Notes under the pieces: generated by a model
What the model saw: the letters and a program-made list of their open reading frames with translations, nothing else
Told to the model about the DNA's origin: nothing
The model's database searches: none
Translations under genes and position numbers: made by a program
Shown here: in pieces, positions 1 through 64,000 of the stretch
Numbering within the stretch: position 1 is the stretch's first letter
Layout: every line of letters starts with the position of its first letter
Origin: Gilvimarinus polysaccharolyticus
GTDB lineage: Bacteria > Pseudomonadota > Gammaproteobacteria > Pseudomonadales > Cellvibrionaceae
Assembly: GCF_001187555.1 (NCBI RefSeq)
Contig: NZ_LFIJ01000001.1
Coordinates: forward strand, 1,142,169-1,206,168
Length of the DNA stretch: 64,000 bases
Reading direction: 5' to 3'

Positions 1-1014
1 AACCAGCGCAACAACGTTAATGCCAAAGACATTTTGCAATTGTGTTTGGCTGTAGAGGTTGTTGAGCAGAACCTCGCCGGACTCGTTGCGCTTTACTTCG
101 ATAACGACTCGCAGCCCGTCTTTATCAGACTCATCCCGCAGTTCGCTGATGCCTTCGATTTTTTTCTCTTTTACCAGTTCGGCGATCCGCTCTATTAAGC
201 GCGCTTTATTAAGCTGGTAAGGGATTTCATGAATAATGATGGTTTCGCGGCCGGTTTTACTGTTGATCTCAACTTCGGCTTTGGCACGGATATAAATGCG
301 ACCACGACCCGTACGGTAGGCCTGCAAGATGCCAGCGCGGCCATTAATAATGGCGCCAGTGGGGAAGTCTGGCCCCGGAATGATTTCCATCAGCTCATCA
401 ATGGTGATGTCTTCGTTATCGATTAACGCCAAGCAACCCTTCACAACTTCGGTTAGGTTGTGCGGCGGAATATTGGTTGCCATGCCCACCGCAATACCGG
501 ATGAACCGTTAACCAATAAGTTCGGCACTCGGGTCGGCAATACTTCGGGGATTTGCTCTGTACCGTCGTAGTTAGGAATAAAATCGACGGTCTCTTTGTC
601 TAGGTCGGCAAGCAATTCGTGCGAGATTTTTGCCATGCGAATTTCGGTGTACCGCATGGCCGCAGCGCTATCACCATCGACCGAACCAAAGTTACCTTGA
701 CCATCAACCAGCATATAACGCAATGAGAATGGCTGCGCCATACGTACAATTGTGTCGTATACCGCTGAGTCGCCGTGCGGATGGTATTTACCGATAACGT
801 CACCGACAACACGAGCCGACTTTTTGTAAGCCTTGTTCCAGTCGTTATTCAACTCGTTCATGGCAAACAGGACGCGCCGGTGGACTGGCTTAAGGCCATC
901 TCGCACATCGGGCAGTGCTCGGCCAACGATGACGCTCATGGCGTAATCTAGGTAAGATTGCTTAAGCTCATCTTCGATACTGACGGGTATTACTTCTTTC
1001 GCTAAATCGACCAT
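1..1014 (-). CDS. gyrA: DNA gyrase subunit A, N-terminal part (cut by window edge)
   Basis: This is the ATP-dependent type II topoisomerase subunit that cuts and rejoins DNA. The first 338 codons are in the window and the reading frame is still open at base 1. The start is the ATG at 1012-1014. The product aligns with Escherichia coli GyrA without gaps at the start, so numbering is shared. The active-site tyrosine is Y122 (AAMRYTE), and the quinolone-resistance region reads [11 protein letters not shown] with S83 and D87, the drug-sensitive residues. It is transcribed divergently from mtaD across a 254-nt spacer. The family call is certain; the C-terminal beta-pinwheel is not in the window. 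Confidence 0.98.
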
Positions 1015-1268
1015 GGATTAACGCTTTCCTTATTGTGTTGACTGCTGCCAGAGCCGGGGTGGCGCCCGCGACACACATATATCCCGCGACTGCGTATCGC
1101 GCGGGCTTAAAGGGCGCAATATTACCATAAAATCTAGCCTATAGGTGTGCTGAGAACGTTGTGTTTAACTAAGCGGCAAGCCTCACGCCAAATGTTAGGT
1201 TTGCGTTATACTGCGCGCCAATAGGCCGTATTGATCAATCAAGACCGTGTTATCGCCAAGGAGTCACT
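1015..1268. other. Divergent intergenic region gyrA/mtaD
   Basis: This spacer must hold the promoters of both genes. A GC-rich hairpin (CCCGCG at 1083-1088 pairing with CGCGGG at 1100-1105) would lie in the gyrA leader. A TATACT-like -10 on the plus strand near 1210 is a possible mtaD promoter, but no convincing -35 accompanies it. AAGCGGCAAG near 1170 shares the core of the GCGGCAA hairpins noted elsewhere, here without the second arm. Confidence 0.35.
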
Positions 1269-2609
1269 ATGCCTGACCAGCAAGCCGTTCAATTAATGAT
1301 CAAAGCCCGCTGGATAATCCCGATCGTACCCGCCGGGCGCGTGTATGAAGATTGCGCGATAATCGTTAACCAGCAAAAGATTGTAGCGCTATTGCCGGTC
1401 GCCGAAGCCGAGAAAAGCTATCGCGCAGAGCAGACCGTGTGTTTAGGGCGGCATGTGCTTATGCCTGGTCTGATTAACTCACACGGCCATGCGGCGATGT
1501 CTTTGCTGCGCGGCTTTGCTGACGATCAACCACTGGAAACATGGCTTAACGAGCATATATGGCCCGCCGAGGAGCGCTTTGTTGACGCTGACTTTGTGCG
1601 CGACGGCACCGAGCTGGCCGTGGCTGAAATGATCAAATCTGGCACCAGCTGCTTTGCCGACATGTACTTTTACCCAGAACAAACTGCCAAAGTTGCTCGC
1701 CGCGCCCATATGCGGGCACAAATTGCGTTTCCGGTAATTGATGTTGCGACCAACTGGGGCGATGGGCCGGATGATTACATCAATAAAGGTTTGGCGCTCC
1801 ACGATGAGTATCGCGACGACGATCTCATTCGTATTGCCTTTGGCCCACACGCGCCCTACACGGTGTCGAACGACTCTCTGCAGCGCATTGGTGTATTAGC
1901 GCAAGAGCTCGAAGCCCCTATTCATATTCATCTGCACGAGACCGCCAACGAAATTGCCGACTCTATCGGGCAGCACGGTAAACGGCCGCTCGAGCGCTTA
2001 CGCGAGCTCGGCGTGTTATCACCGCTGACCCAATGTGTACATATGACGGAGCTCGATGACAGCGATATTGCGACCCTAGCCAGTACCGGCAGCCATGTTA
2101 TTCACTGCCCCGAGTCTAACCTCAAACTGACTAGCGGCTTTTCACCGGTAGCCAGGCTGTCGGCTGCCGGAGTGAATGTGGCTATTGGTACCGATGGCGC
2201 GGCCAGTAATAACGATTTATCTATGCTTGGAGAGCTCCAAACAGCTTCGCTACTGGCGAAAAACGTGGCGCAAGATGCCGCCGCCCTGAATGCACACCAA
2301 ACGCTAATGATGGCAACGCTTAACGGTGCACGATCACTGGGAATTGACGATATCACCGGCTCTTTGGAACTTGGCAAAGCCGCGGATATTGTCGCCTTTG
2401 AGTTAGACGAGCTGTGCGCCGAACCTATTTATGACATTGCCTCAACGCTGGTTTACAACAATCGCGCGGTTAAGGCCACACACCTTTGGGTGGCAGGCAA
2501 AGCACTTATGTTATCGGGCCACCTGCAAACGCTCAATGAACGAGACATTGCCGCCAAAGCACGCCAGTGGGGTAAAAAAATCGTTCAAGAGTACCCACGG
2601 CCTAGCTGA
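1269..2609 (+). CDS. mtaD: TRZ/ATZ-family amidohydrolase, probable 5-methylthioadenosine/S-adenosylhomocysteine deaminase
   Basis: A cytosolic metal-dependent deaminase of the amidohydrolase superfamily, 446 aa, the usual length. Visible metal and substrate motifs are SHGHAAM (H72, H74), HIHLHETAN (H221, H223, E224) and IGTDGAASNN (D309). In Pseudomonas the same gene precedes ubiG and mupP and its product deaminates methylthioadenosine to methylthioinosine, feeding purine and methionine salvage; that substrate is assigned here by synteny, not by a diagnostic residue. A GAG ribosome-binding site lies 6 nt before the ATG. It likely heads the mtaD-ubiG-mupP-yciK operon. Chlorohydrolase or guanine-deaminase-type activity is the alternative. 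Confidence 0.88.
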   Translation: MPDQQAVQLMIKARWIIPIVPAGRVYEDCAIIVNQQKIVALLPVAEAEKSYRAEQTVCLGRHVLMPGLINSHGHAAMSLLRGFADDQPLETWLNEHIWPAEERFVDADFVRDGTELAVAEMIKSGTSCFADMYFYPEQTAKVARRAHMRAQIAFPVIDVATNWGDGPDDYINKGLALHDEYRDDDLIRIAFGPHAPYTVSNDSLQRIGVLAQELEAPIHIHLHETANEIADSIGQHGKRPLERLRELGVLSPLTQCVHMTELDDSDIATLASTGSHVIHCPESNLKLTSGFSPVARLSAAGVNVAIGTDGAASNNDLSMLGELQTASLLAKNVAQDAAALNAHQTLMMATLNGARSLGIDDITGSLELGKAADIVAFELDELCAEPIYDIASTLVYNNRAVKATHLWVAGKALMLSGHLQTLNERDIAAKARQWGKKIVQEYPRPS

Positions 2610-2641
2610 TCCTTAAACGCACCCAATAATTTGGAGCACAT

Positions 2642-3385
2642 ATGACACGACCTCATGGTGACAGCGCCGCAGTTAATGCTGATGCTGCCGAAATCGCCAA
2701 ATTTGAACAACTGGCTGATAAGTGGTGGGATCTTGACGGAGAGTTTCAGCCTTTACATGGGATGAACCCGCTCCGGGCTAACTACATCGACCAACACTCG
2801 CCAGTGGCTGAGCGCGAGGTGTTGGACGTAGGTTGTGGTGGCGGTATTTTAGCCGAGGCCTTGGCCCAGCGTGGCGCGCGAGTAACCGGTCTTGATATGG
2901 GCGAAGCCCCGCTTGCCGTGGCTCGTAAACACGCCACCCAAAACGACTTAAATATTGATTACCGGCACGGCACCGCAGAGCAGCTGGCAGCCGAACAGCC
3001 CGGCCGCTACGATATTGTTACCTGCTTGGAAATGCTAGAGCACGTGCCTAACCCCGCCTCGGTTATTAGCGCTTGCGCGACACTGGTCAAACCCGGCGGA
3101 ACAGTTTACTTTTCTACCATTAACCGCACCGCCAAAGCATGGGGGTTAGCCGTGGTTGGGGCCGAGTATGTATTGCGGCTATTACCCAAAGGCACCCACG
3201 ACTACAAAAAATTTATTCGCCCATCCGAACTTGCCAGCTACGCTCGCAGCGCTGAATTACAACCTGAAGAGATAATCGGGGTTTGTTACAACCCTTTCAC
3301 TAAGCGGTTTTCTTTGGCTGCCCACGATGTTGATGTCAACTACATCGCTCGTACTCGTAAAGCCCTCGATCTGCCCCAAACCTAA
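2642..3385 (+). CDS. ubiG: Ubiquinone biosynthesis O-methyltransferase UbiG
   Basis: A class I SAM-dependent methyltransferase carrying out both O-methylations of the ubiquinone ring (polyprenyl-dihydroxybenzoate and demethylubiquinol steps). It has 247 aa, close to the 240 aa of E. coli UbiG. The SAM motif I is [13 protein letters not shown] at residues 61-73, followed by GLDMG and a CLEMLEHVP motif typical of UbiG. The N-terminal [10 protein letters not shown] segment is also family-specific. GGAG lies 7 nt before the ATG. It sits 32 nt after mtaD and 15 nt before mupP, consistent with one transcript. Confidence 0.96.
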
Positions 3386-3400
3386 CAAGCAGGAGATACT

Positions 3401-4108
3401 GTGAGCCAAAGCCCACTACCGATCCGCGCCATCGTGTTTGATCTTGACGGCACACTGCTCGATACCGCAGGCGACTTTATTGTCGCGCTCAATCATCTAC
3501 GTCGCGAACACGACCTACCGGCATTAGCCGACGATATTATTCGTCGAACGGTATCAAACGGTGCCCGCGCGTTAATTGAATTAGGTTTTAAGGTCAAAGA
3601 GGGGGAGCCTGAATTTGACGCATTACGCAACCGCCTACTTGAATTGTATGCTCAACATATTGCCGTTTACACCCTGCCCTTTAATGGCATCATTGAGTTG
3701 CTACACGACATAAAGCGTTGCGGCTTAGGCTGGGGAATTGCCACCAACAAGCCCGAACTATACACCCATGCGCTGCTTGACCAGCTCGCATTAAAGCCGG
3801 CCCCCGACATTGTTATTTGCCCCGATAACGTCACCCACCGCAAGCCCGATCCAGAATCATTATTTTTAGCCGCACGTCACTTCAACTGCGAGCCCAGCCA
3901 AATTATTTATCTGGGTGATCATGTTCGTGATATCGACTGCGGCCGCCGTGCCGGCGCGATTACCATCGGCTGTGCTTACGGTTATATTGATGCCGATGAC
4001 AATCCCGAGAATTGGCAAGCCGATCACTTAGTCAGTCACAGTTTTGAGCTAGCACCACTAATTGCCAATCTGATTCAACAGCGACAACCCATAGAGCAAG
4101 CACCATGA
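3401..4108 (+). CDS. mupP: HAD-family phosphatase, MupP/Gph type
   Basis: A haloacid dehalogenase-type phosphatase of 235 aa. Motif I is VFDLDGTLLDT with the nucleophile and acid at D14 and D16, motif II lies in ATNKPE, and motifs III/IV are in HRKPDPES and YLGDHVRDIDCG. In Pseudomonas the gene between ubiG and yciK encodes MupP, which dephosphorylates N-acetylmuramic acid 6-phosphate in peptidoglycan recycling; annotation pipelines often call it phosphoglycolate phosphatase. The context favours MupP. The start is GTG, chosen because AGGAGA sits 6 nt upstream. Its 3' end overlaps yciK by 4 nt (ATGA), so the two are translationally coupled. Confidence 0.85.
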   Translation: MSQSPLPIRAIVFDLDGTLLDTAGDFIVALNHLRREHDLPALADDIIRRTVSNGARALIELGFKVKEGEPEFDALRNRLLELYAQHIAVYTLPFNGIIELLHDIKRCGLGWGIATNKPELYTHALLDQLALKPAPDIVICPDNVTHRKPDPESLFLAARHFNCEPSQIIYLGDHVRDIDCGRRAGAITIGCAYGYIDADDNPENWQADHLVSHSFELAPLIANLIQQRQPIEQAP

Positions 4109-4887
4109 GCAACCCCACTGTAAATTCTGACACGCCATCTACACTGCCAACAGATTATCAGCCACCGGCTGATGCACTAGCCGATAAAATTATTTTGGTA
4201 ACCGGTGCTGGCGATGGTATTGGCCGCACCGCGGCCATGACCTACGCCGCTTATGGCGCAACGGTTATATTACTGGGCCGCACTTTAAGTAAGCTCGAGC
4301 TTGTCTACGACGCCATCGAGGCGGCCGGACACAAGCAGCCGGCCATTTACCCAATGAACCTTGAAGGCGCAACTGAGAAAGATTACCGTGACATGTGTAA
4401 TACGCTACACGATGAGTTTGGCAGGCTCGATGGCATACTACACAATGCATCGATACTTGGAGATCGAACTGGGATTCGCAATTATGCCGCCGACACTTGG
4501 CAGCGAGTGATGCAGATAAACGTTAACGCCCCCTTTATGATGACTCAGGCGTTACTACCGCTACTAGAAAAGCCCGAACACGCTGCCATAGTTTTTACCG
4601 GATCAAGTGTTGGCCGACACGGGCGCGCCTACTGGGGCGCCTACGCGGCCAGCAAAGCGGCGACAGAAAACATGATGCAAACATTGGCCGATGAGCTAGA
4701 AGAGATTACGACCATTCGTGTTAACAGCATTAACCCCGGGGCTACTCGCACGGCGATGCGAGCCGTCGCCTATCCCGCCGAAAACCCCAGCGAACTAAAA
4801 ACGCCTGAAGATCATATGCCACTTTATGTATATTTAATGGGGCAAGATAGCCTCAAGATAACCGGGCAATGTTTTAACGCCCAGTAA
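4105..4887 (+). CDS. yciK: YciK-family short-chain dehydrogenase/reductase
   Basis: A classical SDR oxidoreductase of 260 aa. The cofactor-binding motif VTGAGDGIG is at residues 32-40, the HNAS motif follows at 113-116, and the catalytic triad is S167/S168, Y180 and K184 (YAASK). The YciK family commonly lies beside ubiG/mupP in gammaproteobacteria, but its physiological substrate is not established. The gene begins inside the last codons of mupP (ATGA overlap) and is the last gene of the plus-strand operon. It is convergent with the DUF2802 gene. Confidence 0.9.
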   Translation: MSNPTVNSDTPSTLPTDYQPPADALADKIILVTGAGDGIGRTAAMTYAAYGATVILLGRTLSKLELVYDAIEAAGHKQPAIYPMNLEGATEKDYRDMCNTLHDEFGRLDGILHNASILGDRTGIRNYAADTWQRVMQINVNAPFMMTQALLPLLEKPEHAAIVFTGSSVGRHGRAYWGAYAASKAATENMMQTLADELEEITTIRVNSINPGATRTAMRAVAYPAENPSELKTPEDHMPLYVYLMGQDSLKITGQCFNAQ

Positions 4888-4911
4888 CACGGCTAATTTT
4901 TTATGCAGTGG

Positions 4912-4948
4912 TTACTCGCGACCAACAAGCATAGGTTGTCGTGAGTAA
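4912..4948. terminator. Imperfect hairpin between convergent yciK and the DUF2802 gene
   Basis: Two arms (4912-4926 and 4935-4948) can pair over about 14 positions with one bulged C and one G-U pair, loop AAGCATAG. It lies in the 82-nt space between two gene ends. There is no T-run on either strand directly after the stem, so termination activity is uncertain. Confidence 0.35.
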
Positions 4949-4969
4949 TACCAGCTTATTAATGAGTTG

Positions 4970-5365
4970 TTATTGTTTTTGGCTCCGCAAGGCATCAAGC
5001 AAAGAGGTTTCGGCGCGTGACAAACCGCAGCGATTGGCGACCTCATCACGATCAACGCCGAGAGATAATAAATGCGTTGCCTCCGAGTAAGGCTTAAGTC
5101 GGGCCTCGCTACTGGGGGAGCCTGCTCGGGTATTTTTTGCTTCCATCGTGAGGATTCGCTGGCCCATGCCTTGAGCCCCGCTTTGCAGTAATACCAGCTC
5201 GCGCTCTAACCTTGTTAATCGTTGCTGCGTCTGCTCACTGTTGCGCGCCACTTTCTTTAAGACCCCGATTGACAAAACAAGTGCAAGCAGCGCTACGGCC
5301 AATCCAACACCGATTATTATCAAAATTTCATAAGGAGCCTCAGCAAGGGCGCTCATAGTAATCAT
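4970..5365 (-). CDS. DUF2802 membrane-anchored protein next to cheW
   Basis: A 131-aa protein with one N-terminal membrane helix (about residues 14-38, rich in I, V, L and A), a short heptad-like segment (QRLTRLERELVLLQ, about 47-60) and a C-terminal helix-turn-helix-like end (VANRCGLSRAETSLLDAL). This is the DUF2802 architecture; in Pseudomonas the homologue also follows cheW at the end of the che operon. No function is established. The topology suggests an inner-membrane anchor with a cytoplasmic domain. It starts 9 nt after the cheW stop and is surely co-transcribed with it. A second in-frame ATG at 5354-5356 is a possible start. Confidence 0.85.
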   Translation of the reverse strand: MITMSALAEAPYEILIIIGVGLAVALLALVLSIGVLKKVARNSEQTQQRLTRLERELVLLQSGAQGMGQRILTMEAKNTRAGSPSSEARLKPYSEATHLLSLGVDRDEVANRCGLSRAETSLLDALRSQKQ

Positions 5366-5374
5366 TGGTGTACT

Positions 5375-5860
5375 CTAAATATCTTCGAGATCAGACCACT
5401 CTTCATTGGTCAGCAATTTATTCAGCTCAATCAAGATCAGTAGCTCGTCATTTTTATGACACACCCCCTGAATAAACTTAGCGCTCTCTTCATTGCCAAC
5501 GTTGGGGGCCGTTTCGATCTCTGACTCGCGCAGATAAACCACCTCAGCTACGCTATCGACCAACATACCAATAACGTGGTTATCGGTCTCGATGATAACG
5601 ATTCGGGTGTTGTCGGTAACCTCGCCTGCGGGCAGTGCAAAACGATGGCGAGTATCTATTACCGTAACCACGTTACCGCGCAAATTAATAATACCTAGTA
5701 CATAGCTAGGCGCGCCCGGCACAGGGGCGATCTCGGAGTAACGCAGCACTTCTTGAACCTGCATAACGTTAATACCGTAGGTTTCACCATCCAGCCGAAA
5801 GGTTACCCACTGTAAAACCGCATCCTCGGCGTTTTGATGTTTATTGGCATTGTTTGCCAT
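5375..5860 (-). CDS. cheW: Chemotaxis coupling protein CheW
   Basis: The cytoplasmic adaptor linking chemoreceptors to the kinase CheA. 161 aa, a single CheW domain spanning nearly all of it; VTFRLDGETYGINVMQVQEV, VPGAPSYVLGIINLRG and VIDTR are hallmark segments. The start is the ATG at 5858-5860, because AGGAG lies 6 nt before it; an upstream GTG at 5875 lacks such a site. It is separated from parP by 223 nt that carry a candidate sigma-28 promoter, so it may be partly expressed as a late gene as well as from the che operon. Confidence 0.97.
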   Translation of the reverse strand: MANNANKHQNAEDAVLQWVTFRLDGETYGINVMQVQEVLRYSEIAPVPGAPSYVLGIINLRGNVVTVIDTRHRFALPAGEVTDNTRIVIIETDNHVIGMLVDSVAEVVYLRESEIETAPNVGNEESAKFIQGVCHKNDELLILIELNKLLTNEEWSDLEDI

Positions 5861-5962
5861 GGTCGCTCCTCGCACAAAATATTAGGCACTTGCCCAATAT
5901 GCCACAATAATAAGCGGCACAGGTTAATTGGTTGCACATTACTTTATCTGCTGTAGTAAAGC

Positions 5963-5989
5963 GTATCGGCCATACTGCATATTTCTTCA
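5963..5989 (-). promoter_or_regulatory. Candidate sigma-28 (FliA) promoter of cheW
   Basis: On the minus strand TGAAGAAA, 11 nt, GCCGATAC. The -10 matches the GCCGATAA consensus at 7 of 8 positions; the -35 is weak (4 of 8). The transcript would start near 5955, about 95 nt before cheW. Confidence 0.45.
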
Positions 5990-6083
5990 GTGTAGGTTAA
6001 AAGATTCGCCACTGGGCCATCGCAAGACGCTGTTTCGCCTAAGTTTACTACAGCCTACCCAAACCACCTCGATTATAACGGCT

Positions 6084-6959
6084 CTATTTACGACTATTAC
6101 GGTCGGCATCGGTTAACAACTTGCCCATCATCGGAATATCAAGCAACGCACACATGTGCTCTTTAACCGTTCCGGCCAACCAAGCCCGCTTAGAGCGTGA
6201 GCTACGCCATTTCACATCGTCGGGGGCGAGCCGCATGGGCTGCTCGACCTTGTCGACCGCCAGCCCCCACGGCACGCCATTAATGGAGACCACATATTGA
6301 GCTGTATCTACAAAGCTTGGATCATAACGTTCAGGCATAACAAATTTTGCGGTGTTAATGGTACGCACCTTACCCGAAGGGGTTGGCTGTAACCCCATAA
6401 ACCAGTCGGCCTGACCAAACAATGGGGTCAGCTCATCGGTTAACGGTTGAATTTGTCCTAGCGTTATCAGCGGCACCGCTAAGGTTAAGCCGCTGACGGT
6501 AAAAAGGAGCACCTCAAAAGGCTCCTGCGCCCACACAGGCCGGCCATTTTCATGCCATTGCAACGCTTCGTCGAGGGCGGACTGATGCTCCGTTAGTGCT
6601 GTATCGCTAGCTGTATCTGCGATTAGATCGTTTGTCTCTGGCACATCGGACTTAACGCTAGGCGCGACAGCCGTTGCTGTTTTAACCGACGGCGCCACGA
6701 CTTTAGGCGCGGTCTCGGGCTCGGCATGCTGCGCTACAGTTGCACGAGCACTGTACAGCAGCTGTTGTAATTGGTCGCGACGCTCGTTGTCATCTAGCAG
6801 TTGAGTTTTAGATTCAACAATTGGCGGCGTGTCCGGCGCTGCCTGCAGGGGTTTCTCTGCAGCCGCTTGCAATGGTTTCTGAGCGCGTCCGGTATGCGCG
6901 GGTACCGGCGGCTCGCTAAGCAGCTCATTGAGATAATCTTGTAAAATCCCACTGCTCAC
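6084..6959 (-). CDS. parP: ParP-type CheW-like protein for polar array localization
   Basis: A 291-aa protein with a Pro/Ala/Thr-rich N-terminal half (about 1-140, containing a doubled KPLQAA motif) and a C-terminal CheW-like domain (about 145-285: FEVLLFTVSGLTLAVPL...). Gene order motD-parC-parP-cheW matches Vibrio and Pseudomonas, where ParP ties ParC to receptors and CheA through this CheW-like (AIF) domain. The start is the GTG at 6957-6959: it overlaps the parC stop as GTGA and has AGGAG 7 nt upstream. A longer reading up to 7013 would begin well inside parC without a good ribosome site. Confidence 0.88.
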   Translation of the reverse strand: MSSGILQDYLNELLSEPPVPAHTGRAQKPLQAAAEKPLQAAPDTPPIVESKTQLLDDNERRDQLQQLLYSARATVAQHAEPETAPKVVAPSVKTATAVAPSVKSDVPETNDLIADTASDTALTEHQSALDEALQWHENGRPVWAQEPFEVLLFTVSGLTLAVPLITLGQIQPLTDELTPLFGQADWFMGLQPTPSGKVRTINTAKFVMPERYDPSFVDTAQYVVSINGVPWGLAVDKVEQPMRLAPDDVKWRSSRSKRAWLAGTVKEHMCALLDIPMMGKLLTDADRNSRK

Positions 6960-7777
6960 GGTGCAACTCCTGCCGCTTGTTTGGCGGCCGATGCTTGCCG
7001 CAATCTCAACCATTTATACAGTGAGCGATACGCTTCGACCCCACGACTTTGCGGCTCATAGATATTGGGGGGAACTCCCGCTTTGCTGGCATCGCGAAAC
7101 TTAGTATCGATCGGGATCTTACCCGGCCAGGTGTGCTCGGGGTAATCATGCCGAATCGTGCGCATCGTGCTAACCGAGGCTTGAGTGCGCCGGTCAAACA
7201 GTGCTGGGACAATCGTATAGTTAAGTGTTTGACGTCTAGATTTACCCATCATATTTAAAGTGTTAACCATTCGCTCTAAGCCTTTCAGAGCCAAAAACTC
7301 GGTTTGCACCGGAATCAACAGCTCATCGCAGGCGGCCAGAGCGTTAACCATGAGTACGCCCAATAACGGTGGGGTATCAATAATCACTACATCGTAATCA
7401 TCGATCAATAATTCTAGCGCACGCTTCACCACCAAGCCTAAGCCATCGGGGCCTAGCGCCCGCCGCTCTAATGTGGCTAACGCTGTGGATGCTGGCAACA
7501 CGTCAATGTTGGGGTAATCGGTTGAGAAGATCAGTGATTTTACAAAACGGTGAGCATTAACTGGCGCATCGCTTAAACACTCGCGCTCCGCAAACAAGGT
7601 AAAAGCACTGCGAGTTAAAGTGTCGGGGTCTTGACGAAAATAACTGGTTAAAGAGCCGTGCGGGTCGAGATCGAGCAGCAGGACACGCACTTGCTCGGCA
7701 GCCAAGCCGCCGAGTGCCACGCTGGTGGTTGTTTTACCTACCCCACCTTTTTGGTTAGCGATTGTCCAGACTTTCAC
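6956..7777 (-). CDS. parC: ParC, ParA-family ATPase for polar chemotaxis arrays
   Basis: A deviant Walker A ATPase of the ParA/MinD group, 273 aa. The P-loop is KGGVGKTTT near residue 10, Walker A' is LLDLDPHGSL and Walker B is VVIIDTPP. The neighbours (che genes before, parP and cheW after) identify it as the polar chemotaxis ParC (PA1462-type) rather than a chromosome or plasmid partition protein: no parB or parS-like site is present. The start is the GTG at 7775-7777, preceded by GAGGGG; another in-frame GTG lies 12 nt upstream. It probably positions chemosensory arrays at the flagellated pole. Confidence 0.9.
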   Translation of the reverse strand: MKVWTIANQKGGVGKTTTSVALGGLAAEQVRVLLLDLDPHGSLTSYFRQDPDTLTRSAFTLFAERECLSDAPVNAHRFVKSLIFSTDYPNIDVLPASTALATLERRALGPDGLGLVVKRALELLIDDYDVVIIDTPPLLGVLMVNALAACDELLIPVQTEFLALKGLERMVNTLNMMGKSRRQTLNYTIVPALFDRRTQASVSTMRTIRHDYPEHTWPGKIPIDTKFRDASKAGVPPNIYEPQSRGVEAYRSLYKWLRLRQASAAKQAAGVAP

Positions 7778-7898
7778 AACACCCCTCACAAATGCATTTA
7801 AAACGTCAATCTAACGTCATCTTAACGTTGATCGACACCGAGTATTTAACCTAGAGCAAAGATCGTGCCGCGTAGTAATAACGACGCCGAGAACTAGT

Positions 7899-8765
7899 TT
7901 ATTGGCCGTTATTAGTACGCGGTAGGTCAGGGTCGCTACTGTAGAGCAACGCACCGCCGTCAAGTTCTACCGGCTTAATGTCGGCACTGGGCAAGGTCGG
8001 CTTGGGGTTGTCAGCGCTGTTAATGTTAGTGGTTATCGCTTGCGGTCGAACCCGGTGATCACGCGCAATCATAATGGCGACACGGCGGTTTTTCGTGCGT
8101 CCATCAGCGGTGTCATTACTGGCGACAGGTTGATACTTACCGTACCCTACAGCCGCTAAACGTGCTGGCCCTACTCCTGCGTCAATAAGCCATTTGACGA
8201 TAGCCGCTGCCCGCGCCGCCGACAACTCCCAATTGCTTGGATAGCGACTAGTTTGAATTGGCACATTGTCAGTAAACCCTTCAATTTGCACAGGGTTATC
8301 CACGCTGGAGATAATCTCGGCAACACGAGTGAAGATTTCCCGCGCGGCATTACTTACATCGGCACTGCCGGATGAAAATAAAATACTATCGCGCAACTCC
8401 ACCTGCAACCACATCTCATTGCTTGAAACCTGCATTAACTGGTCGTCGATCAGCTCAGCGAATTCTGATTTAAATGCCGCCTCAAGCTGATCAAGGTTAC
8501 CTTTATGATCGCCTAATGGCGTGTTCGGAATTGGAGGTACTGCGGTGTTGTGCTGCCCTGTACCGAGTTTGGAGTGTGCCGTCCGCGGCGACGAATCAAA
8601 CGCATCGGTTAAAGTGGATGACAATACCCGATATTTGCTTTCATTGACTTGTGAAATTGAGTACATCACCACAAAAAAAGCAAACAGCAACGTAATAAAG
8701 TCGGCATAACTCACCAGCCAGCGCTCGTGGTTGACGGTTAAGTCACGCGGGCGACGCCTAGGCAT
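7899..8765 (-). CDS. motD: Flagellar stator protein MotD (MotB-like)
   Basis: The peptidoglycan-anchored half of a stator unit. 288 aa. One membrane helix follows a basic start, with the proton-binding aspartate D22 in SYADFITLLFAFF. The OmpA-like peptidoglycan-binding domain lies at about 135-245 and includes IEGFTDNVPI, NWELSAARAAAIVKWL and GYGKYQPVASN. The C-terminal 45 residues are low in conservation. It follows motC by 11 nt. In Pseudomonas MotCD is the stator set encoded in the che cluster and supports swarming; a MotAB set would be elsewhere. Confidence 0.95.
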   Translation of the reverse strand: MPRRRPRDLTVNHERWLVSYADFITLLFAFFVVMYSISQVNESKYRVLSSTLTDAFDSSPRTAHSKLGTGQHNTAVPPIPNTPLGDHKGNLDQLEAAFKSEFAELIDDQLMQVSSNEMWLQVELRDSILFSSGSADVSNAAREIFTRVAEIISSVDNPVQIEGFTDNVPIQTSRYPSNWELSAARAAAIVKWLIDAGVGPARLAAVGYGKYQPVASNDTADGRTKNRRVAIMIARDHRVRPQAITTNINSADNPKPTLPSADIKPVELDGGALLYSSDPDLPRTNNGQ

Positions 8766-8776
8766 AACAACGCCTA

Positions 8777-9517
8777 TTAATCGAGATAGCCACTCAATCG
8801 AACCTCTATAGCGCGGGGGTTTTCACCGTTGGCAATACCTAGCACACCCTCGATAAACATTTCACCATAACGGATCTCGCGATCAACACACATTCGCAAT
8901 TTATTGGCGATTGGTAAAAACAGTAAATTTGCCAGTGCCACACCATAAATTGTTGCAACAAAAGCAACGGCAATGCCTGGGCCTAGTTGTTCGGGATCGG
9001 CAAGATTGCGCATGACGTGAATTAACCCCATCACCGCTCCCAAAATACCTATTGTGGGAGCGTAGCCGCCCATACTTTCGTAAAATTTTACGGCATCCAA
9101 ATGATTTTGTTCCGAGAGTATTAAGTCACCCTCCATAACGCGACGAATGGTGTCAGGCTCATTACCGTCAACCAGAAGAGTCAACGCTTTTTGCGCTACA
9201 GGATCGGTTTCGTTATCGGCCAGCTTTTCTAACCCCAGCAACCCTTCTTTACGCGCGGTTATCGACCAAGCGGTGATTTTATCCATGCCTTGCTGATAAT
9301 CCCACTGCGGTGGGCGAAACACCCAGATGATCATCCGTAAGGCACGCATCAAACACGTTTTGGGCGTTTGCAGCATAGCGGCACCAGCGGTTCCGCCAAT
9401 AACAATAAATGCAGCGGGGAAATTACTCAGCGAGGCCAAGGTGCCGCCCTCGATAAAATTACCACCGATAATAGCGGCAAAACCAAGCAATACACCTACA
9501 ATACTCAGTATATCCAT
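8777..9517 (-). CDS. motC: Flagellar stator protein MotC (MotA-like)
   Basis: The ion-channel stator subunit, 246 aa, with four membrane segments (about 2-20, 32-50, 150-170 and 180-200) and a long cytoplasmic loop between the second and third. FIEGGTLASL, PTIGILGAVMGLIHVM and GPGIAVAFVATIYGVALANL are characteristic of the MotA/MotC/PomA family. The ATG shares one base with the cheB stop (TGATG), so it is coupled to cheB. It forms a stator with MotD. Confidence 0.95.
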   Translation of the reverse strand: MDILSIVGVLLGFAAIIGGNFIEGGTLASLSNFPAAFIVIGGTAGAAMLQTPKTCLMRALRMIIWVFRPPQWDYQQGMDKITAWSITARKEGLLGLEKLADNETDPVAQKALTLLVDGNEPDTIRRVMEGDLILSEQNHLDAVKFYESMGGYAPTIGILGAVMGLIHVMRNLADPEQLGPGIAVAFVATIYGVALANLLFLPIANKLRMCVDREIRYGEMFIEGVLGIANGENPRAIEVRLSGYLD

Positions 9518-10593
9518 CAGCGCACCTCAGCAGCCAATGCCGGCCCGATCTCTTTTAAACTTAACACTCGATCGGTTAGATTTTCGCGAGCAACTGCCAT
9601 AGGCATACCGTAAATAACACAGCTGTCTTTATCTTGCCCCCAGATTTGTGCGCCGCGTTGTTTTAGCAGCCCGGCCCCTTTGCAACCGTCTGAGCCCATG
9701 CCGGTTAATACCACACCCAACACTCTGTCAGCGTAAGTATTGGCGGCAGATCCAAAAGTGATGTCTAGGCTTGGCTTGTAATTAACCCGCGCGTCATCGG
9801 CTAAAATTTTAACCACACCGCGACGATCAATCATCATTTGTTTGCCACCAGGAGCTAACAGTGCCAAGCCAGGCTTTATATGATCGCCATCGACAGCTTC
9901 TCGGACTTCAATAGCGCACTGTTTGTTTAAACGTTCGGAAAATGCACGAGTAAAATTTTCTGGCATGTGCTGCACCAATAAAATCGGTACATTAAAACTT
10001 GCCGGCAAACACGACAGCACCTCCATCAAAGCCACTGGGCCACCAGTAGATGCGCCAATCACCACTAAGTTAGGCTTTGGGTAGCTAACACGAGCTCGGG
10101 GATTTGAGTCTCTGGATGCCACTTTTTGAGTAAAATCAATCTCAGGGTATTGTATGGAGTCGGGAGTTTTTGGCGCACTATTAATTGCTTTAGTGCTGCC
10201 GCCAGACAATGCCAACAAACGTTCATGCAACTTTTGTTTTAGCACTATCGAGTTGCGCGACACCTCGGCAAAATCTTTTGGCAAAAAATCGACTGCACCA
10301 GCCGCCAAAGCATCAAGAGTGATGCGCGCACCTTCATAGGTTAATGATGAAAACATCAAAATTGGCACTGACCGCTCTGCCATAATTGTGCGCACAGCAG
10401 TAACACCATCCATCACCGGCATTTCAAAATCCATGGTAATGACATCAGGCTTTAACGATCGCGCCAACTCAACGCCCTGTTGGCCGTTACTTGCAATGCC
10501 AACCACTTCAAGCTGGGGATTTTGATTGATAATATCTTTAAGACGAGATTGAAAAAACTGTGAATCGTCTACGATTAATACCCGTACGGGCAT
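9517..10593 (-). CDS. cheB: Chemotaxis protein-glutamate methylesterase CheB
   Basis: The receptor demethylase and deamidase, 358 aa. It has an N-terminal receiver with the phospho-acceptor D55 (ITMDFEMPVMDG) and a C-terminal CheB methylesterase with catalytic S182 (GASTGGP), H209 (VQHMPENFT) and D302 (GMGSDGCKG). A linker of about 40 residues (130-170) joins them. It acts with CheR (57908-58768), which lies far away in the cheV-cheR pair. It follows cheA by 64 nt. Confidence 0.97.
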   Translation of the reverse strand: MPVRVLIVDDSQFFQSRLKDIINQNPQLEVVGIASNGQQGVELARSLKPDVITMDFEMPVMDGVTAVRTIMAERSVPILMFSSLTYEGARITLDALAAGAVDFLPKDFAEVSRNSIVLKQKLHERLLALSGGSTKAINSAPKTPDSIQYPEIDFTQKVASRDSNPRARVSYPKPNLVVIGASTGGPVALMEVLSCLPASFNVPILLVQHMPENFTRAFSERLNKQCAIEVREAVDGDHIKPGLALLAPGGKQMMIDRRGVVKILADDARVNYKPSLDITFGSAANTYADRVLGVVLTGMGSDGCKGAGLLKQRGAQIWGQDKDSCVIYGMPMAVARENLTDRVLSLKEIGPALAAEVR

Positions 10594-10657
10594 GCGAGGT
10601 ACTCCATCCGTTTTAAATTATCAATCAACCCGCAACCGCCAATTACACCATTGGTTG

Positions 10658-12877
10658 TTACGAATTAGAGTAGCGTGCAAGCAAGCTTGGAACATCCAAT
10701 ATTAACGCAATAGTACCATCGCCGGTAATCGTCGCACCGGCCATGCCGGGTGTTCCCTGTAGCATTTTACCCAAAGGTTTAATAACCACCTCTTCTTGAC
10801 CCACAAGCTGATCGACGACAAAACCTATGCGTCGGGTGCCAACAGTAACGATAACAACATGCCCCTCACCCATCGAGCGCGCATCAACTTTAGGCCCGCG
10901 GACAAGCCAATTTTTTAAGTAAAAAATGGGAATGGCCTGATCGCGCACCGCTACACACTCTTGCCCATCCACGACGTGAGATTTGCGTAAGTTCATATGA
11001 AATATCTCATTCACACTTACCAACGGCAACGCAAAAGTTTGGTTTTCGAGCATAACCATAAGCGTCGGCATAATCGCTAGCGTTAGCGGCACTTTGATAT
11101 TAATACGCGTGCCCTTACCCAGCGTCGATTGAATTTCAATAGAGCCGTTTAGCTGATTAATTTTTGTTTTGACAACGTCCATGCCTACGCCACGGCCGGA
11201 GACATCGGATATTTCAACTTTAGTTGAAAAGCCCGGTGCAAAAATCAAATCAAAAGCTTCAGCATCAGATAAACGCTGCACGGCATCTTGGTCATACAAA
11301 CCTTTGTTAACCGCAATCTGACGTAATTTATCGGGGTCCATACCTGCGCCGTCATCGGTGATCGACAGCAGGATATGATCACCTTCTTGCTCAGCAGCCA
11401 ATATAACGCTGCCCTGACGAGGCTTGCCGTTTGCTTCACGCACATCAGGTAATTCGATACCATGATCAACCGAGTTGCGTACCAAATGGACCAGCGGATC
11501 GGCTAGTGCTTCAACTAAGTTTTTATCTAAATCGGTATCTTCACCCATTAAATCTAGGCTAATTTCTTTTTTCAAACTACGAGCCAAATCGCGCACAACT
11601 CGAGGGAATCGCCCAAAAACCTTTTTAATAGGCTGCATCCGAGTTTTCATAACCGATGACTGTAAATCGGCGGTAACTACATCGAGGTTGGCGACGGCTT
11701 TACTTAACGGTTCATTCTGTGCGCTATCGCCAAGCCGAACTAAGCGATTGCGCACCAACACCAGCTCACCCACCATGTTCATAATTTCATCCAACCGCTG
11801 GGTATCTACCCGCACAGTGGTTTCGGCTTGCGCAGGGCTTTTTGAGTTGGAGTCTTGTGCTTGCATTTTTTCTGCCGGCTGCCGAGCTTGTGGTTTGGCT
11901 TGCGCGACAGGCTGGGCAGCCGGTGCGGCTTTTTGTTCCGGCTCTTTTTTGCTAACCGCTGGTGTCGAGGGTTTCGACGCAGGTTTGTCAGTGGCAGCAG
12001 TCACTGCAGGCGCATTACCTTTACCATGCAGCTGATCGAGTAACGACTCAAATTCATCGTCTGTTATTTCATCGCTTGTGCTGGCCGATGCCGTAGAAGA
12101 TGTATTTGCTTGGCTTACGCCAACCGCTGGAGCTTTGCCTTTGCCGTGCAGCTCATCAAGCAACGCTTCGAACTCATCATCGCTGATATTGTCGTTCGTG
12201 CTGGCTGGCACTGGCGCAGCAACACCAGGCCCTTGGCCTTTGCCGTGCAACTGATCGAGTAGAGCATCAAATTCATCCTCGCTCATATCGGCACTCGATT
12301 CGGAGTCGTTTTCTGCACTGCCCTCACTGGTAGTGCTAGATTCCCCGTTCAGGGCATCGAGTAATGTTTCGAACTCATCGTCGGTAATATCATTGCCGGC
12401 ACGAACAGTATTATTAGCGCTAGCATTAGCTGTGGTGTTGCTGGCATCGGCAATCTGTGTCGCAGCTGCGCTAGCTTCGTGCAGATCTTCACAGGCAACC
12501 AGACGCTCTAAGGTGGCAATCAACTCTGGAGCTGGAGCGGTAAGCGACTCACCTTTAGAGACGTTATCGAATTGTCGATTAATAACATCAAGAGCTTCCA
12601 GCACAACGTCCATCAGCTCTGAGGTTACGCTGCGTTTACCATTTCTTAGAATATCAAATAAGTTTTCTGTGACATGGCAGCATTCAACCATTTCTGTGAG
12701 CTGTAAAAAACCTGCACCTCCTTTTACCGTATGAAAGCCACGGAAAATAGCGTTGAGGAGCTCGGAGTCGTCGGGCTGACGCTCAAGCTGAACCAACTGC
12801 TCAGAGAGGTTTTCAAGTATTTCTCCCGCCTCGACTAAAAAGTCTTGGAGAATCTCTTCGTCTTCACCAAACCCCAT
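10658..12877 (-). CDS. cheA: Chemotaxis histidine kinase CheA with repeated linker motif
   Basis: The central signalling kinase, 739 aa. P1 Hpt domain about 1-105 with phospho-histidine H49 (FHTVKGGAGF); a linker with four copies of a D/E-D-E-F-x-x-L-L-D-x-L motif (164-176, 198-214, 231-247, 271-287), the last three ending HGKG; a Pro/Ala/Lys/Gln-rich stretch 295-350; P3 dimerization about 352-415 (RLDEIMNMVGELVLVRNRL); P4 ATPase about 455-600 (HLVRNSVDHG, DDGAGMD, GRGVGMDVV); P5 CheW-like about 600-735. No ordinary P2 CheY-binding domain is evident, so the repeats may stand in for it or form the docking site for ParP. It starts 11 nt after cheZ. Confidence 0.97.
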   Translation of the reverse strand: MGFGEDEEILQDFLVEAGEILENLSEQLVQLERQPDDSELLNAIFRGFHTVKGGAGFLQLTEMVECCHVTENLFDILRNGKRSVTSELMDVVLEALDVINRQFDNVSKGESLTAPAPELIATLERLVACEDLHEASAAATQIADASNTTANASANNTVRAGNDITDDEFETLLDALNGESSTTSEGSAENDSESSADMSEDEFDALLDQLHGKGQGPGVAAPVPASTNDNISDDEFEALLDELHGKGKAPAVGVSQANTSSTASASTSDEITDDEFESLLDQLHGKGNAPAVTAATDKPASKPSTPAVSKKEPEQKAAPAAQPVAQAKPQARQPAEKMQAQDSNSKSPAQAETTVRVDTQRLDEIMNMVGELVLVRNRLVRLGDSAQNEPLSKAVANLDVVTADLQSSVMKTRMQPIKKVFGRFPRVVRDLARSLKKEISLDLMGEDTDLDKNLVEALADPLVHLVRNSVDHGIELPDVREANGKPRQGSVILAAEQEGDHILLSITDDGAGMDPDKLRQIAVNKGLYDQDAVQRLSDAEAFDLIFAPGFSTKVEISDVSGRGVGMDVVKTKINQLNGSIEIQSTLGKGTRINIKVPLTLAIMPTLMVMLENQTFALPLVSVNEIFHMNLRKSHVVDGQECVAVRDQAIPIFYLKNWLVRGPKVDARSMGEGHVVIVTVGTRRIGFVVDQLVGQEEVVIKPLGKMLQGTPGMAGATITGDGTIALILDVPSLLARYSNS
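12017..12388 (-). repeat. Four-copy degenerate repeat inside cheA (linker motif)
   Basis: Protein motif units begin at residues 164, 198, 231 and 271 (spacing 34, 33 and 40). Consensus: (I/M)(T/S)(D/E)DEF(E/D)xLLDxL, followed by HGKGxxP in copies 2-4. The DNA of copies 2-4 is also clearly similar, implying duplication of a unit of about 100-120 bp. Confidence 0.85.
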
Positions 12878-12888
12878 TTATGAACCCC

Positions 12889-13680
12889 TCAAAAGCCGAG
12901 ACTGGAAAGCAAGTCATCCACATCATCTTGACTGGAAACCACATCATTTTTACTGGTATCTATTTGCGGGCCTTCGCCATTAGGGCGATCGGTTACGCGA
13001 GCCTTACCTTCGTTATCGGCGTCTACTTGCAGACCTGTAATTTCTTCTACTTGTCCAGCAATTCGCACTAGGCTCACCAAGTCTTGTTCGACTTCGGCAA
13101 TCAGTGCCATAACTCTTTTAAGAACTTGCCCGGTTAAATCCTGAAAACCTTGCTCTAGAATAATTTCTTGTAAATTGCGTCCCAGCAGTTCGGTGCCTGA
13201 GTCCATTTGCCCAAGAAAATCATCCATCCTCGAATACAGTGAGCGAAACTCTTCCGCATTCATATCGCCGCCTTTTAAGCGAACCCATTCTGTGCGCAAG
13301 GACTTGGCTTCCTGGCCAAGATTCATAGCAATAGGAGCAGCTTCTTCCACCATGTCCATGGTTTTGTCGGCAGCTTTTTGAGTCAGTTCGATAACATATT
13401 TTAAACGATCAGAAGCATCTCGGATTTCGGAGGTCTCAGCTGAAGGCTCACCATTAATATCACCATCGACATTAAAATTGACTATGGCACTGTGCAGTCC
13501 GCGAGTTAAACGGCCAACCGACTGATATAAATGTTTATTGCGAGATTCTGTAATGGATTCGATTAAACGCGAGGCCTCATCAAAGTCATTGCCTTGCAGT
13601 TTTTCGACTAACAGGCTGGCACTTTCTTTGATCTCTTTGACAAAAAACTCATTGTCCTTTTCTTGTGTATCAGAAGTCAT
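12889..13680 (-). CDS. cheZ: CheY-P phosphatase CheZ
   Basis: Speeds dephosphorylation of CheY-P. 263 aa, mainly helical. The catalytic segment GFQDLTGQVLKRVM carries D181 and Q185, the equivalents of E. coli D143 and Q147. The last residues DDVDDLLSSLGF form the usual C-terminal CheY-docking helix. It sits between cheY (38 nt gap) and cheA (11 nt gap) in the che operon. Confidence 0.96.
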   Translation of the reverse strand: MTSDTQEKDNEFFVKEIKESASLLVEKLQGNDFDEASRLIESITESRNKHLYQSVGRLTRGLHSAIVNFNVDGDINGEPSAETSEIRDASDRLKYVIELTQKAADKTMDMVEEAAPIAMNLGQEAKSLRTEWVRLKGGDMNAEEFRSLYSRMDDFLGQMDSGTELLGRNLQEIILEQGFQDLTGQVLKRVMALIAEVEQDLVSLVRIAGQVEEITGLQVDADNEGKARVTDRPNGEGPQIDTSKNDVVSSQDDVDDLLSSLGF

Positions 13681-13718
13681 CGCTGTGCCTTATTGTTGAC
13701 AACGTAGCGGGTCGGATA

Positions 13719-14102
13719 TTAACCAACTCGCTCGAAGATTTTTTCAATCTTTTCTTTTAGAGCCGCAGCTGTAAAAGGTTTTACCACATAGCCATTCACA
13801 CCCGCTTGGGCGGCCTCAACGATCTGATCGCGTTTGGCCTCGGCGGTCACCATAAGTACAGGTAACGAGCCGAGCTTTTCATCGGCGCGCACTGCACGCA
13901 GCAGATCGATACCGCTCATGCCTGGCATGTTCCAATCGGTGATTAAAAAATCAAATCCACCACTTTTCAGCATAGGCAGCCCGGTAAGGCCATCATCTGC
14001 TTCTTGAGTATTGGTGAAGCCTAAGTCGCGCAATAAGTTTTTAATGATCCGTCGCATTGTCGAAAAGTCATCGACAATGAGAATCTTCATGTTTTTATCC
14101 AA
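13719..14102 (-). CDS. cheY: Chemotaxis response regulator CheY
   Basis: A single-domain receiver that binds FliM when phosphorylated and switches rotation. 127 aa with the acidic pair D11-D12, phospho-acceptor D56 ([11 protein letters not shown]), T86 (MVTAEAK) and K108 (VVKPF). The best ribosome site, GGAGG, is 5-7 nt before a TTG codon at 14100-14102, which I take as the start; the ATG four codons later (14090) begins the conserved MKILIVDD but would be about 17 nt from GGAGG. The 141-nt gap to fliA shows no clear promoter or terminator. Confidence 0.96.
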
Positions 14103-14243
14103 TGCATCCTCCGTCTACCCGCCCCGGGAGTGTATTTAACACAAGTTCGATGATACGCCGACACCGGCTCCGTAATGCTTTTACTAAAAACGGCTGCCTT
14201 ATGTGCCAGCGAGCCGAGAAATTACTGGGAATTTGTCTATTGG

Positions 14244-14987
14244 TCAATCAGTTCTCCCCCAATCTGATAATCTTGCTCGCAGCCGCGCTGCTGCCTGAGA
14301 GTGTATCTGACTTACCCGCGACTCGCTAACGCCTAAAATTTGACCAATTTCTTTTAGGTTCAATTCTTGATCGTAATAAAGTGCCAGCACCATTTTTTCT
14401 CGTTCGGGCAATAAGGTTATCGCCTGCGCAAGCGATTGCTTTAGGCTTGATGAGGTAAAAGTTTCTTGTGGGTTGGCAAACTCACTGGTGGTGGCAATGT
14501 CGACGGCGTTGGCGTCATCGTCAAAGGTCTCTTCGTAGCTAAACAATCGGCTGGCATTGGTGTCGTTAATAATACTGTAGTATTCATCCAGCTCGACACC
14601 AAGTTCGGCAGCCACTTCGGCATCTTCGGCATCACGCCCTTCGCGGCCTTCTACTCGGCTAATAGCGTCAGAAACTCGACGGCTATTGCGATGTACCGAA
14701 CGAGGAGCCCAATCTCCTCGGCGCATCTCGTCAATAATGGCGCCGCGAATACGAATACCTGCGTAGGTTTCAAAGCTTGCGCCTTTACTGCCATCGTACT
14801 TCTGCGCCGCCTCTAATAACCCGATCATTCCAGCTTGGATTAAATCATCCAGTTGTACGCTGGCCGGCATTCGCGCCATCATATGATAGGCAATTCGTTT
14901 AACGAGGTCCGCGTAGTCTTCAACGCGAATCGCACTTTCACGCTTTTCTGTCTCCGTGTACATAGCTAACCCGCTTGCTGCGTTCAT
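14244..14987 (-). CDS. fliA: Flagellar sigma factor 28 (FliA)
   Basis: The RNA polymerase sigma factor for late flagellar and chemotaxis genes, 247 aa. Region 2 includes VKRIAYHMMARMP, LDDLIQAGMIGLLEAA and FETYAGIRIRGAIIDEMR; region 4 includes LPEREKMVLALYY and a helix-turn-helix LKEIGQILGVSESRVSQIH. The FlgM anti-sigma that holds it is encoded at 61047-61361, and matching promoters are seen before fliC, fliD, fliS and flgM. It begins 3 nt after fleN; GGAG lies inside the fleN end. Confidence 0.97.
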   Translation of the reverse strand: MNAASGLAMYTETEKRESAIRVEDYADLVKRIAYHMMARMPASVQLDDLIQAGMIGLLEAAQKYDGSKGASFETYAGIRIRGAIIDEMRRGDWAPRSVHRNSRRVSDAISRVEGREGRDAEDAEVAAELGVELDEYYSIINDTNASRLFSYEETFDDDANAVDIATTSEFANPQETFTSSSLKQSLAQAITLLPEREKMVLALYYDQELNLKEIGQILGVSESRVSQIHSQAAARLRARLSDWGRTD

Positions 14988-14990
14988 GGA

Positions 14991-15818
14991 CTAATACTCC
15001 GGGGTTGTTACCTGTAACAACCGTTCGACAAAAAACTCTAACCGGCCCGATGGACCGCTTGGCAAAGGCCAATTGTCGACTCTCTCGGCTAGCAATTTTA
15101 TGGCTTGCGATACCTTGGAGTGTGGTGCGTACTCCAGTACAGCCTGCTGTCGCTGCACCGCTTTACGTACGGATTCATCAAAAGGCACCTGCCCTACGTA
15201 CTGCAATGCGACATCCAAGAACCTCTCGCAAACACCGCTGAGTTTATTGTATAAATGCTGTCCTTCGACGCTGGTTCGCGTCATATTGGCCACCACTCGA
15301 AAGCGCTGCACACCGTATTCTTTATTGAGCAACTTGATCAAAGCGTAAGCATCTGTAATCGATGATGGCTCATCACACACGACGACTAAAATTTCATTGG
15401 CGGCGCGCGCAAAACTCACCACGGAATCAGATATGCCCGCCGCGGTGTCGATAATAAGTACATCTATTTGACTGCTTAGCTCGCTAAAAGCGGTGATCAA
15501 CCCCGCGTGTTCGGCCTCGCTCAAATGAGCCATACGTTGCACACCTGAGGCTGCTGGGACAATTTTGACACCGCTGGGACCGGTGACCATCACCTCTTCT
15601 AATGAATGGGTGCCTGCAAGTACATCAGCCAGAGTAAATTTAGGGCTAATGCCTAATAGGACATCGACATTTGCCAGCCCCAAGTCAGCATCCATTAATA
15701 CCACCCGACGACGTAATTGTGCCAGCGCAATACTCAGGTTTACCGATATATTGCTTTTCCCGACACCGCCTTTTCCACCGCTTACGGCGATGACTTGAAC
15801 TGGGCGACTTTGGCTCAT
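14991..15818 (-). CDS. fleN: Flagellar number regulator FleN/FlhG
   Basis: A MinD/ParA-like ATPase that limits flagellar number and, in Pseudomonas, antagonizes FleQ. 275 aa. Deviant Walker A SGGKGGVGKSN (residues 13-23), A' LMDADLGLANVD and Walker B VLIIDTAAGIS. No DQAxxLR FleQ-contact motif is visible at the N-terminus, which begins almost at the P-loop. Its position between flhF and fliA is standard for polarly flagellated gammaproteobacteria. Confidence 0.95.
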   Translation of the reverse strand: MSQSRPVQVIAVSGGKGGVGKSNISVNLSIALAQLRRRVVLMDADLGLANVDVLLGISPKFTLADVLAGTHSLEEVMVTGPSGVKIVPAASGVQRMAHLSEAEHAGLITAFSELSSQIDVLIIDTAAGISDSVVSFARAANEILVVVCDEPSSITDAYALIKLLNKEYGVQRFRVVANMTRTSVEGQHLYNKLSGVCERFLDVALQYVGQVPFDESVRKAVQRQQAVLEYAPHSKVSQAIKLLAERVDNWPLPSGPSGRLEFFVERLLQVTTPEY

Positions 15819-15905
15819 GTTATAGATCTCTTTGTCTGCTTAGGCCATACCATTACACCGACGGCCACTTTCGGCAAGTATTATGCGATAAAACGATTAG
15901 CTTTT

Positions 15906-17294
15906 TTAACCACGCGCTTGCGCACCATGTTGATTTTGTTGCGCCAATTGCACGGCCGCTGCGACGAGTTGATGACCTCGCGCAGGCGAAATGTCAGCCG
16001 GAATTTCTTGCCCGTTGGTAGTATAGGCGATCGGTAAGTTTGACCCTATTGCACAGCTCACCGCCTCTCCTAGGCTGGCAGTCTCATCCAGCTTGGTCAA
16101 AATACAACCACTTAATCCCGCGGCACTATAAGCATGACGCGATGCTTGCAGCATTTGCGCCTGACTGTTAGCCGGTAACACTAATAAGCTTTTGATTTTT
16201 GCAATTTCGGCCAGCTGCGCCATTTGTTGCTTCAGCTCGGGCGCGCCGTGGCGTAAACCAGGGGTGTCAATCAACACTAGTTCGCAGCGCCGTACAGAAC
16301 GCAGCACACTCGATAGCGAGTTGTTCTCATCAACCACCCTGACCGGCACTTGTAAAATACTTGCCAGTGAGCGCAGCTGGTCGTGCCCAGCCAAGCGATA
16401 AGTATCAGTTGTTACCAGCGCCACTTTGTCGGCACCGTGCTCGAGCACATAACGTGCAGCAAGCTTGGCAATGGTCGTGGTTTTGCCAGCGCCGGTAGGA
16501 CCAACCAAGGCGAACACACCACCTTGTGCGGTTAAATCTTGCTCTATGATCGGTACCGCTTTAGCCAAACGCGCCATGGCTTCGGGCCAGGCTTTTGCCA
16601 GCACTCGGCTTTTAAATGGTTGCTTTAGTAGCGACTCACAAACGCCAGCGGAAAATCCCATACGCTCAAAACGGCGGGTCAAGCTCGCAACTTGGCCACT
16701 GTTTGGGCCCGATGGAGGCGCACCAGCAAAACGGCTAAGCTGTTCTTCTAACAGCTCGCGCATCTGGGCGATCTCTTCGTGTAACTGGCCAATCTCATCA
16801 TCGTCAGTTTTTGTTTTAGCACGGTGCGGAGCTTCATCAAGCAGGCCGTAACGCTCGGCCGCCGTTTGAATACGGGTAGGCGTAGCAGCTGGCTGAACGG
16901 CTTCGGGCGTTTCGCGTCGAGCGATACCCGCATTGATGACCTGGTTACTACCAAGGTATTCATCGGCCGATGCCGCCGCCTGTTGGCGGGCTATCCGTTG
17001 ACGGTTAGCCATAGCAATTTCATCGTGAATCTCTTGCGCGCTAAGCGCCGATTTATGGCCACCGACACCAGCAAATACACTGCTGTCGGGAGCTGTAGGT
17101 TCTTGAGGGGAAGACGCTGCAGACATCGAGGTGGCCGTTGTTTGAGGGGCATCGGCTTGGGCCGCACTGGTCAAAATTTCTACGCCTTCGCGCACCCGGC
17201 GGCTCGACAAAATAATAGCATCGGAGCCCAGTTCCTGGCGCACCAGCTCAAGGGCGCGTCGCATATCTGTCGCAACAAAACGTTTAACTTGCAT
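15906..17294 (-). CDS. flhF: Polar flagellum GTPase FlhF
   Basis: An SRP-type GTPase that sets flagellum position at the pole. 462 aa. N-terminal B domain (MQVKRFVATDMRRALELVRQ) about 1-45, a long variable low-complexity linker about 45-195, then the N and G domains with G1 GPTGAGKTTT (265-274), TTDTYRLAGHDQL, LIDTPG and LTKLDE. It follows flhA by 20 nt and precedes fleN by 87 nt. FlhF/FleN together imply a single or few polar flagella. Confidence 0.96.
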   Translation of the reverse strand: MQVKRFVATDMRRALELVRQELGSDAIILSSRRVREGVEILTSAAQADAPQTTATSMSAASSPQEPTAPDSSVFAGVGGHKSALSAQEIHDEIAMANRQRIARQQAAASADEYLGSNQVINAGIARRETPEAVQPAATPTRIQTAAERYGLLDEAPHRAKTKTDDDEIGQLHEEIAQMRELLEEQLSRFAGAPPSGPNSGQVASLTRRFERMGFSAGVCESLLKQPFKSRVLAKAWPEAMARLAKAVPIIEQDLTAQGGVFALVGPTGAGKTTTIAKLAARYVLEHGADKVALVTTDTYRLAGHDQLRSLASILQVPVRVVDENNSLSSVLRSVRRCELVLIDTPGLRHGAPELKQQMAQLAEIAKIKSLLVLPANSQAQMLQASRHAYSAAGLSGCILTKLDETASLGEAVSCAIGSNLPIAYTTNGQEIPADISPARGHQLVAAAVQLAQQNQHGAQARG

Positions 17295-17314
17295 GTTATA
17301 CCCTCTTCCCGCAC

Positions 17315-19516
17315 TCAGCGATCGGCGGTTACCGACGCTTCAATCGAAATTTGTTTGTTGTCCGGTATCTCTGTGTAAGCCAGTACCGGCATATCTGGCA
17401 AGCTGTGGCGACAAAAGCGCGAAAGCATAGAGCGCAACGGTGCGGCGACTAATAATACCGCGGGCTTACCAGCAGCTTCTTGCTTGTGTGACGCCTCTTG
17501 CAAAGAACGCTGTAGCTTTTCGGCCAGAGCGGGTTCCACATACGCACCGTCATCCGCGCCAGCTTTTTGTGCCTGCACAACGGTATTCAGCAATAACTGT
17601 TCCAGTTCGGGACTTAAAGTGATAACTGGCACGCTAGGCGCCGTCCCCACTATGTTCTGGACGATTTGACGCCCGAGTGCGGCCCGCGCAGCGGCACTCA
17701 AAGCGGCGGGATCTTGACTCTTACTGGGATGGGCCGCCAATGCTTCGGCGATTGATCGCATATCCCGAATGGCGACTTTTTCACGTAATAGGTTTTGCAA
17801 TACTTTAAGCAACGTATTCAGGCTTAGGGTGTTAGGCACCAGCTCCTCAACTAATTTGGGCGACGATTTAGCCAGCATATCCAATAACTTTTGAACGTCT
17901 TCGTGACCCAGCAGCTCGTGTACATGCTGTTGGAGAATTTGGTTTAAGTGAGTTGCCACCACGGTACTGGCGTCGACCACCGTATAGCCTAGGGTTTGGG
18001 CTTGTTCTTTTTGCGAGCTGGCAATCCACACCGCATCTAAGCCAAACGCAGGATCCTGGGTTTTAATGCCTTCAAGTTCGCCAAATACTTGACCCGGGTT
18101 AATCGCCAACTCCCGATCTGGATGCACTTCAGCCTCGGCGGCGGTAACTCCCATTAGCGTTAAGCGATAGCCGTTGGGCACCAGCTCTAGGTTGTCGCGG
18201 ATGTGCACCGTGGGCACCAAAAAGCCCATGTCTTGCGAGAGCTTTTTACGCACGCCTTTAATCCGCCCAAGCAAAGCCCCGCCCTGACTTTTATCCACCA
18301 TAGGAATTAGGCGGTAGCCCACCTCCAGGCCAATAATATCCACCGGCTGAACATCGTCCCAGTTAAGCTCTACCGATTGCTCACCGGGTGGCAAGGCTTT
18401 AGCGTGTTCCGCGATCTGAGCTTGCCCCCCCGCAGCAGGTGCATGAGCTGGGCGGCGGTCGTGACCTTTGGGAATATAATCTTCATCCAAGGCTTCTGGT
18501 TGGCCCTTACGCCAGTGAATATAGTAGGCCAAGGCACCGCATATGGCCGCAAGCCCCAAAAAAGCCACATGCGGCATACCGGGAATTATGCCCATAATAA
18601 ACAAGATTGCCGCGGCTATTATCAGCGCCTTGGGCGAGTCAAACATTTGCGTCAGCACTTGGCTACGCATGTCCTGCGAGCTATTTACCCGAGTCACCAA
18701 AATGGCCGTTGCCGTTGACAGTAATAGCGAGGGTATCTGTGCAACCAAGCCATCACCAATAGTCAGTAACACGTATTTCTCTAGAGCATCAGAAAACTCT
18801 AGACTGTGCTGTACCATACCAATGCCGATACCGCCGATAATGTTAATCGCCAAAATCATAATGCCGGCAATCGCATCACCACGCACAAATTTACTGGCGC
18901 CATCCATTGCACCGTAAAAATCGGCCTCGCTGGCTACGTCTTCCCGGCGACGGCGGGCTTCTTCTTGCTCGATAAGCCCTGCGTTTAAGTCAGCATCAAT
19001 CGCCATCTGTTTACCGGGCATTGCATCCAAGGTAAAACGTGCGCTTACCTCGGAGATCCGCCCTGCACCTTTAGTCACCACCACAAAGTTGATGATCATC
19101 AGGATTAAAAATACGACCAAACCTACGGCGAAATTACCACCAATAACCACCTCACCAAACGATTGAATCACCTTACCGGCGGCATCACCTCCCTCATGTC
19201 CCTTTAAAAGCACCACGCGGGTAGACGCCACGTTGAGCGCCAAACGCATCAAGGTGGCACCCAGCAAAATCGTTGGGAAAGCGGCAAAGTCCAGCGGCCG
19301 CATGGCGTAAATACCCACCAACAACACGACTATAGAAAGCGCAATATTGAATGAGAAGAAGGCGTCCAACAGAAATGCTGGGACAGGTAAAATCATCATG
19401 CCTAGTAGCATGATCAACAATATGGGGATACCGATATTGCCTTGACCAATGCCGCGCAATTGCAGCAAGGCATTCTTGCCGTTTTTTTTGTTAAATTGTC
19501 CGAGTGAAATGGCCAT
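17315..19516 (-). CDS. flhA: Flagellar type III export gate protein FlhA
   Basis: The export-gate membrane protein, 733 aa from the start chosen. It has about eight N-terminal membrane helices (about 20-330) with the conserved FHIPEP-type segment MIINFVVVTKGAGRISEVSA, and a cytoplasmic domain for cargo-chaperone docking (about 360-733). The ATG at 19514-19516 (MAISLGQF) was chosen over an in-frame TTG at 19540. It heads an flhA-flhF-fleN-fliA unit with a weak sigma-54-like element just upstream. Moderately longer than the 692 aa of E. coli FlhA. Confidence 0.96.
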   Translation of the reverse strand: MAISLGQFNKKNGKNALLQLRGIGQGNIGIPILLIMLLGMMILPVPAFLLDAFFSFNIALSIVVLLVGIYAMRPLDFAAFPTILLGATLMRLALNVASTRVVLLKGHEGGDAAGKVIQSFGEVVIGGNFAVGLVVFLILMIINFVVVTKGAGRISEVSARFTLDAMPGKQMAIDADLNAGLIEQEEARRRREDVASEADFYGAMDGASKFVRGDAIAGIMILAINIIGGIGIGMVQHSLEFSDALEKYVLLTIGDGLVAQIPSLLLSTATAILVTRVNSSQDMRSQVLTQMFDSPKALIIAAAILFIMGIIPGMPHVAFLGLAAICGALAYYIHWRKGQPEALDEDYIPKGHDRRPAHAPAAGGQAQIAEHAKALPPGEQSVELNWDDVQPVDIIGLEVGYRLIPMVDKSQGGALLGRIKGVRKKLSQDMGFLVPTVHIRDNLELVPNGYRLTLMGVTAAEAEVHPDRELAINPGQVFGELEGIKTQDPAFGLDAVWIASSQKEQAQTLGYTVVDASTVVATHLNQILQQHVHELLGHEDVQKLLDMLAKSSPKLVEELVPNTLSLNTLLKVLQNLLREKVAIRDMRSIAEALAAHPSKSQDPAALSAAARAALGRQIVQNIVGTAPSVPVITLSPELEQLLLNTVVQAQKAGADDGAYVEPALAEKLQRSLQEASHKQEAAGKPAVLLVAAPLRSMLSRFCRHSLPDMPVLAYTEIPDNKQISIEASVTADR

Positions 19517-19560
19517 GTGTACGGTTTCTTGACGCCCCAAGTGATTTACACCTGGGGTAT

Positions 19561-19576
19561 CGCAAGATCCGTACCC
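19561..19576 (-). promoter_or_regulatory. Weak sigma-54-like element upstream of flhA
   Basis: Minus strand GGGTACGGATCTTGCG: GG and GC are exactly 10 nt apart, but the -24 box reads GGGTAC instead of TGGCAC. The predicted start is near 19551, 35 nt before flhA. In Pseudomonas flhA is a FleQ/sigma-54 target. Confidence 0.5.
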
Positions 19577-19619
19577 GTTTTAGCAAATAACCGTAAACTT
19601 TCGAATAACAGCTTATTTA

Positions 19620-20753
19620 TTAATCGTATTGTAAGTCGCGCGGTACGTTAATCCGAGGGTACTGCGGCCGCTCACCACGGCCCCGGCGGTAATTACGCAA
19701 ACCAAATACATAAGCCAACACTTGGGCAACCGCGACGTACAGGCCGGTAGGAATCGTTTCGTCGATATCTGTGGTGTGAAAAATCGAGCGTGCTAACATC
19801 GGCGACTCGATAATTTCAATCCCGTGTGCCTTGGCTATTTCGCGTATTTTAAAAGCGGTTTGATCCCCACCCTTTGCCACCATAATCGGCGTGGCCATTT
19901 TTTCGGGATCATATTTAAGGGCCACCGCATAGTGCGTCGGGTTAGTTATCACCACGTCAGCCTCGGGCACTTGCGACATCATTCGGCGCTGCGCCATTTC
20001 GCGCTGTAACTGCCTAATCCGGCCTTTAACTTCAGGCTTACCTTCACTGTCTTTACTCTCGTCTTTTATTTCCTGACGCGACATTTTTAATTTTTTACTG
20101 TGATCGGCAATCTGAAACGGCACATCAATTAATGCGATTATGATGGTTGCCGCCGCCATAATAATTGTGGTGACGCCACTAATATGTAACGACTCAGCCA
20201 CTCCCATGCGCGTTTCTTCGCCAGCCAGCTGTAAAATGTCTTGCTGCCACACTTTAAGTGCAAAAATAGCAGCAAACATAATCGTAATGACTTTGCCCAA
20301 AGCTTTAAGCAGCTCGACCAGCGCCTTAAAAGCAAACATTCGCTTAAGGCCTGCGCCAAGACTCATGCGGCTCATTTTGGGCGCCATAGCTTTAGCGCTT
20401 AGCAGCCAACCACCCAACGCAATAGGCCCCACAACAGAGGCAATTAACAGCACCAAAAATAACGGGATAAGTGAGAATAGTCCCTCGGCAAAAGAGCTGG
20501 CTAGATGAGCAATCATCGCTTCGGGGTCGAACACTTCGGTACGACTAAGAGTGAAGTTGTGTCGTGTGAGCCCCATAATGCTGCCAGAGATCGACTCGGC
20601 AAAGGTATAAAGGCCAATGCTTCCTGCGAGTAAAATAAAGCTTGACGTCAAATCACGCGAGCGCGGTATTTGACCGTCCTCCCGTGCTTTCTCAAGTTTT
20701 CGCGGGGTTGCCTCTTCTGTCTTTTCCTGACTGCTCTCACCAGCTTCGGCCAT
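19620..20753 (-). CDS. flhB: Flagellar export switch protein FlhB
   Basis: The membrane protein that switches export from rod/hook to filament substrates. 377 aa, four membrane helices within about 35-215 and a cytoplasmic autocleavage domain. The self-cleavage site NPTH is at 271-274 (cut after N271). The C-terminal 25 residues are rich in Arg and Tyr. Its ATG shares one base with the fliR stop (TAATG), so it is the last gene of fliLMNOPQR-flhB. Confidence 0.97.
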   Translation of the reverse strand: MAEAGESSQEKTEEATPRKLEKAREDGQIPRSRDLTSSFILLAGSIGLYTFAESISGSIMGLTRHNFTLSRTEVFDPEAMIAHLASSFAEGLFSLIPLFLVLLIASVVGPIALGGWLLSAKAMAPKMSRMSLGAGLKRMFAFKALVELLKALGKVITIMFAAIFALKVWQQDILQLAGEETRMGVAESLHISGVTTIIMAAATIIIALIDVPFQIADHSKKLKMSRQEIKDESKDSEGKPEVKGRIRQLQREMAQRRMMSQVPEADVVITNPTHYAVALKYDPEKMATPIMVAKGGDQTAFKIREIAKAHGIEIIESPMLARSIFHTTDIDETIPTGLYVAVAQVLAYVFGLRNYRRGRGERPQYPRINVPRDLQYD

Positions 20754-21535
20754 TAGGGGAGCCTCAAAAGCTGTTCAGAAAAAATGGCCGCAGCGTTAAA
20801 AATAGAGCGGAAGTACGGCACAAACGCGGTTAGGCTCAGCCACATAAAAATTAAACCAAACACTAACGCGATCGGAAACCCGACGGTAAAAACATTAATT
20901 TGCGGTGCCGATCGATTCATGGTCCCAAATGCCATATTGATAACTAACAAGGCAGTAAACAGCGGCAGAACAAACACCAAGGCTGCGCTAAACATCCACG
21001 AGCCCATACCTACAATCATCCAAATGGCGTCATACCCTAATCCGGTACCGATGGGGATACTGGTAAAGCTGCGCACCACTAGGTCGATCACCAACAAATG
21101 GCCGTTAAAGATTAAAAATAATACGGTCGATAACAGCAAATAAAATTGCGATAACACCGTAACAGAAATGCCGTTACTCGGATCGTTCATCGAAGCGAAG
21201 CCCAAGCCCATTTTCATCGCCACCAGCTGCCCGGACAACACAAAAATATGCAGCACCACCTGAAAAACAAACCCCAACGACAACCCCACCAACACTTCTT
21301 GCATCACACGCAACATGGCCGGAACACCCAGCAGCTCAATCGCGGGGGCCGAAGCTAACATAGGACTTACGAGCATTGTAACCAACAGCGCCAACAGTAT
21401 CCTCACTCGCGCCGGCACGGTGCGAGCGCCAATAATGGGTACCGCCATAAACATCGCGCCAATGCGAATAAACGGCCACAGATATTGACCAATAAATTGA
21501 TAAAGCGCTGTCTCACTGAGTGCCAGAGGCTCCAT
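20753..21535 (-). CDS. fliR: Flagellar export protein FliR
   Basis: An export-gate integral membrane protein, 260 aa, with six hydrophobic segments. Segments such as PFIRIGAMFMAVPIIGAR and FASMNDPSNGISVTVLSQFY are family hallmarks. It follows fliQ by 4 nt and overlaps flhB by one base. Works with FliP and FliQ in the helical gate complex. Confidence 0.96.
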   Translation of the reverse strand: MEPLALSETALYQFIGQYLWPFIRIGAMFMAVPIIGARTVPARVRILLALLVTMLVSPMLASAPAIELLGVPAMLRVMQEVLVGLSLGFVFQVVLHIFVLSGQLVAMKMGLGFASMNDPSNGISVTVLSQFYLLLSTVLFLIFNGHLLVIDLVVRSFTSIPIGTGLGYDAIWMIVGMGSWMFSAALVFVLPLFTALLVINMAFGTMNRSAPQINVFTVGFPIALVFGLIFMWLSLTAFVPYFRSIFNAAAIFSEQLLRLP

Positions 21536-21539
21536 TGTG

Positions 21540-21809
21540 CTAGCCTATTAACTGCGGTATGGCGTTGAAGAGACGATTAAATAAATCGCTAAGGCGAATT
21601 ACCATCCAAGGCCCGGCCACCATAATGGTAATTAACATCACAATAAGGCGCGGCAAAAAACTCAAGGTTTGCTCGTTAATTTGTGTCGCGGCCTGAAACA
21701 TACTCACAACCAAACCAACCATCAAGCTTGGCCCGACAATAACCAATACGATTAAAATCGTTAAGTACAAACCATCGGCAAACAAGCTAAGTGCTATCTC
21801 GGGCGTCAT
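21540..21809 (-). CDS. fliQ: Flagellar export protein FliQ
   Basis: A small export-gate subunit of 89 aa with two membrane helices (about 15-40 and 50-75). LMVGLVVSMFQAATQINEQT is the conserved segment. It sits 8 nt after fliP in the usual PQR order. Confidence 0.97.
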   Translation of the reverse strand: MTPEIALSLFADGLYLTILIVLVIVGPSLMVGLVVSMFQAATQINEQTLSFLPRLIVMLITIMVAGPWMVIRLSDLFNRLFNAIPQLIG

Positions 21810-21817
21810 GTGTCCTC

Positions 21818-22675
21818 CTACACCCCAAAGCTTGCGGCCAAGGTGCCAATAATCATGGCCCAGCCATCGACTAACACAAACAGCATGATTTTAAACGGCA
21901 ATGAAACAATTAACGGCGACAGCATCATCATCCCCATCGCCATCAAGACGCTGGCTACAACAATATCGATTACTAAAAAAGGAATAAATATAATAAAACC
22001 AATTTGAAATGCGGTTTTTAATTCACTGGTTACAAAAGCCGGCACCAGTATTGAAAACGGAGTATCTTGCGGCGTGGCAATCGGCTCGTTGCCGGCAATG
22101 CCGACAAACAACGCAATATCGCTTTCACGGGTTTGCGCCAACATAAAACTGTGGAATGGCTCGGCAGCCGAGGCCAGCGCCTGTTGTGCATTAACTTGCC
22201 CGTTAATGTAAGGCTGCAAGGCATTAGCGTTAACTTGCTCAAATACCGGCTTCATAATAAAGATTGTTAAAAATAACGACAGGCCTATTAGTATCTGATT
22301 AGACGGCGACTGCTGCAACCCGAGCGCTTGACGTAAAATTGAAAACACAATAATAATTCGAGTGAATGATGTCACCATCATTAACAATGCAGGCAAAAAA
22401 GTCAGCATCGTCATGATGCCAAGAATTTGTAGGGTTACCGAATACTCTTCGCTGCCATCGGCATTGGTTAACACCGTAAAAGCTGGCAAGCCAGGGATCG
22501 CTGGCAATGCACTAGCGGCAATATCGGTAGGTTGCGCAGGTGTTGGCTCCAGAGTGCTGGCTTGTTGCGCTTGCACTTGGGTGCTTATCAATAATGGCGC
22601 AAGGAGCAAAAACAACAACGCCTGACGACAAAAAAAGCGTAAAGAAAACAATCTTAGCAACCAACTAACGCTCAT
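21818..22675 (-). CDS. fliP: Flagellar export protein FliP
   Basis: The core export-gate protein, 285 aa from the start chosen. An N-terminal signal-like segment ([20 protein letters not shown], ending in STQVQAQQ) is followed by four membrane helices; [20 protein letters not shown] and [14 protein letters not shown] are typical. The ATG at 22673-22675 is preceded by AAGG at 8 nt; a second ATG lies two codons upstream. The gene starts inside fliO, an 11-nt overlap. Confidence 0.96.
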
Positions 22676-23240
22676 GGTCATGCCCTTGTTTATCATTATT
22701 ACTGGCATATTTTGAATCTGTCTTTACGCCTGACTCAGGATCCAAGCTGGCCCCCTGCCCCCGCATAATACGCATAAGTTTTTGACTAAAATCCGAGCTC
22801 GCGCTGCCATCGACTTTGATAGCAGGTTCATCAAACACATGCAGCTGATTAATACTTTGTGCGGTCACACCCAACAAAATTTGGGTGTTGGCTATATCGA
22901 CTACCAATAGGCGCTCGCGGGTGCCTAATGCCAAAGAAGCGACAACCTTCATATCGCCAGTGCGCGACCAACCACTTGCACCTGCGCGTTTTGCAAACCA
23001 AGCAAGGCCTAAAATTAACGCAATTATACCCAGCAAACCAAGCAGTACAGACAATATGGTTTCTGGGCCAACTGGGTTGATCGCAGCGCTCGAGGCAATG
23101 GTTGTTGCAACGGGTGAGGTGCTCGCCGTTAATGCCGCGTCATCAACCGAGTTGGCAGCCGCGACAAGTGTTAACGGCATGCTGCCGGCCAAAAACAAAC
23201 CGACTCCGGCGGTTAAAAATAATATTTTTTTTTGCCTCAT
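22665..23240 (-). CDS. fliO: Flagellar assembly protein FliO
   Basis: A membrane protein that helps FliP fold and assemble. 191 aa with an N-terminal signal-like helix (about 4-28), a second membrane helix (about 60-80, [21 protein letters not shown]) and a small cytoplasmic domain ([20 protein letters not shown]). The C-terminus is charged ([10 protein letters not shown]). The ATG at 23238-23240, one base after the fliN stop, is preferred; a longer start at 23282 within fliN has no better ribosome site. Confidence 0.92.
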
Positions 23241-23241
23241 A

Positions 23242-23682
23242 CTAACGCAACTTTTTAATACGTTCAGAGGGGCTAATGACATCGGTCATACGGATGCCAA
23301 ACTTTTCATTTACCACCACCACTTCACCGTGGGCAATCAAAGTGCCATTGACTTTGACGTCCAACGGCTCCCCGGCCAAACGGTCGAGTTCGATAACCGA
23401 GCCTTGGTTTAATTGCAGCAAATTACGAATTGTAATAGCGGTGCTGCCTACCTCCATAGAGATATTTACCGGAATATCCAAGATTAAATCTAGTTCAGGT
23501 CCAAGCTCTCGGGGCGAACCCTCACTCTCTAATTCATCAAGGGCTAATGCACCACTGTCAGAGGCGGTAGAATCGACAATATCATCCACGGTTTCTTGCT
23601 CTTCCATGGCAGCAGCCCACTCATCGGCCATCGCCTGTTGGTCTAGCTCTTCACTGCCTTCTGTTTCGATATCATCTGCCAT
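23242..23682 (-). CDS. fliN: Flagellar motor switch protein FliN
   Basis: C-ring component of 146 aa. An acidic N-terminal half (about 1-60) precedes the SpoA domain (about 65-140) with LDIPVNISMEVGSTAITIRN and GTLIAHGEVVVVNEKFGIR. The start at 23680-23682 follows AAGGAGG by 5 nt and overlaps the end of fliM by 11 nt. It forms the lower C-ring with FliM. Confidence 0.97.
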   Translation of the reverse strand: MADDIETEGSEELDQQAMADEWAAAMEEQETVDDIVDSTASDSGALALDELESEGSPRELGPELDLILDIPVNISMEVGSTAITIRNLLQLNQGSVIELDRLAGEPLDVKVNGTLIAHGEVVVVNEKFGIRMTDVISPSERIKKLR

Positions 23683-24679
23683 TGGGGCCTCCTTCGGCGA
23701 CACTAACATTGTGTGCACTGCTATGATCAATAAATTCTTTAACTTTTAGTGCCAGATTGCCTTTATGCTGACCCAGCTCGGTTCGAAACACCGGCACCCC
23801 GTTAGCGGTGAGCACTTGATGAGGCGGAAACTCAACCGGAATAATGTCTCCTGCTTCTAGATCAACAATATCGCGCAAGGTGATCTCGCGGTTAACCACT
23901 TCACACTCAAGCTCAACCTTTGCCGACAACACATCTTCGCGCAGCGCCTTGACCCAGCGGTCATCTTTTTCATCTGAGTCACTCTGCAAACCCGCGTCAA
24001 GCACCTCGCGGATTGGCTCAATCATTGAGTACGGAATGGTTAAGTGCATTTCACCACCACCGCCATCCAGCTCGATATGAAAGGTGCTCACCACTACCAC
24101 TTCACTGGGGCTCACGATATTTGCAAGCGATGGGTTAACCTCAGAATTAATGTATTCAAATTCAATCGGCATAACGGCTTTCCAAGCTTCGCTTAAATCG
24201 ATAAACACTTGGTTCAGCACCATCTGCACAACACGTAACTCAGTTGGCGTAAACTCGCGCCCTTCAATTTTTGCATGGCGACCGTCACCACCAAAAAAAT
24301 TATCTACCAACTTAAAGACTAAACGAGCATCTAGTATGATCAGTGCTGTGCCTCGTAACGGCCGAAACTTGACCATATTGAGGCTGGTGGGCACATACAA
24401 GGTGTGAACGTATTCCCCAAACTTTTGGATATTGATTCCGCCTACGGATACATCAGCCGTGCGCCGTAGCATGTTAAACATGCTAATGCGGGTGTAACGA
24501 GCAAAGCGCTCATTAATCATTTCGAGTGTTGGCATCCGACCGCGAACGATCCGATCTTGGCTGGTTAGATCGTACGATCGGACCTCACCGGGCTCTAAGT
24601 CATTATCGGTATCTATTTCGCCATCATCGACGCCATGCAACAACGCATCGATTTCATCTTGTGTCAGTAAGTCTTGCAC
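23672..24679 (-). CDS. fliM: Flagellar motor switch protein FliM
   Basis: The C-ring protein that binds CheY-P, 335 aa. The CheY-binding N-terminal peptide is DLLTQDEIDALLHGV (residues 3-17), then the middle domain (about 45-235, with GGINIQKFGEYV) and the C-terminal SpoA domain (about 250-320). It starts 11 nt after the fliL stop. The N-terminal peptide resembles the repeated motif in CheA of the same cluster. Confidence 0.97.
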   Translation of the reverse strand: MQDLLTQDEIDALLHGVDDGEIDTDNDLEPGEVRSYDLTSQDRIVRGRMPTLEMINERFARYTRISMFNMLRRTADVSVGGINIQKFGEYVHTLYVPTSLNMVKFRPLRGTALIILDARLVFKLVDNFFGGDGRHAKIEGREFTPTELRVVQMVLNQVFIDLSEAWKAVMPIEFEYINSEVNPSLANIVSPSEVVVVSTFHIELDGGGGEMHLTIPYSMIEPIREVLDAGLQSDSDEKDDRWVKALREDVLSAKVELECEVVNREITLRDIVDLEAGDIIPVEFPPHQVLTANGVPVFRTELGQHKGNLALKVKEFIDHSSAHNVSVAEGGPNGR

Positions 24680-24690
24680 CTGGCTCGCCT

Positions 24691-25251
24691 CTATTGCAGC
24701 ACTAAATTAGTAAACAATACCTGCTCGATGACCGGCTCTCCGGTTTCCGCTTGCAGTACTTCGCGCACCGTATTTAAAGCTTGTTGGCGCAGTAACTCTT
24801 TGCCTTCTGGGGTTTGCAGCTCGGGGTAGATTTGGCCGCGCAGCAAAATCACCAACGAGTTTCTAATAGCTGGCATGTGCAGCTCTATATCGCCGATGGC
24901 ACTGTTGTCGCGCAGCATTAAGCTCATTTCGACCTGCATAAAACGCTGCCGACCACGAACTTCAAAGCTGGTAACAAATTCGGGTTTGAGCGGAAAGTAA
25001 ATCGCGGCCTCACGGGCAGGCTCTTCCGCCTCTGAGCCCTCATCGGCAGTTATCGCCGCATCCGGGCCACTCTCGGTATCGGTATCTGAACCCGACAACA
25101 CCCACAGTGTGGCCGCCACGGAAACGCCCACCAACACCAGTAGCGCTAGCGCTAGCGCTAAAATGATCCACTTTTTTTTATTTTTCGCCGGTGCTGCCGC
25201 CTCGTCTTGCTCGCCGTCTGCTTCGGTGTTTTCGAGATCGTTTTCTGCCAT
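24691..25251 (-). CDS. fliL: Flagellar basal body-associated protein FliL
   Basis: A single-pass inner-membrane protein near the stator, 186 aa. An acidic N-terminus (1-22) precedes a KNKKK stop signal and the membrane helix (about 28-53), then a periplasmic stomatin-like domain. The helix contains LALALALL encoded by three exact copies of a hexanucleotide (25142-25159). First gene of the fliLMNOPQR-flhB operon, 30 nt after a sigma-54 promoter start. Confidence 0.96.
   Translation of the reverse strand: MAENDLENTEADGEQDEAAAPAKNKKKWIILALALALLVLVGVSVAATLWVLSGSDTDTESGPDAAITADEGSEAEEPAREAAIYFPLKPEFVTSFEVRGRQRFMQVEMSLMLRDNSAIGDIELHMPAIRNSLVILLRGQIYPELQTPEGKELLRQQALNTVREVLQAETGEPVIEQVLFTNLVLQ
25142..25159. 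repeat. Three exact tandem hexamers AGCGCT in fliL
   Basis: AGCGCT x3 directly encodes alternating Leu-Ala in the FliL membrane helix. Gain or loss of one unit would remain in frame. Confidence 0.8.
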
Positions 25252-25290
25252 GTCAAATATCCGTCATCTGCGTTGTTCTGTAAGGCTACG

Positions 25291-25306
25291 AGCAATAGCC
25301 GTGCCA
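25291..25306 (-). promoter_or_regulatory. Sigma-54 promoter of fliL operon
   Basis: Minus strand TGGCACGGCTATTGCT matches the TGGCAC-N5-TTGCW consensus completely, with GG and GC 10 nt apart. Predicted start near 25281, 30 nt before fliL. Confidence 0.85.
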
Positions 25307-25405
25307 TGCAAGATAACACAGCTTGAGCCGCTAGAGATCAATGCCCAAAGCGATCATTACAAGTAGATCAAGTAAGTTCAAGCAGACAAGATAGATCACA
25401 CGCAA

Positions 25406-25430
25406 AAACGGGTAGCTAGGCTACCCGTTT
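25406..25430 (-). terminator. Intrinsic terminator after fliK
   Basis: A perfect 11-bp stem (25406-25416 with 25420-25430, loop 3 nt) is followed on the minus strand by TTTTT when the pairing T's are included. It ends fliK 50 nt after the stop and isolates it from fliL. Confidence 0.85.
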
Positions 25431-25479
25431 AGGAAGGACAAGCTAAGATGCTTATCGCGAGAAAATAGGGCTACCGACG

Positions 25480-26955
25480 TTAGGCATACTGATCTATTAA
25501 CGACACAACCCCTAGCTGACCAACACTACCGGCCAAAGATCGCTCATCATCAGACATATCAGTAGTGCCTGCCTGCCCGCCGCTCGAGTGACCAGAGCCG
25601 CCCTCATCGCCAGCCCGAGAATCAGACTCTGCAAATGAACGCTGGTCAGACACATCAACATCCACTTGAGTCATACCCTGCTCAGCGAGCATTTCACGCA
25701 GCCGCGCCGAGTGCTGATCCAGTGCTTCGCGCACCACCGGCTGAGCGCTAGCGAAACTAACGTGGGCCTGATCGTTTTGGATTGTCACCCGTACATGAAT
25801 CTTCCCTAGATCAGGTGGGTCGAGACGCAAATCGGCACTGGTAATGTTTTGCTTGGCCATCCAAAGTACTTTCTGGCCTACCGCATCGCCCCACCCGTTT
25901 TGATTAAAACCCGGCAACATCTGCGAGGCTACCCGTGGCGCCGATGGTGAAGCTAAAGTGCGGTTCGCCAACCCTAATGATTCTGTTAACGAGGTGATAC
26001 TACTCGCGGTGGGGCGCTCGACCGACTCGGAGCGGCCCGCCAGCAAATTGTGCAGCTTGGCCGTCTCTAATAGCGCGCCCTGCTCACGTTGGCCGTCTAA
26101 ACTTAATGGGGTATCTTTAGTCGCCATCAACTGAGGTTGGGCTGGCTCCATTAAACCCAATGTGGCGGCACTGTCTTTACTGCCATCGGCACTCACAGTG
26201 GCCGAGCTTGTGGCCGAATTAACCGCCGTTAATGCCTGTTTCAAGCTCGTTTGCAGCCCATCCAGACGACCAGCCAGCGACTCAGCGCTTGGGCCCGCGG
26301 TTTTTGCTCCCACGTTAAGCTGATCACTCAGCCAAGCCGCCAACTCAGGTGGAACCTGCCCAGACTCCACAGCTTGCTCAACCTGGGCCATTATCGATTC
26401 AACACTGGCGCCCGCCTGAGCTTGGTCAGTTAACGATTGCAACAGCGCCATCAACTGCTCTCGCAGCTGCGGGTCAAGTCGCTCCATAATCGCACTTAAG
26501 GACTCATCGCCAAGTCCGCTGTCGGCGCGATCGGCCAATTCGTCTAACACCTGAGCTTGAGTTGCCGTGGGCAGCGCCTCAATCACTTCACGCTGTTCTG
26601 GCTCTAAGCTCTCTAGTGTGTCTTGTTGGCGCGGACTTAAATTTGCCTGAGACTCATGCCGAGCCGCACGAGTATCGGCCAATTGCGCAGCACGTTCCTG
26701 AGCATTCGCCCTACTCTCCAGCTGGCGGGCTTGCCGATCATCATTCGTTGCCATCTGTTGCTGATTGCGATCTACACGAGAGTCAGCTAGCTCGCTAGTA
26801 TCCGGCCGGTTACTGCGTATATCTTTATAGGCGGTATTGAGCGATTCGCTAAACAGCTGCGCGTCGCGACTGGCATCTACCCGCGTCTGAGTACTCTGTA
26901 CTGCGCCTTGCGGACGTAACAGCATGCTGAGAAGTGTCGGTTCATTCGTTGCCAT
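25480..26955 (-). CDS. fliK: Flagellar hook-length control protein FliK
   Basis: The exported molecular ruler that triggers the FlhB switch. 491 aa. The N-terminal 300 residues are Gln/Ala/Ser-rich and poorly conserved (as in all FliK); the C-terminal Flg_hook domain (about 375-460) includes LRLDPPDLGKIHVRVTIQN and VREALDQHSARLREMLAEQGM. The extreme C-terminus is Gly/Ser-rich. The ATG at 26953-26955 follows AGGAG by 6 nt. It has its own sigma-54 promoter and terminator. Confidence 0.94.
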   Translation of the reverse strand: MATNEPTLLSMLLRPQGAVQSTQTRVDASRDAQLFSESLNTAYKDIRSNRPDTSELADSRVDRNQQQMATNDDRQARQLESRANAQERAAQLADTRAARHESQANLSPRQQDTLESLEPEQREVIEALPTATQAQVLDELADRADSGLGDESLSAIMERLDPQLREQLMALLQSLTDQAQAGASVESIMAQVEQAVESGQVPPELAAWLSDQLNVGAKTAGPSAESLAGRLDGLQTSLKQALTAVNSATSSATVSADGSKDSAATLGLMEPAQPQLMATKDTPLSLDGQREQGALLETAKLHNLLAGRSESVERPTASSITSLTESLGLANRTLASPSAPRVASQMLPGFNQNGWGDAVGQKVLWMAKQNITSADLRLDPPDLGKIHVRVTIQNDQAHVSFASAQPVVREALDQHSARLREMLAEQGMTQVDVDVSDQRSFAESDSRAGDEGGSGHSSGGQAGTTDMSDDERSLAGSVGQLGVVSLIDQYA

Positions 26956-26976
26956 GAGTGCTCCTGTAAGCCATGG

Positions 26977-26994
26977 GCGGCAAGCATTTGCCGC
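26977..26994. repeat. GCGGCAA/TTGCCGC hairpin in the fliK leader
   Basis: Seven-bp arms GCGGCAA (26977-26983) and TTGCCGC (26988-26994) with a 4-nt loop, in the transcribed leader between the sigma-54 promoter and the fliK ribosome site. The same arms recur at 54656 and 57816. Confidence 0.6.
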
Positions 26995-27026
26995 TTGCGA
27001 ACAAAATTTTTACTACAGGGTGTGAA

Positions 27027-27044
27027 TAGCAAACACAGTGCCAA
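27027..27044 (-). promoter_or_regulatory. Sigma-54 promoter of fliK
   Basis: Minus strand TTGGCACTGTGTTTGCTA matches the consensus completely with GG and GC 10 nt apart. Start predicted near 27017, about 60 nt before fliK. Confidence 0.85.
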
Positions 27045-27108
27045 ATCTGTGTTTAAGAGAAAAGTGGAGTAAAAAGAGGTTATACGAGGGCGATTACCAT
27101 CCCCAAAA

Positions 27109-27127
27109 TAGCGCCATACTGGCGCTA
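27109..27127 (-). terminator. Intrinsic terminator after hptB
   Basis: A perfect 8-bp stem TAGCGCCA/TGGCGCTA with a 3-nt loop, followed on the minus strand by TTTT. It lies 38 nt after the hptB stop. Confidence 0.75.
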
Positions 27128-27164
27128 AACTTACCGCGTAGTACACAGAGGACCCTTTTGTGAG

Positions 27165-27506
27165 CTACTGATACCCAGCTAGCTGCCGGCGAACTTGACT
27201 GAACTCGCTGTGCAGCGTGACCAGCGACGTCTCCAGACCGATTAGCTGTTTATTAAGCGCGGCCTGCTCGATAAGCTGACACTGGGCGGCCAAAGTAGTC
27301 GCGCCAACGTTACTGCAGCTACCTTTAAAGCTATGAGCTGCACACCGCAATGCTTCTGCATCGCCACTGGCCAAGGCTTTTTGCATGGCGCTTAAACGGC
27401 CTTCCGAATCACTTAAGTAAGTTTCAATAAGCAACCCAAAATCATCGCCCATAACGTCTTGCAGGGTCGACAATATCTCGTGATCGATTAAATGATTATC
27501 GCTCAT
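27165..27506 (-). CDS. hptB: Histidine phosphotransfer protein, HptB type
   Basis: A stand-alone Hpt domain of 113 aa; the phospho-histidine is H58 in CAAHSFKGSC. In Pseudomonas HptB passes phosphate to the HsbR receiver and so controls HsbA, linking hybrid sensor kinases to flagellar gene expression, biofilm and swarming. Here it is the last of the three-gene hsbA-hsbR-hptB block inserted between fliJ and fliK. It starts 51 nt after hsbR. The symbol rests on gene order and domain type. Confidence 0.85.
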   Translation of the reverse strand: MSDNHLIDHEILSTLQDVMGDDFGLLIETYLSDSEGRLSAMQKALASGDAEALRCAAHSFKGSCSNVGATTLAAQCQLIEQAALNKQLIGLETSLVTLHSEFSQVRRQLAGYQ

Positions 27507-27557
27507 AGTCTCGTCCTAATGAGAGGATCATAGTGCAGTTTGCCTAGCAACCGGCAA

Positions 27558-29267
27558 TCAATCATCGGTATGCCAGCAAAAAGTGGCCGCTACTATGTTT
27601 CCGTCGCCACGCACTTCCAATGTATCGCACAAAGATTGCACCAATTTTAAACCTCGGCCACTATAGTGTTTGTCATTTTTCTGAGTGTAATCTGCCAAGC
27701 TAAAACCACTACCACTATCAGCTACGATGATGGTCAAAGAGCCTCCATCGGCTTGCATCTTATGTGCGAGATCAATTTTTACAAAACCGTTTTGGATGGT
27801 TTGGGTTTTATCCCGTCGCAATTGATAGTAACGATCAAAACCATCGGGAGCATCTTTAATTGATGAATCTAAACCTAGCACTCCGTGTTCTAACGCATTA
27901 GTGTATAGCTCCGATATGACGGTATATAAGGTTCCACTGTGGTTACGTAGCCCCGGCACCTCAAGCAATACACTCAAAAGTAAAGGCAGAGGATCGAATA
28001 TCGCAAAGCTCGACGGCTTAATCTCAAACGTCAAACCCCACTCGGCCAACTGCGACTGTGTGGTGACCACTTGGGAGTCGGGATTAACGTCTGCAATATC
28101 AACCGGCGCCATGAGCAACTCGACCAATGACAAGTCATCACTTTTCTCACTCAACCCAACAAAATGTTTAACGCTTTTAAGTAGGTCATCAAACAGCTCA
28201 TCCGGCTGTTGATTGTTAGCAAATTCGGCCAACAGACGATCATCGCCATACATCTCGCCATCGAGATCACGGGCTTCATGAATACCATCGGACCACAGGT
28301 ACAGCCGCTCGCCGTGCGCCATACTAATTAAGGCTGGATCTGATTTAAATTTTTTGTTGCTTAGCACCCCAAGCGGTAGATGTGATGATTTTATTTGCTC
28401 CACCTGTCCATCGTTACGGTGCAAATACGCCGCTGGCAAACCGCCATTCCAAATGCGTACTGTATTTTTACGAAAGTTCATTTCTACCATTGAGGCACAA
28501 CAAAACAGTCCGACCGGCAAAATACTTTTTAATTTACTGTTAATTTCCGCCAAGATATCCGACATGGCGAAGCCTTTCTCGACCATGCCGTAAAACGTCG
28601 TCGCTAATGGCATTGCGCCAATAGCGGCGGGTAAACCATGGCCGGTAAAGTCGCCCAACAACAGCATTAAATTCCCTGCAGGTGTGGTAGAGGCTACCAT
28701 AACATCACCATTAAACACCGCCAGCGGCGATAGGTAATAACGTAGGTGTTTACTGTCGACTTGACCGCCGCTGGTGATGTTATCGAACACCTGTTTGGCA
28801 ACGGTTTGCTCTTGCAAGAAGTGCTCGTTGTGTCGGGCAATCTGATCGCGCTGCTCCAGCATAGTGCGCTGCATAGCGCGCATCCGAAAAAACGATCGAA
28901 TCTTAGCTTGTAAAATAACTGGGTTGTAAGGCTTAGATAAAAAATCATCGCCACCGGCGTCTAGGCATTTAACCAGTGAGTCAGCGTCGGTCAGTGAGGT
29001 GAGAAATAAGATGGGAACCAGCTCTTCGCCAGCTAAGGTTTTGATTTGTCGCGCCGCAGCAAAGCCATCTAACTTCGGCATTAATGCATCCAGCAAAACA
29101 ATATCAGGTCGCTCGGCCGAGTAAACCGCAACCGCTTGCTCACCGTCTTCGGCGCTCAGCACACGATGCCCCTGCTTGCGTAAAATAGCTTCGAGAATGA
29201 GACGGTCGGTGCTGGTGTCATCTGCCACCAAGACCGTGATTAAACGCTCGTCTTTACGAGATCCCAT
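27558..29267 (-). CDS. hsbR: HsbR-type response regulator with PP2C phosphatase and kinase-like domains
   Basis: 569 aa. Receiver 10-125 with phospho-acceptor D60 (VLLDALMPKLDG); a linking helix about 130-160; SpoIIE/PP2C serine phosphatase about 175-390 (LLGDFTGHGLPAAIGAM, YLWSDGIHEARD, KSDDLSLVELL); and a C-terminal HATPase_c domain about 420-565 (SELYTNALEHGVLG, VADSGSGFS, GRGLKLVQSL). In Pseudomonas HsbR can phosphorylate or dephosphorylate the STAS protein HsbA depending on receiver state. The neighbouring hptB and hsbA complete the switch. It lies 3 nt after the hsbA stop. Confidence 0.9.
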   Translation of the reverse strand: MGSRKDERLITVLVADDTSTDRLILEAILRKQGHRVLSAEDGEQAVAVYSAERPDIVLLDALMPKLDGFAAARQIKTLAGEELVPILFLTSLTDADSLVKCLDAGGDDFLSKPYNPVILQAKIRSFFRMRAMQRTMLEQRDQIARHNEHFLQEQTVAKQVFDNITSGGQVDSKHLRYYLSPLAVFNGDVMVASTTPAGNLMLLLGDFTGHGLPAAIGAMPLATTFYGMVEKGFAMSDILAEINSKLKSILPVGLFCCASMVEMNFRKNTVRIWNGGLPAAYLHRNDGQVEQIKSSHLPLGVLSNKKFKSDPALISMAHGERLYLWSDGIHEARDLDGEMYGDDRLLAEFANNQQPDELFDDLLKSVKHFVGLSEKSDDLSLVELLMAPVDIADVNPDSQVVTTQSQLAEWGLTFEIKPSSFAIFDPLPLLLSVLLEVPGLRNHSGTLYTVISELYTNALEHGVLGLDSSIKDAPDGFDRYYQLRRDKTQTIQNGFVKIDLAHKMQADGGSLTIIVADSGSGFSLADYTQKNDKHYSGRGLKLVQSLCDTLEVRGDGNIVAATFCWHTDD

Positions 29268-29270
29268 AGA

Positions 29271-29585
29271 CTATTCGTTATTTTCGATGGTAAATAGCTG
29301 CTCGAAATTAGAGATGGCCAGTATTCGTTTAACATCACTACTGGCATTTTTAATGCTAATTTTTGCGGCATCGCCACCGGCGTAATCGCGTAATAATAAC
29401 AACATGCCAAGAGCCGAACTATCTAAGTAGGCGGTGTCGGTCATATCAAGAATAAATTGCTCAGGCTTGCTGCTAAGTGTCTCGTAACTGCCGCGAAAAT
29501 CCTGGTGTACGCTAAAGTCAAACCGCCCTTTAATCACAATGGTCAGTTCGCTTCCATCGTCACTTGCCATTGACGTTACTGTCAT
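29271..29585 (-). CDS. hsbA: STAS-domain anti-sigma-factor antagonist, HsbA type
   Basis: A 104-aa STAS protein. The likely phosphorylation site is in TAYLDSSALGMLLLL, S56 or S57. In Pseudomonas unphosphorylated HsbA binds the anti-sigma FlgM (freeing FliA) and phosphorylated HsbA acts with a diguanylate cyclase; both roles would fit a position inside the flagellar cluster. GAGG lies 6 nt before the ATG. It follows fliJ by 138 nt with no terminator seen, so read-through from fliE is likely, though a private promoter cannot be excluded. Confidence 0.88.
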   Translation of the reverse strand: MTVTSMASDDGSELTIVIKGRFDFSVHQDFRGSYETLSSKPEQFILDMTDTAYLDSSALGMLLLLRDYAGGDAAKISIKNASSDVKRILAISNFEQLFTIENNE

Positions 29586-29723
29586 AATTCGCCTCGTTTA
29601 TTTAACGGTAATCCATGCTTAGGTCAGTGTTATAAGAGTGCCACGCAACGGGCATAAAAACCATGCCGGTAACGATTGATTGACTTAGAGAATAGACTAT
29701 TTTGCGCGTTAACAATAGCGGCT

Positions 29724-30173
29724 TTAATGATAGGGCGGGCTTTGGCGATTAAGGCCGGCTAACTCATCCAGCTCTTTTTGCAGCTTGTACTCTAGCTCAG
29801 AGTTCTCGGTTGCTCGTAAACGTTCGATCAATGACTCTAACGACTTGCGCTTTTGGCGCCGTTGTTGCCAATATTGCTGAACCTTATCGCACTGCTCGCG
29901 GGCGCTGGCGACTTTGCGTACTTGCTCGTCAATAGCCCCCACTAAACGGCGGATAAAATCGCTATAGCGGGTCATATCGGCCGCGGTATGCACCGCCGAG
30001 ATATCACCATACTCACGCAAGTAATTACCGCGATACTCTTCTAGCTGCTCTAACTGTAAACGTTCGGCGGCCAGCTGTTGCTGGTATTTAGCCAAGTACC
30101 CCGCCGCCTCGCGCTCGTGGTGTTCGGCTACTTTAAGGACCACATTAAGTCGCTCAGAGCGTCGTTTCGCCAT
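29724..30173 (-). CDS. fliJ: Flagellar export chaperone/stalk protein FliJ
   Basis: A 149-aa protein predicted to be almost entirely helical and coiled coil, rich in Gln, Arg and Glu, with N-terminal RRSERLNVVLKVAEHHEREA. FliJ couples the FliI hexamer to FlhA. Sequence conservation of the family is low; position directly after fliI (3 nt) makes the call secure. Confidence 0.92.
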   Translation of the reverse strand: MAKRRSERLNVVLKVAEHHEREAAGYLAKYQQQLAAERLQLEQLEEYRGNYLREYGDISAVHTAADMTRYSDFIRRLVGAIDEQVRKVASAREQCDKVQQYWQQRRQKRKSLESLIERLRATENSELEYKLQKELDELAGLNRQSPPYH

Positions 30174-30176
30174 CTA

Positions 30177-31565
30177 TCAGCCATCAACTCGGCCATGTTC
30201 GGCCGCCAGTGGACTTTTTCGGCCCGCCGGAGCCGTCGGTTGCAGTAAATCGGCTAAACCTTTGTGGGCCTCGGTTAGGCTCACAGCTTCGGTAAGTGAT
30301 TGTTGGACAAATTGGCGTAACTTGGGGAATTTTTCGATCGCTTCATCGGTTTGCGGGTCGGAGCCGGCGTTGTAGGCGCCAATCGCCACTAGATCGCGGT
30401 TTTGCTCATAGCGTGCCAATAACTGTTTAAATTTTTGCATGCGCGTCAGGTGGTTCGCCGACACAATCTGCGGCATTGCCCGGCTAATGGACGCCTCTAC
30501 ATCAATAGCGGGATAAACCCCCTCTTCGGCCAGTTGCCGTGAGAGCACGATATGGCCATCTAAAATAGCTCGGGCAGCATCGGCAATAGGGTCTTGCAGA
30601 TCATCACCTTCAGTCAACACGGTATAAAATGCCGTAATCGAGCCCTCGCCCTCGGCCGCATTACCAGCCCGTTCAACCAGCTCGGGAATACGAGCAAATA
30701 CTGACGGCGGATAGCCTTTAGTCGCCGGTGGCTCACCAATCGCTAACGATATCTCCCGTTGCGCTTGGGCAAATCGAGTCAGAGAATCCATTAACAGTAA
30801 AACGTTTAGGCCTTGATCGCGATAGTACTCGGCGATCCGACTACACAATTGTGCGGCACGTAAACGCATCAGCGGCGCATCATCGGCCGGCGAGGCCACA
30901 ACAACAGCGCGCGCCATGCCTTCTGGGCCTAAAATTTGATCGATAAACTCTTTAACTTCGCGACCGCGCTCACCCACCAAGCCCACCACCACGACATCGG
31001 CGGTGGTGTATTTTGTCATCATCCCCATCAATACGCTCTTACCGACACCACTGCCGGCAAATAAACCCATCCGCTGACCGCGCCCTACGGTAATAAGACC
31101 ATTGATGGCACGAATACCAACATCTAATGGCTCATGAATGGGATGACGTTTTAAAGGATTAATTTCACTGGGGGCAAAATCAAGAAAGTCACTACCTTGC
31201 AGCGCGCCTTTGCCATCGAGCGGTTGCCCTAAGCCATTGATAACTCGCCCTAATGTTTGCAGACCGACTCGCATCGCCGCACTGTGGGCCAGCGGTACGA
31301 CGCGCGCGCCAGGCTCTAGACCCTCGACACGCTTTACCGGCATTAAAAATACGCTTTTACCAGAAAATCCGACCACTTCGGCTTCGATCCGACGCCCATC
31401 ACGGGATAACAATACGCATTGACGACCGACAGAAAGGTTTAGCCCAACAGCCTCTAACGTCAATCCGACCGAGCGCACCAAACGCCCTTCGGCCTCCGGC
31501 ACAATGGGCACAGGATCGGGTAAATAAGGACGTAGCCGGTACCAGAGGTCACGACGCTCAGACAC
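30177..31565 (-). CDS. fliI: Flagellar export ATPase FliI
   Basis: The F1-beta-like ATPase of the export apparatus. From the GTG at 31563-31565 it is 462 aa, near the 457 aa of E. coli FliI. Walker A is [11 protein letters not shown] (167-177); [34 protein letters not shown] and [15 protein letters not shown] are diagnostic. The GTG overlaps the end of fliH by 8 nt (GTGTCTGA). A longer reading to 31640 adds 25 residues not found in the family. Confidence 0.97.
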
Positions 31566-32553
31566 TTGGATTGCCCTCAATATCAACGCTGTTATGGTCG
31601 GTAGAATCAAATGCGTCGGGCGTGCTATCGAGAGCGGCATTAAGCTCGGCTTCAGGGGTTGTTCCAGACGCTAGCTCGTCCGGCGCAAACGCTTCTTCAC
31701 TTACGTTCTTGTCGCTCAGAGGTTGAGGGGCATCCCCTGCCGCTGGTTCGACAGGATGTTCGCGCGCTAGTAATTGTTCGTCACTTGTCGTTTCGTCTAA
31801 ATCTTGGCGTTGGGCAAAGCGTTCGATAGTTTCATCGAAACGCCGCTCAACAGTGTTATCAACCACACTATCTTCGGTGCTAACACGTACACCACCGGCA
31901 CTGATATCGGGGGTGACCTGCAGTTTCCAATCGTGACCGTGCTCTGCCGCGTAGCGTTGTACACAATCGTGATCGGCCAAATTTAAATGTAACGTAACAT
32001 TATTGCCGGGGGTCGGCAGTGCGGCAATAGATTGGCGAATTAACGGAATAATATCAACCGGCTGGGTGATCAAATCGCGCTCGATTACAGCTCGGCTAAT
32101 GCGCTCGACAATAGTCAGCAGTAACATTTCGAGCTTCTCATCTTGCTCATCTACCGGCTCTTTTAACGCTTGAACTAAGCTGGCAAACGTTTGTTGCTCG
32201 GTACTCAACAGTTGTCGAATATCCTCTGCACCACGCTCTTGGCCTTGTTGGTAACCTTCTTCATAGCCCTTCTTCTGTGCTTGTTCAAACCCTTGGGCAT
32301 AACCTTCTTGTTCGGCCGCCTGGACAATCTCAGACATTTGCTCGGCAGTTAAACCCGTGCCGGTTAAACCCTCGACCTCGATATCTTCTATTGTTTCGCC
32401 ACTCTCGGGAGCACCTTTAGCGGCCGATTTTGATTGGCTTTTACCTTTAATAATACCATCGCCCCGACCAACACTGGGTAGCGCCCAAGATTGCCAAGCA
32501 TCACTTTGGTCGGCGGGAATACGATTAGCACTAGCTTTGGGTTTATCTACCAT
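31558..32553 (-). CDS. fliH: Flagellar export regulator FliH
   Basis: Negative regulator and C-ring tether of FliI. 331 aa, longer than the E. coli protein (about 235). A variable N-terminus (1-75), a glycine-repeat helix (about 85-115: [20 protein letters not shown]) typical of FliH GxxxG repeats, then the conserved C-terminal domain (about 130-240). The last 90 residues are an acidic extension rich in Asp, Glu, Ala and Pro, unusual in length. It starts 24 nt after fliG. Confidence 0.93.
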
Positions 32554-32577
32554 AATTACTCAGCGTAAAAAGCCACT

Positions 32578-33597
32578 TTACAGTAGCTGCTCGCCAGTGC
32601 CCCCAAGAATAATTTCGCCGGCATCAGCCATGCGCCGCGCGGTAGTAAGAATTTCTTTTTGCGCCTGCTCCACTTCAGACACACGCACCGGACCTTTCAC
32701 CTCTAAGTCGTCGCGCAGTAGCTCGGCGGCGCGCTTAGACATATTGGTAAATATTTTTTCTTGTAATGTCGCATCGGCGCCTTTAAGTGCAACAATCAAC
32801 ACCTCAGAGGACACTTCACGTAATAGCATTTGAATTCCGCGATCATCCACATCTTTAAGGTTTTCAAACACAAACATCAGATCTTGGATCTGATTGCCCA
32901 TATCCTCGTCGACCTCTTTAATAGAATCCATCAGCTCAGATTCAATACTGCCGTCAAGGTTGTTCATGATCTCGGCCGCGACTTTGTAACCGCCCATCGC
33001 TTTATTTTGTGATCCGGTTTTACCCGAGAATTGTTTTTCTAGAATATCGTTTAGCTCTTGCAAGGCACTGGGTTGAACCATATCCAGCGAGGCTACGCGC
33101 ATCATAATATCGATACGTACTTTTTCGGTAAAATAACCTAAAATTTCGGCAGACTGATCGGCATCTAAATAAGCGATAACAATCGCCTGAATTTGCGGGT
33201 GCTCGTTACGAATAATGTCAGCCACCGACCGCGGATCCATCCACTTAAGGGTATCGAGCCCGGTGGTGTTTCCGCCCAGCAAAATACGGTCGACTAATGA
33301 GCTGGCTTTATCTTCACCTAATGCAGTAATCAGCATATTGCGAATGTAACTATCGGCGCCCATACCTAGGCCCGTTAAAGTGCGCGCTTCATCCAAAAAG
33401 TTTTGCATCACCATTTGCACGTCGCTTTGCTGCACATTCGCTAAGGTTGCCATGGCGGCGCCAATGCGCTGTACCTCTTTTGGCCCCATGTGCTTTAGCA
33501 CCTCGGCCGCATCTTGCTCACCCAACGACATCAACAAAACAGCCGCCTGATCAACAGCGCTCATTTCGATAGTAGATACTGTTTTTTGCTCGGCCAC
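32578..33597 (-). CDS. fliG: Flagellar motor switch protein FliG
   Basis: The torque-generating C-ring protein, 339 aa. Three domains: N-terminal FliF-binding (AAVLLMSLGEQDAAEVLKHM), middle (EHPQIQAIVIAYL) and C-terminal stator-facing with charged helix (LFVFENL... DDRGIQMLLREV, LREDLEVKGPV). It sits 6 nt after fliF, in the usual fliEFGHIJ order. Confidence 0.97.
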   Translation of the reverse strand: MAEQKTVSTIEMSAVDQAAVLLMSLGEQDAAEVLKHMGPKEVQRIGAAMATLANVQQSDVQMVMQNFLDEARTLTGLGMGADSYIRNMLITALGEDKASSLVDRILLGGNTTGLDTLKWMDPRSVADIIRNEHPQIQAIVIAYLDADQSAEILGYFTEKVRIDIMMRVASLDMVQPSALQELNDILEKQFSGKTGSQNKAMGGYKVAAEIMNNLDGSIESELMDSIKEVDEDMGNQIQDLMFVFENLKDVDDRGIQMLLREVSSEVLIVALKGADATLQEKIFTNMSKRAAELLRDDLEVKGPVRVSEVEQAQKEILTTARRMADAGEIILGGTGEQLL

Positions 33598-33603
33598 GGC
33601 AGT

Positions 33604-35310
33604 TTACTCGTCTTTGTTGATCCAGGATTTTACGACTTGCGCCACCCGACCTGGGTCTTCTGCTACCAGGCCTTTAATCGCATTTAATTGTTGCTCATAC
33701 CCCTCTTCAGGGCCCGGCAACGCAACTGCACCGCCGGTTAAAGTGACCGAGTTGGCTGAATCGCCGCCGAGTCCCGCAGCCTCAAGTGCCGCCAACTGGC
33801 GCGCCTCCTCTTCATCGGCTGAGCGCGAACCTGTGCGGGCGATGGTTTTTAACACCGGCCGCAGCAAGCCAAAGATAAGCGCCATAATCAGTAAAAAACC
33901 CACCATCGGTTTAATGTAAGGGGTTAACCAAGGTTGCTGCCACCAAGGAACTTCCAGCGTATCAAATTCAGTCGGTTCGCGCTCAATAAATGCCGAATTA
34001 ATCACATTAACACTATCGCCCCGCGCGGCCGAAAAGCCCACTGCATCGCGCACCAAAATACCAAAGCGCTCTAGCTCCGCATCGCTCCAAGGCTCGCTTG
34101 TGGTCTCACCCTCGGCATTAATGGCCCGCTTATTATCGAGAACCACCGCAACACTTAGTCGCTCTATGTTGCCCTGTTGCCGACGAGTGTAGCTAATAGT
34201 GCGATCTACTTCGTAATTGCGGGTAATATTCTCGCGATTATGTTGTGGCACGATCGTACCACCATCGGCCGTTGTTGCAGGTTCAGCCACTTGAGGCGCT
34301 TGACCATCAACCGGCGGCTGGTTACTTAGCGCTCCAGGGATACCCCCTATTGAGCTATCACCTAAACGAGTTTCATTTTGAGTTTGCTCACTCCGCAGTA
34401 CCGGCTCGGCGTTATCAAACGCCTCCGCTGCCTGCTCTACGGCGGTAAAATCGACATCGGCACTGACTTCGGCATGAAAATTACCAGCGCCAACCACAGG
34501 CGCTAAAATACTGCTAACTCGGTTTGCCAGTTTATCTTCTAAGTTTAAAGTGTACTGACGCTGTTTGTCCGCCAAAATTAATTCTGGTGACTCTTCACCC
34601 ACCGAAAGCAAATTACCATACTGATCAACCACGGTAACGTCTTCGCTTTGCAGTTCGCTAATACTGGAGGCCACCATATTGGCGATAGCTTTTACTTGTT
34701 TGGGGTCAACATCACGCCCAGGAAACACCTCTAAAAATACCGAAGCGGTAGGTTTTCTGGCATCGCGGACAAACACAGAGCGTTTAGGTGTCGCCAAGTG
34801 AACCCGTGCGGAGCGCACCGAGTGAATGCTGGTGATGGTACGAGCTAACTCACCCTCTAGGCTACGTTGATAGCGAGCGTTCTCGATAAACTGACTGGTG
34901 CCCAATGCCTGCTCTTTTTCGAGCAACTCAAAGCCCACCGATTGGTTCTGGCCAATACCTACCTCAGCCAACTTTAAACGCGCCGTATGGATATTGTCGC
35001 TGGTCACCAGCAATGCGCCCGTGGAGGGTTCAATTTTATAGGGTATTTGGTTTTGCTCTAATATCGATACCACTTCGGCCGAGTCTAAACGGTCAAGGCT
35101 GCCATACAGTGGGCGATAGTCCTCACCTTGGCTCCAAAGTACAATATAAAAACCAATTGCCACAGAGGCCGCCAAACCTAGCATCAGGCCAACTTGGCGC
35201 AATAGCGTTAAACCGCCAAAACCTTCAATTAAGTCGCCACCGCGCGAGGCTTTATCTTTGCCGCCGGTTTTGAATTCGGGGTCCATTGTTGCCGTATCTG
35301 TTTGTGCCAT
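33604..35310 (-). CDS. fliF: Flagellar MS-ring protein FliF
   Basis: Inner-membrane MS-ring subunit, 568 aa. Two membrane helices (about 38-60 and 460-480) flank the periplasmic ring-building motifs (VEVVSILEQNQIPYKIE-like segment, LARTITSIHSVRSARVHLA). The C-terminal tail (about 490-568) contains the FliG-binding end (VAQVVKSWINKDE). It follows fliE by 22 nt. Confidence 0.97.
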   Translation of the reverse strand: MAQTDTATMDPEFKTGGKDKASRGGDLIEGFGGLTLLRQVGLMLGLAASVAIGFYIVLWSQGEDYRPLYGSLDRLDSAEVVSILEQNQIPYKIEPSTGALLVTSDNIHTARLKLAEVGIGQNQSVGFELLEKEQALGTSQFIENARYQRSLEGELARTITSIHSVRSARVHLATPKRSVFVRDARKPTASVFLEVFPGRDVDPKQVKAIANMVASSISELQSEDVTVVDQYGNLLSVGEESPELILADKQRQYTLNLEDKLANRVSSILAPVVGAGNFHAEVSADVDFTAVEQAAEAFDNAEPVLRSEQTQNETRLGDSSIGGIPGALSNQPPVDGQAPQVAEPATTADGGTIVPQHNRENITRNYEVDRTISYTRRQQGNIERLSVAVVLDNKRAINAEGETTSEPWSDAELERFGILVRDAVGFSAARGDSVNVINSAFIEREPTEFDTLEVPWWQQPWLTPYIKPMVGFLLIMALIFGLLRPVLKTIARTGSRSADEEEARQLAALEAAGLGGDSANSVTLTGGAVALPGPEEGYEQQLNAIKGLVAEDPGRVAQVVKSWINKDE

Positions 35311-35332
35311 AGCTTATTACCCGCCCTTATTA

Positions 35333-35698
35333 TTAAATGGGCATGTTCATGATATCGCGGTAGGCTTCTACCAATTTATTACGTACCTGCACCGCCGCCT
35401 CAAACGAGACACTGGCCTTTTGCGAGGCGATCATCACATCGGTGATGTCGACGTTAGCGTCGCCACGCTGAAAAGACTCAGCCATGGTACCCGCTTGCTT
35501 CTGCAAACCGTTAACCTTATTCACCGCCTCGCTCATCACATCGGCAAAACCCGGCACTTTGGTGGTCGATTGAACCTCGCCCAATTTAACGGGACGATTA
35601 ATATCATTGAGCGCCTCAGGCTTCTGAAAGGCATTGGTTTGCGCTTTAAGCGTTCGCATCTCGGTCAGTAAATTACTGATATCGACCCGGTTACTCAT
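35333..35698 (-). CDS. fliE: Flagellar hook-basal body protein FliE
   Basis: The junction protein between MS ring and rod, 121 aa. The conserved C-terminal part reads [16 protein letters not shown]-like, ending [19 protein letters not shown]. It is the first gene of the fliEFGHIJ operon, with a sigma-54-like element about 83 nt upstream and the fleR terminator beyond that. Confidence 0.96.
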
Positions 35699-35780
35699 GC
35701 TCTTACTCGCTATTTGGGTTGATGAACAAGCGACAAGTTTTTGGCGTTTTTCACTTTTCAGTCGCGTTTATAACGATTAG

Positions 35781-35797
35781 TGCACAAAGTGGGCCAA
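35781..35797 (-). promoter_or_regulatory. Sigma-54 promoter of fliE operon
   Basis: Minus strand TTGGCCCACTTTGTGCA, GG and GC 10 nt apart, one mismatch in each box. Predicted start near 35770, about 72 nt before fliE. Confidence 0.7.
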
Positions 35798-35874
35798 AAA
35801 GCCTATACGGTTATTGGCCGCATTAACGTGGCAGCACTTAGGTCCGTCCCCAACCATATACCCCAGAAACAAAA

Positions 35875-35902
35875 CTGGCCGCAGAGTCACCCCGGCGGCC
35901 AG
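35875..35902 (-). terminator. Intrinsic terminator after fleR
   Basis: Perfect 8-bp arms CTGGCCGC and GCGGCCAG with a 12-nt loop; TTTT follows on the minus strand. It lies 20 nt beyond the fleR stop. Confidence 0.75.
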
Positions 35903-35922
35903 TAGTAAAAAGCAGTTAACAC

Positions 35923-37401
35923 CTAAATGTTTAGGGCAAAACCCTCGTCTTTAAAGCGCGCAAGTTTATAGCGCAATGTTCGAGCACTGATACCCAAGCG
36001 CTCGGCGGTGTTTTTACGGCTACCACGCTCGGCGCGCAAAGCCTCGGCGATAATCTCAAACTCATGACGCCGCAAATCACTGCCAAGCTCGGCTGGAGCT
36101 GACTCAGCTAATGACTCATCAAGCACACGGGGCTCTGAGTGATGCATTTGAGCATTCAGCGGCGTGCTGGATGCGCTAACCACTGTCGACTCACCAGGTG
36201 CTACTGAGCTGTCCAATAAGCTGGGCTTGTCGCTGTACTGCGAGCTGGTGTGCAAACCCAAGTCCGCCGCACAAATAGTTGGCCCCGCCTGTAAAATAAG
36301 TGCGCGCTGCATAATGTTGTCAAGCTCGCGCACATTACCCGGCCAACGGTATGCCCGCAGTGCTTGCTTAGCAGAGGCATCGAGTACTACTCGGCCGCGT
36401 TTTTGTTTGCGCGCGTGGCGCTCAAGCAGTTTAAGCGCCAGAGGCTCAATATCCTCTACCCGATCACGCAATGGCGCCCACTCAAGTGGCAGCACACTTA
36501 AACGAAAGTACAAATCTTCGCGAAAACGCCCCGCTACAACTTCGGCGCGCATATCACGGTTTGATGTGGCGATAACTCGCACATCTAAAGCGATCGTTTT
36601 ACGCCCACCCACACGCTCGACCTCGCGCTCTTGCAAAACTCGCAACAGCTTGGCCTGTAAACCCACATCCATTTCTGATAGCTCATCTAACAGTAAGGTG
36701 CCGCCATTGGCTTGCTCAAACTTACCTGGAGCGCTTGTGTGGGCGCCGGTATAGGCGCCTTTTTCATGACCAAACAGGGTCGCCTCTAGCATGTTCTCGG
36801 GAATCGCCGCACAGTTAATCGCGACAAAAGGCTTGTCGGCGCGCGGTGAGTGGTCGTGTACGTAGCGGGCCAACACCTCTTTACCGGTACCTGATTCGCC
36901 GATAATTAGCACGGTAGATTCTGACTGAGCGACTCGCTGTGCCAATTGCAGCAGTTGCTTGCTGCCTGGCGCCTCAGCTACCGGCTGATCTTTAACACTG
37001 ACAATACCACCCACATGGCGTGCCACGGTTTCCAACAAAGCCTCTGGCTCAAAGGGTTTAACCAGATAATCTACCGCCCCCTCTTTAATCGCACAGACTG
37101 AGTCAGCAATACTGGCATAGGCCGTTATCAACAACATAGGAATCTGTGGGTAATCGGTCTTCACCTGCTTGAGTAAATCGTAACCACTCATTACGCCCAT
37201 ATTAACGTCCGAGACAATCATACCTACCTGAGCGCCGGCTTTTAATTGCGCGATAGCAGATTCCGCGCTATCGGCCTCGACTACGGGGTAATTGGATAAC
37301 ACTAAAGTGTCTACGAGTGCTTCACGCAGGTTTGGGTCGTCTTCAACCACCATAACGGCGGGAGCAGTCGCTTGATTAAGTCGCATGGCTGTATTGGACA
37401 T
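35923..37401 (-). CDS. fleR: Sigma-54 response regulator FleR (FlrC type)
   Basis: Activator of middle flagellar genes. 492 aa. Receiver about 14-130 with D65 (IVSDVNMGVMSG); AAA+ domain about 155-385 with Walker A GESGTGKE and the sigma-54 contact loop GAYTGA (the FlrC/FleR variant of GAFTGA); C-terminal Fis-type helix-turn-helix (NTAERLGISARTLRYKLARF) about 460-490. Phosphorylated by FleS, encoded 20 nt upstream. Probable targets are the sigma-54 promoters in this window. Confidence 0.96.
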   Translation of the reverse strand: MSNTAMRLNQATAPAVMVVEDDPNLREALVDTLVLSNYPVVEADSAESAIAQLKAGAQVGMIVSDVNMGVMSGYDLLKQVKTDYPQIPMLLITAYASIADSVCAIKEGAVDYLVKPFEPEALLETVARHVGGIVSVKDQPVAEAPGSKQLLQLAQRVAQSESTVLIIGESGTGKEVLARYVHDHSPRADKPFVAINCAAIPENMLEATLFGHEKGAYTGAHTSAPGKFEQANGGTLLLDELSEMDVGLQAKLLRVLQEREVERVGGRKTIALDVRVIATSNRDMRAEVVAGRFREDLYFRLSVLPLEWAPLRDRVEDIEPLALKLLERHARKQKRGRVVLDASAKQALRAYRWPGNVRELDNIMQRALILQAGPTICAADLGLHTSSQYSDKPSLLDSSVAPGESTVVSASSTPLNAQMHHSEPRVLDESLAESAPAELGSDLRRHEFEIIAEALRAERGSRKNTAERLGISARTLRYKLARFKDEGFALNI

Positions 37402-37421
37402 AGTGCAGTCTCCGATGGACT

Positions 37422-38645
37422 TTAAATAAGAGTAAGGCGAGTCGGCGCAATAGCCGGCAATAACATAAGCGCTTGAGCGCCCTCACCTTTGATAGAACGT
37501 AAATTAAAACGCCCCGCGTGGGCACGCGCTACCGCATGCACCACCGCCAAGCCCAAGCCGGTACCTTGGGCTTTGGTAGTCACAAACAGTTCGCCTAACG
37601 TGGGCAACAACTCGGCGTCTATGCCGGGGCCGTGGTCACAAACTTCAATCGCTAACCAGTGGTCTTCAGCAAGCTGCTGCGGGCTGATAGTGATATCAAT
37701 AGTGGCATCGCGCCCAGATGCCTGAATCGCGTTATTGACCAAATTTAATAAGGCGCTAACCAACGCATCACGATTACACGACAGCTGATAATCGCCCCCT
37801 GTGACATTCCAATTAACAGTGCTATTTGAGGTGAGCACCATCGCCTCCATCGCCTCGGCCAACTCGTTGTGTAGCTCTGCCACACAGAGGTTGTCACTAA
37901 TCGGTAAGTCGCCTTTCACAAACAGCAACATGTCTTGTATTTGCCGCTCCATGTGATTGAGTCGACTAGAGACTTTCTCGGCAAATTGACGGCGCTGCTC
38001 TAGTGGTAGCTGCTCTTTACGCAAGTGACCGCAGTACAACATAGCGGCCGACAGAGGGGTACGAATTTGATGCGCCAGCGCCGACACCATTTTACCCAAG
38101 GCTGATAACCGTTCGTGCTTACTCAGCTCGCTCTGCAAACGGCGAGTTTCGGTCTGATCTGTTAATAAGATAATTTGTCCGTCACTGCCTTGGTTGCGTG
38201 TAGCGATGCTGATACGCCGACCATCGTGCAGAGAAATTTCATGACCGTCGTCTTGACGCGGTGCAAAGGAGCGCTCAATAACGTCGCGCCACAACTCCCC
38301 CTCTAATGGCTCGCCGAGTAAATCCAACGCCGCAGGATTGCAATCACGTACTCGGCCTTTATTGTCTAACACCACAACCCCGCCCGGCAGCACACTTAAC
38401 AAACTCTCAAGTCGATTAGCAATGTGCTCTTTTTCGGCAAGTTCATCCAAGCGCTGCTGGGTAACCTCGGTTAACTCATCGTTTAAATCAGCTACTTGGC
38501 GTTCGAGGGCACGGTACGAGGTGGTCAGCTGGTCAGACATCTGTGAAAAAGCTTCAAATGCATCGGCCAAGGCGGCGGCTTTATCGGGTGCGGCTTTGCC
38601 TTTACCTATTTGCTCTATATTTAAGACGTCAGCTTTGAGCGTCAT
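37422..38645 (-). CDS. fleS: Cytoplasmic sensor histidine kinase FleS (FlrB type)
   Basis: Kinase for FleR, 407 aa from the start chosen. No membrane segment is seen. N-terminal coiled coil about 40-80, PAS domain about 80-165, HisKA with H192 (LAHQIRTPLS), and HATPase about 285-400 (NLVNNAIQASG, DHGPGID, GTGLGLAVVHA). The ATG at 38643-38645 has AAGG at 7 nt; the 17-codon extension to 38696 would start at TTG. A sigma-54 promoter lies about 90 nt upstream. Confidence 0.95.
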   Translation of the reverse strand: MTLKADVLNIEQIGKGKAAPDKAAALADAFEAFSQMSDQLTTSYRALERQVADLNDELTEVTQQRLDELAEKEHIANRLESLLSVLPGGVVVLDNKGRVRDCNPAALDLLGEPLEGELWRDVIERSFAPRQDDGHEISLHDGRRISIATRNQGSDGQIILLTDQTETRRLQSELSKHERLSALGKMVSALAHQIRTPLSAAMLYCGHLRKEQLPLEQRRQFAEKVSSRLNHMERQIQDMLLFVKGDLPISDNLCVAELHNELAEAMEAMVLTSNSTVNWNVTGGDYQLSCNRDALVSALLNLVNNAIQASGRDATIDITISPQQLAEDHWLAIEVCDHGPGIDAELLPTLGELFVTTKAQGTGLGLAVVHAVARAHAGRFNLRSIKGEGAQALMLLPAIAPTRLTLI

Positions 38646-38733
38646 AACAGTACCTTTTAGCTCGGTTCGGTGTTGTTGTGTAAACAATCTAAACAACAGA
38701 AACCCATCGTTTAAGCTTACTTACATAGGCTAA

Positions 38734-38751
38734 TTGCAATCTCAATGCCAA
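38734..38751 (-). promoter_or_regulatory. Sigma-54 promoter of fleSR
   Basis: Minus strand TTGGCATTGAGATTGCAA; GG and GC 10 nt apart, one mismatch at -20. Predicted start near 38724. Confidence 0.85.
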
Positions 38752-38802
38752 AATAATTATTCAATATAAATCAAAGACTTAGAAAACAAAAAAAAGGGGG
38801 GA

Positions 38803-38816
38803 GTCAAATCTTTGGC
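38803..38816. promoter_or_regulatory. FleQ-box-like site upstream of fleSR
   Basis: GTCAAATCTTTGGC fits the published FleQ consensus (GTCAA-N4-TTGAC) except for one base in the second half-site. It lies about 55 nt upstream of the fleS -24 box, a usual place for an enhancer-binding site. Confidence 0.4.
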
Positions 38817-38970
38817 ATATAATCAACTATTGCGCGTTAACCGAGCATAAACGACAACAAATTAAACCAACGGAGATAAGGACACAAAAGGCGGGGAATA
38901 TAGACAAGGCAGGATATTGAACAGCACAGTAAACAACATTCAAGGCCGGCAAACACCGGCCCGTAAATCA

Positions 38971-40404
38971 CTAGCGCTGCAAATCGTATTTGCGCATTTT
39001 TTCGACTAGCGTGGTACGTCTAATCGATAATTTATCAGCGGCGCGCGCAACTACACCACCGCAATCATTTAAGGCCTGCTGGATAAGGTCACGCTCTAAA
39101 TTGGTCAAGTACTCACGTAAATCAATGCCCTGCTCTGGCAGCAGTGCGGTATCGTGCAAACTGACAACTGCGGTACCTGGGGCCGAGTCATCAAGGGTAA
39201 AGGATTCATCACCGACCTCTACATGACGATATTTTGCCGGTAAGTCTTGCACCCCTACCACACCTTGCGGGTGCATAATGGCCATACGTTCAACTAGGTT
39301 GGCCAACTCGCGAATATTGCCCGACCACGTATGCGTACATAACGATAAAATAGCGGCTGAATTGAATCGAATCGAGCCTCGCTTTTCGTTCTCCATGCGC
39401 GACACCAGCTCATTTATAAGCAAAGGGATGTCTTCAGAGCGATCTTTTAACGATGGCAGCTCAATAGGAAACACATTGAGTCGATAATATAAGTCTTCGC
39501 GAAAACTGCCCTCCTCAATCATTGACTCAAGGTTACGGTGAGTGGCCGCGATAATACGCACATTGGTATCTACTGTACGGTTGCTGCCCACGCGCTCGTA
39601 ACATTTCTCTTGTAAAACACGCAAGATTTTAACTTGCATATTAAGTGGCATATCACCGATTTCATCCAAAAACAAGGTGCCGCCTTCGGCCAACTCAAAA
39701 CGTCCTGCTCGGGCCGATATAGCACCAGTGAAGGCGCCTTTCTCGTGGCCAAACAGTTCGCTCTCTAGCAGCTCGGCCGGGATCGCACCGCAGTTAACTG
39801 GGACGAACGGTTTGTCGCGTCGATCCGAGTGGTAATGCAAGTTACGAGCAACTACCTCTTTACCGGTACCGGACTCACCCGTAATAAGTACCGACACCTC
39901 TTTGTCGGCTACCTGAGTCATCATGTCACGTACCGTCTGTACCTCGCGACTGGTGCCAACCAAAGAGCGAAACAAATGCACGGGACGGCGTTGCGCTCGC
40001 TGTTTGTTAGCTTGCTGAGCGTCACCAAACAGACGCGCGCGATGTAAAAGGTTGATTAGCGGCGAGTAGCTGATGGGATTGGAAACTGCTCCCACCACTT
40101 TAATGCGCAGCTTAGGAGCGTAATCATCAAGCAGTGGTAAACGTGCTTTACCCACTAACATCACCGCCACTTCGTCGTTCCACTGCTCTAACCTCTCTAG
40201 CAGTGGCTCGCCCCAGCTATGGCATTGTTCACCAATCACCACCAACATAAATGACTTGGCCTGAGGGGCATCGGCCAATATGGCCTCTAAACCATCCGAG
40301 TTGGTACTGCAGGTTACTTCTTCTAGAAAGGTGAGAATCGTCGCCAAATCAGCGCGGCTTGCATCGTTATCATCAACGATTAAAATTTTATTGTTTTCGC
40401 ACAT
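38971..40404 (-). CDS. fleQ: Master flagellar regulator FleQ (FlrA type)
   Basis: The top sigma-54 activator of the flagellar cascade and a c-di-GMP receptor. 477 aa. Degenerate receiver (about 6-125) whose acceptor position has no clear Asp; AAA+ domain with Walker A GESGTGKE (176-183) and canonical GAFTGA loop; Fis-type helix-turn-helix at the end ([19 protein letters not shown]). The c-di-GMP motifs LFRSLVG (144-150) and ExxxR (E183-R187) are intact, so c-di-GMP control is likely. It stands alone between the fliT terminator and fleSR. Confidence 0.95.
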
Positions 40405-40487
40405 AACCCAACCTTAAAGCACTCATTCGGTAGCTTGCGCTAAGAGCGGCTCAGCACAGATAGAGCCACATAACGCATAATGGTATA

Positions 40488-40525
40488 TAGATAACGGGTT
40501 TAATGGCATTAGTCAAACATTTGAC
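40488..40525 (-). promoter_or_regulatory. Candidate fleQ promoter overlapping a FleQ box
   Basis: The palindrome GTCAAACATTTGAC (40512-40525) fits the FleQ consensus GTCAA-N4-TTGAC in all ten fixed bases. Its right half on the minus strand forms a -35-like TTGACT, followed after 17 nt by TATCTA (a poor -10, 3 of 6). Binding there would be expected to block transcription of fleQ. Confidence 0.5.
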
Positions 40526-40594
40526 GCCAGTATTTACAAAACCAGATAAAACAACGTCTTATAGCAAGCACTTAATGCAACAGATTAGCCATAA

Positions 40595-40636
40595 AAAAAG
40601 CCTATAAATCTATCACTATAGATTTATAGGCTTTTT
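40595..40636. terminator. Strong terminator after fliT
   Basis: A perfect 19-bp stem (40595-40613 with 40618-40636, 4-nt loop) with A-run on the left and T-run on the right, so it can work in both directions. It is 42 nt beyond the fliT stop and shields fleQ from the fliC-side genes. Confidence 0.92.
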
Positions 40637-40677
40637 AACGCAGCTAGAGTAAAGAGGCTAGCGATACATGGAGTGTA

Positions 40678-40977
40678 TTAACACACCTGCGCTGGACGCA
40701 TCTGGCACTCAGATAGAAGATCTGCGTACAGTTGTTTTACATCTTGCATCATTTGCAGTAATGCACCGGGACGCTGATTATTCAGCGCTATTAACTTATC
40801 CAGCATTACTGCACAGGTATTATCCAGTTGGCGTACCCGCGCGTAATCGCAACGACTTAGAGCATCGCGCATATCGGCTTGTAACTGATGCAGCTGGCTG
40901 ACGCCGCCCTCACCGGCCAAACTTGGCGGCTGAGTGCTTGTTAAGTTGGCAGCTGGCAGCCGAGCGGTTGGCTTCAC
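40678..40977 (-). CDS. fliT: Small FliT-like flagellar protein
   Basis: 99 aa, helical, no membrane segment. Directly follows fliS with an ATGA overlap, the place of fliT (chaperone of FliD) in other gammaproteobacteria. Sequence conservation is too low for a sure assignment by eye: HQLQADMRDALSRCDYARV and LDKLIALNNQRPGALLQMM resemble the helical hairpin of FliT-type chaperones. It might also be a FleP/pilus-length-like small protein named in Pseudomonas at this locus. Confidence 0.6.
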   Translation of the reverse strand: MKPTARLPAANLTSTQPPSLAGEGGVSQLHQLQADMRDALSRCDYARVRQLDNTCAVMLDKLIALNNQRPGALLQMMQDVKQLYADLLSECQMRPAQVC

Positions 40978-41390
40978 AGGTAAGCTCCGGCCATTGGTGC
41001 AGGGCTTGTATGACTTAGCATTTGGTCCCAGCCCATTTTAACTTCACCTAACAAGCGGGCACATTCATCAAGCTTGGCAATGCTGTTACTTTGGTTGGCT
41101 TGAATCAAGGTGCGTACCACATAGTCATACAGCTCATCTAGATTGGCCGTTAATTCGCCACCTTCTGTATCACTCAGACTGCCCTGCAGGCCTTGAACAA
41201 TATTAACCGCCTTGGTGATACGCTCAGACTTTTGCACAAAGCTACCGCGTGCCAATGCTCCTTTTGCTTGAGCAATACGCTCTAACGCGCCCTCAAACAA
41301 CATCTGAATAAGCCTATGAGGAGAAGCGTCAACAACACTCGATTGAACATTCACTTGCTGGTAATTCTGAATGGCGCTAAAAGATTTCAT
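40974..41390 (-). CDS. fliS: Flagellin export chaperone FliS
   Basis: Cytoplasmic chaperone binding the flagellin C-terminus, 138 aa, four-helix type. AIQNYQQVNVQSSVVDASPHRLI-type N-terminus (YQQVNV, ASPHRLIQMLFEGALERI) and LDELYDYVVRTLIQAN are diagnostic. It has its own sigma-28 promoter; fliD upstream ends in a terminator. Confidence 0.96.
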   Translation of the reverse strand: MKSFSAIQNYQQVNVQSSVVDASPHRLIQMLFEGALERIAQAKGALARGSFVQKSERITKAVNIVQGLQGSLSDTEGGELTANLDELYDYVVRTLIQANQSNSIAKLDECARLLGEVKMGWDQMLSHTSPAPMAGAYL

Positions 41391-41449
41391 AAATAGGTCC
41401 CGATCGCTAACTCAGATTATCTTAAGGCGTTACCGCCTGCGTTAATAAG

Positions 41450-41476
41450 CTGTCGGCCTTGCGGCTCGAAACTTTA
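41450..41476 (-). promoter_or_regulatory. Sigma-28 (FliA) promoter of fliS
   Basis: Minus strand TAAAGTTT, 11 nt, GCCGACAG: 14 of 16 consensus bases. Predicted start near 41441, about 50 nt before fliS. Confidence 0.85.
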
Positions 41477-41568
41477 CCTAAACTCGGCACTTTTTTACGG
41501 AATATGCGAGATATCATAGATTGCCAACTAAACTACAGCAAACCAAAACTATCACCCTATCAAACAAA

Positions 41569-41599
41569 AACCCCATGCAATTAAGTATTACATGGGGTT
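41569..41599 (-). terminator. Intrinsic terminator after fliD
   Basis: Nine-bp arms AACCCCATG and CATGGGGTT with a 13-nt loop; a T-run follows on the minus strand. It lies 43 nt beyond the fliD stop. Confidence 0.8.
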
Positions 41600-41642
41600 A
41601 AGTAGCTGACGTAACTAACAGACTTCATTTGCCATAAAACAA

Positions 41643-43658
41643 TTAATTTTGAGACGTAAACGGCAGACGATCATTAATGCCATCCAAAAACGATTTGGTA
41701 TTGTTTAAGTTATTAACGATAAGCTCCATTGCTAAAAACTGGCTTTCTAAGCGTGCCCGGTATGCATCAGAACGGCGCTCAACCTCGGTACGATCATCAG
41801 CAATATCAACACGATCGGTCTCAAACTTAGTCTCTCGCTCAGCAATCAGCCCCTTAGTGTCCAAATAGTTATTAATCAGGCTGGACATACCACCGGCAAA
41901 ACCGCGCGAGAAGTTTATATTGGCTGTGGTGGCGCCGTCCTTGATAATAAATTTCAGCCCCTCTGCATTGGTGTTAATGGCCGGCAACAGTACATTACCA
42001 AACCCGAATGCTGCCACACCATCGACTGTTCCTGCCACATCTAAGCCGTTAGTGCCAGTTGCGACTTGCAAGCCTAAATCAGCGGTATCGGCACCCACGG
42101 CTTTAATCGCAATTTTACTGTCTTTGCCGTAAGTGTCAGAGACAAAACTAAGCGCCCCACCATCTACCGTTACACTTACCAAAGAGCGACTTTGCTGGAT
42201 ATTAGCATCAAGGTTAATCAGCGATTGGATCTCTGTGGCAACATCGGCCAGTGAGTTATAAATCACCCCGTCCGGCAAGGTGATACTAGCATCAACCCCG
42301 TTAACCGCGATATCAAAGCTGTAATCCTTACCCGTGGTATCAAGTGGGAATCCCGCTGCGGCGGTACCTGTAAGCTCGCCTTTAGTGGCATGCTGGGTGA
42401 TTACCACCTCGTAATCGCCGGGGGAGGTTTGCGCACTAAAACCCGTCACCTCGATCTTACTGCTGTCCGAGCTAACACTTGGTGTAAATAACGCTTTAAC
42501 TAGATCAAAGTTAGCACCCATTGCCGCGGTAAAGTTGGTGTTAGCGCGTTCAGGGTCTTCGTTAATTTCCAAAGTGCCATCTAGCTTAGTTTGTATTCCT
42601 AGGTTAGCCAAGTTGGTAAAGCCGTCCCCAATGCCAGGCACGGCAGCGCCAATAAAATTACGTACAGAATCGACCAGATTATTAGCCAGCGAATCATTGC
42701 GTAACGAGCCGTACTCGGCAGAATCTTCGTTGTAACCAACAAGCTTTTCAGTTTCAGCCAAAAAGGTGTTATAAGCGGCTACAAAATCTCGCACGCCTGT
42801 TTCGGCCAAGCTGCGGTCAGCGCTAATCGAAATACTCACTGTCTCGGTGACTGAAGCGCTAAAAATATCAAACTCCAATCCTTGAATCACATCATTAATA
42901 TTGTTGCTGTCGCGCTCGACCTGCAACCCATTCACACGTAAACGAGCGTTTAAGCCTTCTTGCTGCTGAGTTAAGGACTGGCTTACTTCGGTAAAAGCGA
43001 AATCACTAAGTCCTGCTATATTGCCATCTTCGGCGACACTAATTTCCAGCTCATTGGTTGCGCCGCTAGGACTGGTGAGCAATAAACGGTATTGTCCACC
43101 ATCACTCACAACTGAGGCCTGCACACCTATGTCGGCACCGTTTATAGCGTCTCGCAAACCTGCCAAGGTGTTGTTTGTTTCGTCAATAATAATACTGGCG
43201 CCGGTTTTTTCGGCATCTACCGCAAAGGTATCTAATGCCCCGTTCCAAGCGCCAAAACGCAAGGTTAACTCGCCCGTGCCGATTTCTGCATCGGCGGTAG
43301 CATAACCGGCACTACTAAGTGATTGCGATTGCGCAACCTGCTCGACTTTAATTTGATAGTTACCGGCTGCGGCACTCGACTCAAGCTTGGTGAGCGCTAG
43401 TAAAGAGGTATCTGGAACAGACACAGCCTTAGCGTCAAAAGTATCGGGGCTAGAGAGCTGGGCAATAGAAGACTCTAATGTGCTCAATGCGCTGCGCAAC
43501 AAGCCATAATCGGAGATTTGCGCGTCCAGTAGAGCCTCGCGGCTATCTAAGCGCTGCTCTTGGGGCAAATCATTGATTGTCACCAAATCATTAATCAGTT
43601 GCGAGCTATTAATACCCGAACCCGAACCAATGGTGTTGATGATATCGTTGCCAATCAT
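41643..43658 (-). CDS. fliD: Flagellar filament cap protein FliD (enlarged)
   Basis: The exported cap that polymerizes flagellin. 671 aa, well above the usual 450-480. FliD_N about 10-107 (GSGINSSQLINDLVTI, LRSALSTLESSI), flagellin-type middle domains about 110-270, and a C-terminal coiled coil about 600-671 (INNYLDTKGLIAERE, VNNLNNTKSFLDGINDR). The extra 190 residues (about 390-580) are Gly/Thr/Asp-rich and repeat the style of the N-terminal domain (GDYEVVITQHATKG beside GNYQIKVEQVAQSQ), suggesting duplicated surface domains. Preceded by its own sigma-28 promoter. Confidence 0.95.
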   Translation of the reverse strand: MIGNDIINTIGSGSGINSSQLINDLVTINDLPQEQRLDSREALLDAQISDYGLLRSALSTLESSIAQLSSPDTFDAKAVSVPDTSLLALTKLESSAAAGNYQIKVEQVAQSQSLSSAGYATADAEIGTGELTLRFGAWNGALDTFAVDAEKTGASIIIDETNNTLAGLRDAINGADIGVQASVVSDGGQYRLLLTSPSGATNELEISVAEDGNIAGLSDFAFTEVSQSLTQQQEGLNARLRVNGLQVERDSNNINDVIQGLEFDIFSASVTETVSISISADRSLAETGVRDFVAAYNTFLAETEKLVGYNEDSAEYGSLRNDSLANNLVDSVRNFIGAAVPGIGDGFTNLANLGIQTKLDGTLEINEDPERANTNFTAAMGANFDLVKALFTPSVSSDSSKIEVTGFSAQTSPGDYEVVITQHATKGELTGTAAAGFPLDTTGKDYSFDIAVNGVDASITLPDGVIYNSLADVATEIQSLINLDANIQQSRSLVSVTVDGGALSFVSDTYGKDSKIAIKAVGADTADLGLQVATGTNGLDVAGTVDGVAAFGFGNVLLPAINTNAEGLKFIIKDGATTANINFSRGFAGGMSSLINNYLDTKGLIAERETKFETDRVDIADDRTEVERRSDAYRARLESQFLAMELIVNNLNNTKSFLDGINDRLPFTSQN

Positions 43659-43713
43659 AGCTGCTCCACCTAATTGATGATCTAAAAGCCAAAGTATCCG
43701 TATATCTATCTAG

Positions 43714-43740
43714 CTATCGGCAGTGTTAGGTTAAACTTTA
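43714..43740 (-). promoter_or_regulatory. Sigma-28 (FliA) promoter of fliD
   Basis: Minus strand TAAAGTTT, 11 nt, GCCGATAG: 15 of 16 consensus bases. Start near 43706, about 48 nt before fliD. Confidence 0.9.
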
Positions 43741-43770
43741 GTCGCCTAAGTCACAATACTCAGCACAAAA

Positions 43771-43796
43771 AAGGGGCGCCTTAACTGGCGCCCCTT
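43771..43796 (-). terminator. Intrinsic terminator after flaG
   Basis: Ten-bp stem AAGGGGCGCC/GGCGCCCCTT with 6-nt loop; more Ts follow on the minus strand. It lies 24 nt after the flaG stop. Confidence 0.88.
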
Positions 43797-43820
43797 TATC
43801 TGTTTGCGTCGGCCTAGTAA

Positions 43821-44216
43821 TTAGGCTTGAGCAGACAATAGCTGTACCGGTTCATCTGCATTCAATTTGCGGGCCAACTGTAAGAAAATCTCATCGGGGA
43901 TTTGGCGTATTACCTCTTGTGTGGCGCTATCCAAAACTCTCACTATCGTGTCACCCGTGTCACTATCGTAGCTGAACTGTAAGTCGCGCTGACTAGCCTG
44001 TATGAACTTATTCATGTGGGCTACTGCTTCTTGGACACTACTTTGAAAATCTTTCCCTCTTGGGGTTTTCTGCGAGGCCGGTTCAGACACCTCAGAGATT
44101 GCCGATGGCAAACTCTTGCCGTCTGTACGTGTTTCGCTGTTGGCGGTTGCTGATGAAGCCGTCACCGATGTAACAGGGATACTAGCCCCTTTGGTGCTTG
44201 CATTTACGTCAATCAT
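43821..44216 (-). CDS. flaG: Flagellar protein FlaG
   Basis: A 131-aa protein of the FlaG family that influences filament length. Low-complexity Ser/Thr/Ala N-terminus (1-60), then the conserved part about 65-125: VQEAVAHMNKFIQASQRDL, FSYDSDTGDTIVRVLDSATQ, EVIRQIPDEIFLQLA. It lies between fliC and fliD. Only 55 nt separate it from fliC and these hold a hairpin, so it probably depends on read-through from fliC. Confidence 0.93.
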   Translation of the reverse strand: MIDVNASTKGASIPVTSVTASSATANSETRTDGKSLPSAISEVSEPASQKTPRGKDFQSSVQEAVAHMNKFIQASQRDLQFSYDSDTGDTIVRVLDSATQEVIRQIPDEIFLQLARKLNADEPVQLLSAQA

Positions 44217-44238
44217 CGCTTGACCCTCAATCAGAAAA

Positions 44239-44260
44239 TCCCGCCGGTTACCCGGCGGGA
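44239..44260 (-). terminator. Hairpin terminator after fliC
   Basis: Perfect 9-bp stem (44239-44247 with 44252-44260) and 4-nt loop, followed on the minus strand by TTTT, 11 nt after the fliC stop. It probably attenuates flaG expression. Confidence 0.75.
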
Positions 44261-44271
44261 TGACTTAGCCC

Positions 44272-46008
44272 TTACTGCAGCAAAGATAACACTTGCTGTG
44301 GACGCGAGTTGGCCTGAGCCAGCATCGCAGTAGCAGCCTGTTGTAACACCTGAGAGCGGCTCAAGCTAGCTGTTTCAGCCGCGAAGTCAGCATCGGTGAT
44401 CCGTGAACGGGCCGCCGAGGTTTTTTCGCTGACGTTTGACAGGTTAGATACGGTGAAGTCAAGACGGTTGTTAACCGCACCTAGGTCTGCACGAGTGTCA
44501 CTCACCTGGCTAATCGCTTTGTCGATAATGCCGATAGCTTTTTGTGCGCCTGCGGCAGTTGAGATATCAATACTAGCAACTGAACCAGAGCTGCCTGCAG
44601 CATTACGCTCCTGCAAGCCAATAGCGGCTAGAAGATCCGCTGCAGTAGCAGAGTCGCCAGCTTCGATTGAAATTTCTTCGCCGTTGGTTGAGCGCAAAGC
44701 CAAGTTACTGGTACCGTTGCCAGCAAAGGCTACAACACCTGTCTCAGCTGATGATTCGTTGATTACCTTGATGGCCTCTGCCAATTGGGTTGCCGCTGTT
44801 GCAGTACCCGCTTGGTCATTGATCTCACCGATAGCAACGCCGTTGATGATTAAATCGCCTTCAGCCAATATGGTGCCGGTAGCAACAGTATTACCTTGAA
44901 GGTTACCGTTATCGTCTTGAGCGTCAATACCCAATGCTTGCAGTTCAGCAATGGTGGCTGTGCCCTGCTCGATTTTTACGCCACGACCATCAGCGGAGGT
45001 GTCGTTAAATACCATTGAGAAGTTAGTTGTAGTCGCAGCCAAACCAGAGTTGGTTAAAGCATCACCTGTGCCTGCAACTGCAACAGAGGTAGCACCTTCA
45101 CCGCTAATTTCTAAACGGCCTGCATCGTTAATACGAGCATCCAAAGAGGTTTCGTCGTTAATTTTAGCAGCTAACTCCTCAAGGGTTTTAGTGCCACTGA
45201 TTTCAGTCGCTTGAGTTTCGCCGTTACCATCGGTAACTGTAAGAGTCAGCTTGTCAGTACCAGTCACCAATGTGCCGGAGCCAACGCTAGTGCCTTCGAC
45301 GTTAACGATGGCAGATGCTTCTGCACCCTTGCCGTCTAGATCAGCATTGATAGTTGCTAAGGCTTCATTCAAAGTGGTTGCTGCATCTAGTGCGCTGATA
45401 TCGGTATCGTTAATTACCAAATCACCTGCAGTATCCAAGGCAGTCAAATCTGTCAAACCACCAGCGGATGCTTCACCAACGATATCTCCAGATGCGCCAC
45501 CGAGTGAGCTAGTGCTGAATGAACCTACCGAGATAGTAATAATTTGGTTTTGCTCTGACCCTACTTGTAGGTCAGCGGCTTTCAAGCTGCCATCCAACAG
45601 GTTTTGACCGTTGAAGGTAGTCTCTTGAGAGATACGGTTCAATTCGGCTTTTAGCTGTTGTGACTCAGCATCTAGGGTGTTGCGGTCGGCGTCGGAGTAA
45701 ATTCCGTTAGCAGACTGTACCGATAGTTCACGCATACGTTGCAGAATGTTGGTGGCCTCTTGCAAGGCGCCCTCTGCGGTTTGAATCATCGACACACCGT
45801 CGTTGGCGTTACGTACGGCTTGGTCTAGACCACGAATTTGCGAGGTCATGCGGTTAGAAATCGCAAGGCCAGCCGCATCATCTTTGGCCGAGTTAATACG
45901 GTTACCGGACGACAGACGTTCGGTGGCTTGATCGAGCGCATTGCCTGATTGCAACAGCTGGCGCTGTGTATTCAGGGAGGCAACGTTGGTATTAATTACT
46001 AGAGCCAT
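44272..46008 (-). CDS. fliC: Flagellin FliC
   Basis: The filament subunit, 578 aa; the only flagellin gene in the window. Conserved D0/D1 N-terminus about 1-140 (VINTNVASLNTQRQLLQS, LSSGNRINSAKDDAAGLAI) and C-terminus about 480-578 (AISQVSDTRADLGAVNNRL, SQVLQQAATAMLAQAN). The variable region about 150-475 has several flagellin_IN-like blocks rich in Ala, Thr and Asp. Expressed from a sigma-28 promoter and followed at once by a terminator. Confidence 0.97.
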   Translation of the reverse strand: MALVINTNVASLNTQRQLLQSGNALDQATERLSSGNRINSAKDDAAGLAISNRMTSQIRGLDQAVRNANDGVSMIQTAEGALQEATNILQRMRELSVQSANGIYSDADRNTLDAESQQLKAELNRISQETTFNGQNLLDGSLKAADLQVGSEQNQIITISVGSFSTSSLGGASGDIVGEASAGGLTDLTALDTAGDLVINDTDISALDAATTLNEALATINADLDGKGAEASAIVNVEGTSVGSGTLVTGTDKLTLTVTDGNGETQATEISGTKTLEELAAKINDETSLDARINDAGRLEISGEGATSVAVAGTGDALTNSGLAATTTNFSMVFNDTSADGRGVKIEQGTATIAELQALGIDAQDDNGNLQGNTVATGTILAEGDLIINGVAIGEINDQAGTATAATQLAEAIKVINESSAETGVVAFAGNGTSNLALRSTNGEEISIEAGDSATAADLLAAIGLQERNAAGSSGSVASIDISTAAGAQKAIGIIDKAISQVSDTRADLGAVNNRLDFTVSNLSNVSEKTSAARSRITDADFAAETASLSRSQVLQQAATAMLAQANSRPQQVLSLLQ

Positions 46009-46494
46009 GAGTAATCTCCTAAGTTTTATTCCTGTTCACAGTCTTGCCAGATGTGATCAGCCGGTTATTGAAGTTGCGCATTTGCAGCACTTCTGTGTAG
46101 GTTATCGTCCGGTGGTTTGATTGCTTTAGGCTTTTTTTACAATATCCGCCAACAAAATTATTATTTTTATATATTTCATAGACTTACAAAAACTTAGGTT
46201 AATCTTTAATCTGACAATATGAACTACTTCAGGGGGGTAATTGCGCCAACCAGCTGTTGTTACGAACTGAAAAGTCGTAAACCCGACACTAATCGAGCAT
46301 ATTTTATCTTTCAGCCACCTTTTTTAACGCAACAATTCTATATCTAACTTGCGACTAGCCTCATACCTCAGCATGTTGGGCTCTTGGCGAAAGCTAACGG
46401 TATACCTCATAACCAACCAAGGTACGCATTGGCAGCCCAGCAAAAATAGATAAAAGTTAAGTTGTACTGAAACGAGGCGACGAATATAACCGCG
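46009..46494. other. Intergenic region upstream of fliC
   Basis: A 486-nt AT-rich gap. The fliC sigma-28 promoter is at 46102-46128, leaving an 85-nt leader. The rest (46130-46494) has short A/T runs and no convincing ORF, strong hairpin or further promoter; the small gene at 46495 ends here without a recognizable terminator. In Pseudomonas this place often holds flagellin-glycosylation genes; none is present. Confidence 0.6.
46102..46128 (-). promoter_or_regulatory. Sigma-28 (FliA) promoter of fliC
   Basis: Minus strand TAAAGCAA, 11 nt, GACGATAA: 12 of 16 consensus bases with exact spacing. Start near 46094. Confidence 0.8.
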
Positions 46495-46839
46495 CTAGGG
46501 TTTGCTGTAGGCATTAACGGCTTTACGCGCGCCACGCTCTTTTGCCAAGTCGGCGACTGTAGCGTTTTTACGGGATTCTGCAATAGTTAATAGCTGATCA
46601 TTTAGCTCGCGTAGCTGCTGTAGTTTGCCACCAATTAATTTGGCATCCTCACCTGATAGCGGCAACAGGCGTGTCACCTCGGCATCTATAGCGTGCAATA
46701 AGCTATCGCGCTGACGAAACTGCCTCTCGAAATCTTGCCAATGATCGGCCTCGGCCAATACTTGCAGCTCTTGCGAAGCTTTAATAGCCAGTGACAGCTG
46801 CTTAGCAAGCTCAGTACCTGGGGCAGATTGAATACTCAT
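46495..46839 (-). CDS. Small helical protein of unknown function between flgL and fliC
   Basis: 114 aa, not assigned. No signal peptide or membrane helix; predicted mostly helical with heptad-like segments (ELQVLAEADHWQDFERQF, LQQLRELNDQLLTIAE). The size, composition and place suggest a flagellar chaperone of the FliT/FlgN type, which would make a second FliT-like gene besides 40678-40977. It follows flgL by 112 nt on the same strand and may be the last gene of the flgF operon. The charged C-terminus (AKERGARKAVNAYSKP) resembles FliT tails, but only weakly. Confidence 0.7.
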   Translation of the reverse strand: MSIQSAPGTELAKQLSLAIKASQELQVLAEADHWQDFERQFRQRDSLLHAIDAEVTRLLPLSGEDAKLIGGKLQQLRELNDQLLTIAESRKNATVADLAKERGARKAVNAYSKP

Positions 46840-46951
46840 AAAGATGACTCATTAACGGGAGGCGTCGTAAGCTATAACTATTAAGTGTAGCCACTGTGTG
46901 CGGCTATAGGTACAAATGATCCATGTTAACGATTAAGCTATAAGAGGAACA

Positions 46952-48151
46952 TTATAAATAATTAAACAATGACAGCTGACTGACTTTAGAAAAACTCTGT
47001 TGCGCCGCACTAAGCACTAGCTCTTGCATTTTTAATCGCGTCGTTGCTTCAGCGTAATCCAAGCCTTGCAGTGAGCCTAGCACCTCTTCGGTATAAAGTG
47101 CGCTATCGGCATTTAAATTACGTGTTGAATCAAGTGTGTTTAATCTAGCCCCCACCTCACTTTGCACCTCACCAATCCGAGTTACTGCATTGTCTAGCGT
47201 CCCCAATGTTTTGGCCACAACATCAGCCAATGCAGCTTTGCTTTCAGTGCTATCGGTTACACTCAGCATCGCATCGCGGAAATCGGTAAGGGTTTGTAAA
47301 ATGCTGGACTCTTCCGGGGTTATATTCAGAGCAATATCATCCCCGTCATTAATGACAAAGCTAATCCCGGCAACATCCACCGTATCTGTTGGTGATGCAT
47401 AGGTTATTGAACTTGGCACCGGAGGCACTGGATCCCCGTTAATGTCAGTGACGGATAAAACACCTGCAGCCGCATTCAAATAGAGGGTATTACCTCCAAC
47501 TTGATCCAACTCATGCTGGTTTGTCACGGTAAAAGTGGTTATCGGGTTATCTGCCACTAAATCGTAAGCGGTAAATGTGTTGTGTGAGGTGCTGATACCT
47601 TCAAATATTTTACGCCCTGGATCGGTCGCCTGGATTGTGACACTCTCAGACACTTGCAGTGATATCGAGCCATCATCACCTTGGTAAACAACACCTCCGC
47701 CCTGCTCAGCATAAGCCGCTTGCGAGCTTTGGTAGCCGGCAAAAATATACTGGCCCGATGAGTCTTTAGTGTTTTGCAGATTAAGCAGCTCTTTAATACG
47801 GCTGTCTACCACCGAAGCCATAATTTTATATTCGGATTGCGTTAACGTCGCGGTGTTACCCGCACTTACCGCCAACTCTTGCATGCCCTGCACTAGCGAG
47901 GTCACACCTTTTAGGGCGACCTCCTCTAACGATAATTTGTTCTCGGCAACATCGATATTTTTATTAAACTGCTCAAGTCTACTAAGCTGCTCGGTAAGTT
48001 GTAGTATTTGAGTCGCAGCCACTGGATCATCGGCAGGGGTTAACACTCGCTGGCCCGAGGCCATTTGCGCGCTGGTGTTATTAATCGCGGCTTGCGCATT
48101 GCGCATACCGATATTGGCGATGGTATATATTTGTGAGGTTGATACTCGCAT
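46952..48151 (-). CDS. flgL: Hook-filament junction protein FlgL
   Basis: 399 aa. Flagellin-like N-terminus (MRVSTSQIYTIANIGMRNAQ, SGQRVLTPADDPVAATQIL) and C-terminus (ALADVVAKTLGTLDNAVTRI, ATTRLKMQELVLSAAQQSF) around a variable core. It connects FlgK to FliC/FliD filament. It starts 20 nt after flgK stops. Confidence 0.96.
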   Translation of the reverse strand: MRVSTSQIYTIANIGMRNAQAAINNTSAQMASGQRVLTPADDPVAATQILQLTEQLSRLEQFNKNIDVAENKLSLEEVALKGVTSLVQGMQELAVSAGNTATLTQSEYKIMASVVDSRIKELLNLQNTKDSSGQYIFAGYQSSQAAYAEQGGGVVYQGDDGSISLQVSESVTIQATDPGRKIFEGISTSHNTFTAYDLVADNPITTFTVTNQHELDQVGGNTLYLNAAAGVLSVTDINGDPVPPVPSSITYASPTDTVDVAGISFVINDGDDIALNITPEESSILQTLTDFRDAMLSVTDSTESKAALADVVAKTLGTLDNAVTRIGEVQSEVGARLNTLDSTRNLNADSALYTEEVLGSLQGLDYAEATTRLKMQELVLSAAQQSFSKVSQLSLFNYL

Positions 48152-48170
48152 TTAGGCTACCTGCTTTACG

Positions 48171-50117
48171 CTAAACAGCGTTTAAAAGCGTGTCAAAAAG
48201 ATCTCGGGCAATGCTTATCACCTGAGAGTTGGCATTATAGACTTGCTCAAACTTGATCAAGTTGGCCGCCTCTTCATCGAGGTTAACCCCCGAGATACTG
48301 TCGCGTAACGATTGAGTTTGCTCTAAAACACTCTGCGCCGCATCGGTGTTCATACGCGCCAGATTTGCCTTAGCCCCAATTTGCTCAACCATTTGGCCAT
48401 AAGCTTCATTAATACTTAAACCACCCGAAAAGGTAATAGCCGAATCGAGCGCTGCCATTTTAAGCGCGGTACGGTTGTCGTTAACCGCATCTTGGTTAAA
48501 GCTAATAGTAAAGGTATCGCCCGGTGCCGGATTTCCTTGAATAGTAAATTCATACGCCGTGCCAGCGGGCCCCACAGGGGCCTCAAGGTAGATCGATGAC
48601 CCCGCAGTATAAGGATAAACAGGCCCTGGCGCCGGTGTCGCCAAATCATTACCAGCGCTATCGACAAACTTATACTGAGTTGACGAAATAAACTCTATGC
48701 TAACGTCATTATAGGTTGCCGGGGGTGTCGCGGGAGAATCGATAATTAACGGAACCACAGGAGTGCCCGGGTTTAGCTGTACATTGCCCGCACTAATAAC
48801 GCCACTACCGGCATTGGTAGCGACAGCTTCGGTACGCACTGGTCCTGCCAACGCTAAATCTTGTGGCGTTAATTGATTAACCGCAATGCTGCTGGCGTTA
48901 AGAGCCAAATTAGTATCGAGCCGAAAGCTATCGCCGTTAGCAGAACCTGTAGCATCAAAGCTAATACCGTCAACGACATGAGGCCCCAGCCCCACAAGTG
49001 CAGATGCAGCGCCGTCGGATAGGCGTGTAATAGTAACATTACCGCCCGCCACAACGACGTCATAATCACTAGCAACCAACTCGCCTGCATCTGTTACGTC
49101 TACGGTGAAATTACCAGCACCAACAACATTGGTTAGAGCTCCGGCACTAACGGGGGTAAAAATGTTTTTACCGTACTCACCATTAAGATCAACCCCTTGC
49201 GCTTGCAAGCTGTTAATCTCAAACGATACCACGGCCGCTAGCTTGCCTAACTGCTCTTGTGCCGGCTGCAACACATCTGTATTAAATTTTAGCAAACCAC
49301 CCAATTTACCGCCCGAAACTTGTGCAGTTACATTGGTAAGGCCCGCAGTGGAGCCCAAAAACACATCGCCCTGGCCGTTGCTACTAACCTCGGCAGCGCT
49401 GTTACCCACCACCAACGGTTGGCCACTGCCCATGTAAACATTCATCTCACCGCCATCTTGCGTCACAACACTGATCGACACCAACTCGGACAATTGCCGA
49501 AGTGCTTCGTCGCGCTGATCGAGCAAATCATTAGGCTCTGCGCCATTGGCGCCACGCAACTGAATGATGGCTTTGTTAAGCTCGGCAACACTATTAGCTA
49601 AGCCGTTAATTTGCTCGGCAATGGTGTTAATTTCACCCTCTACGCCGTTTTCTATCGAAGTAAAACGATCGTATAAATTATTGAAACGCGACGCCAAACC
49701 TTTGGCCTGTTCTATTACAAGCTGTCGAGCCGGTGTTGACGATGGATCATCGGCGGCGCTTTGCAATGCCGCATAAAAACTTTCGAGGCCGCCAGACAAC
49801 CCTGTATTGGAGTTAGCGAGTAAGCTATCGATTTTTCCGGTGTTAAGGTTAAAAGTATCAAGCTGATTAAAAGTCGCCGTGTCGAGCCTTAATTGCGTTA
49901 ATATAAATTGATCAACGGTGCGTGAGATTGCCTCGGTGCTAACCCCACTCCCGATGTAACCGGCACTGCCAATATTTTGTGGCGGCCGAGTACCAAACGA
50001 TACATTTTGCCGACTGTAACCGTCAGTATTGGCGTTGGATATATTATGCCCTGTTGTGCGCAGTGCATTCTGGCTTGCCTGCAAGCCAGAGATAGCGTTA
50101 GATAATAAACCGGCCAT
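48171..50117 (-). CDS. flgK: Hook-filament junction protein FlgK
   Basis: 648 aa. N-terminal Flg_bb_rod and junction region (ISGLQASQNALRTTGHNISN, TDGYSRQNVSF), middle domain about 90-350 and a C-terminal Flg_bbr_C end (GVNLDEEAANLIKFEQVYNA). An insertion of about 150 residues (about 350-560), rich in Pro, Ala, Ser and Thr, makes it longer than E. coli FlgK (547 aa). Its ATG meets the flgJ stop, so it is coupled to flgJ. Confidence 0.96.
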   Translation of the reverse strand: MAGLLSNAISGLQASQNALRTTGHNISNANTDGYSRQNVSFGTRPPQNIGSAGYIGSGVSTEAISRTVDQFILTQLRLDTATFNQLDTFNLNTGKIDSLLANSNTGLSGGLESFYAALQSAADDPSSTPARQLVIEQAKGLASRFNNLYDRFTSIENGVEGEINTIAEQINGLANSVAELNKAIIQLRGANGAEPNDLLDQRDEALRQLSELVSISVVTQDGGEMNVYMGSGQPLVVGNSAAEVSSNGQGDVFLGSTAGLTNVTAQVSGGKLGGLLKFNTDVLQPAQEQLGKLAAVVSFEINSLQAQGVDLNGEYGKNIFTPVSAGALTNVVGAGNFTVDVTDAGELVASDYDVVVAGGNVTITRLSDGAASALVGLGPHVVDGISFDATGSANGDSFRLDTNLALNASSIAVNQLTPQDLALAGPVRTEAVATNAGSGVISAGNVQLNPGTPVVPLIIDSPATPPATYNDVSIEFISSTQYKFVDSAGNDLATPAPGPVYPYTAGSSIYLEAPVGPAGTAYEFTIQGNPAPGDTFTISFNQDAVNDNRTALKMAALDSAITFSGGLSINEAYGQMVEQIGAKANLARMNTDAAQSVLEQTQSLRDSISGVNLDEEAANLIKFEQVYNANSQVISIARDLFDTLLNAV

Positions 50118-51124
50118 TATGGATTACCCACATGTTGTTGATAGGCGGCAAGAGCCGTACTGCTTGCAAAATTTTCACGCTGCATAATAGCTTTGATTTT
50201 ATCGGCATAGTGTGGGTCGGTGGCGTAACCGGCTTTTTGTAATTGCTCTACATAGCCGTGCGCATCCGTCCCCTGCGCTAGGGCTTTTTGGTAACGTGGT
50301 TTTTGCATCAAAGCAACGTAATCGGCAAAGCTGTCCTGCAAAGATCCGTAACGTCTAAAAGGGGCATCCACACTTTGTGCTTCACCCTCTATATACTCGG
50401 TAGTATTCACAGTAACCGACTCGCCAGCCCAGCCCTTACCCGCTTTAATATTAAATAAATTAAAACTGCTACCAGTCTCATCGCGCACTAAGTGTTTACC
50501 CCAGCCGGTCTCTAACGCCGCTTGCGCCATAAGGGCCTCGGGGGCAACGCCTAATGTTTGTGCCGCCCAAGTAGCGTAGGGTTTAATTGCATCGATAAAG
50601 CCTGCCGCCCCATTACTGGCCAACGAGGTAGGTGCAACTGCTGCCGAGACATTAGCGAGCGTCTCTGTTGGTGTTACTGTCTGTGTTACGCGCGAGCTAA
50701 CTCTGCGTTGATCAAAATCTAACGTCGCCTCTTGCAGTTTGCTATCTAACGTAGGCTGATCATCGGCGCTATCTTCGCCCGGCAAATATTGGCCGTAACT
50801 TTTCAACAACTGCTGGTACAAAGTATCGGCTAAGCCCATGCCCTTACCTTTAGTTAGCTCTAGCGACCATTGCTGATCGAGCATATCGCTATAAAACTGG
50901 GTGTCGGAGCTGTTCATATAACTGTCTTCCGAGAACGACTCGGACGCAGCTCGCATACTTTTAAGCATTTGCTGTACGAACAGCGATTCAAACTGACGAG
51001 CCATTTGGCGCAAGGCTTCTGGGTCTTTATCGCGACCCATTTTTTTCACCGCTTCAAGCCCTTTACTGCTTAAGTAGGTATCTTGGGCAATACTAGCGCC
51101 AGGGTTTGTGTCAAATCCATTCAT
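50117..51124 (-). CDS. flgJ: Rod-capping peptidoglycan hydrolase FlgJ
   Basis: 335 aa. N-terminal rod-cap domain about 15-115 (ARQFESLFVQQMLKSMRAAS, SDMLDQQWSLEL), a Ser/Thr/Ala linker about 120-175, and a C-terminal glucosaminidase domain about 180-330 with catalytic E205 (AALETGWGKH) and NLFNIKAGKGW. It acts in the periplasm to let the rod cross the cell wall. It overlaps flgI by one base and flgK by one base. Confidence 0.97.
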   Translation of the reverse strand: MNGFDTNPGASIAQDTYLSSKGLEAVKKMGRDKDPEALRQMARQFESLFVQQMLKSMRAASESFSEDSYMNSSDTQFYSDMLDQQWSLELTKGKGMGLADTLYQQLLKSYGQYLPGEDSADDQPTLDSKLQEATLDFDQRRVSSRVTQTVTPTETLANVSAAVAPTSLASNGAAGFIDAIKPYATWAAQTLGVAPEALMAQAALETGWGKHLVRDETGSSFNLFNIKAGKGWAGESVTVNTTEYIEGEAQSVDAPFRRYGSLQDSFADYVALMQKPRYQKALAQGTDAHGYVEQLQKAGYATDPHYADKIKAIMQRENFASSTALAAYQQHVGNP

Positions 51125-52236
51125 TAGATCACCAACAGCTCAGCTTTAAGGGCGCCTGATTGTTTTAGCGCTTCGAGAATCGCCATTAAATCAGAGGGGG
51201 AAGCCCCCACATTATTTACCGAACGCACGATATCTTCTAACGTAGTGCCTGGTGCAAACTTAAACATCGGGTTAGTTTCTTGCTCGATATCAATATTGCT
51301 ATTCGCGGCAACCACCGTTTGACCATTGGCAAATGCACCAGGCTGACTTACATCGTAATCTTCCGAAACCGACACAGTCAGACTACCGTGGGTAATGGCT
51401 ACAGGCGATACGCGTACATGTTGCCCCACCACGATAGTGCCGGTGCGCGAGTTAATCACCACTCGAGCGGCCGCCTCACCAGGATTAACCTGAATATTTT
51501 CGAGCAACGCCATAAAATCAACTCGATGCGCTGGATCTTGTGGCGCCTTAACCGCAACGGATACAGCATCTATCGCCGACGCGACATCGGGGCCAAGCAT
51601 GTCATTAATCGCCGTTGCCAAACGATTAGCCGTGGTAAAGTCGGCTCGATTAAGATTAAAGACAATGGGCTGATTACCCGAGAAATTATTAGGCACACTT
51701 CGCTCTACAGTAGCCCCATTAGGAATACGTCCGACGCTGGGTATGTTAACGGTAATGTTAGAGCCATCGCCTGCGTTTACGCCAAAACCACCTACCACTA
51801 AGCTGCCCTGTGCAATCGCATAAGTATTGCCGTCTATGCCTTTTAGTTTTGACATCAACAAAGTGCCACCACGTAAGCTTTTAGCATTACTGACTGACGA
51901 TACGGTAATATCTATGGCTTGCCCAGGCTTGGCAAAAGCAGGAAGCTCTGCGTGAATCATAACAGCGGCGACGTTTTTCATTTGCATGCGAGTGCCCTCT
52001 GGTACGTTAATACCAAACTGCTTAAGCATGTTGCTAAATGACTGAGTCGTAAACGGGCTTTGGGTAGTTTGGTCACCTGTGCCATCTAGCCCCACCACCA
52101 AACCGTAGCCAATAAGTTGGTTAGAACGCACCCCCGCAACCGAAGCGAGATCTTTAACACGCTCAGCACTGGCAGTGACACTAAACAAAAGCGCGGTAAA
52201 TAATGCCACCAACAATAAACCTGGTATCTTTTTCAT
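51124..52236 (-). CDS. flgI: Flagellar P-ring protein FlgI
   Basis: 370 aa with a cleavable signal peptide ([19 protein letters not shown], cleavage predicted after TASA at about residue 24). Conserved segments are [38 protein letters not shown] and [20 protein letters not shown]. Forms the periplasmic P ring around the rod. It starts 9 nt after flgH. Confidence 0.97.
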
Positions 52237-52245
52237 ATCATTCCC

Positions 52246-52926
52246 TTAAAAGGGCCAATAGGCGCTGTTAAAAAAGCGCGATAGCCAACCCATAGATTGC
52301 GAGTTGGCAAGTTCACCTGTACCACCGTAAGAGATTCGGGCGTTGGCAAGCTTGGTTGATGCTGCAATGTTTTGAGGCGAGATATCATCGGGACGTAAGA
52401 TTCCGCTAATGCGAATGTATTCGTCACCGCGATTTAATGTCATCCATTTTTCACCTCGTACAATTAAGTTACCGTTAGGTAAAACATCGGCCACAGTAAC
52501 TGCAATAGAGCCACTTAAGCTATTGCTTTGATCGGCGCCGGCGTCGCCTTTAAATTCACGTTCTTGGCTAATATTGGTATCAAAAGCCACGCCATTTAAC
52601 GTCGGGGTCATGCCTAATATAGAGCCGCCGGGCAAGCTGGTTTCACTGTCTTTGCTGACGTTAACACCCGAACTTTTACTCGATACTGTGCGCTCGGTTA
52701 GCATGATGGTAATAATATCGCCCACATTACGTGCCTTCGAGTCTGTAAATAAACTCATACCACGCTCGTGATACAAAGAACCCTGAGTTTGCACCGGCTG
52801 CTGATAAGCAGTCGAGGTCACTGGCGCATAATGCGGATCACCTGGTGCCGGTGGCGTTAGTGCAACGCAACCGGTCAACCACAGCAGTGCCACGGCCCAA
52901 GCTATGTGTTTGATATTGTTCATCAT
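52246..52926 (-). CDS. flgH: Flagellar L-ring lipoprotein FlgH
   Basis: 226 aa outer-membrane lipoprotein; the lipobox LTGC ends at C20. Conserved parts are SLFTDSKARNVGDIITIMLTE and GNLIVRGEKWMTLNRGDEYI, RISGILRPDDISPQN. Forms the L ring with the P ring below. It lies 34 nt after flgG. Confidence 0.97.
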   Translation of the reverse strand: MMNNIKHIAWAVALLWLTGCVALTPPAPGDPHYAPVTSTAYQQPVQTQGSLYHERGMSLFTDSKARNVGDIITIMLTERTVSSKSSGVNVSKDSETSLPGGSILGMTPTLNGVAFDTNISQEREFKGDAGADQSNSLSGSIAVTVADVLPNGNLIVRGEKWMTLNRGDEYIRISGILRPDDISPQNIAASTKLANARISYGGTGELANSQSMGWLSRFFNSAYWPF

Positions 52927-52960
52927 GAGCTTACCTATTGCCTTTAACCGTTGATTTTTA

Positions 52961-53746
52961 TTACAACGTTTGCGTTATGTATTGCAGCATTTGGTCGGCT
53001 GTCGACACCACTTTAGAGTTAAGCTCGTAAGCGCGCTGAGTGCTAATCATATCGACCATCTCTTGCACAATTTCGACGTTTGAACTCTCAAGCATGCCCT
53101 GTTGCAAACTGCCTAAACCATTTTCAGAGGGCGCGCCCACTAACGGATTACCGCTGGCAACCGACTCTAAAAATAAATTACCGCCTACCGCTTGTAAGCC
53201 TGCTGGGTTAACAAAATCGGCCAGCATAATATCACCCAACTGTTGCGGATCGACCTCACCTTCAACGTAAGCGTTAACCACACCATCTTTACTGATAGTA
53301 ATGTTGCTAGCATTCTCTGGCACGTTAATAGCCGGCTCCAACAAAAAACCATCGGCATTAACCAACTGCCCTTCGCCATTAATTTGCAGTTGGCCATTAC
53401 GGGTATACGATACCGAGCCATCGGGCCGTAGAATTTGCAAAAAACCTCGCCCATTAATAGCAACATCTAACGCTTGATCGGTTACCTCAAGGTTGCCCTC
53501 GGTAAATTGTTTTTGTGTACCCACAACTCGCACACCCGTACCCAGCTGCAAACCCGATGGTAGCTGCGTATCTTGGGTCGATTGTGCACCGGGCTGACGC
53601 TGTGTTTGATAAAGTAGATCTTCAAACGTTACTCGGTCACGCTTAAAGCCCACCGTGCCAACGTTAGCAAGGTTGTTTGAAATGGTGGTCAGTTGTTTGT
53701 CCTGCGCCGTAAGGCCGGTTTTACTGACATAAAGTGCCGCGTGCAT
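52961..53746 (-). CDS. flgG: Distal rod protein FlgG
   Basis: 261 aa. N-terminal rod motif (LTTISNNLANVGTVGFKRD), middle Flg_bbr domain, and C-terminal LESSNVEIVQEMVDMISTQR ending SKVVSTADQMLQYITQ. Builds the distal rod. Follows flgF by 30 nt. Confidence 0.97.
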   Translation of the reverse strand: MHAALYVSKTGLTAQDKQLTTISNNLANVGTVGFKRDRVTFEDLLYQTQRQPGAQSTQDTQLPSGLQLGTGVRVVGTQKQFTEGNLEVTDQALDVAINGRGFLQILRPDGSVSYTRNGQLQINGEGQLVNADGFLLEPAINVPENASNITISKDGVVNAYVEGEVDPQQLGDIMLADFVNPAGLQAVGGNLFLESVASGNPLVGAPSENGLGSLQQGMLESSNVEIVQEMVDMISTQRAYELNSKVVSTADQMLQYITQTL

Positions 53747-53776
53747 GGCGTTATCCTCTAGTCTTTAGCGAACGGA

Positions 53777-54520
53777 TCAAGACATCTGCATCAGGCGTGC
53801 AGAGCTTTCGGAATTTTGCTCTAAGGTTTTCATCAGTTTCACCTGCATTTCATACTGGCGAGATAAACTTAAAATATCGGTAAATGCGTCGACAGCATTG
53901 ACGTTACTACCTTCCAATGCACCGGAGGTAACGCGAACATCCGCATCGGCAACAAGGGGGGCGCCGTTTAATTGGCGAAATAAACCATCAGCCGATTTTT
54001 CCAGCGAACCGTACTCAGGCTTAACCAGCTTTAAGCGATCTATCTCGACTAAGGTTTCTGGACCGTCACCCTGCCCTTGTATCGAAATGCTACCGTCATC
54101 GCCAATACTGATTTTGCTAGATGGCGGCAAGGCGATGGGGCCATTATTACCCATCACAGCTAAACCCTCGGCGCTGCGCAATATGCCATTGGCATCCAAG
54201 CTTAAATTGCCTGCGCGGGTATAAGCTTCGGTACCGGTAGGTGACTGCACCGCCAAAAAGCCATCACCATTAATGGCAACATCTAAATCGCGACCAGTTT
54301 GCTGAATTGGGCCGGAGCTGAAATCGGAAGCGGGAGACTCAGTCATGGCGTAGGCACGCGTTGGCTGGCCGTCGCCGTAATACACGCCCATGCTGCGGGC
54401 TACCGCGTAATCGGCTCTAAAACCGGTGGTATTGATGTTAGCCATATTGTTCGCGTGACTGGTCTGCGCGATCATGTTGTGCTTGGCACCGGTCATTGCG
54501 ATATAGAGAGCTTTATCCAC
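53777..54520 (-). CDS. flgF: Proximal rod protein FlgF
   Basis: 247 aa. N-terminal rod motif (QTSHANNMANINTTGFRADY), then INGDGFLAVQSPTGTEAYTR, and C-terminal LEGSNVNAVDAFTDILSLSR. The leading gene of the flgFGHIJKL operon, 39 nt after a predicted sigma-54 start. Confidence 0.96.
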   Translation of the reverse strand: MDKALYIAMTGAKHNMIAQTSHANNMANINTTGFRADYAVARSMGVYYGDGQPTRAYAMTESPASDFSSGPIQQTGRDLDVAINGDGFLAVQSPTGTEAYTRAGNLSLDANGILRSAEGLAVMGNNGPIALPPSSKISIGDDGSISIQGQGDGPETLVEIDRLKLVKPEYGSLEKSADGLFRQLNGAPLVADADVRVTSGALEGSNVNAVDAFTDILSLSRQYEMQVKLMKTLEQNSESSARLMQMS

Positions 54521-54568
54521 AACAGACTCCGTTGGTTTATTGGCAGTTGAACTTACTTAGCAGAAGTA

Positions 54569-54586
54569 TTGCAACCGTTGTGCCAA
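54569..54586 (-). promoter_or_regulatory. Sigma-54 promoter of flgF operon
   Basis: Minus strand TTGGCACAACGGTTGCAA is a full consensus match with GG and GC 10 nt apart. Predicted start near 54559. Confidence 0.9.
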
Positions 54587-54655
54587 CATCAAACACCCTG
54601 CTATAGCTGGGCTACAAGACACTTTCAAGAAACGGCAAATAACACGCACAAAAAA

Positions 54656-54683
54656 GCGGCAAACCGCTTCCGCCGTTTGCCGC
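54656..54683. terminator. Terminator after flgE (GCGGCAA-type hairpin)
   Basis: Nine-bp arms GCGGCAAAC and GTTTGCCGC with a 10-nt loop, A-run before and after on the plus strand, so T-runs follow on both strands. It lies 39 nt after the flgE stop and about 70 nt upstream of the flgF promoter. Confidence 0.85.
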
Positions 54684-54721
54684 CGCAAAAAAATGCTGTT
54701 TGCACCCGCAGGTGCAACTTG

Positions 54722-55993
54722 TTAACGCAGATTAATAATGGTTTGCGTGGTCTGGTTAGCCGTCTCAATAGTCTTAGAGTTAGCCTGAAAGTTACGCTGA
54801 GCAATAATCAAGTTAACCAACTGTTCAGACAAATCAACGTTGGACTCCTCCAACGCGCCAGCTTGAATATCACCAAACGAAGCCGAACCTGGAGCACCAA
54901 CAATTAACTCACCGCTGTCGGCAGTTTGCCCCCAGAGGGTTGAGCCGACAGGCTTAAGCGCCTCTAAATTATTAAAATTAGCCAACGCTACCTGACCAAT
55001 AACTTGTGCTTCGCCGTTGGTGAAACGAGCAAAAATAAGACCTTGCTCATCGATATCAATACCGGCTAAGCGACCCGTGGTGTAGCCATCTTGACTGAGG
55101 GTTTCAACCGAGAAGCCACTACCGTATTGAGTAGAGCTGGCAAGATCAACGTTTATGTTCATAGGCGCCGCGCCGTTAGTGGGCGTCCAAGCAATATCAA
55201 ACACATCACCCGCCACTAATGCGCCCACGCTATCAAACGTTACATTCCGTGCAGAGGGGTTCGCAGGAACCGTCGGCACACCATTGGTTATAGCAACATC
55301 TTCGCCGTCAATCTGCACATAAACATCCCACTCATTCGCCTCGGCAGGTGTAGGAGCAGGGTTAAGATCGTCGTAACGTTTTACAAAATACTGACTGAGT
55401 GTATGCGGGTTACCCAAACTATCGTAGACAGTCGCCGATGTGGCATTGTTATAACTGGCCGGATCATCTGGATCAAAAGGCGTCACCAAGGGCACAGCTT
55501 TACGGGCATCCAAATTAAAGGAGATATCCAGTTCAGTAGTCACATTTGGCGGCTGATTATCAACCTCCACTTGTAAATCCTCGAGAATGCCGCCAACATT
55601 ACCCGCATCATCGGCAACAAATCCTTGCAAGTTAGAGCCGGTGTTATTGACGATATAGCCGTCCTTATCCAAGCCAAAGGTACCATCGCGACCGTAAAGT
55701 TTATCGCCAGCGTTATCGAGAATAAACATCCCCGCCCCATTGATAGCCAGATCCAGTTGGTTTTCAGTGAAGTTCAGGTTGCCCTGGCTAAACTGTTGGC
55801 GAATTTTTTGTAAGTTGACCCCCGAGCCCGGTGTGTTAGAGCCGCTGCCAAGCAATGAGCTAGCGTATACATCACCAAATTCAGCACGCGAATTTTTAAA
55901 GCCGGTAGTGCTGGCATTGGCAATGTTATTACCAGTCACCTTTAGATCAGTATTGGCGGCGCGAATGCCGCTAAGAGCAGTATTAAAAGGCAT
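54722..55993 (-). CDS. flgE: Flagellar hook protein FlgE
   Basis: 423 aa. N-terminal GIRAANTDLKVTGNNIANAS and TGFKNSRAEFGDVY, a central hook domain (about 150-320, Asp/Pro/Asn-rich), and C-terminal LEESNVDLSEQLVNLIIAQR, FQANSKTIETANQT. Forms the universal joint. Follows flgD by 52 nt; last gene before a terminator. Confidence 0.97.
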   Translation of the reverse strand: MPFNTALSGIRAANTDLKVTGNNIANASTTGFKNSRAEFGDVYASSLLGSGSNTPGSGVNLQKIRQQFSQGNLNFTENQLDLAINGAGMFILDNAGDKLYGRDGTFGLDKDGYIVNNTGSNLQGFVADDAGNVGGILEDLQVEVDNQPPNVTTELDISFNLDARKAVPLVTPFDPDDPASYNNATSATVYDSLGNPHTLSQYFVKRYDDLNPAPTPAEANEWDVYVQIDGEDVAITNGVPTVPANPSARNVTFDSVGALVAGDVFDIAWTPTNGAAPMNINVDLASSTQYGSGFSVETLSQDGYTTGRLAGIDIDEQGLIFARFTNGEAQVIGQVALANFNNLEALKPVGSTLWGQTADSGELIVGAPGSASFGDIQAGALEESNVDLSEQLVNLIIAQRNFQANSKTIETANQTTQTIINLR

Positions 55994-56045
55994 TGTTCGC
56001 TTCTCCTGTTAATGCATACCGGCTGTCGGCGTGCAATTTTTTTAA

Positions 56046-56759
56046 TTAATTAAATTGTTTAATTTCAGAAATATTAACCGCACCAACCCCGGCTAGGTTT
56101 AGAACAATACCTCCGTCATCGGCAAGCGTCACACTGTTTACATTCGCACTTAGTGAGGTTGCAAGCGATTCAGTTTTACCGTCGATACTGGCGTTAACTG
56201 TAAATGTATAATCGCCTGGCGCAAATGGCTCCTCACCGGCGGTCCAATTTGTTAACTCGCCGTCGACCTCCATATACATGCCATCAAAACGAAACACCGC
56301 CTCGCCTGCCTCGCGTGCCCCAAGTGGGATTTGTCCCACCAAAGCGCCACTGGTGTCGTAAATACTCACCTGCACATTGGCGCTTGCCTGCGGTAGATCA
56401 ACCGAACCGGCAACAATACCGCCCTCGGCTAAGTAGGTTGTATCGGTTGGTACTGTCACCGAGCGGCCTACCAGCGATGAAGCTTGCAGTGCTTGGTTAG
56501 ACATAAAGCTACCGCTAAAATCTTCAAAGCTGGTGTTTAAACGCTCCAGCCCCTCTACCGAGCTAAACTGCGCCAACTGGGCAATAAATTCGGTGTTATC
56601 CTGTGGGCTTAACGGGTCTTGGTTATTCATTTGAGTAATCATCAACTCTAAAAATGCCGTTTGCCCCAGCTCATTGGTCTTAGTCTCGGGCTCTTTTTTG
56701 TTGATGCTCAGGTTGCTCAAAATATTGCTCGTCGAGCTTGTTTCATTGACTGCTGTCAT
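56046..56759 (-). CDS. flgD: Hook-capping protein FlgD
   Basis: 237 aa. N-terminal cap motif (LGQTAFLELMITQMNNQDPL, DNTEFIAQLAQFSSVEGLE), then Fn3/tudor-like middle with FDGMYMEVDG, PFAPGDYTFTVNA. The scaffold for hook assembly, not kept in the finished structure. Starts 9 nt after flgC. Confidence 0.96.
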   Translation of the reverse strand: MTAVNETSSTSNILSNLSINKKEPETKTNELGQTAFLELMITQMNNQDPLSPQDNTEFIAQLAQFSSVEGLERLNTSFEDFSGSFMSNQALQASSLVGRSVTVPTDTTYLAEGGIVAGSVDLPQASANVQVSIYDTSGALVGQIPLGAREAGEAVFRFDGMYMEVDGELTNWTAGEEPFAPGDYTFTVNASIDGKTESLATSLSANVNSVTLADDGGIVLNLAGVGAVNISEIKQFN

Positions 56760-56768
56760 GGCGTTACC

Positions 56769-57212
56769 CTACTGTCCCAGCGTTAATACACGTTGCGCCA
56801 TTTGCTTGGCGGCATTCATTACTTCAACATTTACCTGAAACGAGCGCGAGGCCGAGATCATATTGGTCATCTCTTCAACCACGTTAACGTTGGGGTAGTA
56901 GACATAACCGTCTTCGTCAGCGAGTGGATGGGTGGGTTCAAAACGTTGCTGATACGGCGCATCACTCTCAACCACCCCTAACACCTGCACTCCAGCGCTG
57001 GCATCTTGGTCGTTGCCATCCATTGCCGTTGCGCCAAACGCCATCGCATCACGAGCCATAGCGGCAAATACTGGCTGACGAGCGCGATACACATCGCCCG
57101 CGCTAGATGAAGCTGACTGCGCGTTTGCCAAATTACTGGCCGTGGTATTTAGGCGTAAACTTTGCGCGTTCATGCCCGAGCCTGCTACGTCAAATATGTT
57201 TCCAATCGCCAT
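56769..57212 (-). CDS. flgC: Proximal rod protein FlgC
   Basis: 147 aa. N-terminal rod motif (GMNAQSLRLNTTASNLANAQ) and C-terminal YPNVNVVEEMTNMISASRSF, NVEVMNAAKQMAQRVLTLGQ. Starts 35 nt after flgB. Confidence 0.97.
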   Translation of the reverse strand: MAIGNIFDVAGSGMNAQSLRLNTTASNLANAQSASSSAGDVYRARQPVFAAMARDAMAFGATAMDGNDQDASAGVQVLGVVESDAPYQQRFEPTHPLADEDGYVYYPNVNVVEEMTNMISASRSFQVNVEVMNAAKQMAQRVLTLGQ

Positions 57213-57247
57213 GGGGTATCTCCAACGTCGAATTTGTTATTACCGGT

Positions 57248-57658
57248 TTACTGGCCAGTAATGGCGCTAGATAAACCTTTAAATTTTTTGTTCAACAGCA
57301 TAAAGCTGGCCTGAAAATCTAATGCGTTTTTCATAAAGGCCGCGTGCTCTACTTGGTCTTCAACAGTGTTGCCGTCAATAGAGCTTTGATTCGGAATTCG
57401 AAAACCCAGCGCTACATCGCCACCAGCTAAGCCGTTGCCATCTAAGTGGCCCGATTGGGTCTTGCTGAGACTTACATTTGACGAGCTACCCGCAGGGCGA
57501 GCAATACGGTCAAGTTCGGCCTTAAAATCCATATCGCGAGCTTTAAAGCCTGGGGTGTCGGCATTTGCTAGATTGTTGGCCAACACCTCAGCGCGACGTG
57601 ACCTTAGCTGTAGCGCTGGTTCATGAATGCCTAATGCGTCGGAAAAGGAAATGGCCAT
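57248..57658 (-). CDS. flgB: Proximal rod protein FlgB
   Basis: 136 aa from the ATG at 57656-57658, close to the 138 aa of E. coli FlgB. LRSRRAEVLANNLANADTPG and FKARDMDFKAEL are hallmark. An in-frame reading up to 57700 would begin upstream of the predicted sigma-54 transcription start (near 57694) and is rejected. First gene of flgBCDE. Confidence 0.97.
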   Translation of the reverse strand: MAISFSDALGIHEPALQLRSRRAEVLANNLANADTPGFKARDMDFKAELDRIARPAGSSSNVSLSKTQSGHLDGNGLAGGDVALGFRIPNQSSIDGNTVEDQVEHAAFMKNALDFQASFMLLNKKFKGLSSAITGQ

Positions 57659-57703
57659 TTTCAATTGCTCGCTGTGCGTAATTAATTGCGTTACAAGCAA
57701 TAA

Positions 57704-57720
57704 AGCACAGGCCGTGCCAA
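57704..57720 (-). promoter_or_regulatory. Sigma-54 promoter of flgBCDE
   Basis: Minus strand TTGGCACGGCCTGTGCT; -24 box perfect, one mismatch in the -12, 10 nt between GG and GC. Start near 57694, 36 nt before flgB. Confidence 0.8.
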
Positions 57721-57815
57721 AAACAAGAGAAAAACATAACTAATTGTTTTTATTATTGTTTTTTTTAAATAAACTCTGATTGCAAGCGAACAAAGAGGAA
57801 AACACTAAGGGCAAG

Positions 57816-57846
57816 GCGGCAAGGCGTTACCGCTGCCAGTTGCCGC
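57816..57846. repeat. GCGGCAA/TTGCCGC inverted repeat between cheR and flgB
   Basis: Arms GCGGCAA (57816-57822) and TTGCCGC (57840-57846) with a 17-nt loop, flanked by GGCAAG/CTTGCC sequence. It lies 62 nt after the cheR stop; no T-run, so terminator function is unclear. Confidence 0.55.
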
Positions 57847-57907
57847 TTGCCTGCCGCAATTAAAGAGGTAATAAAGAAGAATGAACAGAGAGGTTTAAGC
57901 TCGAAGC

Positions 57908-58768
57908 TTACAGCGCGCGATATAAAATACCCGGCTCGCAACGAATCATCTCAAACAAATGGGAGGCGCCAGCAACCCCTTCGGATGAGCCTAGGAACAC
58001 GATGCCTCCAGGCTTGAGACTGGCGTGGATTTTTTCTAGGATCCGTGTTTTAAGCGCTGCGTCAAAATAAATAAGCACATTGCGACAAAAGACTATATCG
58101 AAGCGTCCAAGTGCTGCGTATGAATCCAGCAGATTAATAGCTTTAAACTCGATGCATTCACGCAACTTAGGCTTTACTTGCCAGCGGTCACCATCGAGTG
58201 GCTCGAAGTAAGCGTCGCGCCGCTCTTGCGATAGGCCGCGCATCACCGAAAGCTTATCGTAAATACCTTGGCGCGCTTGCTCGAGCACGATGGACGATAA
58301 ATCGGTTGCCACGATTTGCACCGGTCGCGCTAACGCCCCCATAGCGCGTCGCCGATACTCATCAACTGTCATACTTAAAGAGTACGGCTCTTGCCCTGAT
58401 GAGCACGCCGCCGACCAAACCCTAATTGGCCCAAACATACGTTTCGATGGCTGCATTAAGTCAGGTAATATAGTCGATTTAAGATATTCAAACGGATAGT
58501 TATCGCGAAACCAGAATGTTTCGTTGGTAGTCATTACATCGATAACTTGATCGCGCAAGCGACGGTTTGAATTACGCTTTAAGACCCCGACCAACTCAGA
58601 GAACGACTCTAAGTTGTGCTCTTCTAGCAAACGCCGCACACGATTAGTTACCAGATATTGCTTGTTCTCCCCTAGTGAGATACCACAGGCGTCCTGCAAA
58701 AACTCGCGAAAGTGATCAAACTCGACTTGCGCCAGTGTTCCGCCTTGGGCGGTACGGTCAGTTGTCAT
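57908..58768 (-). CDS. cheR: Chemotaxis protein methyltransferase CheR
   Basis: 286 aa SAM-dependent methylase of receptor glutamates. N-terminal helical domain about 15-85 (FREFLQDACGISLGENKQYL), SAM domain about 95-286 with VWSAACSSGQEPYSLSM, ATDLSSIVLEQARQG and DIVFCRNVLIYFD. Works against CheB. Separated from cheV by 79 nt. Confidence 0.96.
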   Translation of the reverse strand: MTTDRTAQGGTLAQVEFDHFREFLQDACGISLGENKQYLVTNRVRRLLEEHNLESFSELVGVLKRNSNRRLRDQVIDVMTTNETFWFRDNYPFEYLKSTILPDLMQPSKRMFGPIRVWSAACSSGQEPYSLSMTVDEYRRRAMGALARPVQIVATDLSSIVLEQARQGIYDKLSVMRGLSQERRDAYFEPLDGDRWQVKPKLRECIEFKAINLLDSYAALGRFDIVFCRNVLIYFDAALKTRILEKIHASLKPGGIVFLGSSEGVAGASHLFEMIRCEPGILYRAL

Positions 58769-58847
58769 ACCCGTCCTTTCATTGTGCCGTTACGGCAAAA
58801 GCCTGATCTCAACAAGTGCATTAAATACTCATAGTATCATATTGATT

Positions 58848-59801
58848 TTACTCGAGTTTATCTAGCAGGTTCTCGCCTGATATAGCCAGTACCCGATCGT
58901 TAACCCGCTGCGCCAACTCATCGGGATGGAACTTCGCCAAAAAGTCATCGGCACCCACTTTTTTAACCATCGCGGCGTTGAAAACACCGCTAAGCGAGGT
59001 GTGCAACACAATATACATTTTATTTAGCGTACTATTTGCTCGAACCTCGGCGGTAAATGTGTAACCGTCCATCTCGGGCATTTCGATATCCGAGATAATC
59101 ATAATAAGCTCTTCTAGCGGATTTAAGCCCTCTTTCTCCATATCGAGCAAATAGTTCATCGCCTCTCGGCCATCTTTTTTAAGTGTAGTGCGAATCCCCA
59201 TGGACTCGACTACGCGCTGAATTTGCTTGCGTGCAATATTTGAGTCATCAACGATCAATACATGTTTTTGCACGACTCGCTCGGCAATACCGTCATCGAC
59301 AACACCGGCGCTAACTTGCTCATTAACAGGCGCCACTTCAGCTAAGATTTTTTCTACATCAACAATCTCGACAAGCTTTTCGTCAACCTCTGTCACCGCA
59401 GTTAAGTAGTGCGCCTTACCGGCCCCTGATGGTGGCGGATGGATATCGCTCCAGTTCATATTCACAATGCGGTCTACACCACTCACCAAAAAGCCCTGTT
59501 GTGTGCGGTTATATTCGGTAATGATCACAAAACAATCTGCGAGATTATCCAGTGGCTTACGGCCGATAGCTAGGTTCATATCAAGAATAGGAATGGTGCC
59601 ACCACGAATATGTGCCACCCCGCGTACCACGGCGCTTCGCCCTGGTATTTCATTAAGTGGTGGGCACTGCAGCACCTCTTTCACTTTAAAGACGTTTATG
59701 CCGTACAGCTGTTGGCCGCGAAGCCGAAACAGCAATAGCTCGAGCCGATTTTGCCCGACCAATTGTGTTCTTTGATTGACACCGTCTAACACGCCGGCCA
59801 T
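58848..59801 (-). CDS. cheV: CheV coupling protein (CheW domain plus receiver)
   Basis: 317 aa from the ATG at 59799-59801, which has GAGAGG 5 nt upstream; the alternative 24 nt earlier is TTG. CheW domain about 15-160 (LELLLFRLRGQQLYGINVFK, EIPGRSAVVRGVAHIRGGTI) and C-terminal receiver about 178-300 with phospho-acceptor D238 (IISDIEMPEMDG). It couples receptors to CheA with adaptation by phosphorylation. cheV-cheR order matches Pseudomonas. Confidence 0.96.
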   Translation of the reverse strand: MAGVLDGVNQRTQLVGQNRLELLLFRLRGQQLYGINVFKVKEVLQCPPLNEIPGRSAVVRGVAHIRGGTIPILDMNLAIGRKPLDNLADCFVIITEYNRTQQGFLVSGVDRIVNMNWSDIHPPPSGAGKAHYLTAVTEVDEKLVEIVDVEKILAEVAPVNEQVSAGVVDDGIAERVVQKHVLIVDDSNIARKQIQRVVESMGIRTTLKKDGREAMNYLLDMEKEGLNPLEELIMIISDIEMPEMDGYTFTAEVRANSTLNKMYIVLHTSLSGVFNAAMVKKVGADDFLAKFHPDELAQRVNDRVLAISGENLLDKLE

Positions 59802-60141
59802 AGATACCTCTCCAATCAAGCGCAAGTTGAATCTAGCGCGATATTATCAATACTTTACGCCAAGTATTTAAATTAAAACACTGGACGCCAGCCTATAGCC
59901 ATTACTTCTGCCAGCTTAAGCTTAGAAGTAACCGCAGGCCTGGCCGTCACCCGCTATATACTTTGTTGCACTGCTCGCTGCCGGCACGGTCTTTGCTCTG
60001 TTAGCTCTATACTAGGTTAACGGCTGATTTTTGACGCACTTTAATCACCGACTTAAATATAGTCTAAACGGCGGCCTTATGACGCGTGTTTTATTGAGCC
60101 GCCCTAAAAAACCTTAACCGCTCTTAACAGGAAGTATACAC
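59802..60141. other. Divergent intergenic region cheV/flgA
   Basis: A 340-nt gap. The plus strand holds the flgA sigma-54 promoter (59982-59997). The cheV promoter on the minus strand could not be identified; only AT-rich sequence (near 59862-59880) is seen, and no good sigma-28 match. No ORF. Confidence 0.6.
59982..59997 (+). promoter_or_regulatory. Sigma-54 promoter of flgA
   Basis: CGGCACGGTCTTTGCT; one mismatch from TGGCAC-N5-TTGCW, GG and GC 10 nt apart. Start near 60009 gives a leader of about 133 nt. Confidence 0.75.
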
Positions 60142-60867
60142 ATGACCCGAGCACGCTTGCTCCTCACAAACCTGACATTAGCGCTTGCATTGCTCGCAGC
60201 TGGTGCCGTGGTTGCTGCCACCGAGCAGCAGGATTTAAGCGAGCTAAAAACTCAAGCAACGCTGTTTCTACAGGAGCGTTACGCCCAGCAGCTACAAGCA
60301 TCAACCGATACTAGCGAAGTCACAGTGGCCGCCCCAGACCCGCGTCTACGGCTGGCTAAATGCAGCCAAGCATTAACCTTTAGTGCTAGAGATATGGGCA
60401 ACGACGGCGGGGCCATTAGTGTTAAAGCCATATGTGACGGGGAACAGCCTTGGTCACTTTATTTAAGCGCGCAAGTCGATGTTTATCGTAATGTGCTGGT
60501 AACCGCCATCCCGCTAGCGCGTGGAGCCGTAATAGATATGGCCGCCATTAGTCAGCAACGGCTGAATACTAGCAGCCTGCGCCAAGGTTATCTTACCCTG
60601 CCCGATCAAGCCTTAGGGCTATTGGTGCGCCGCTCACTGGACGTAGGTGAGCCACTACGCACTGGCGTGCTAGAGCAGCCTTTAGCGGTTAAACGCGGTG
60701 ATATCGTGACACTTGAGTCTACTAATGGCGCGATTATAGTAGCCACCCAAGCGGAAGCACTTAGCAACGGCCGTGTGGGGGAACAAATTCGCGTAAAAAA
60801 CACCAGTTCGAAACGTGTCGTTAGAGCTAATATCTTGGGCGAAGGTCGCGTTGGCGCCAATTTTTAG
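60142..60867 (+). CDS. flgA: P-ring assembly chaperone FlgA
   Basis: 241 aa periplasmic protein with a signal peptide (ARLLLTNLTLALALLAAG, cleavage predicted after AVVA, about residue 25). SAF/ChapFlgA domain about 110-240 with VTAIPLARGAVIDMAAISQQ, LRTGVLEQPLAVKRGD and NGRVGEQIRVKNTSSKR. AGGAAG lies 7 nt before the ATG. Assists FlgI assembly. First gene on the plus strand after the flagellar block. Confidence 0.95.
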   Translation: MTRARLLLTNLTLALALLAAGAVVAATEQQDLSELKTQATLFLQERYAQQLQASTDTSEVTVAAPDPRLRLAKCSQALTFSARDMGNDGGAISVKAICDGEQPWSLYLSAQVDVYRNVLVTAIPLARGAVIDMAAISQQRLNTSSLRQGYLTLPDQALGLLVRRSLDVGEPLRTGVLEQPLAVKRGDIVTLESTNGAIIVATQAEALSNGRVGEQIRVKNTSSKRVVRANILGEGRVGANF

Positions 60868-60918
60868 ACGGTTTGTGGCTCAATGTGAACTAAATCGCAA
60901 AAAAGTGACAGAAAATAC

Positions 60919-60945
60919 TAAAGTTGTACGCCTGCCCGCCGAAAG
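60919..60945 (+). promoter_or_regulatory. Sigma-28 (FliA) promoter of flgMN
   Basis: TAAAGTTG, 11 nt, GCCGAAAG: 13 of 16 consensus bases. Start near 60953, about 94 nt before flgM. Autogenous control of the FliA inhibitor by FliA is well known. Confidence 0.8.
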
Positions 60946-61046
60946 CGGATGTAGACGAGTTGCATGTAACGCTACGGCGAGCACGCACTCTGTGTATTGG
61001 CAAGTACCGAGGCTACCTCGGCATCAGGCAACGTTGGGAACATACT

Positions 61047-61361
61047 ATGGTTATTGATACTTCAAATACAGTAAAAACAAATACGGCCAACAGCGGACGT
61101 ACAACGGCTACCGCCGGTAATGCACGGGCGGATAAAACTAGCCCGCAAGCTCAAGGACAAGCGAGCAGTGGCGCTGACAGCGTCGCACTAAGCCCGGAGG
61201 CGCAAACCATTAGCCATTTACGTGAGGCGATAGACAATGCCTCAGGCGTAGACAGCGAACGCGTTAATAGCATTAAGCTGGCGATTGCAGAGGGACGATT
61301 TGAAATCAACCCAGAGCGCTTAGCTCAAGCCATGCTGGCGCAAGACGATTTATTAAGCTGA
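61047..61361 (+). CDS. flgM: Anti-sigma-28 factor FlgM
   Basis: 104 aa, small and disordered-looking. The N-terminal half is Thr/Ala/Ser/Gln-rich; the C-terminal half binds FliA (ISHLREAIDNASGVDSERVN, IKLAIAEGRFEINPERLAQA). The ATG at 61047 was chosen; an ORF extending to 60924 would overlap the promoter. Exported through the hook to free FliA. Co-transcribed with flgN. Confidence 0.94.
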   Translation: MVIDTSNTVKTNTANSGRTTATAGNARADKTSPQAQGQASSGADSVALSPEAQTISHLREAIDNASGVDSERVNSIKLAIAEGRFEINPERLAQAMLAQDDLLS

Positions 61362-61503
61362 TACAGCTTTAAGACTTAAACTGGTGTCGAGTCCATTTGC
61401 CTGAGCTCGTCATCGGCTACTGCCCTGCCGATTAATGCATTGACTGGCAGGGTGCTGGGTTTACCCCTAGCATTGCCAATACACACTCATACAGAGGTTT
61501 GTC

Positions 61504-61980
61504 ATGTCCGCCAATCCACAGCTGGTACGTGAAATGCTCAACCGCGATTTACACGCGGCGCAACGGCTACAAGAACTACTAATCGAAGAGCGTGGATTAC
61601 TGCAAACACGTAATCACGAAGCCCTAGTCACGCTTATCAGCGAGAAAAACTCCCACCTCACCTTACTTGAAGGCCACGCAAAAGAACGCGCAGCGCTATT
61701 ACAAGCATTACAGCTAGATGACAACCCTCAAAGCTGGCAGGAATTTTTAGCCTCTGATGCACACTTAACTGAGCTGATTCCTTTGTGGCAGCAGCTGCAC
61801 AACGAAGTGAGCCAATGTAATGAGCTTAATAACCTTAATGGCAAATTAGTGGCCCGCTCGCAGCAAACCCTTAAACGGCTACTCGATCTAGTCCGCGGTA
61901 AAACATCCACCGCGGGCTTATACGATGCCAGCGGCAGCGCCACCAACAGCTCATCAAGCAACACACTAACTCGCGCATAA
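61504..61980 (+). CDS. flgN: Flagellar chaperone FlgN
   Basis: 158 aa, helical. HAAQRLQELLIEERGLLQTR and LVTLISEKNSHLTLLEGHAK, ELNNLNGKLVARSQQTLKRL are typical of FlgN, the FlgK/FlgL chaperone. The C-terminus is Ser/Asn/Thr-rich. A CCCTGCC/GGCAGGG hairpin (61423-61452) lies in the 142-nt gap after flgM without T-run. In Pseudomonas a PilZ protein gene (flgZ) follows; here a tRNA does. Confidence 0.93.
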   Translation: MSANPQLVREMLNRDLHAAQRLQELLIEERGLLQTRNHEALVTLISEKNSHLTLLEGHAKERAALLQALQLDDNPQSWQEFLASDAHLTELIPLWQQLHNEVSQCNELNNLNGKLVARSQQTLKRLLDLVRGKTSTAGLYDASGSATNSSSSNTLTRA

Positions 61981-62009
61981 CGGATCTGGGAATTTAATAC
62001 ACTCTTTTC

Positions 62010-62038
62010 TTGGATTATTGCAGTAAAGTTTCTACAAT
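62010..62038 (+). promoter_or_regulatory. Sigma-70-type promoter of tRNA-Arg
   Basis: TTGGAT, 17 nt, TACAAT, with predicted start near 62045, about 8 nt before the mature tRNA. Confidence 0.65.
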
Positions 62039-62052
62039 GGCGCCTCGCAAAA

Positions 62053-62129
62053 GCCCCGGTAGCTCAGCTGGATAGAGCAGCCGCCTCCTAAGCGGCAGGT
62101 CGGACGTTCGAATCGTCTCCGGGGCGCCA
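62053..62129 (+). tRNA. tRNA-Arg (anticodon CCT)
   Basis: A 77-nt gene with CCA encoded. Acceptor GCCCCGG pairs with CCGGGGC; D arm GCTC...GAGC; anticodon stem GCCGC/GCGGC around loop CTCCTAA, with anticodon CCT at 62087-62089 reading AGG; T loop TTCGAAT. It lies between flgN and rsmE. tRNA-Arg genes are frequent integration sites, but no integrase or duplicate of its 3' end is seen nearby. Confidence 0.97.
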
Positions 62130-62146
62130 TTTATTACAGCCTATTT

Positions 62147-62860
62147 ATGAACCTAATCCTATTATTTGCCGACGATTTTGACTCTCACGGTTTTGCCGTA
62201 CTACGCGACCCTCGCCGTATAGAACATATTTGTCAGGTTCACCGCGCCAAACTGGGTGACACGTTACGTGTCGGTCAAGTAGATGGATTAATGGGCAACG
62301 GTAAAATAGTACAACTACAATCGCAGCAAATCACTTTAGAGCTCAACCTAACCGAGCCACCGCCACCGCCGTCTAATATTCACCTGATTCTTGCTTTGCC
62401 GCGTCCGCCAATGCTTAAACGGACGCTGCAAACCATCGCCACACTTGGTGTAAAGCAACTCACATTGCTACAAAGCGCACGGGTCGAGAAAAGCTATTGG
62501 CAATCGCCACAACTGCAACCACAAAAAATACACTCCGAGTTGCTGCTTGGGCTTGAGCAGGGTTGCGACACTCAGTTTCCGGTTATTCATACCGCCAAAC
62601 GTTTTCGACCGTTTGTCGAAGATCAGCTGCCTGAACTAATACGCGACCACGACGCCATACTGGCACACCCTTACGTAGATGCCCCCTGCCCCACAACCAC
62701 CAGCCGGCCAACATTACTCGCGATTGGCCCAGAGGGCGGCTTTATTGATAACGAAATCAATATGCTAACTAAGGCTGGGTTTAAAGGTGTGACACTGGGA
62801 CGGCGCATTATGCGAGTAGAAACTGTGGTGCCCTATTTACTGGGGCACCTTGGTGGCTAA
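62147..62860 (+). CDS. rsmE: 16S rRNA m3U1498 methyltransferase RsmE
   Basis: 237 aa SPOUT methyltransferase acting on 16S rRNA U1498 in the ribosome small subunit. N-terminal PUA-like part (RDPRRIEHICQVHRAKLGDT), C-terminal knot with AIGPEGGFIDNEINML and LGRRIMRVETVVPYLLGHL. The start is only 17 nt after the tRNA CCA and no Shine-Dalgarno sequence is visible there, so it may be read from the tRNA precursor transcript. It converges with the GGDEF-EAL gene. Confidence 0.94.
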   Translation: MNLILLFADDFDSHGFAVLRDPRRIEHICQVHRAKLGDTLRVGQVDGLMGNGKIVQLQSQQITLELNLTEPPPPPSNIHLILALPRPPMLKRTLQTIATLGVKQLTLLQSARVEKSYWQSPQLQPQKIHSELLLGLEQGCDTQFPVIHTAKRFRPFVEDQLPELIRDHDAILAHPYVDAPCPTTTSRPTLLAIGPEGGFIDNEINMLTKAGFKGVTLGRRIMRVETVVPYLLGHLGG

Positions 62861-62878
62861 AAGACAAGGCATCTAAAC

Positions 62879-64000
62879 TTAGCTTTTGGGCTTTAAGAAA
62901 GCTTCAAACTGAACCGCCGGCACGGCCGGGCTGAAGTAAAATCCTTGGTAGGTGTGGCAATTATAAATATTCAGTATTTCCAATTGCTCGGCCGTTTCAA
63001 CGCCTTCAGCCACCACATTTAAATCAAGCAAACGGGCCATGGTAATAATCGTTTCCACCAGCACTCTATCGTTGCGGTCATGGCTTAAATCTTGGACAAA
63101 GCTTTTATCTATTTTTAAGGTCGATACCGGCAGGCGCTTTAAGTAACTAATAGATGAATAACCGGTACCAAAATCATCCAACGAAAAGCTCACATGATGC
63201 GCAGCTAAGGTCGACATAATATCAATCGCCTCATCAACACGCTGAATAATAATACCTTCTGTAATTTCAATATCGAGTGCACCGGCAGGCACATCATAAC
63301 GCTGCAAAGCGCTTATGACGTCGGGCACAAAGCTCGCACCGCGAAATTGACGCGGGCTAACATTAACACTCAACGTCATCGCAGGCCCCCACAAACCTTT
63401 AGCGGTCCAGTCTTTTAAACTTTGACACGCCTGTTCGATAACCCACCGGCCGACTTCAATGATTAACCCCGATGTTTCTAGCACAGGAATAAAATCCATC
63501 GGCGAAACCTGCCCTTTTTCTGGGTGCATCCAGCGCAACAATGCCTCAGCCCCCACAACTTCACCGCTAGCGACATCAAGTTTTGGCTGGTAATACAGCA
63601 CAAATTGTTGCTGCTCTAATGCCTTGTGTAAATCAGCCTCCATTATCAGCTGTGCACTAACCTTGTCGGCCATATCTTTATTAAAAAACTCGATAGAATC
63701 TCGACCTTTCTCTTTTACGTGGTACATGGCCGTATCGGCATAACGTAACAATTCGTCTACGATATTATTTTTATCGGGATAAACCACCACACCAACACTA
63801 CAGGTAATACGCAACTCCATTTTATCGTGCTTAATTGGCTGCGATACCACCGTGCGTATTTTTTCTCCCACTTCCCCGGCTTTAAGTGCCGCCACATCAA
63901 GGGTGTGGTCAAGCACCGTGAGCACCACAATGAATTCATCACCACTTAACCTTGCCACTAAGTCTTCTTCGCGCACCGTGTGCTTCAAACGTCGAGCAAC
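62879..64000 (-). CDS. GGDEF-EAL c-di-GMP signalling protein, C-terminal part (cut by window edge)
   Basis: The last 373 residues are in the window; the frame is open through 64000, so the start is not seen. The GGDEF domain end shows a degenerate SGDEF (ARLSGDEFIVVL), likely inactive for diguanylate synthesis; the EAL domain keeps EALLRW, with IDKSFVQDL, DDFGTGYSSISYLKRLP and EGVETAEQLEIL, typical of active phosphodiesterases. Probably a c-di-GMP phosphodiesterase with upstream sensory domain. Its link with FleQ and the hsb module is only by proximity. Confidence 0.93.
   Translation of the reverse strand, partial: VARRLKHTVREEDLVARLSGDEFIVVLTVLDHTLDVAALKAGEVGEKIRTVVSQPIKHDKMELRITCSVGVVVYPDKNNIVDELLRYADTAMYHVKEKGRDSIEFFNKDMADKVSAQLIMEADLHKALEQQQFVLYYQPKLDVASGEVVGAEALLRWMHPEKGQVSPMDFIPVLETSGLIIEVGRWVIEQACQSLKDWTAKGLWGPAMTLSVNVSPRQFRGASFVPDVISALQRYDVPAGALDIEITEGIIIQRVDEAIDIMSTLAAHHVSFSLDDFGTGYSSISYLKRLPVSTLKIDKSFVQDLSHDRNDRVLVETIITMARLLDLNVVAEGVETAEQLEILNIYNCHTYQGFYFSPAVPAVQFEAFLKPKS

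Follow-up and report, generated by a model that had tools for sequence, protein, structure and literature searches.

How a chemotaxis kinase without a P2 domain might hold CheY is the question raised by the cheA gene of Gilvimarinus polysaccharolyticus (10658–12877 on the minus strand, as are all features given here; positions are those of the window, the whole 64,000-nucleotide stretch of contig NZ_LFIJ01000001.1 that was analysed). This open reading frame encodes an F6-type CheA of 739 residues, in which Pfam recognises the P1 (Hpt) domain (residues 8–99, 12581–12856; PF01627, E 1.1e-17), the P3 dimerisation domain (residues 353–412, 11642–11821; PF02895), and the P4 kinase and P5 CheW-like domains (residues 460–735, 10673–11500; PF02518 and PF01584), with no match to P2. 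Its neighbourhood follows the order cheY–cheZ–cheA–cheB–motor genes–parC–parP–cheW (5375–14102), that of an F6-class cluster; the class was assigned by this gene order, under the name that we take to apply from the F6 literature and from PMC7184735. More than half of CheA proteins are without P2 and have an extended unstructured region instead, according to a survey (PMC10782961) that contains neither the word FliM nor the word motif.

The initial annotation had placed four repeats where P2 would sit, and they are indeed found there. Between P1 and P3, at residues 163–287 of 739 and ahead of P3 at 353, lie four near-identical 15-residue units, each followed by G: DITDDEFETLLDALN (12347–12391, starting at residue 163), DMSEDEFDALLDQLH (12245–12289, residue 197), NISDDEFEALLDELH (12146–12190, residue 230) and EITDDEFESLLDQLH (12026–12070, residue 270). 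Their consensus is [DEN]-[IM]-[ST]-[DE]-D-E-F-[DE]-x-L-L-D-x-L-[HN]-G, and the HG tail described as common to all of them is present in repeats 2–4 but replaced by NG in repeat 1. Shuffled linkers (n=3,840) scored with a first motif matrix reached 13.3 at best, with a 99th percentile of −3.3, and the motif threshold was set at 12; with a second matrix the window copies score 45–54 and the next position in the window −4.9, both matrices including the window CheA itself. At the DNA level, a search of the full 3.74 Mb genome with a pattern for [DE]EF[DE]x[LF][LF][DE] gave four matches, every one within cheA, and the reversed-pattern control gave none; over 14 genomes the core pattern has 46 matches, 43 of them in cheA by coordinates and three elsewhere, against a single match for the reversed control. 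The repeats are far beyond chance expectation.

Neither are they a local oddity. When CheA loci taken from the order, class and phylum were scored with the motif matrix built from order relatives, the motif appeared in 80 of 82 F6-type CheAs (defined by a P3–P5 score >420), with four copies in 32, three in 32, two in 14 and one in 2. Both exceptions are incomplete sequences, L041 stopping at a contig edge and L045 being interrupted by a run of N. Absence from close relatives would have spoken against the annotated motif; instead, all 11 further F6-type CheAs from the order carry two to four copies. A similarity search with the window CheA, one of whose search peptides was itself a repeat, gave three or four copies in 80 of 80 relatives, these being the best 80 of at least 590 matches and including some of the genomes already in the set of 82. 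Among 32 CheAs from other classes, not one rises above the motif threshold. The repeats are thus real, old and general. Two smaller observations belong here: an N-terminal CheA fragment at L045 also has one repeat copy, and two degraded copies are visible by eye in L071, a CheA of another class.

The linker that carries the repeats appears to be otherwise unfolded, and the repeats themselves are strongly maintained. An AlphaFold2 model built from a 67-row alignment has pLDDT <50 over most of residues 136–357 (11807–12472) and contains no folded domain between P1 and P3; four helices, in blocks of about 50–79 pLDDT, are predicted exactly at the repeats (residues 166–177, 200–211, 233–243 and 273–283). 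In the last copy, E275, F276 and L280 never vary among the 67 aligned motif CheAs, just as catalytic residues do not. Across eight genomes of the genus (the window and seven others) ungapped identity is 86% for the repeats, 90% for P1 and 38% for the spacers, with pN/pS values, rough because synonymous sites are saturated, of 0.12, 0.08 and 0.58, respectively. Orthologous copies share 87% amino acid and 74% DNA identity (six genus genomes, those whose four copies were all detected by a strict pattern), and copies within one CheA share 69% and 68% (eight genomes); recent tandem duplication noise was considered as an origin of the repeats and rejected, orthologous copies being more alike than copies within one protein. 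The earlier suggestion of selection for multivalency gains support, as far as upkeep of several copies is concerned, from this conservation together with the copy counts.

A comparison of linkers with the motif (79; L044, which has no P1, was omitted) and without it (32) bears directly on the relation to P2. Pfam CheY-binding domains match none of the 79 motif linkers and five of the 32 others at E 0.01, and a refined P2 model of our own exceeds 15 bits in none of the former (best 8.2) and in 20 of the latter, of which 19 are also its training rows. A cruder model without filters, tested by leaving out one sequence at a time, found 19 of the 32 non-motif linkers; this model also reached E <0.01 in 16 of the 79 motif linkers, the best being L026 with 20.6 bits, against 21.7 bits for L092, the lowest-scoring true P2 under it. 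A profile of the non-motif linkers matches the P2 structures of E. coli CheA 1fwp, 1a0o and 1ffs (E about 4e-6 to 6e-6) as well as whole CheA 6s1k (2e-18), whereas the profile of the motif linkers found no P2 in the same search and gave one chance match at E 0.93. The possibility that the repeats are a diverged P2 was ruled out by the profile searches, with no motif linker above 8.2 bits under the realigned model, and by the AlphaFold2 model. In comparison with the CheA P2/CheY-binding domain (PF07194, PF09078), the repeats occupy the same P1–P3 position and would have the same job of holding CheY near P1, yet P2 is a folded domain and the window CheA has an unfolded chain with short predicted helices and no P2 sequence match. 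Fusion with a receiver, as in CheAY, is an alternative means by which a CheA without P2 can have one close at hand. A fused C-terminal receiver occurs in six of the 32 non-motif CheAs (L002, L094, L095, L100, L106, L107), confirmed by Pfam in all three that were scanned; these six have neither repeats nor a significant P2 match, and none of the loci scanned showed a natural fusion joining a receiver to a CheA with repeats. Motif, P2 and fused receiver, as judged by these profile matches, exclude one another. Not every CheA has such a device: L071, L072, L073, L089, L090 and L108 are without motif, P2 and receiver, and only L071 has degraded copies. The other five of the 32 are devoid of all three, which counts against the proposed dock, since such a device may be dispensable for a CheA.

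The other two proteins with peptides of the proposed kind are encoded close by, with termini as the initial annotation gave them. FliM (23672–24679) starts VQDLLTQDEIDALLHGV, and its N-terminal CheY-binding-type peptide, LTQDEIDALLHG, lies at 24632–24667; CheZ (12889–13680) ends in a C-terminal peptide, QDDVDDLLSSLGF (12892–12930), of the same kind as the repeats. A FliM-only matrix was built from eight distinct 12-mers of the FliM N-termini of 28 of 29 loci, congeners contributing the window's own 12-mer to the training set. Run on the window (35,340 positions), it places FliM first, repeat 2 second, the CheZ tail third and repeats 3, 1 and 4 at ranks 4–6, the sixth (repeat 4) scoring 8.4 and the seventh, in another open reading frame, 8.3. 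This ranking depends on settings, which counts against a CheY dock: when plain pseudocounts are used, repeat 2 stands at rank 2, repeat 3 at rank 4 and the CheZ tail within ranks 2–4, and repeats 1 and 4 fall outside the top 14. A matrix from CheZ tails only (35,064 positions) ranks CheZ itself first and the CheA repeats 2 (repeat 2), 14, 15 and 20, a less clear outcome than that of the FliM-only matrix. In 50 motif-bearing loci of the class and phylum, the top match to the FliM matrix was in CheA in 28, in CheZ in 20 and in another open reading frame in two, with a CheA repeat among the top three in all but one (L051). Unrelated open reading frames elsewhere score up to 20.8, so the strength of the likeness lies in its repeated, conserved co-occurrence.

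As read from sequence, the I-[ST]-x-x-E-F of the repeats would form a helix cap with a hydrophobic staple, like L-S-x-x-E-I in FliM. With the FliM N-terminal peptide the repeats share an L/I-[ST]-x-[DE]-E-[IF]-[DE]-A-L-L core, a predicted capped amphipathic helix and HG after the core; unlike it they lie inside a kinase linker, in one to four copies and not at a protein end, and have F for I, more acidic residues and D-x-L inserted ahead of HG. The D-[DE]-[VF]-[DE]-x-L-L-x-x-L spacing is common to them and the CheZ C-terminal peptide, although the latter is a single copy at the extreme C-terminus and ends LGF, unlike the CheA array. In short, the repeats show the core consensus of FliM- and CheZ-type peptides within what is predicted to be a short amphipathic helix. 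The proposal that CheA concentrates CheY with FliM-like peptides is supported by the FliM-only matrix and by the segregation of the motif from P2, as far as sequence comparison can speak to it.

CheY itself (13719–14102; NCBIfam CheY equivalog above cut-off) supports that proposal more weakly, through conservation of the candidate docking face. The 78 F6 CheYs compared were those of 77 loci and the window's own, duplicated by one locus; E. coli numbering is used, and the face residues are what we take to be those of alpha4-beta5-alpha5. I95, A99, V103, Y106, F111, L116 and K119 are invariant in all 78, and positions 90 and 115 vary. Conservation of the FliM-binding face is 0.92, only slightly higher than the 0.88 of the whole protein, and FliM binding alone would conserve this face, a point against reading it as a mark of the CheA dock. 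One genome with neither FliM nor FlhA (G088) was considered as a flagella-less test and set aside, its cheB being split in two and the locus looking decayed. Beside motif CheAs, CheY has R92 in 66, Q94 in 75, V103 in 77 and K117 in 68 of 77 cases, whereas K, N, A and E, as in E. coli, stand at these positions in the CheZ-linked CheYs found at three loci of the P2 type; that of L071, beside the degraded copies, has K, Q, V and A. The same residue changes were described by Ortega et al. for CheY upon its move from F6 to F7 CheA, three of them facing P2 and K117E lying in the FliM-binding helix (PMC7184735). Since the F6 CheA is without P2, an older partner of the changed face is suggested, namely the acidic CheA repeat. 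These residue differences follow phylogeny and hence are not independent proof.

Published work on other species is in keeping with CheY being held by such kinases. A recent P. putida study recovered CheY and CheZ in pull-downs with CheA, though it still labels the linker, on the basis of Pfam, as a CheY-binding domain (PMC11978298); in P. aeruginosa CheY-EYFP is found mainly at one pole and serves its authors as a marker of the chemotaxis complex (PMC12410967). Both species are probably P2-less relatives, in which case their data would agree with a held CheY. The 80 relatives kept as the best of at least 590 matches include many Pseudomonas other than these two.

The repeats thus probably form an array of FliM/CheZ-like peptides that docks CheY in place of P2, and ParP may be a second client. 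Each copy would be a capped amphipathic helix (I/L, an S/T cap, an acidic residue, E, F/I, then LL), strung on a disordered tether between the phosphate-carrying P1 and P3. CheY would dock by alpha4-beta5-alpha5, the face also used for FliM and CheZ, so that up to four CheYs per CheA monomer could be held near P1, with faster phosphotransfer and retention of CheY at the receptor array as the expected outcome. What we infer from the comparisons above is the identity of the ligand as CheY, its docking face and the consequence for phosphotransfer. The peptides of FliM and CheZ favour CheY in its phosphorylated form, P2 in its unphosphorylated form, so a FliM-like dock could trap the product, and the repeats would need a tuned affinity.

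Also weighing against a CheY dock is that the linker is the place of the ParP-binding LID as well, and ParP and ParC were named by the initial annotation as alternative partners. The LID of Vibrio CheA is placed between P2 and P3, binds the AIF domain of ParP and is said to occur only with ParC/ParP (PMC5706961, PMC7534058), W305 of V. cholerae ParP being required for CheA binding (PMC5706961). By this placement LID and repeats share a CheA region and the same F6-type cluster with ParC/ParP, and a Vibrionaceae-like CheA (L086) has three repeats in a linker that is otherwise mostly Pro/Ala-rich spacer, with no P2 match. The window encodes both proteins, parP at 6084–7013 (230 bits with a ParP profile of which it is itself a row) and parC at 6956–7789 (an open reading frame named from its position beside parP and the ParP/ParC literature). 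Of 50 motif-bearing stretches from the class and phylum, 34 contain a ParP match, and one of at least 60 bits occurs in 77 of the 80 relatives kept as the best of at least 590 matches. The repeats could on these grounds be simply the LID, tying CheA to ParP and the polar anchor ParC with CheY uninvolved. Of the 26 genomes to which the 34-row ParP profile was applied, 21 carry the motif and were picked mainly for having no clear ParP near cheA, with some positive controls: nine of the 21 gave strong matches (143–237 bits, some being profile rows), three divergent ones (53–75), and nine only CheW-level matches (≤33 bits) or none. Seven of the last nine are clear (G058, G065, G067, G077, G081, G109, G152), ParC being followed directly by CheW in G152 and G109; G253 and G257 are ambiguous, with a CheW-like protein after ParC that scores as CheW and has no WLAGT segment. 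A recognisable motif is kept in all nine, as a single copy in G077 and G109 and with V-L for L-L in G065, and FliM is present in all eight that were searched for it (all but G081). Unlike the LID as reported, the motif therefore also occurs in genomes without detectable ParP, so that ParP is unlikely to be its only partner, and LID function alone explains neither the likeness to FliM and CheZ nor the exclusion of P2; we regard a purely ParP-binding role as unlikely. As the main function ParP/ParC docking would not suffice, and as an extra one it may stand, since the published LID is placed in the same linker and ParP may use the same peptides. This leads to a dual use overlapping with the CheY dock, in which the repeats hold CheY, the last copy and its G-x-G tail also bind ParP, and several copies let both share the linker. 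An HG-x-G tail after the last repeat is found in 62 of 71 CheAs counted as having ParP (that is, not among the nine ParP-less) and in four of the nine, and the three invariant residues of the last copy fit as well. The sample is small and phylogenetically uneven, and a separate conserved ParP-only segment was looked for by eye in 21 of the 80 tails, with nothing clear beyond HG-x-G and Pro/Ala-rich spacer. Such a double role is conceivable, if rather on the unlikely side.

Two further readings leave out both CheY and ParP. Because their conservation within the genus comes close to that of P1, the repeats might bind P1, P4 or P5 of CheA, or CheW, and so regulate kinase activity; AlphaFold2 leaves them, as judged by pLDDT, as moderate-confidence helices in a low-confidence chain, and the exclusion of P2 and the likeness to FliM and CheZ would go unexplained, which makes this the least probable reading of all. 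Little more probable is a likeness by chance or descent only, with the repeats as capped acidic helices of the SHOCT kind and no ligand in common with FliM or CheZ. As many as 72 of the 79 motif linkers match SHOCT (PF09851) at E 0.01 or better, and the window linker alone scores 27.3 against a cut-off of 27. Against this, the whole CheA reaches only 21 bits, only 14 of 28 SHOCT positions match, the site is in mid-protein and not C-terminal, and FliM itself is the one position that the FliM-only matrix scores above all four repeats and the CheZ tail.

Carried further, the docking of CheY by FliM/CheZ-like repeats would add a third way for a kinase to serve CheY, next to a folded P2 domain and a fused receiver: a disordered, multivalent array of FliM-mimicking helices that would make the polar receptor array a store of CheY close to the polar motor. 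FliM, CheZ and CheA would then compete through near-identical peptides for one CheY face, and ParP would share the linker. This wider picture is put forward tentatively, as one rather less likely than not. In the literature searched, no paper was found that calls the repeats CheY-binding or names the motif; Ringgaard 2014 or the 2018 review may show the sequence as LID. How kinases without P2 hold CheY is a question to which the motif suggests an answer that can be tested. Should the repeats dock CheY, the gap left by P2 would be filled for the F6 systems of Pseudomonas, Shewanella, Marinomonas, Alteromonas and Vibrio-like bacteria, a common docking code would connect FliM, CheZ and CheA, and the CheY changes that followed the move from F6 to F7 kinases would have a suggested partner. 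As for the structural side of the proposed ligand, the CheY of PDB entry 3to5, which we take to be V. cholerae CheY3, differs from the CheY of the Vibrionaceae-like locus L086 at three of 125 residues, and V. cholerae CheY3 binds FliM (PMC3774744).

Two docking devices meet in some of the relatives' che loci, where a single cluster (L087 in genome G257, L088 in G253 and L071 in G080) encodes an F6-like CheA bearing the FliM/CheZ-like linker repeats alongside a second CheA bearing the folded P2 domain. Two CheY-like genes lie in the stretch at each of these loci, and the repeats of the F6-like CheA are degraded in L071. Such paired kinases offer a natural comparison of the repeats with P2 as docking devices. 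The Pfam SHOCT profile is matched over half its length by the repeats of the window CheA (12026–12391, minus strand), and 72 of the 79 P1–P3 linkers from motif-bearing F6-type CheAs match it at an E-value of 0.01 or better; the repeats may be mislabelled by automatic annotation.

The C-terminus of F6 CheW is an acidic, LL[TS]xxEW-like tail, seen in L085, L086 and the window CheW (5375–5875). Weak scores of 10.2–10.9 against the matrix built from FliM N-termini were obtained for this tail in two loci, and its sequence is possibly that of a further FliM-like peptide, or the likeness may be due to chance.

In L060 (G152) and L063 (G109) cheW directly follows parC with no parP between them, and a ParP profile search of both genomes returned no ParP-level match; judged by sequence, ParC is present there without ParP. 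A P. aeruginosa paper (PMC12410967) describes ParC/ParP-related genes as absent from that species, whereas among the loci L114–L193 of 80 named relatives (the best 80 of at least 590 matches to the window CheA), many of them other Pseudomonas, 77 carry a ParP match of at least 60 bits near cheA.

The single-contig genome G088 (L037, L267, L268) retains cheY-cheZ-cheA-parC-parP-cheW, with three repeats in its CheA, but gave no match to FliM or FlhA. With cheB broken up into a pair of ORFs, the locus is apparently decaying following loss of the flagellum.
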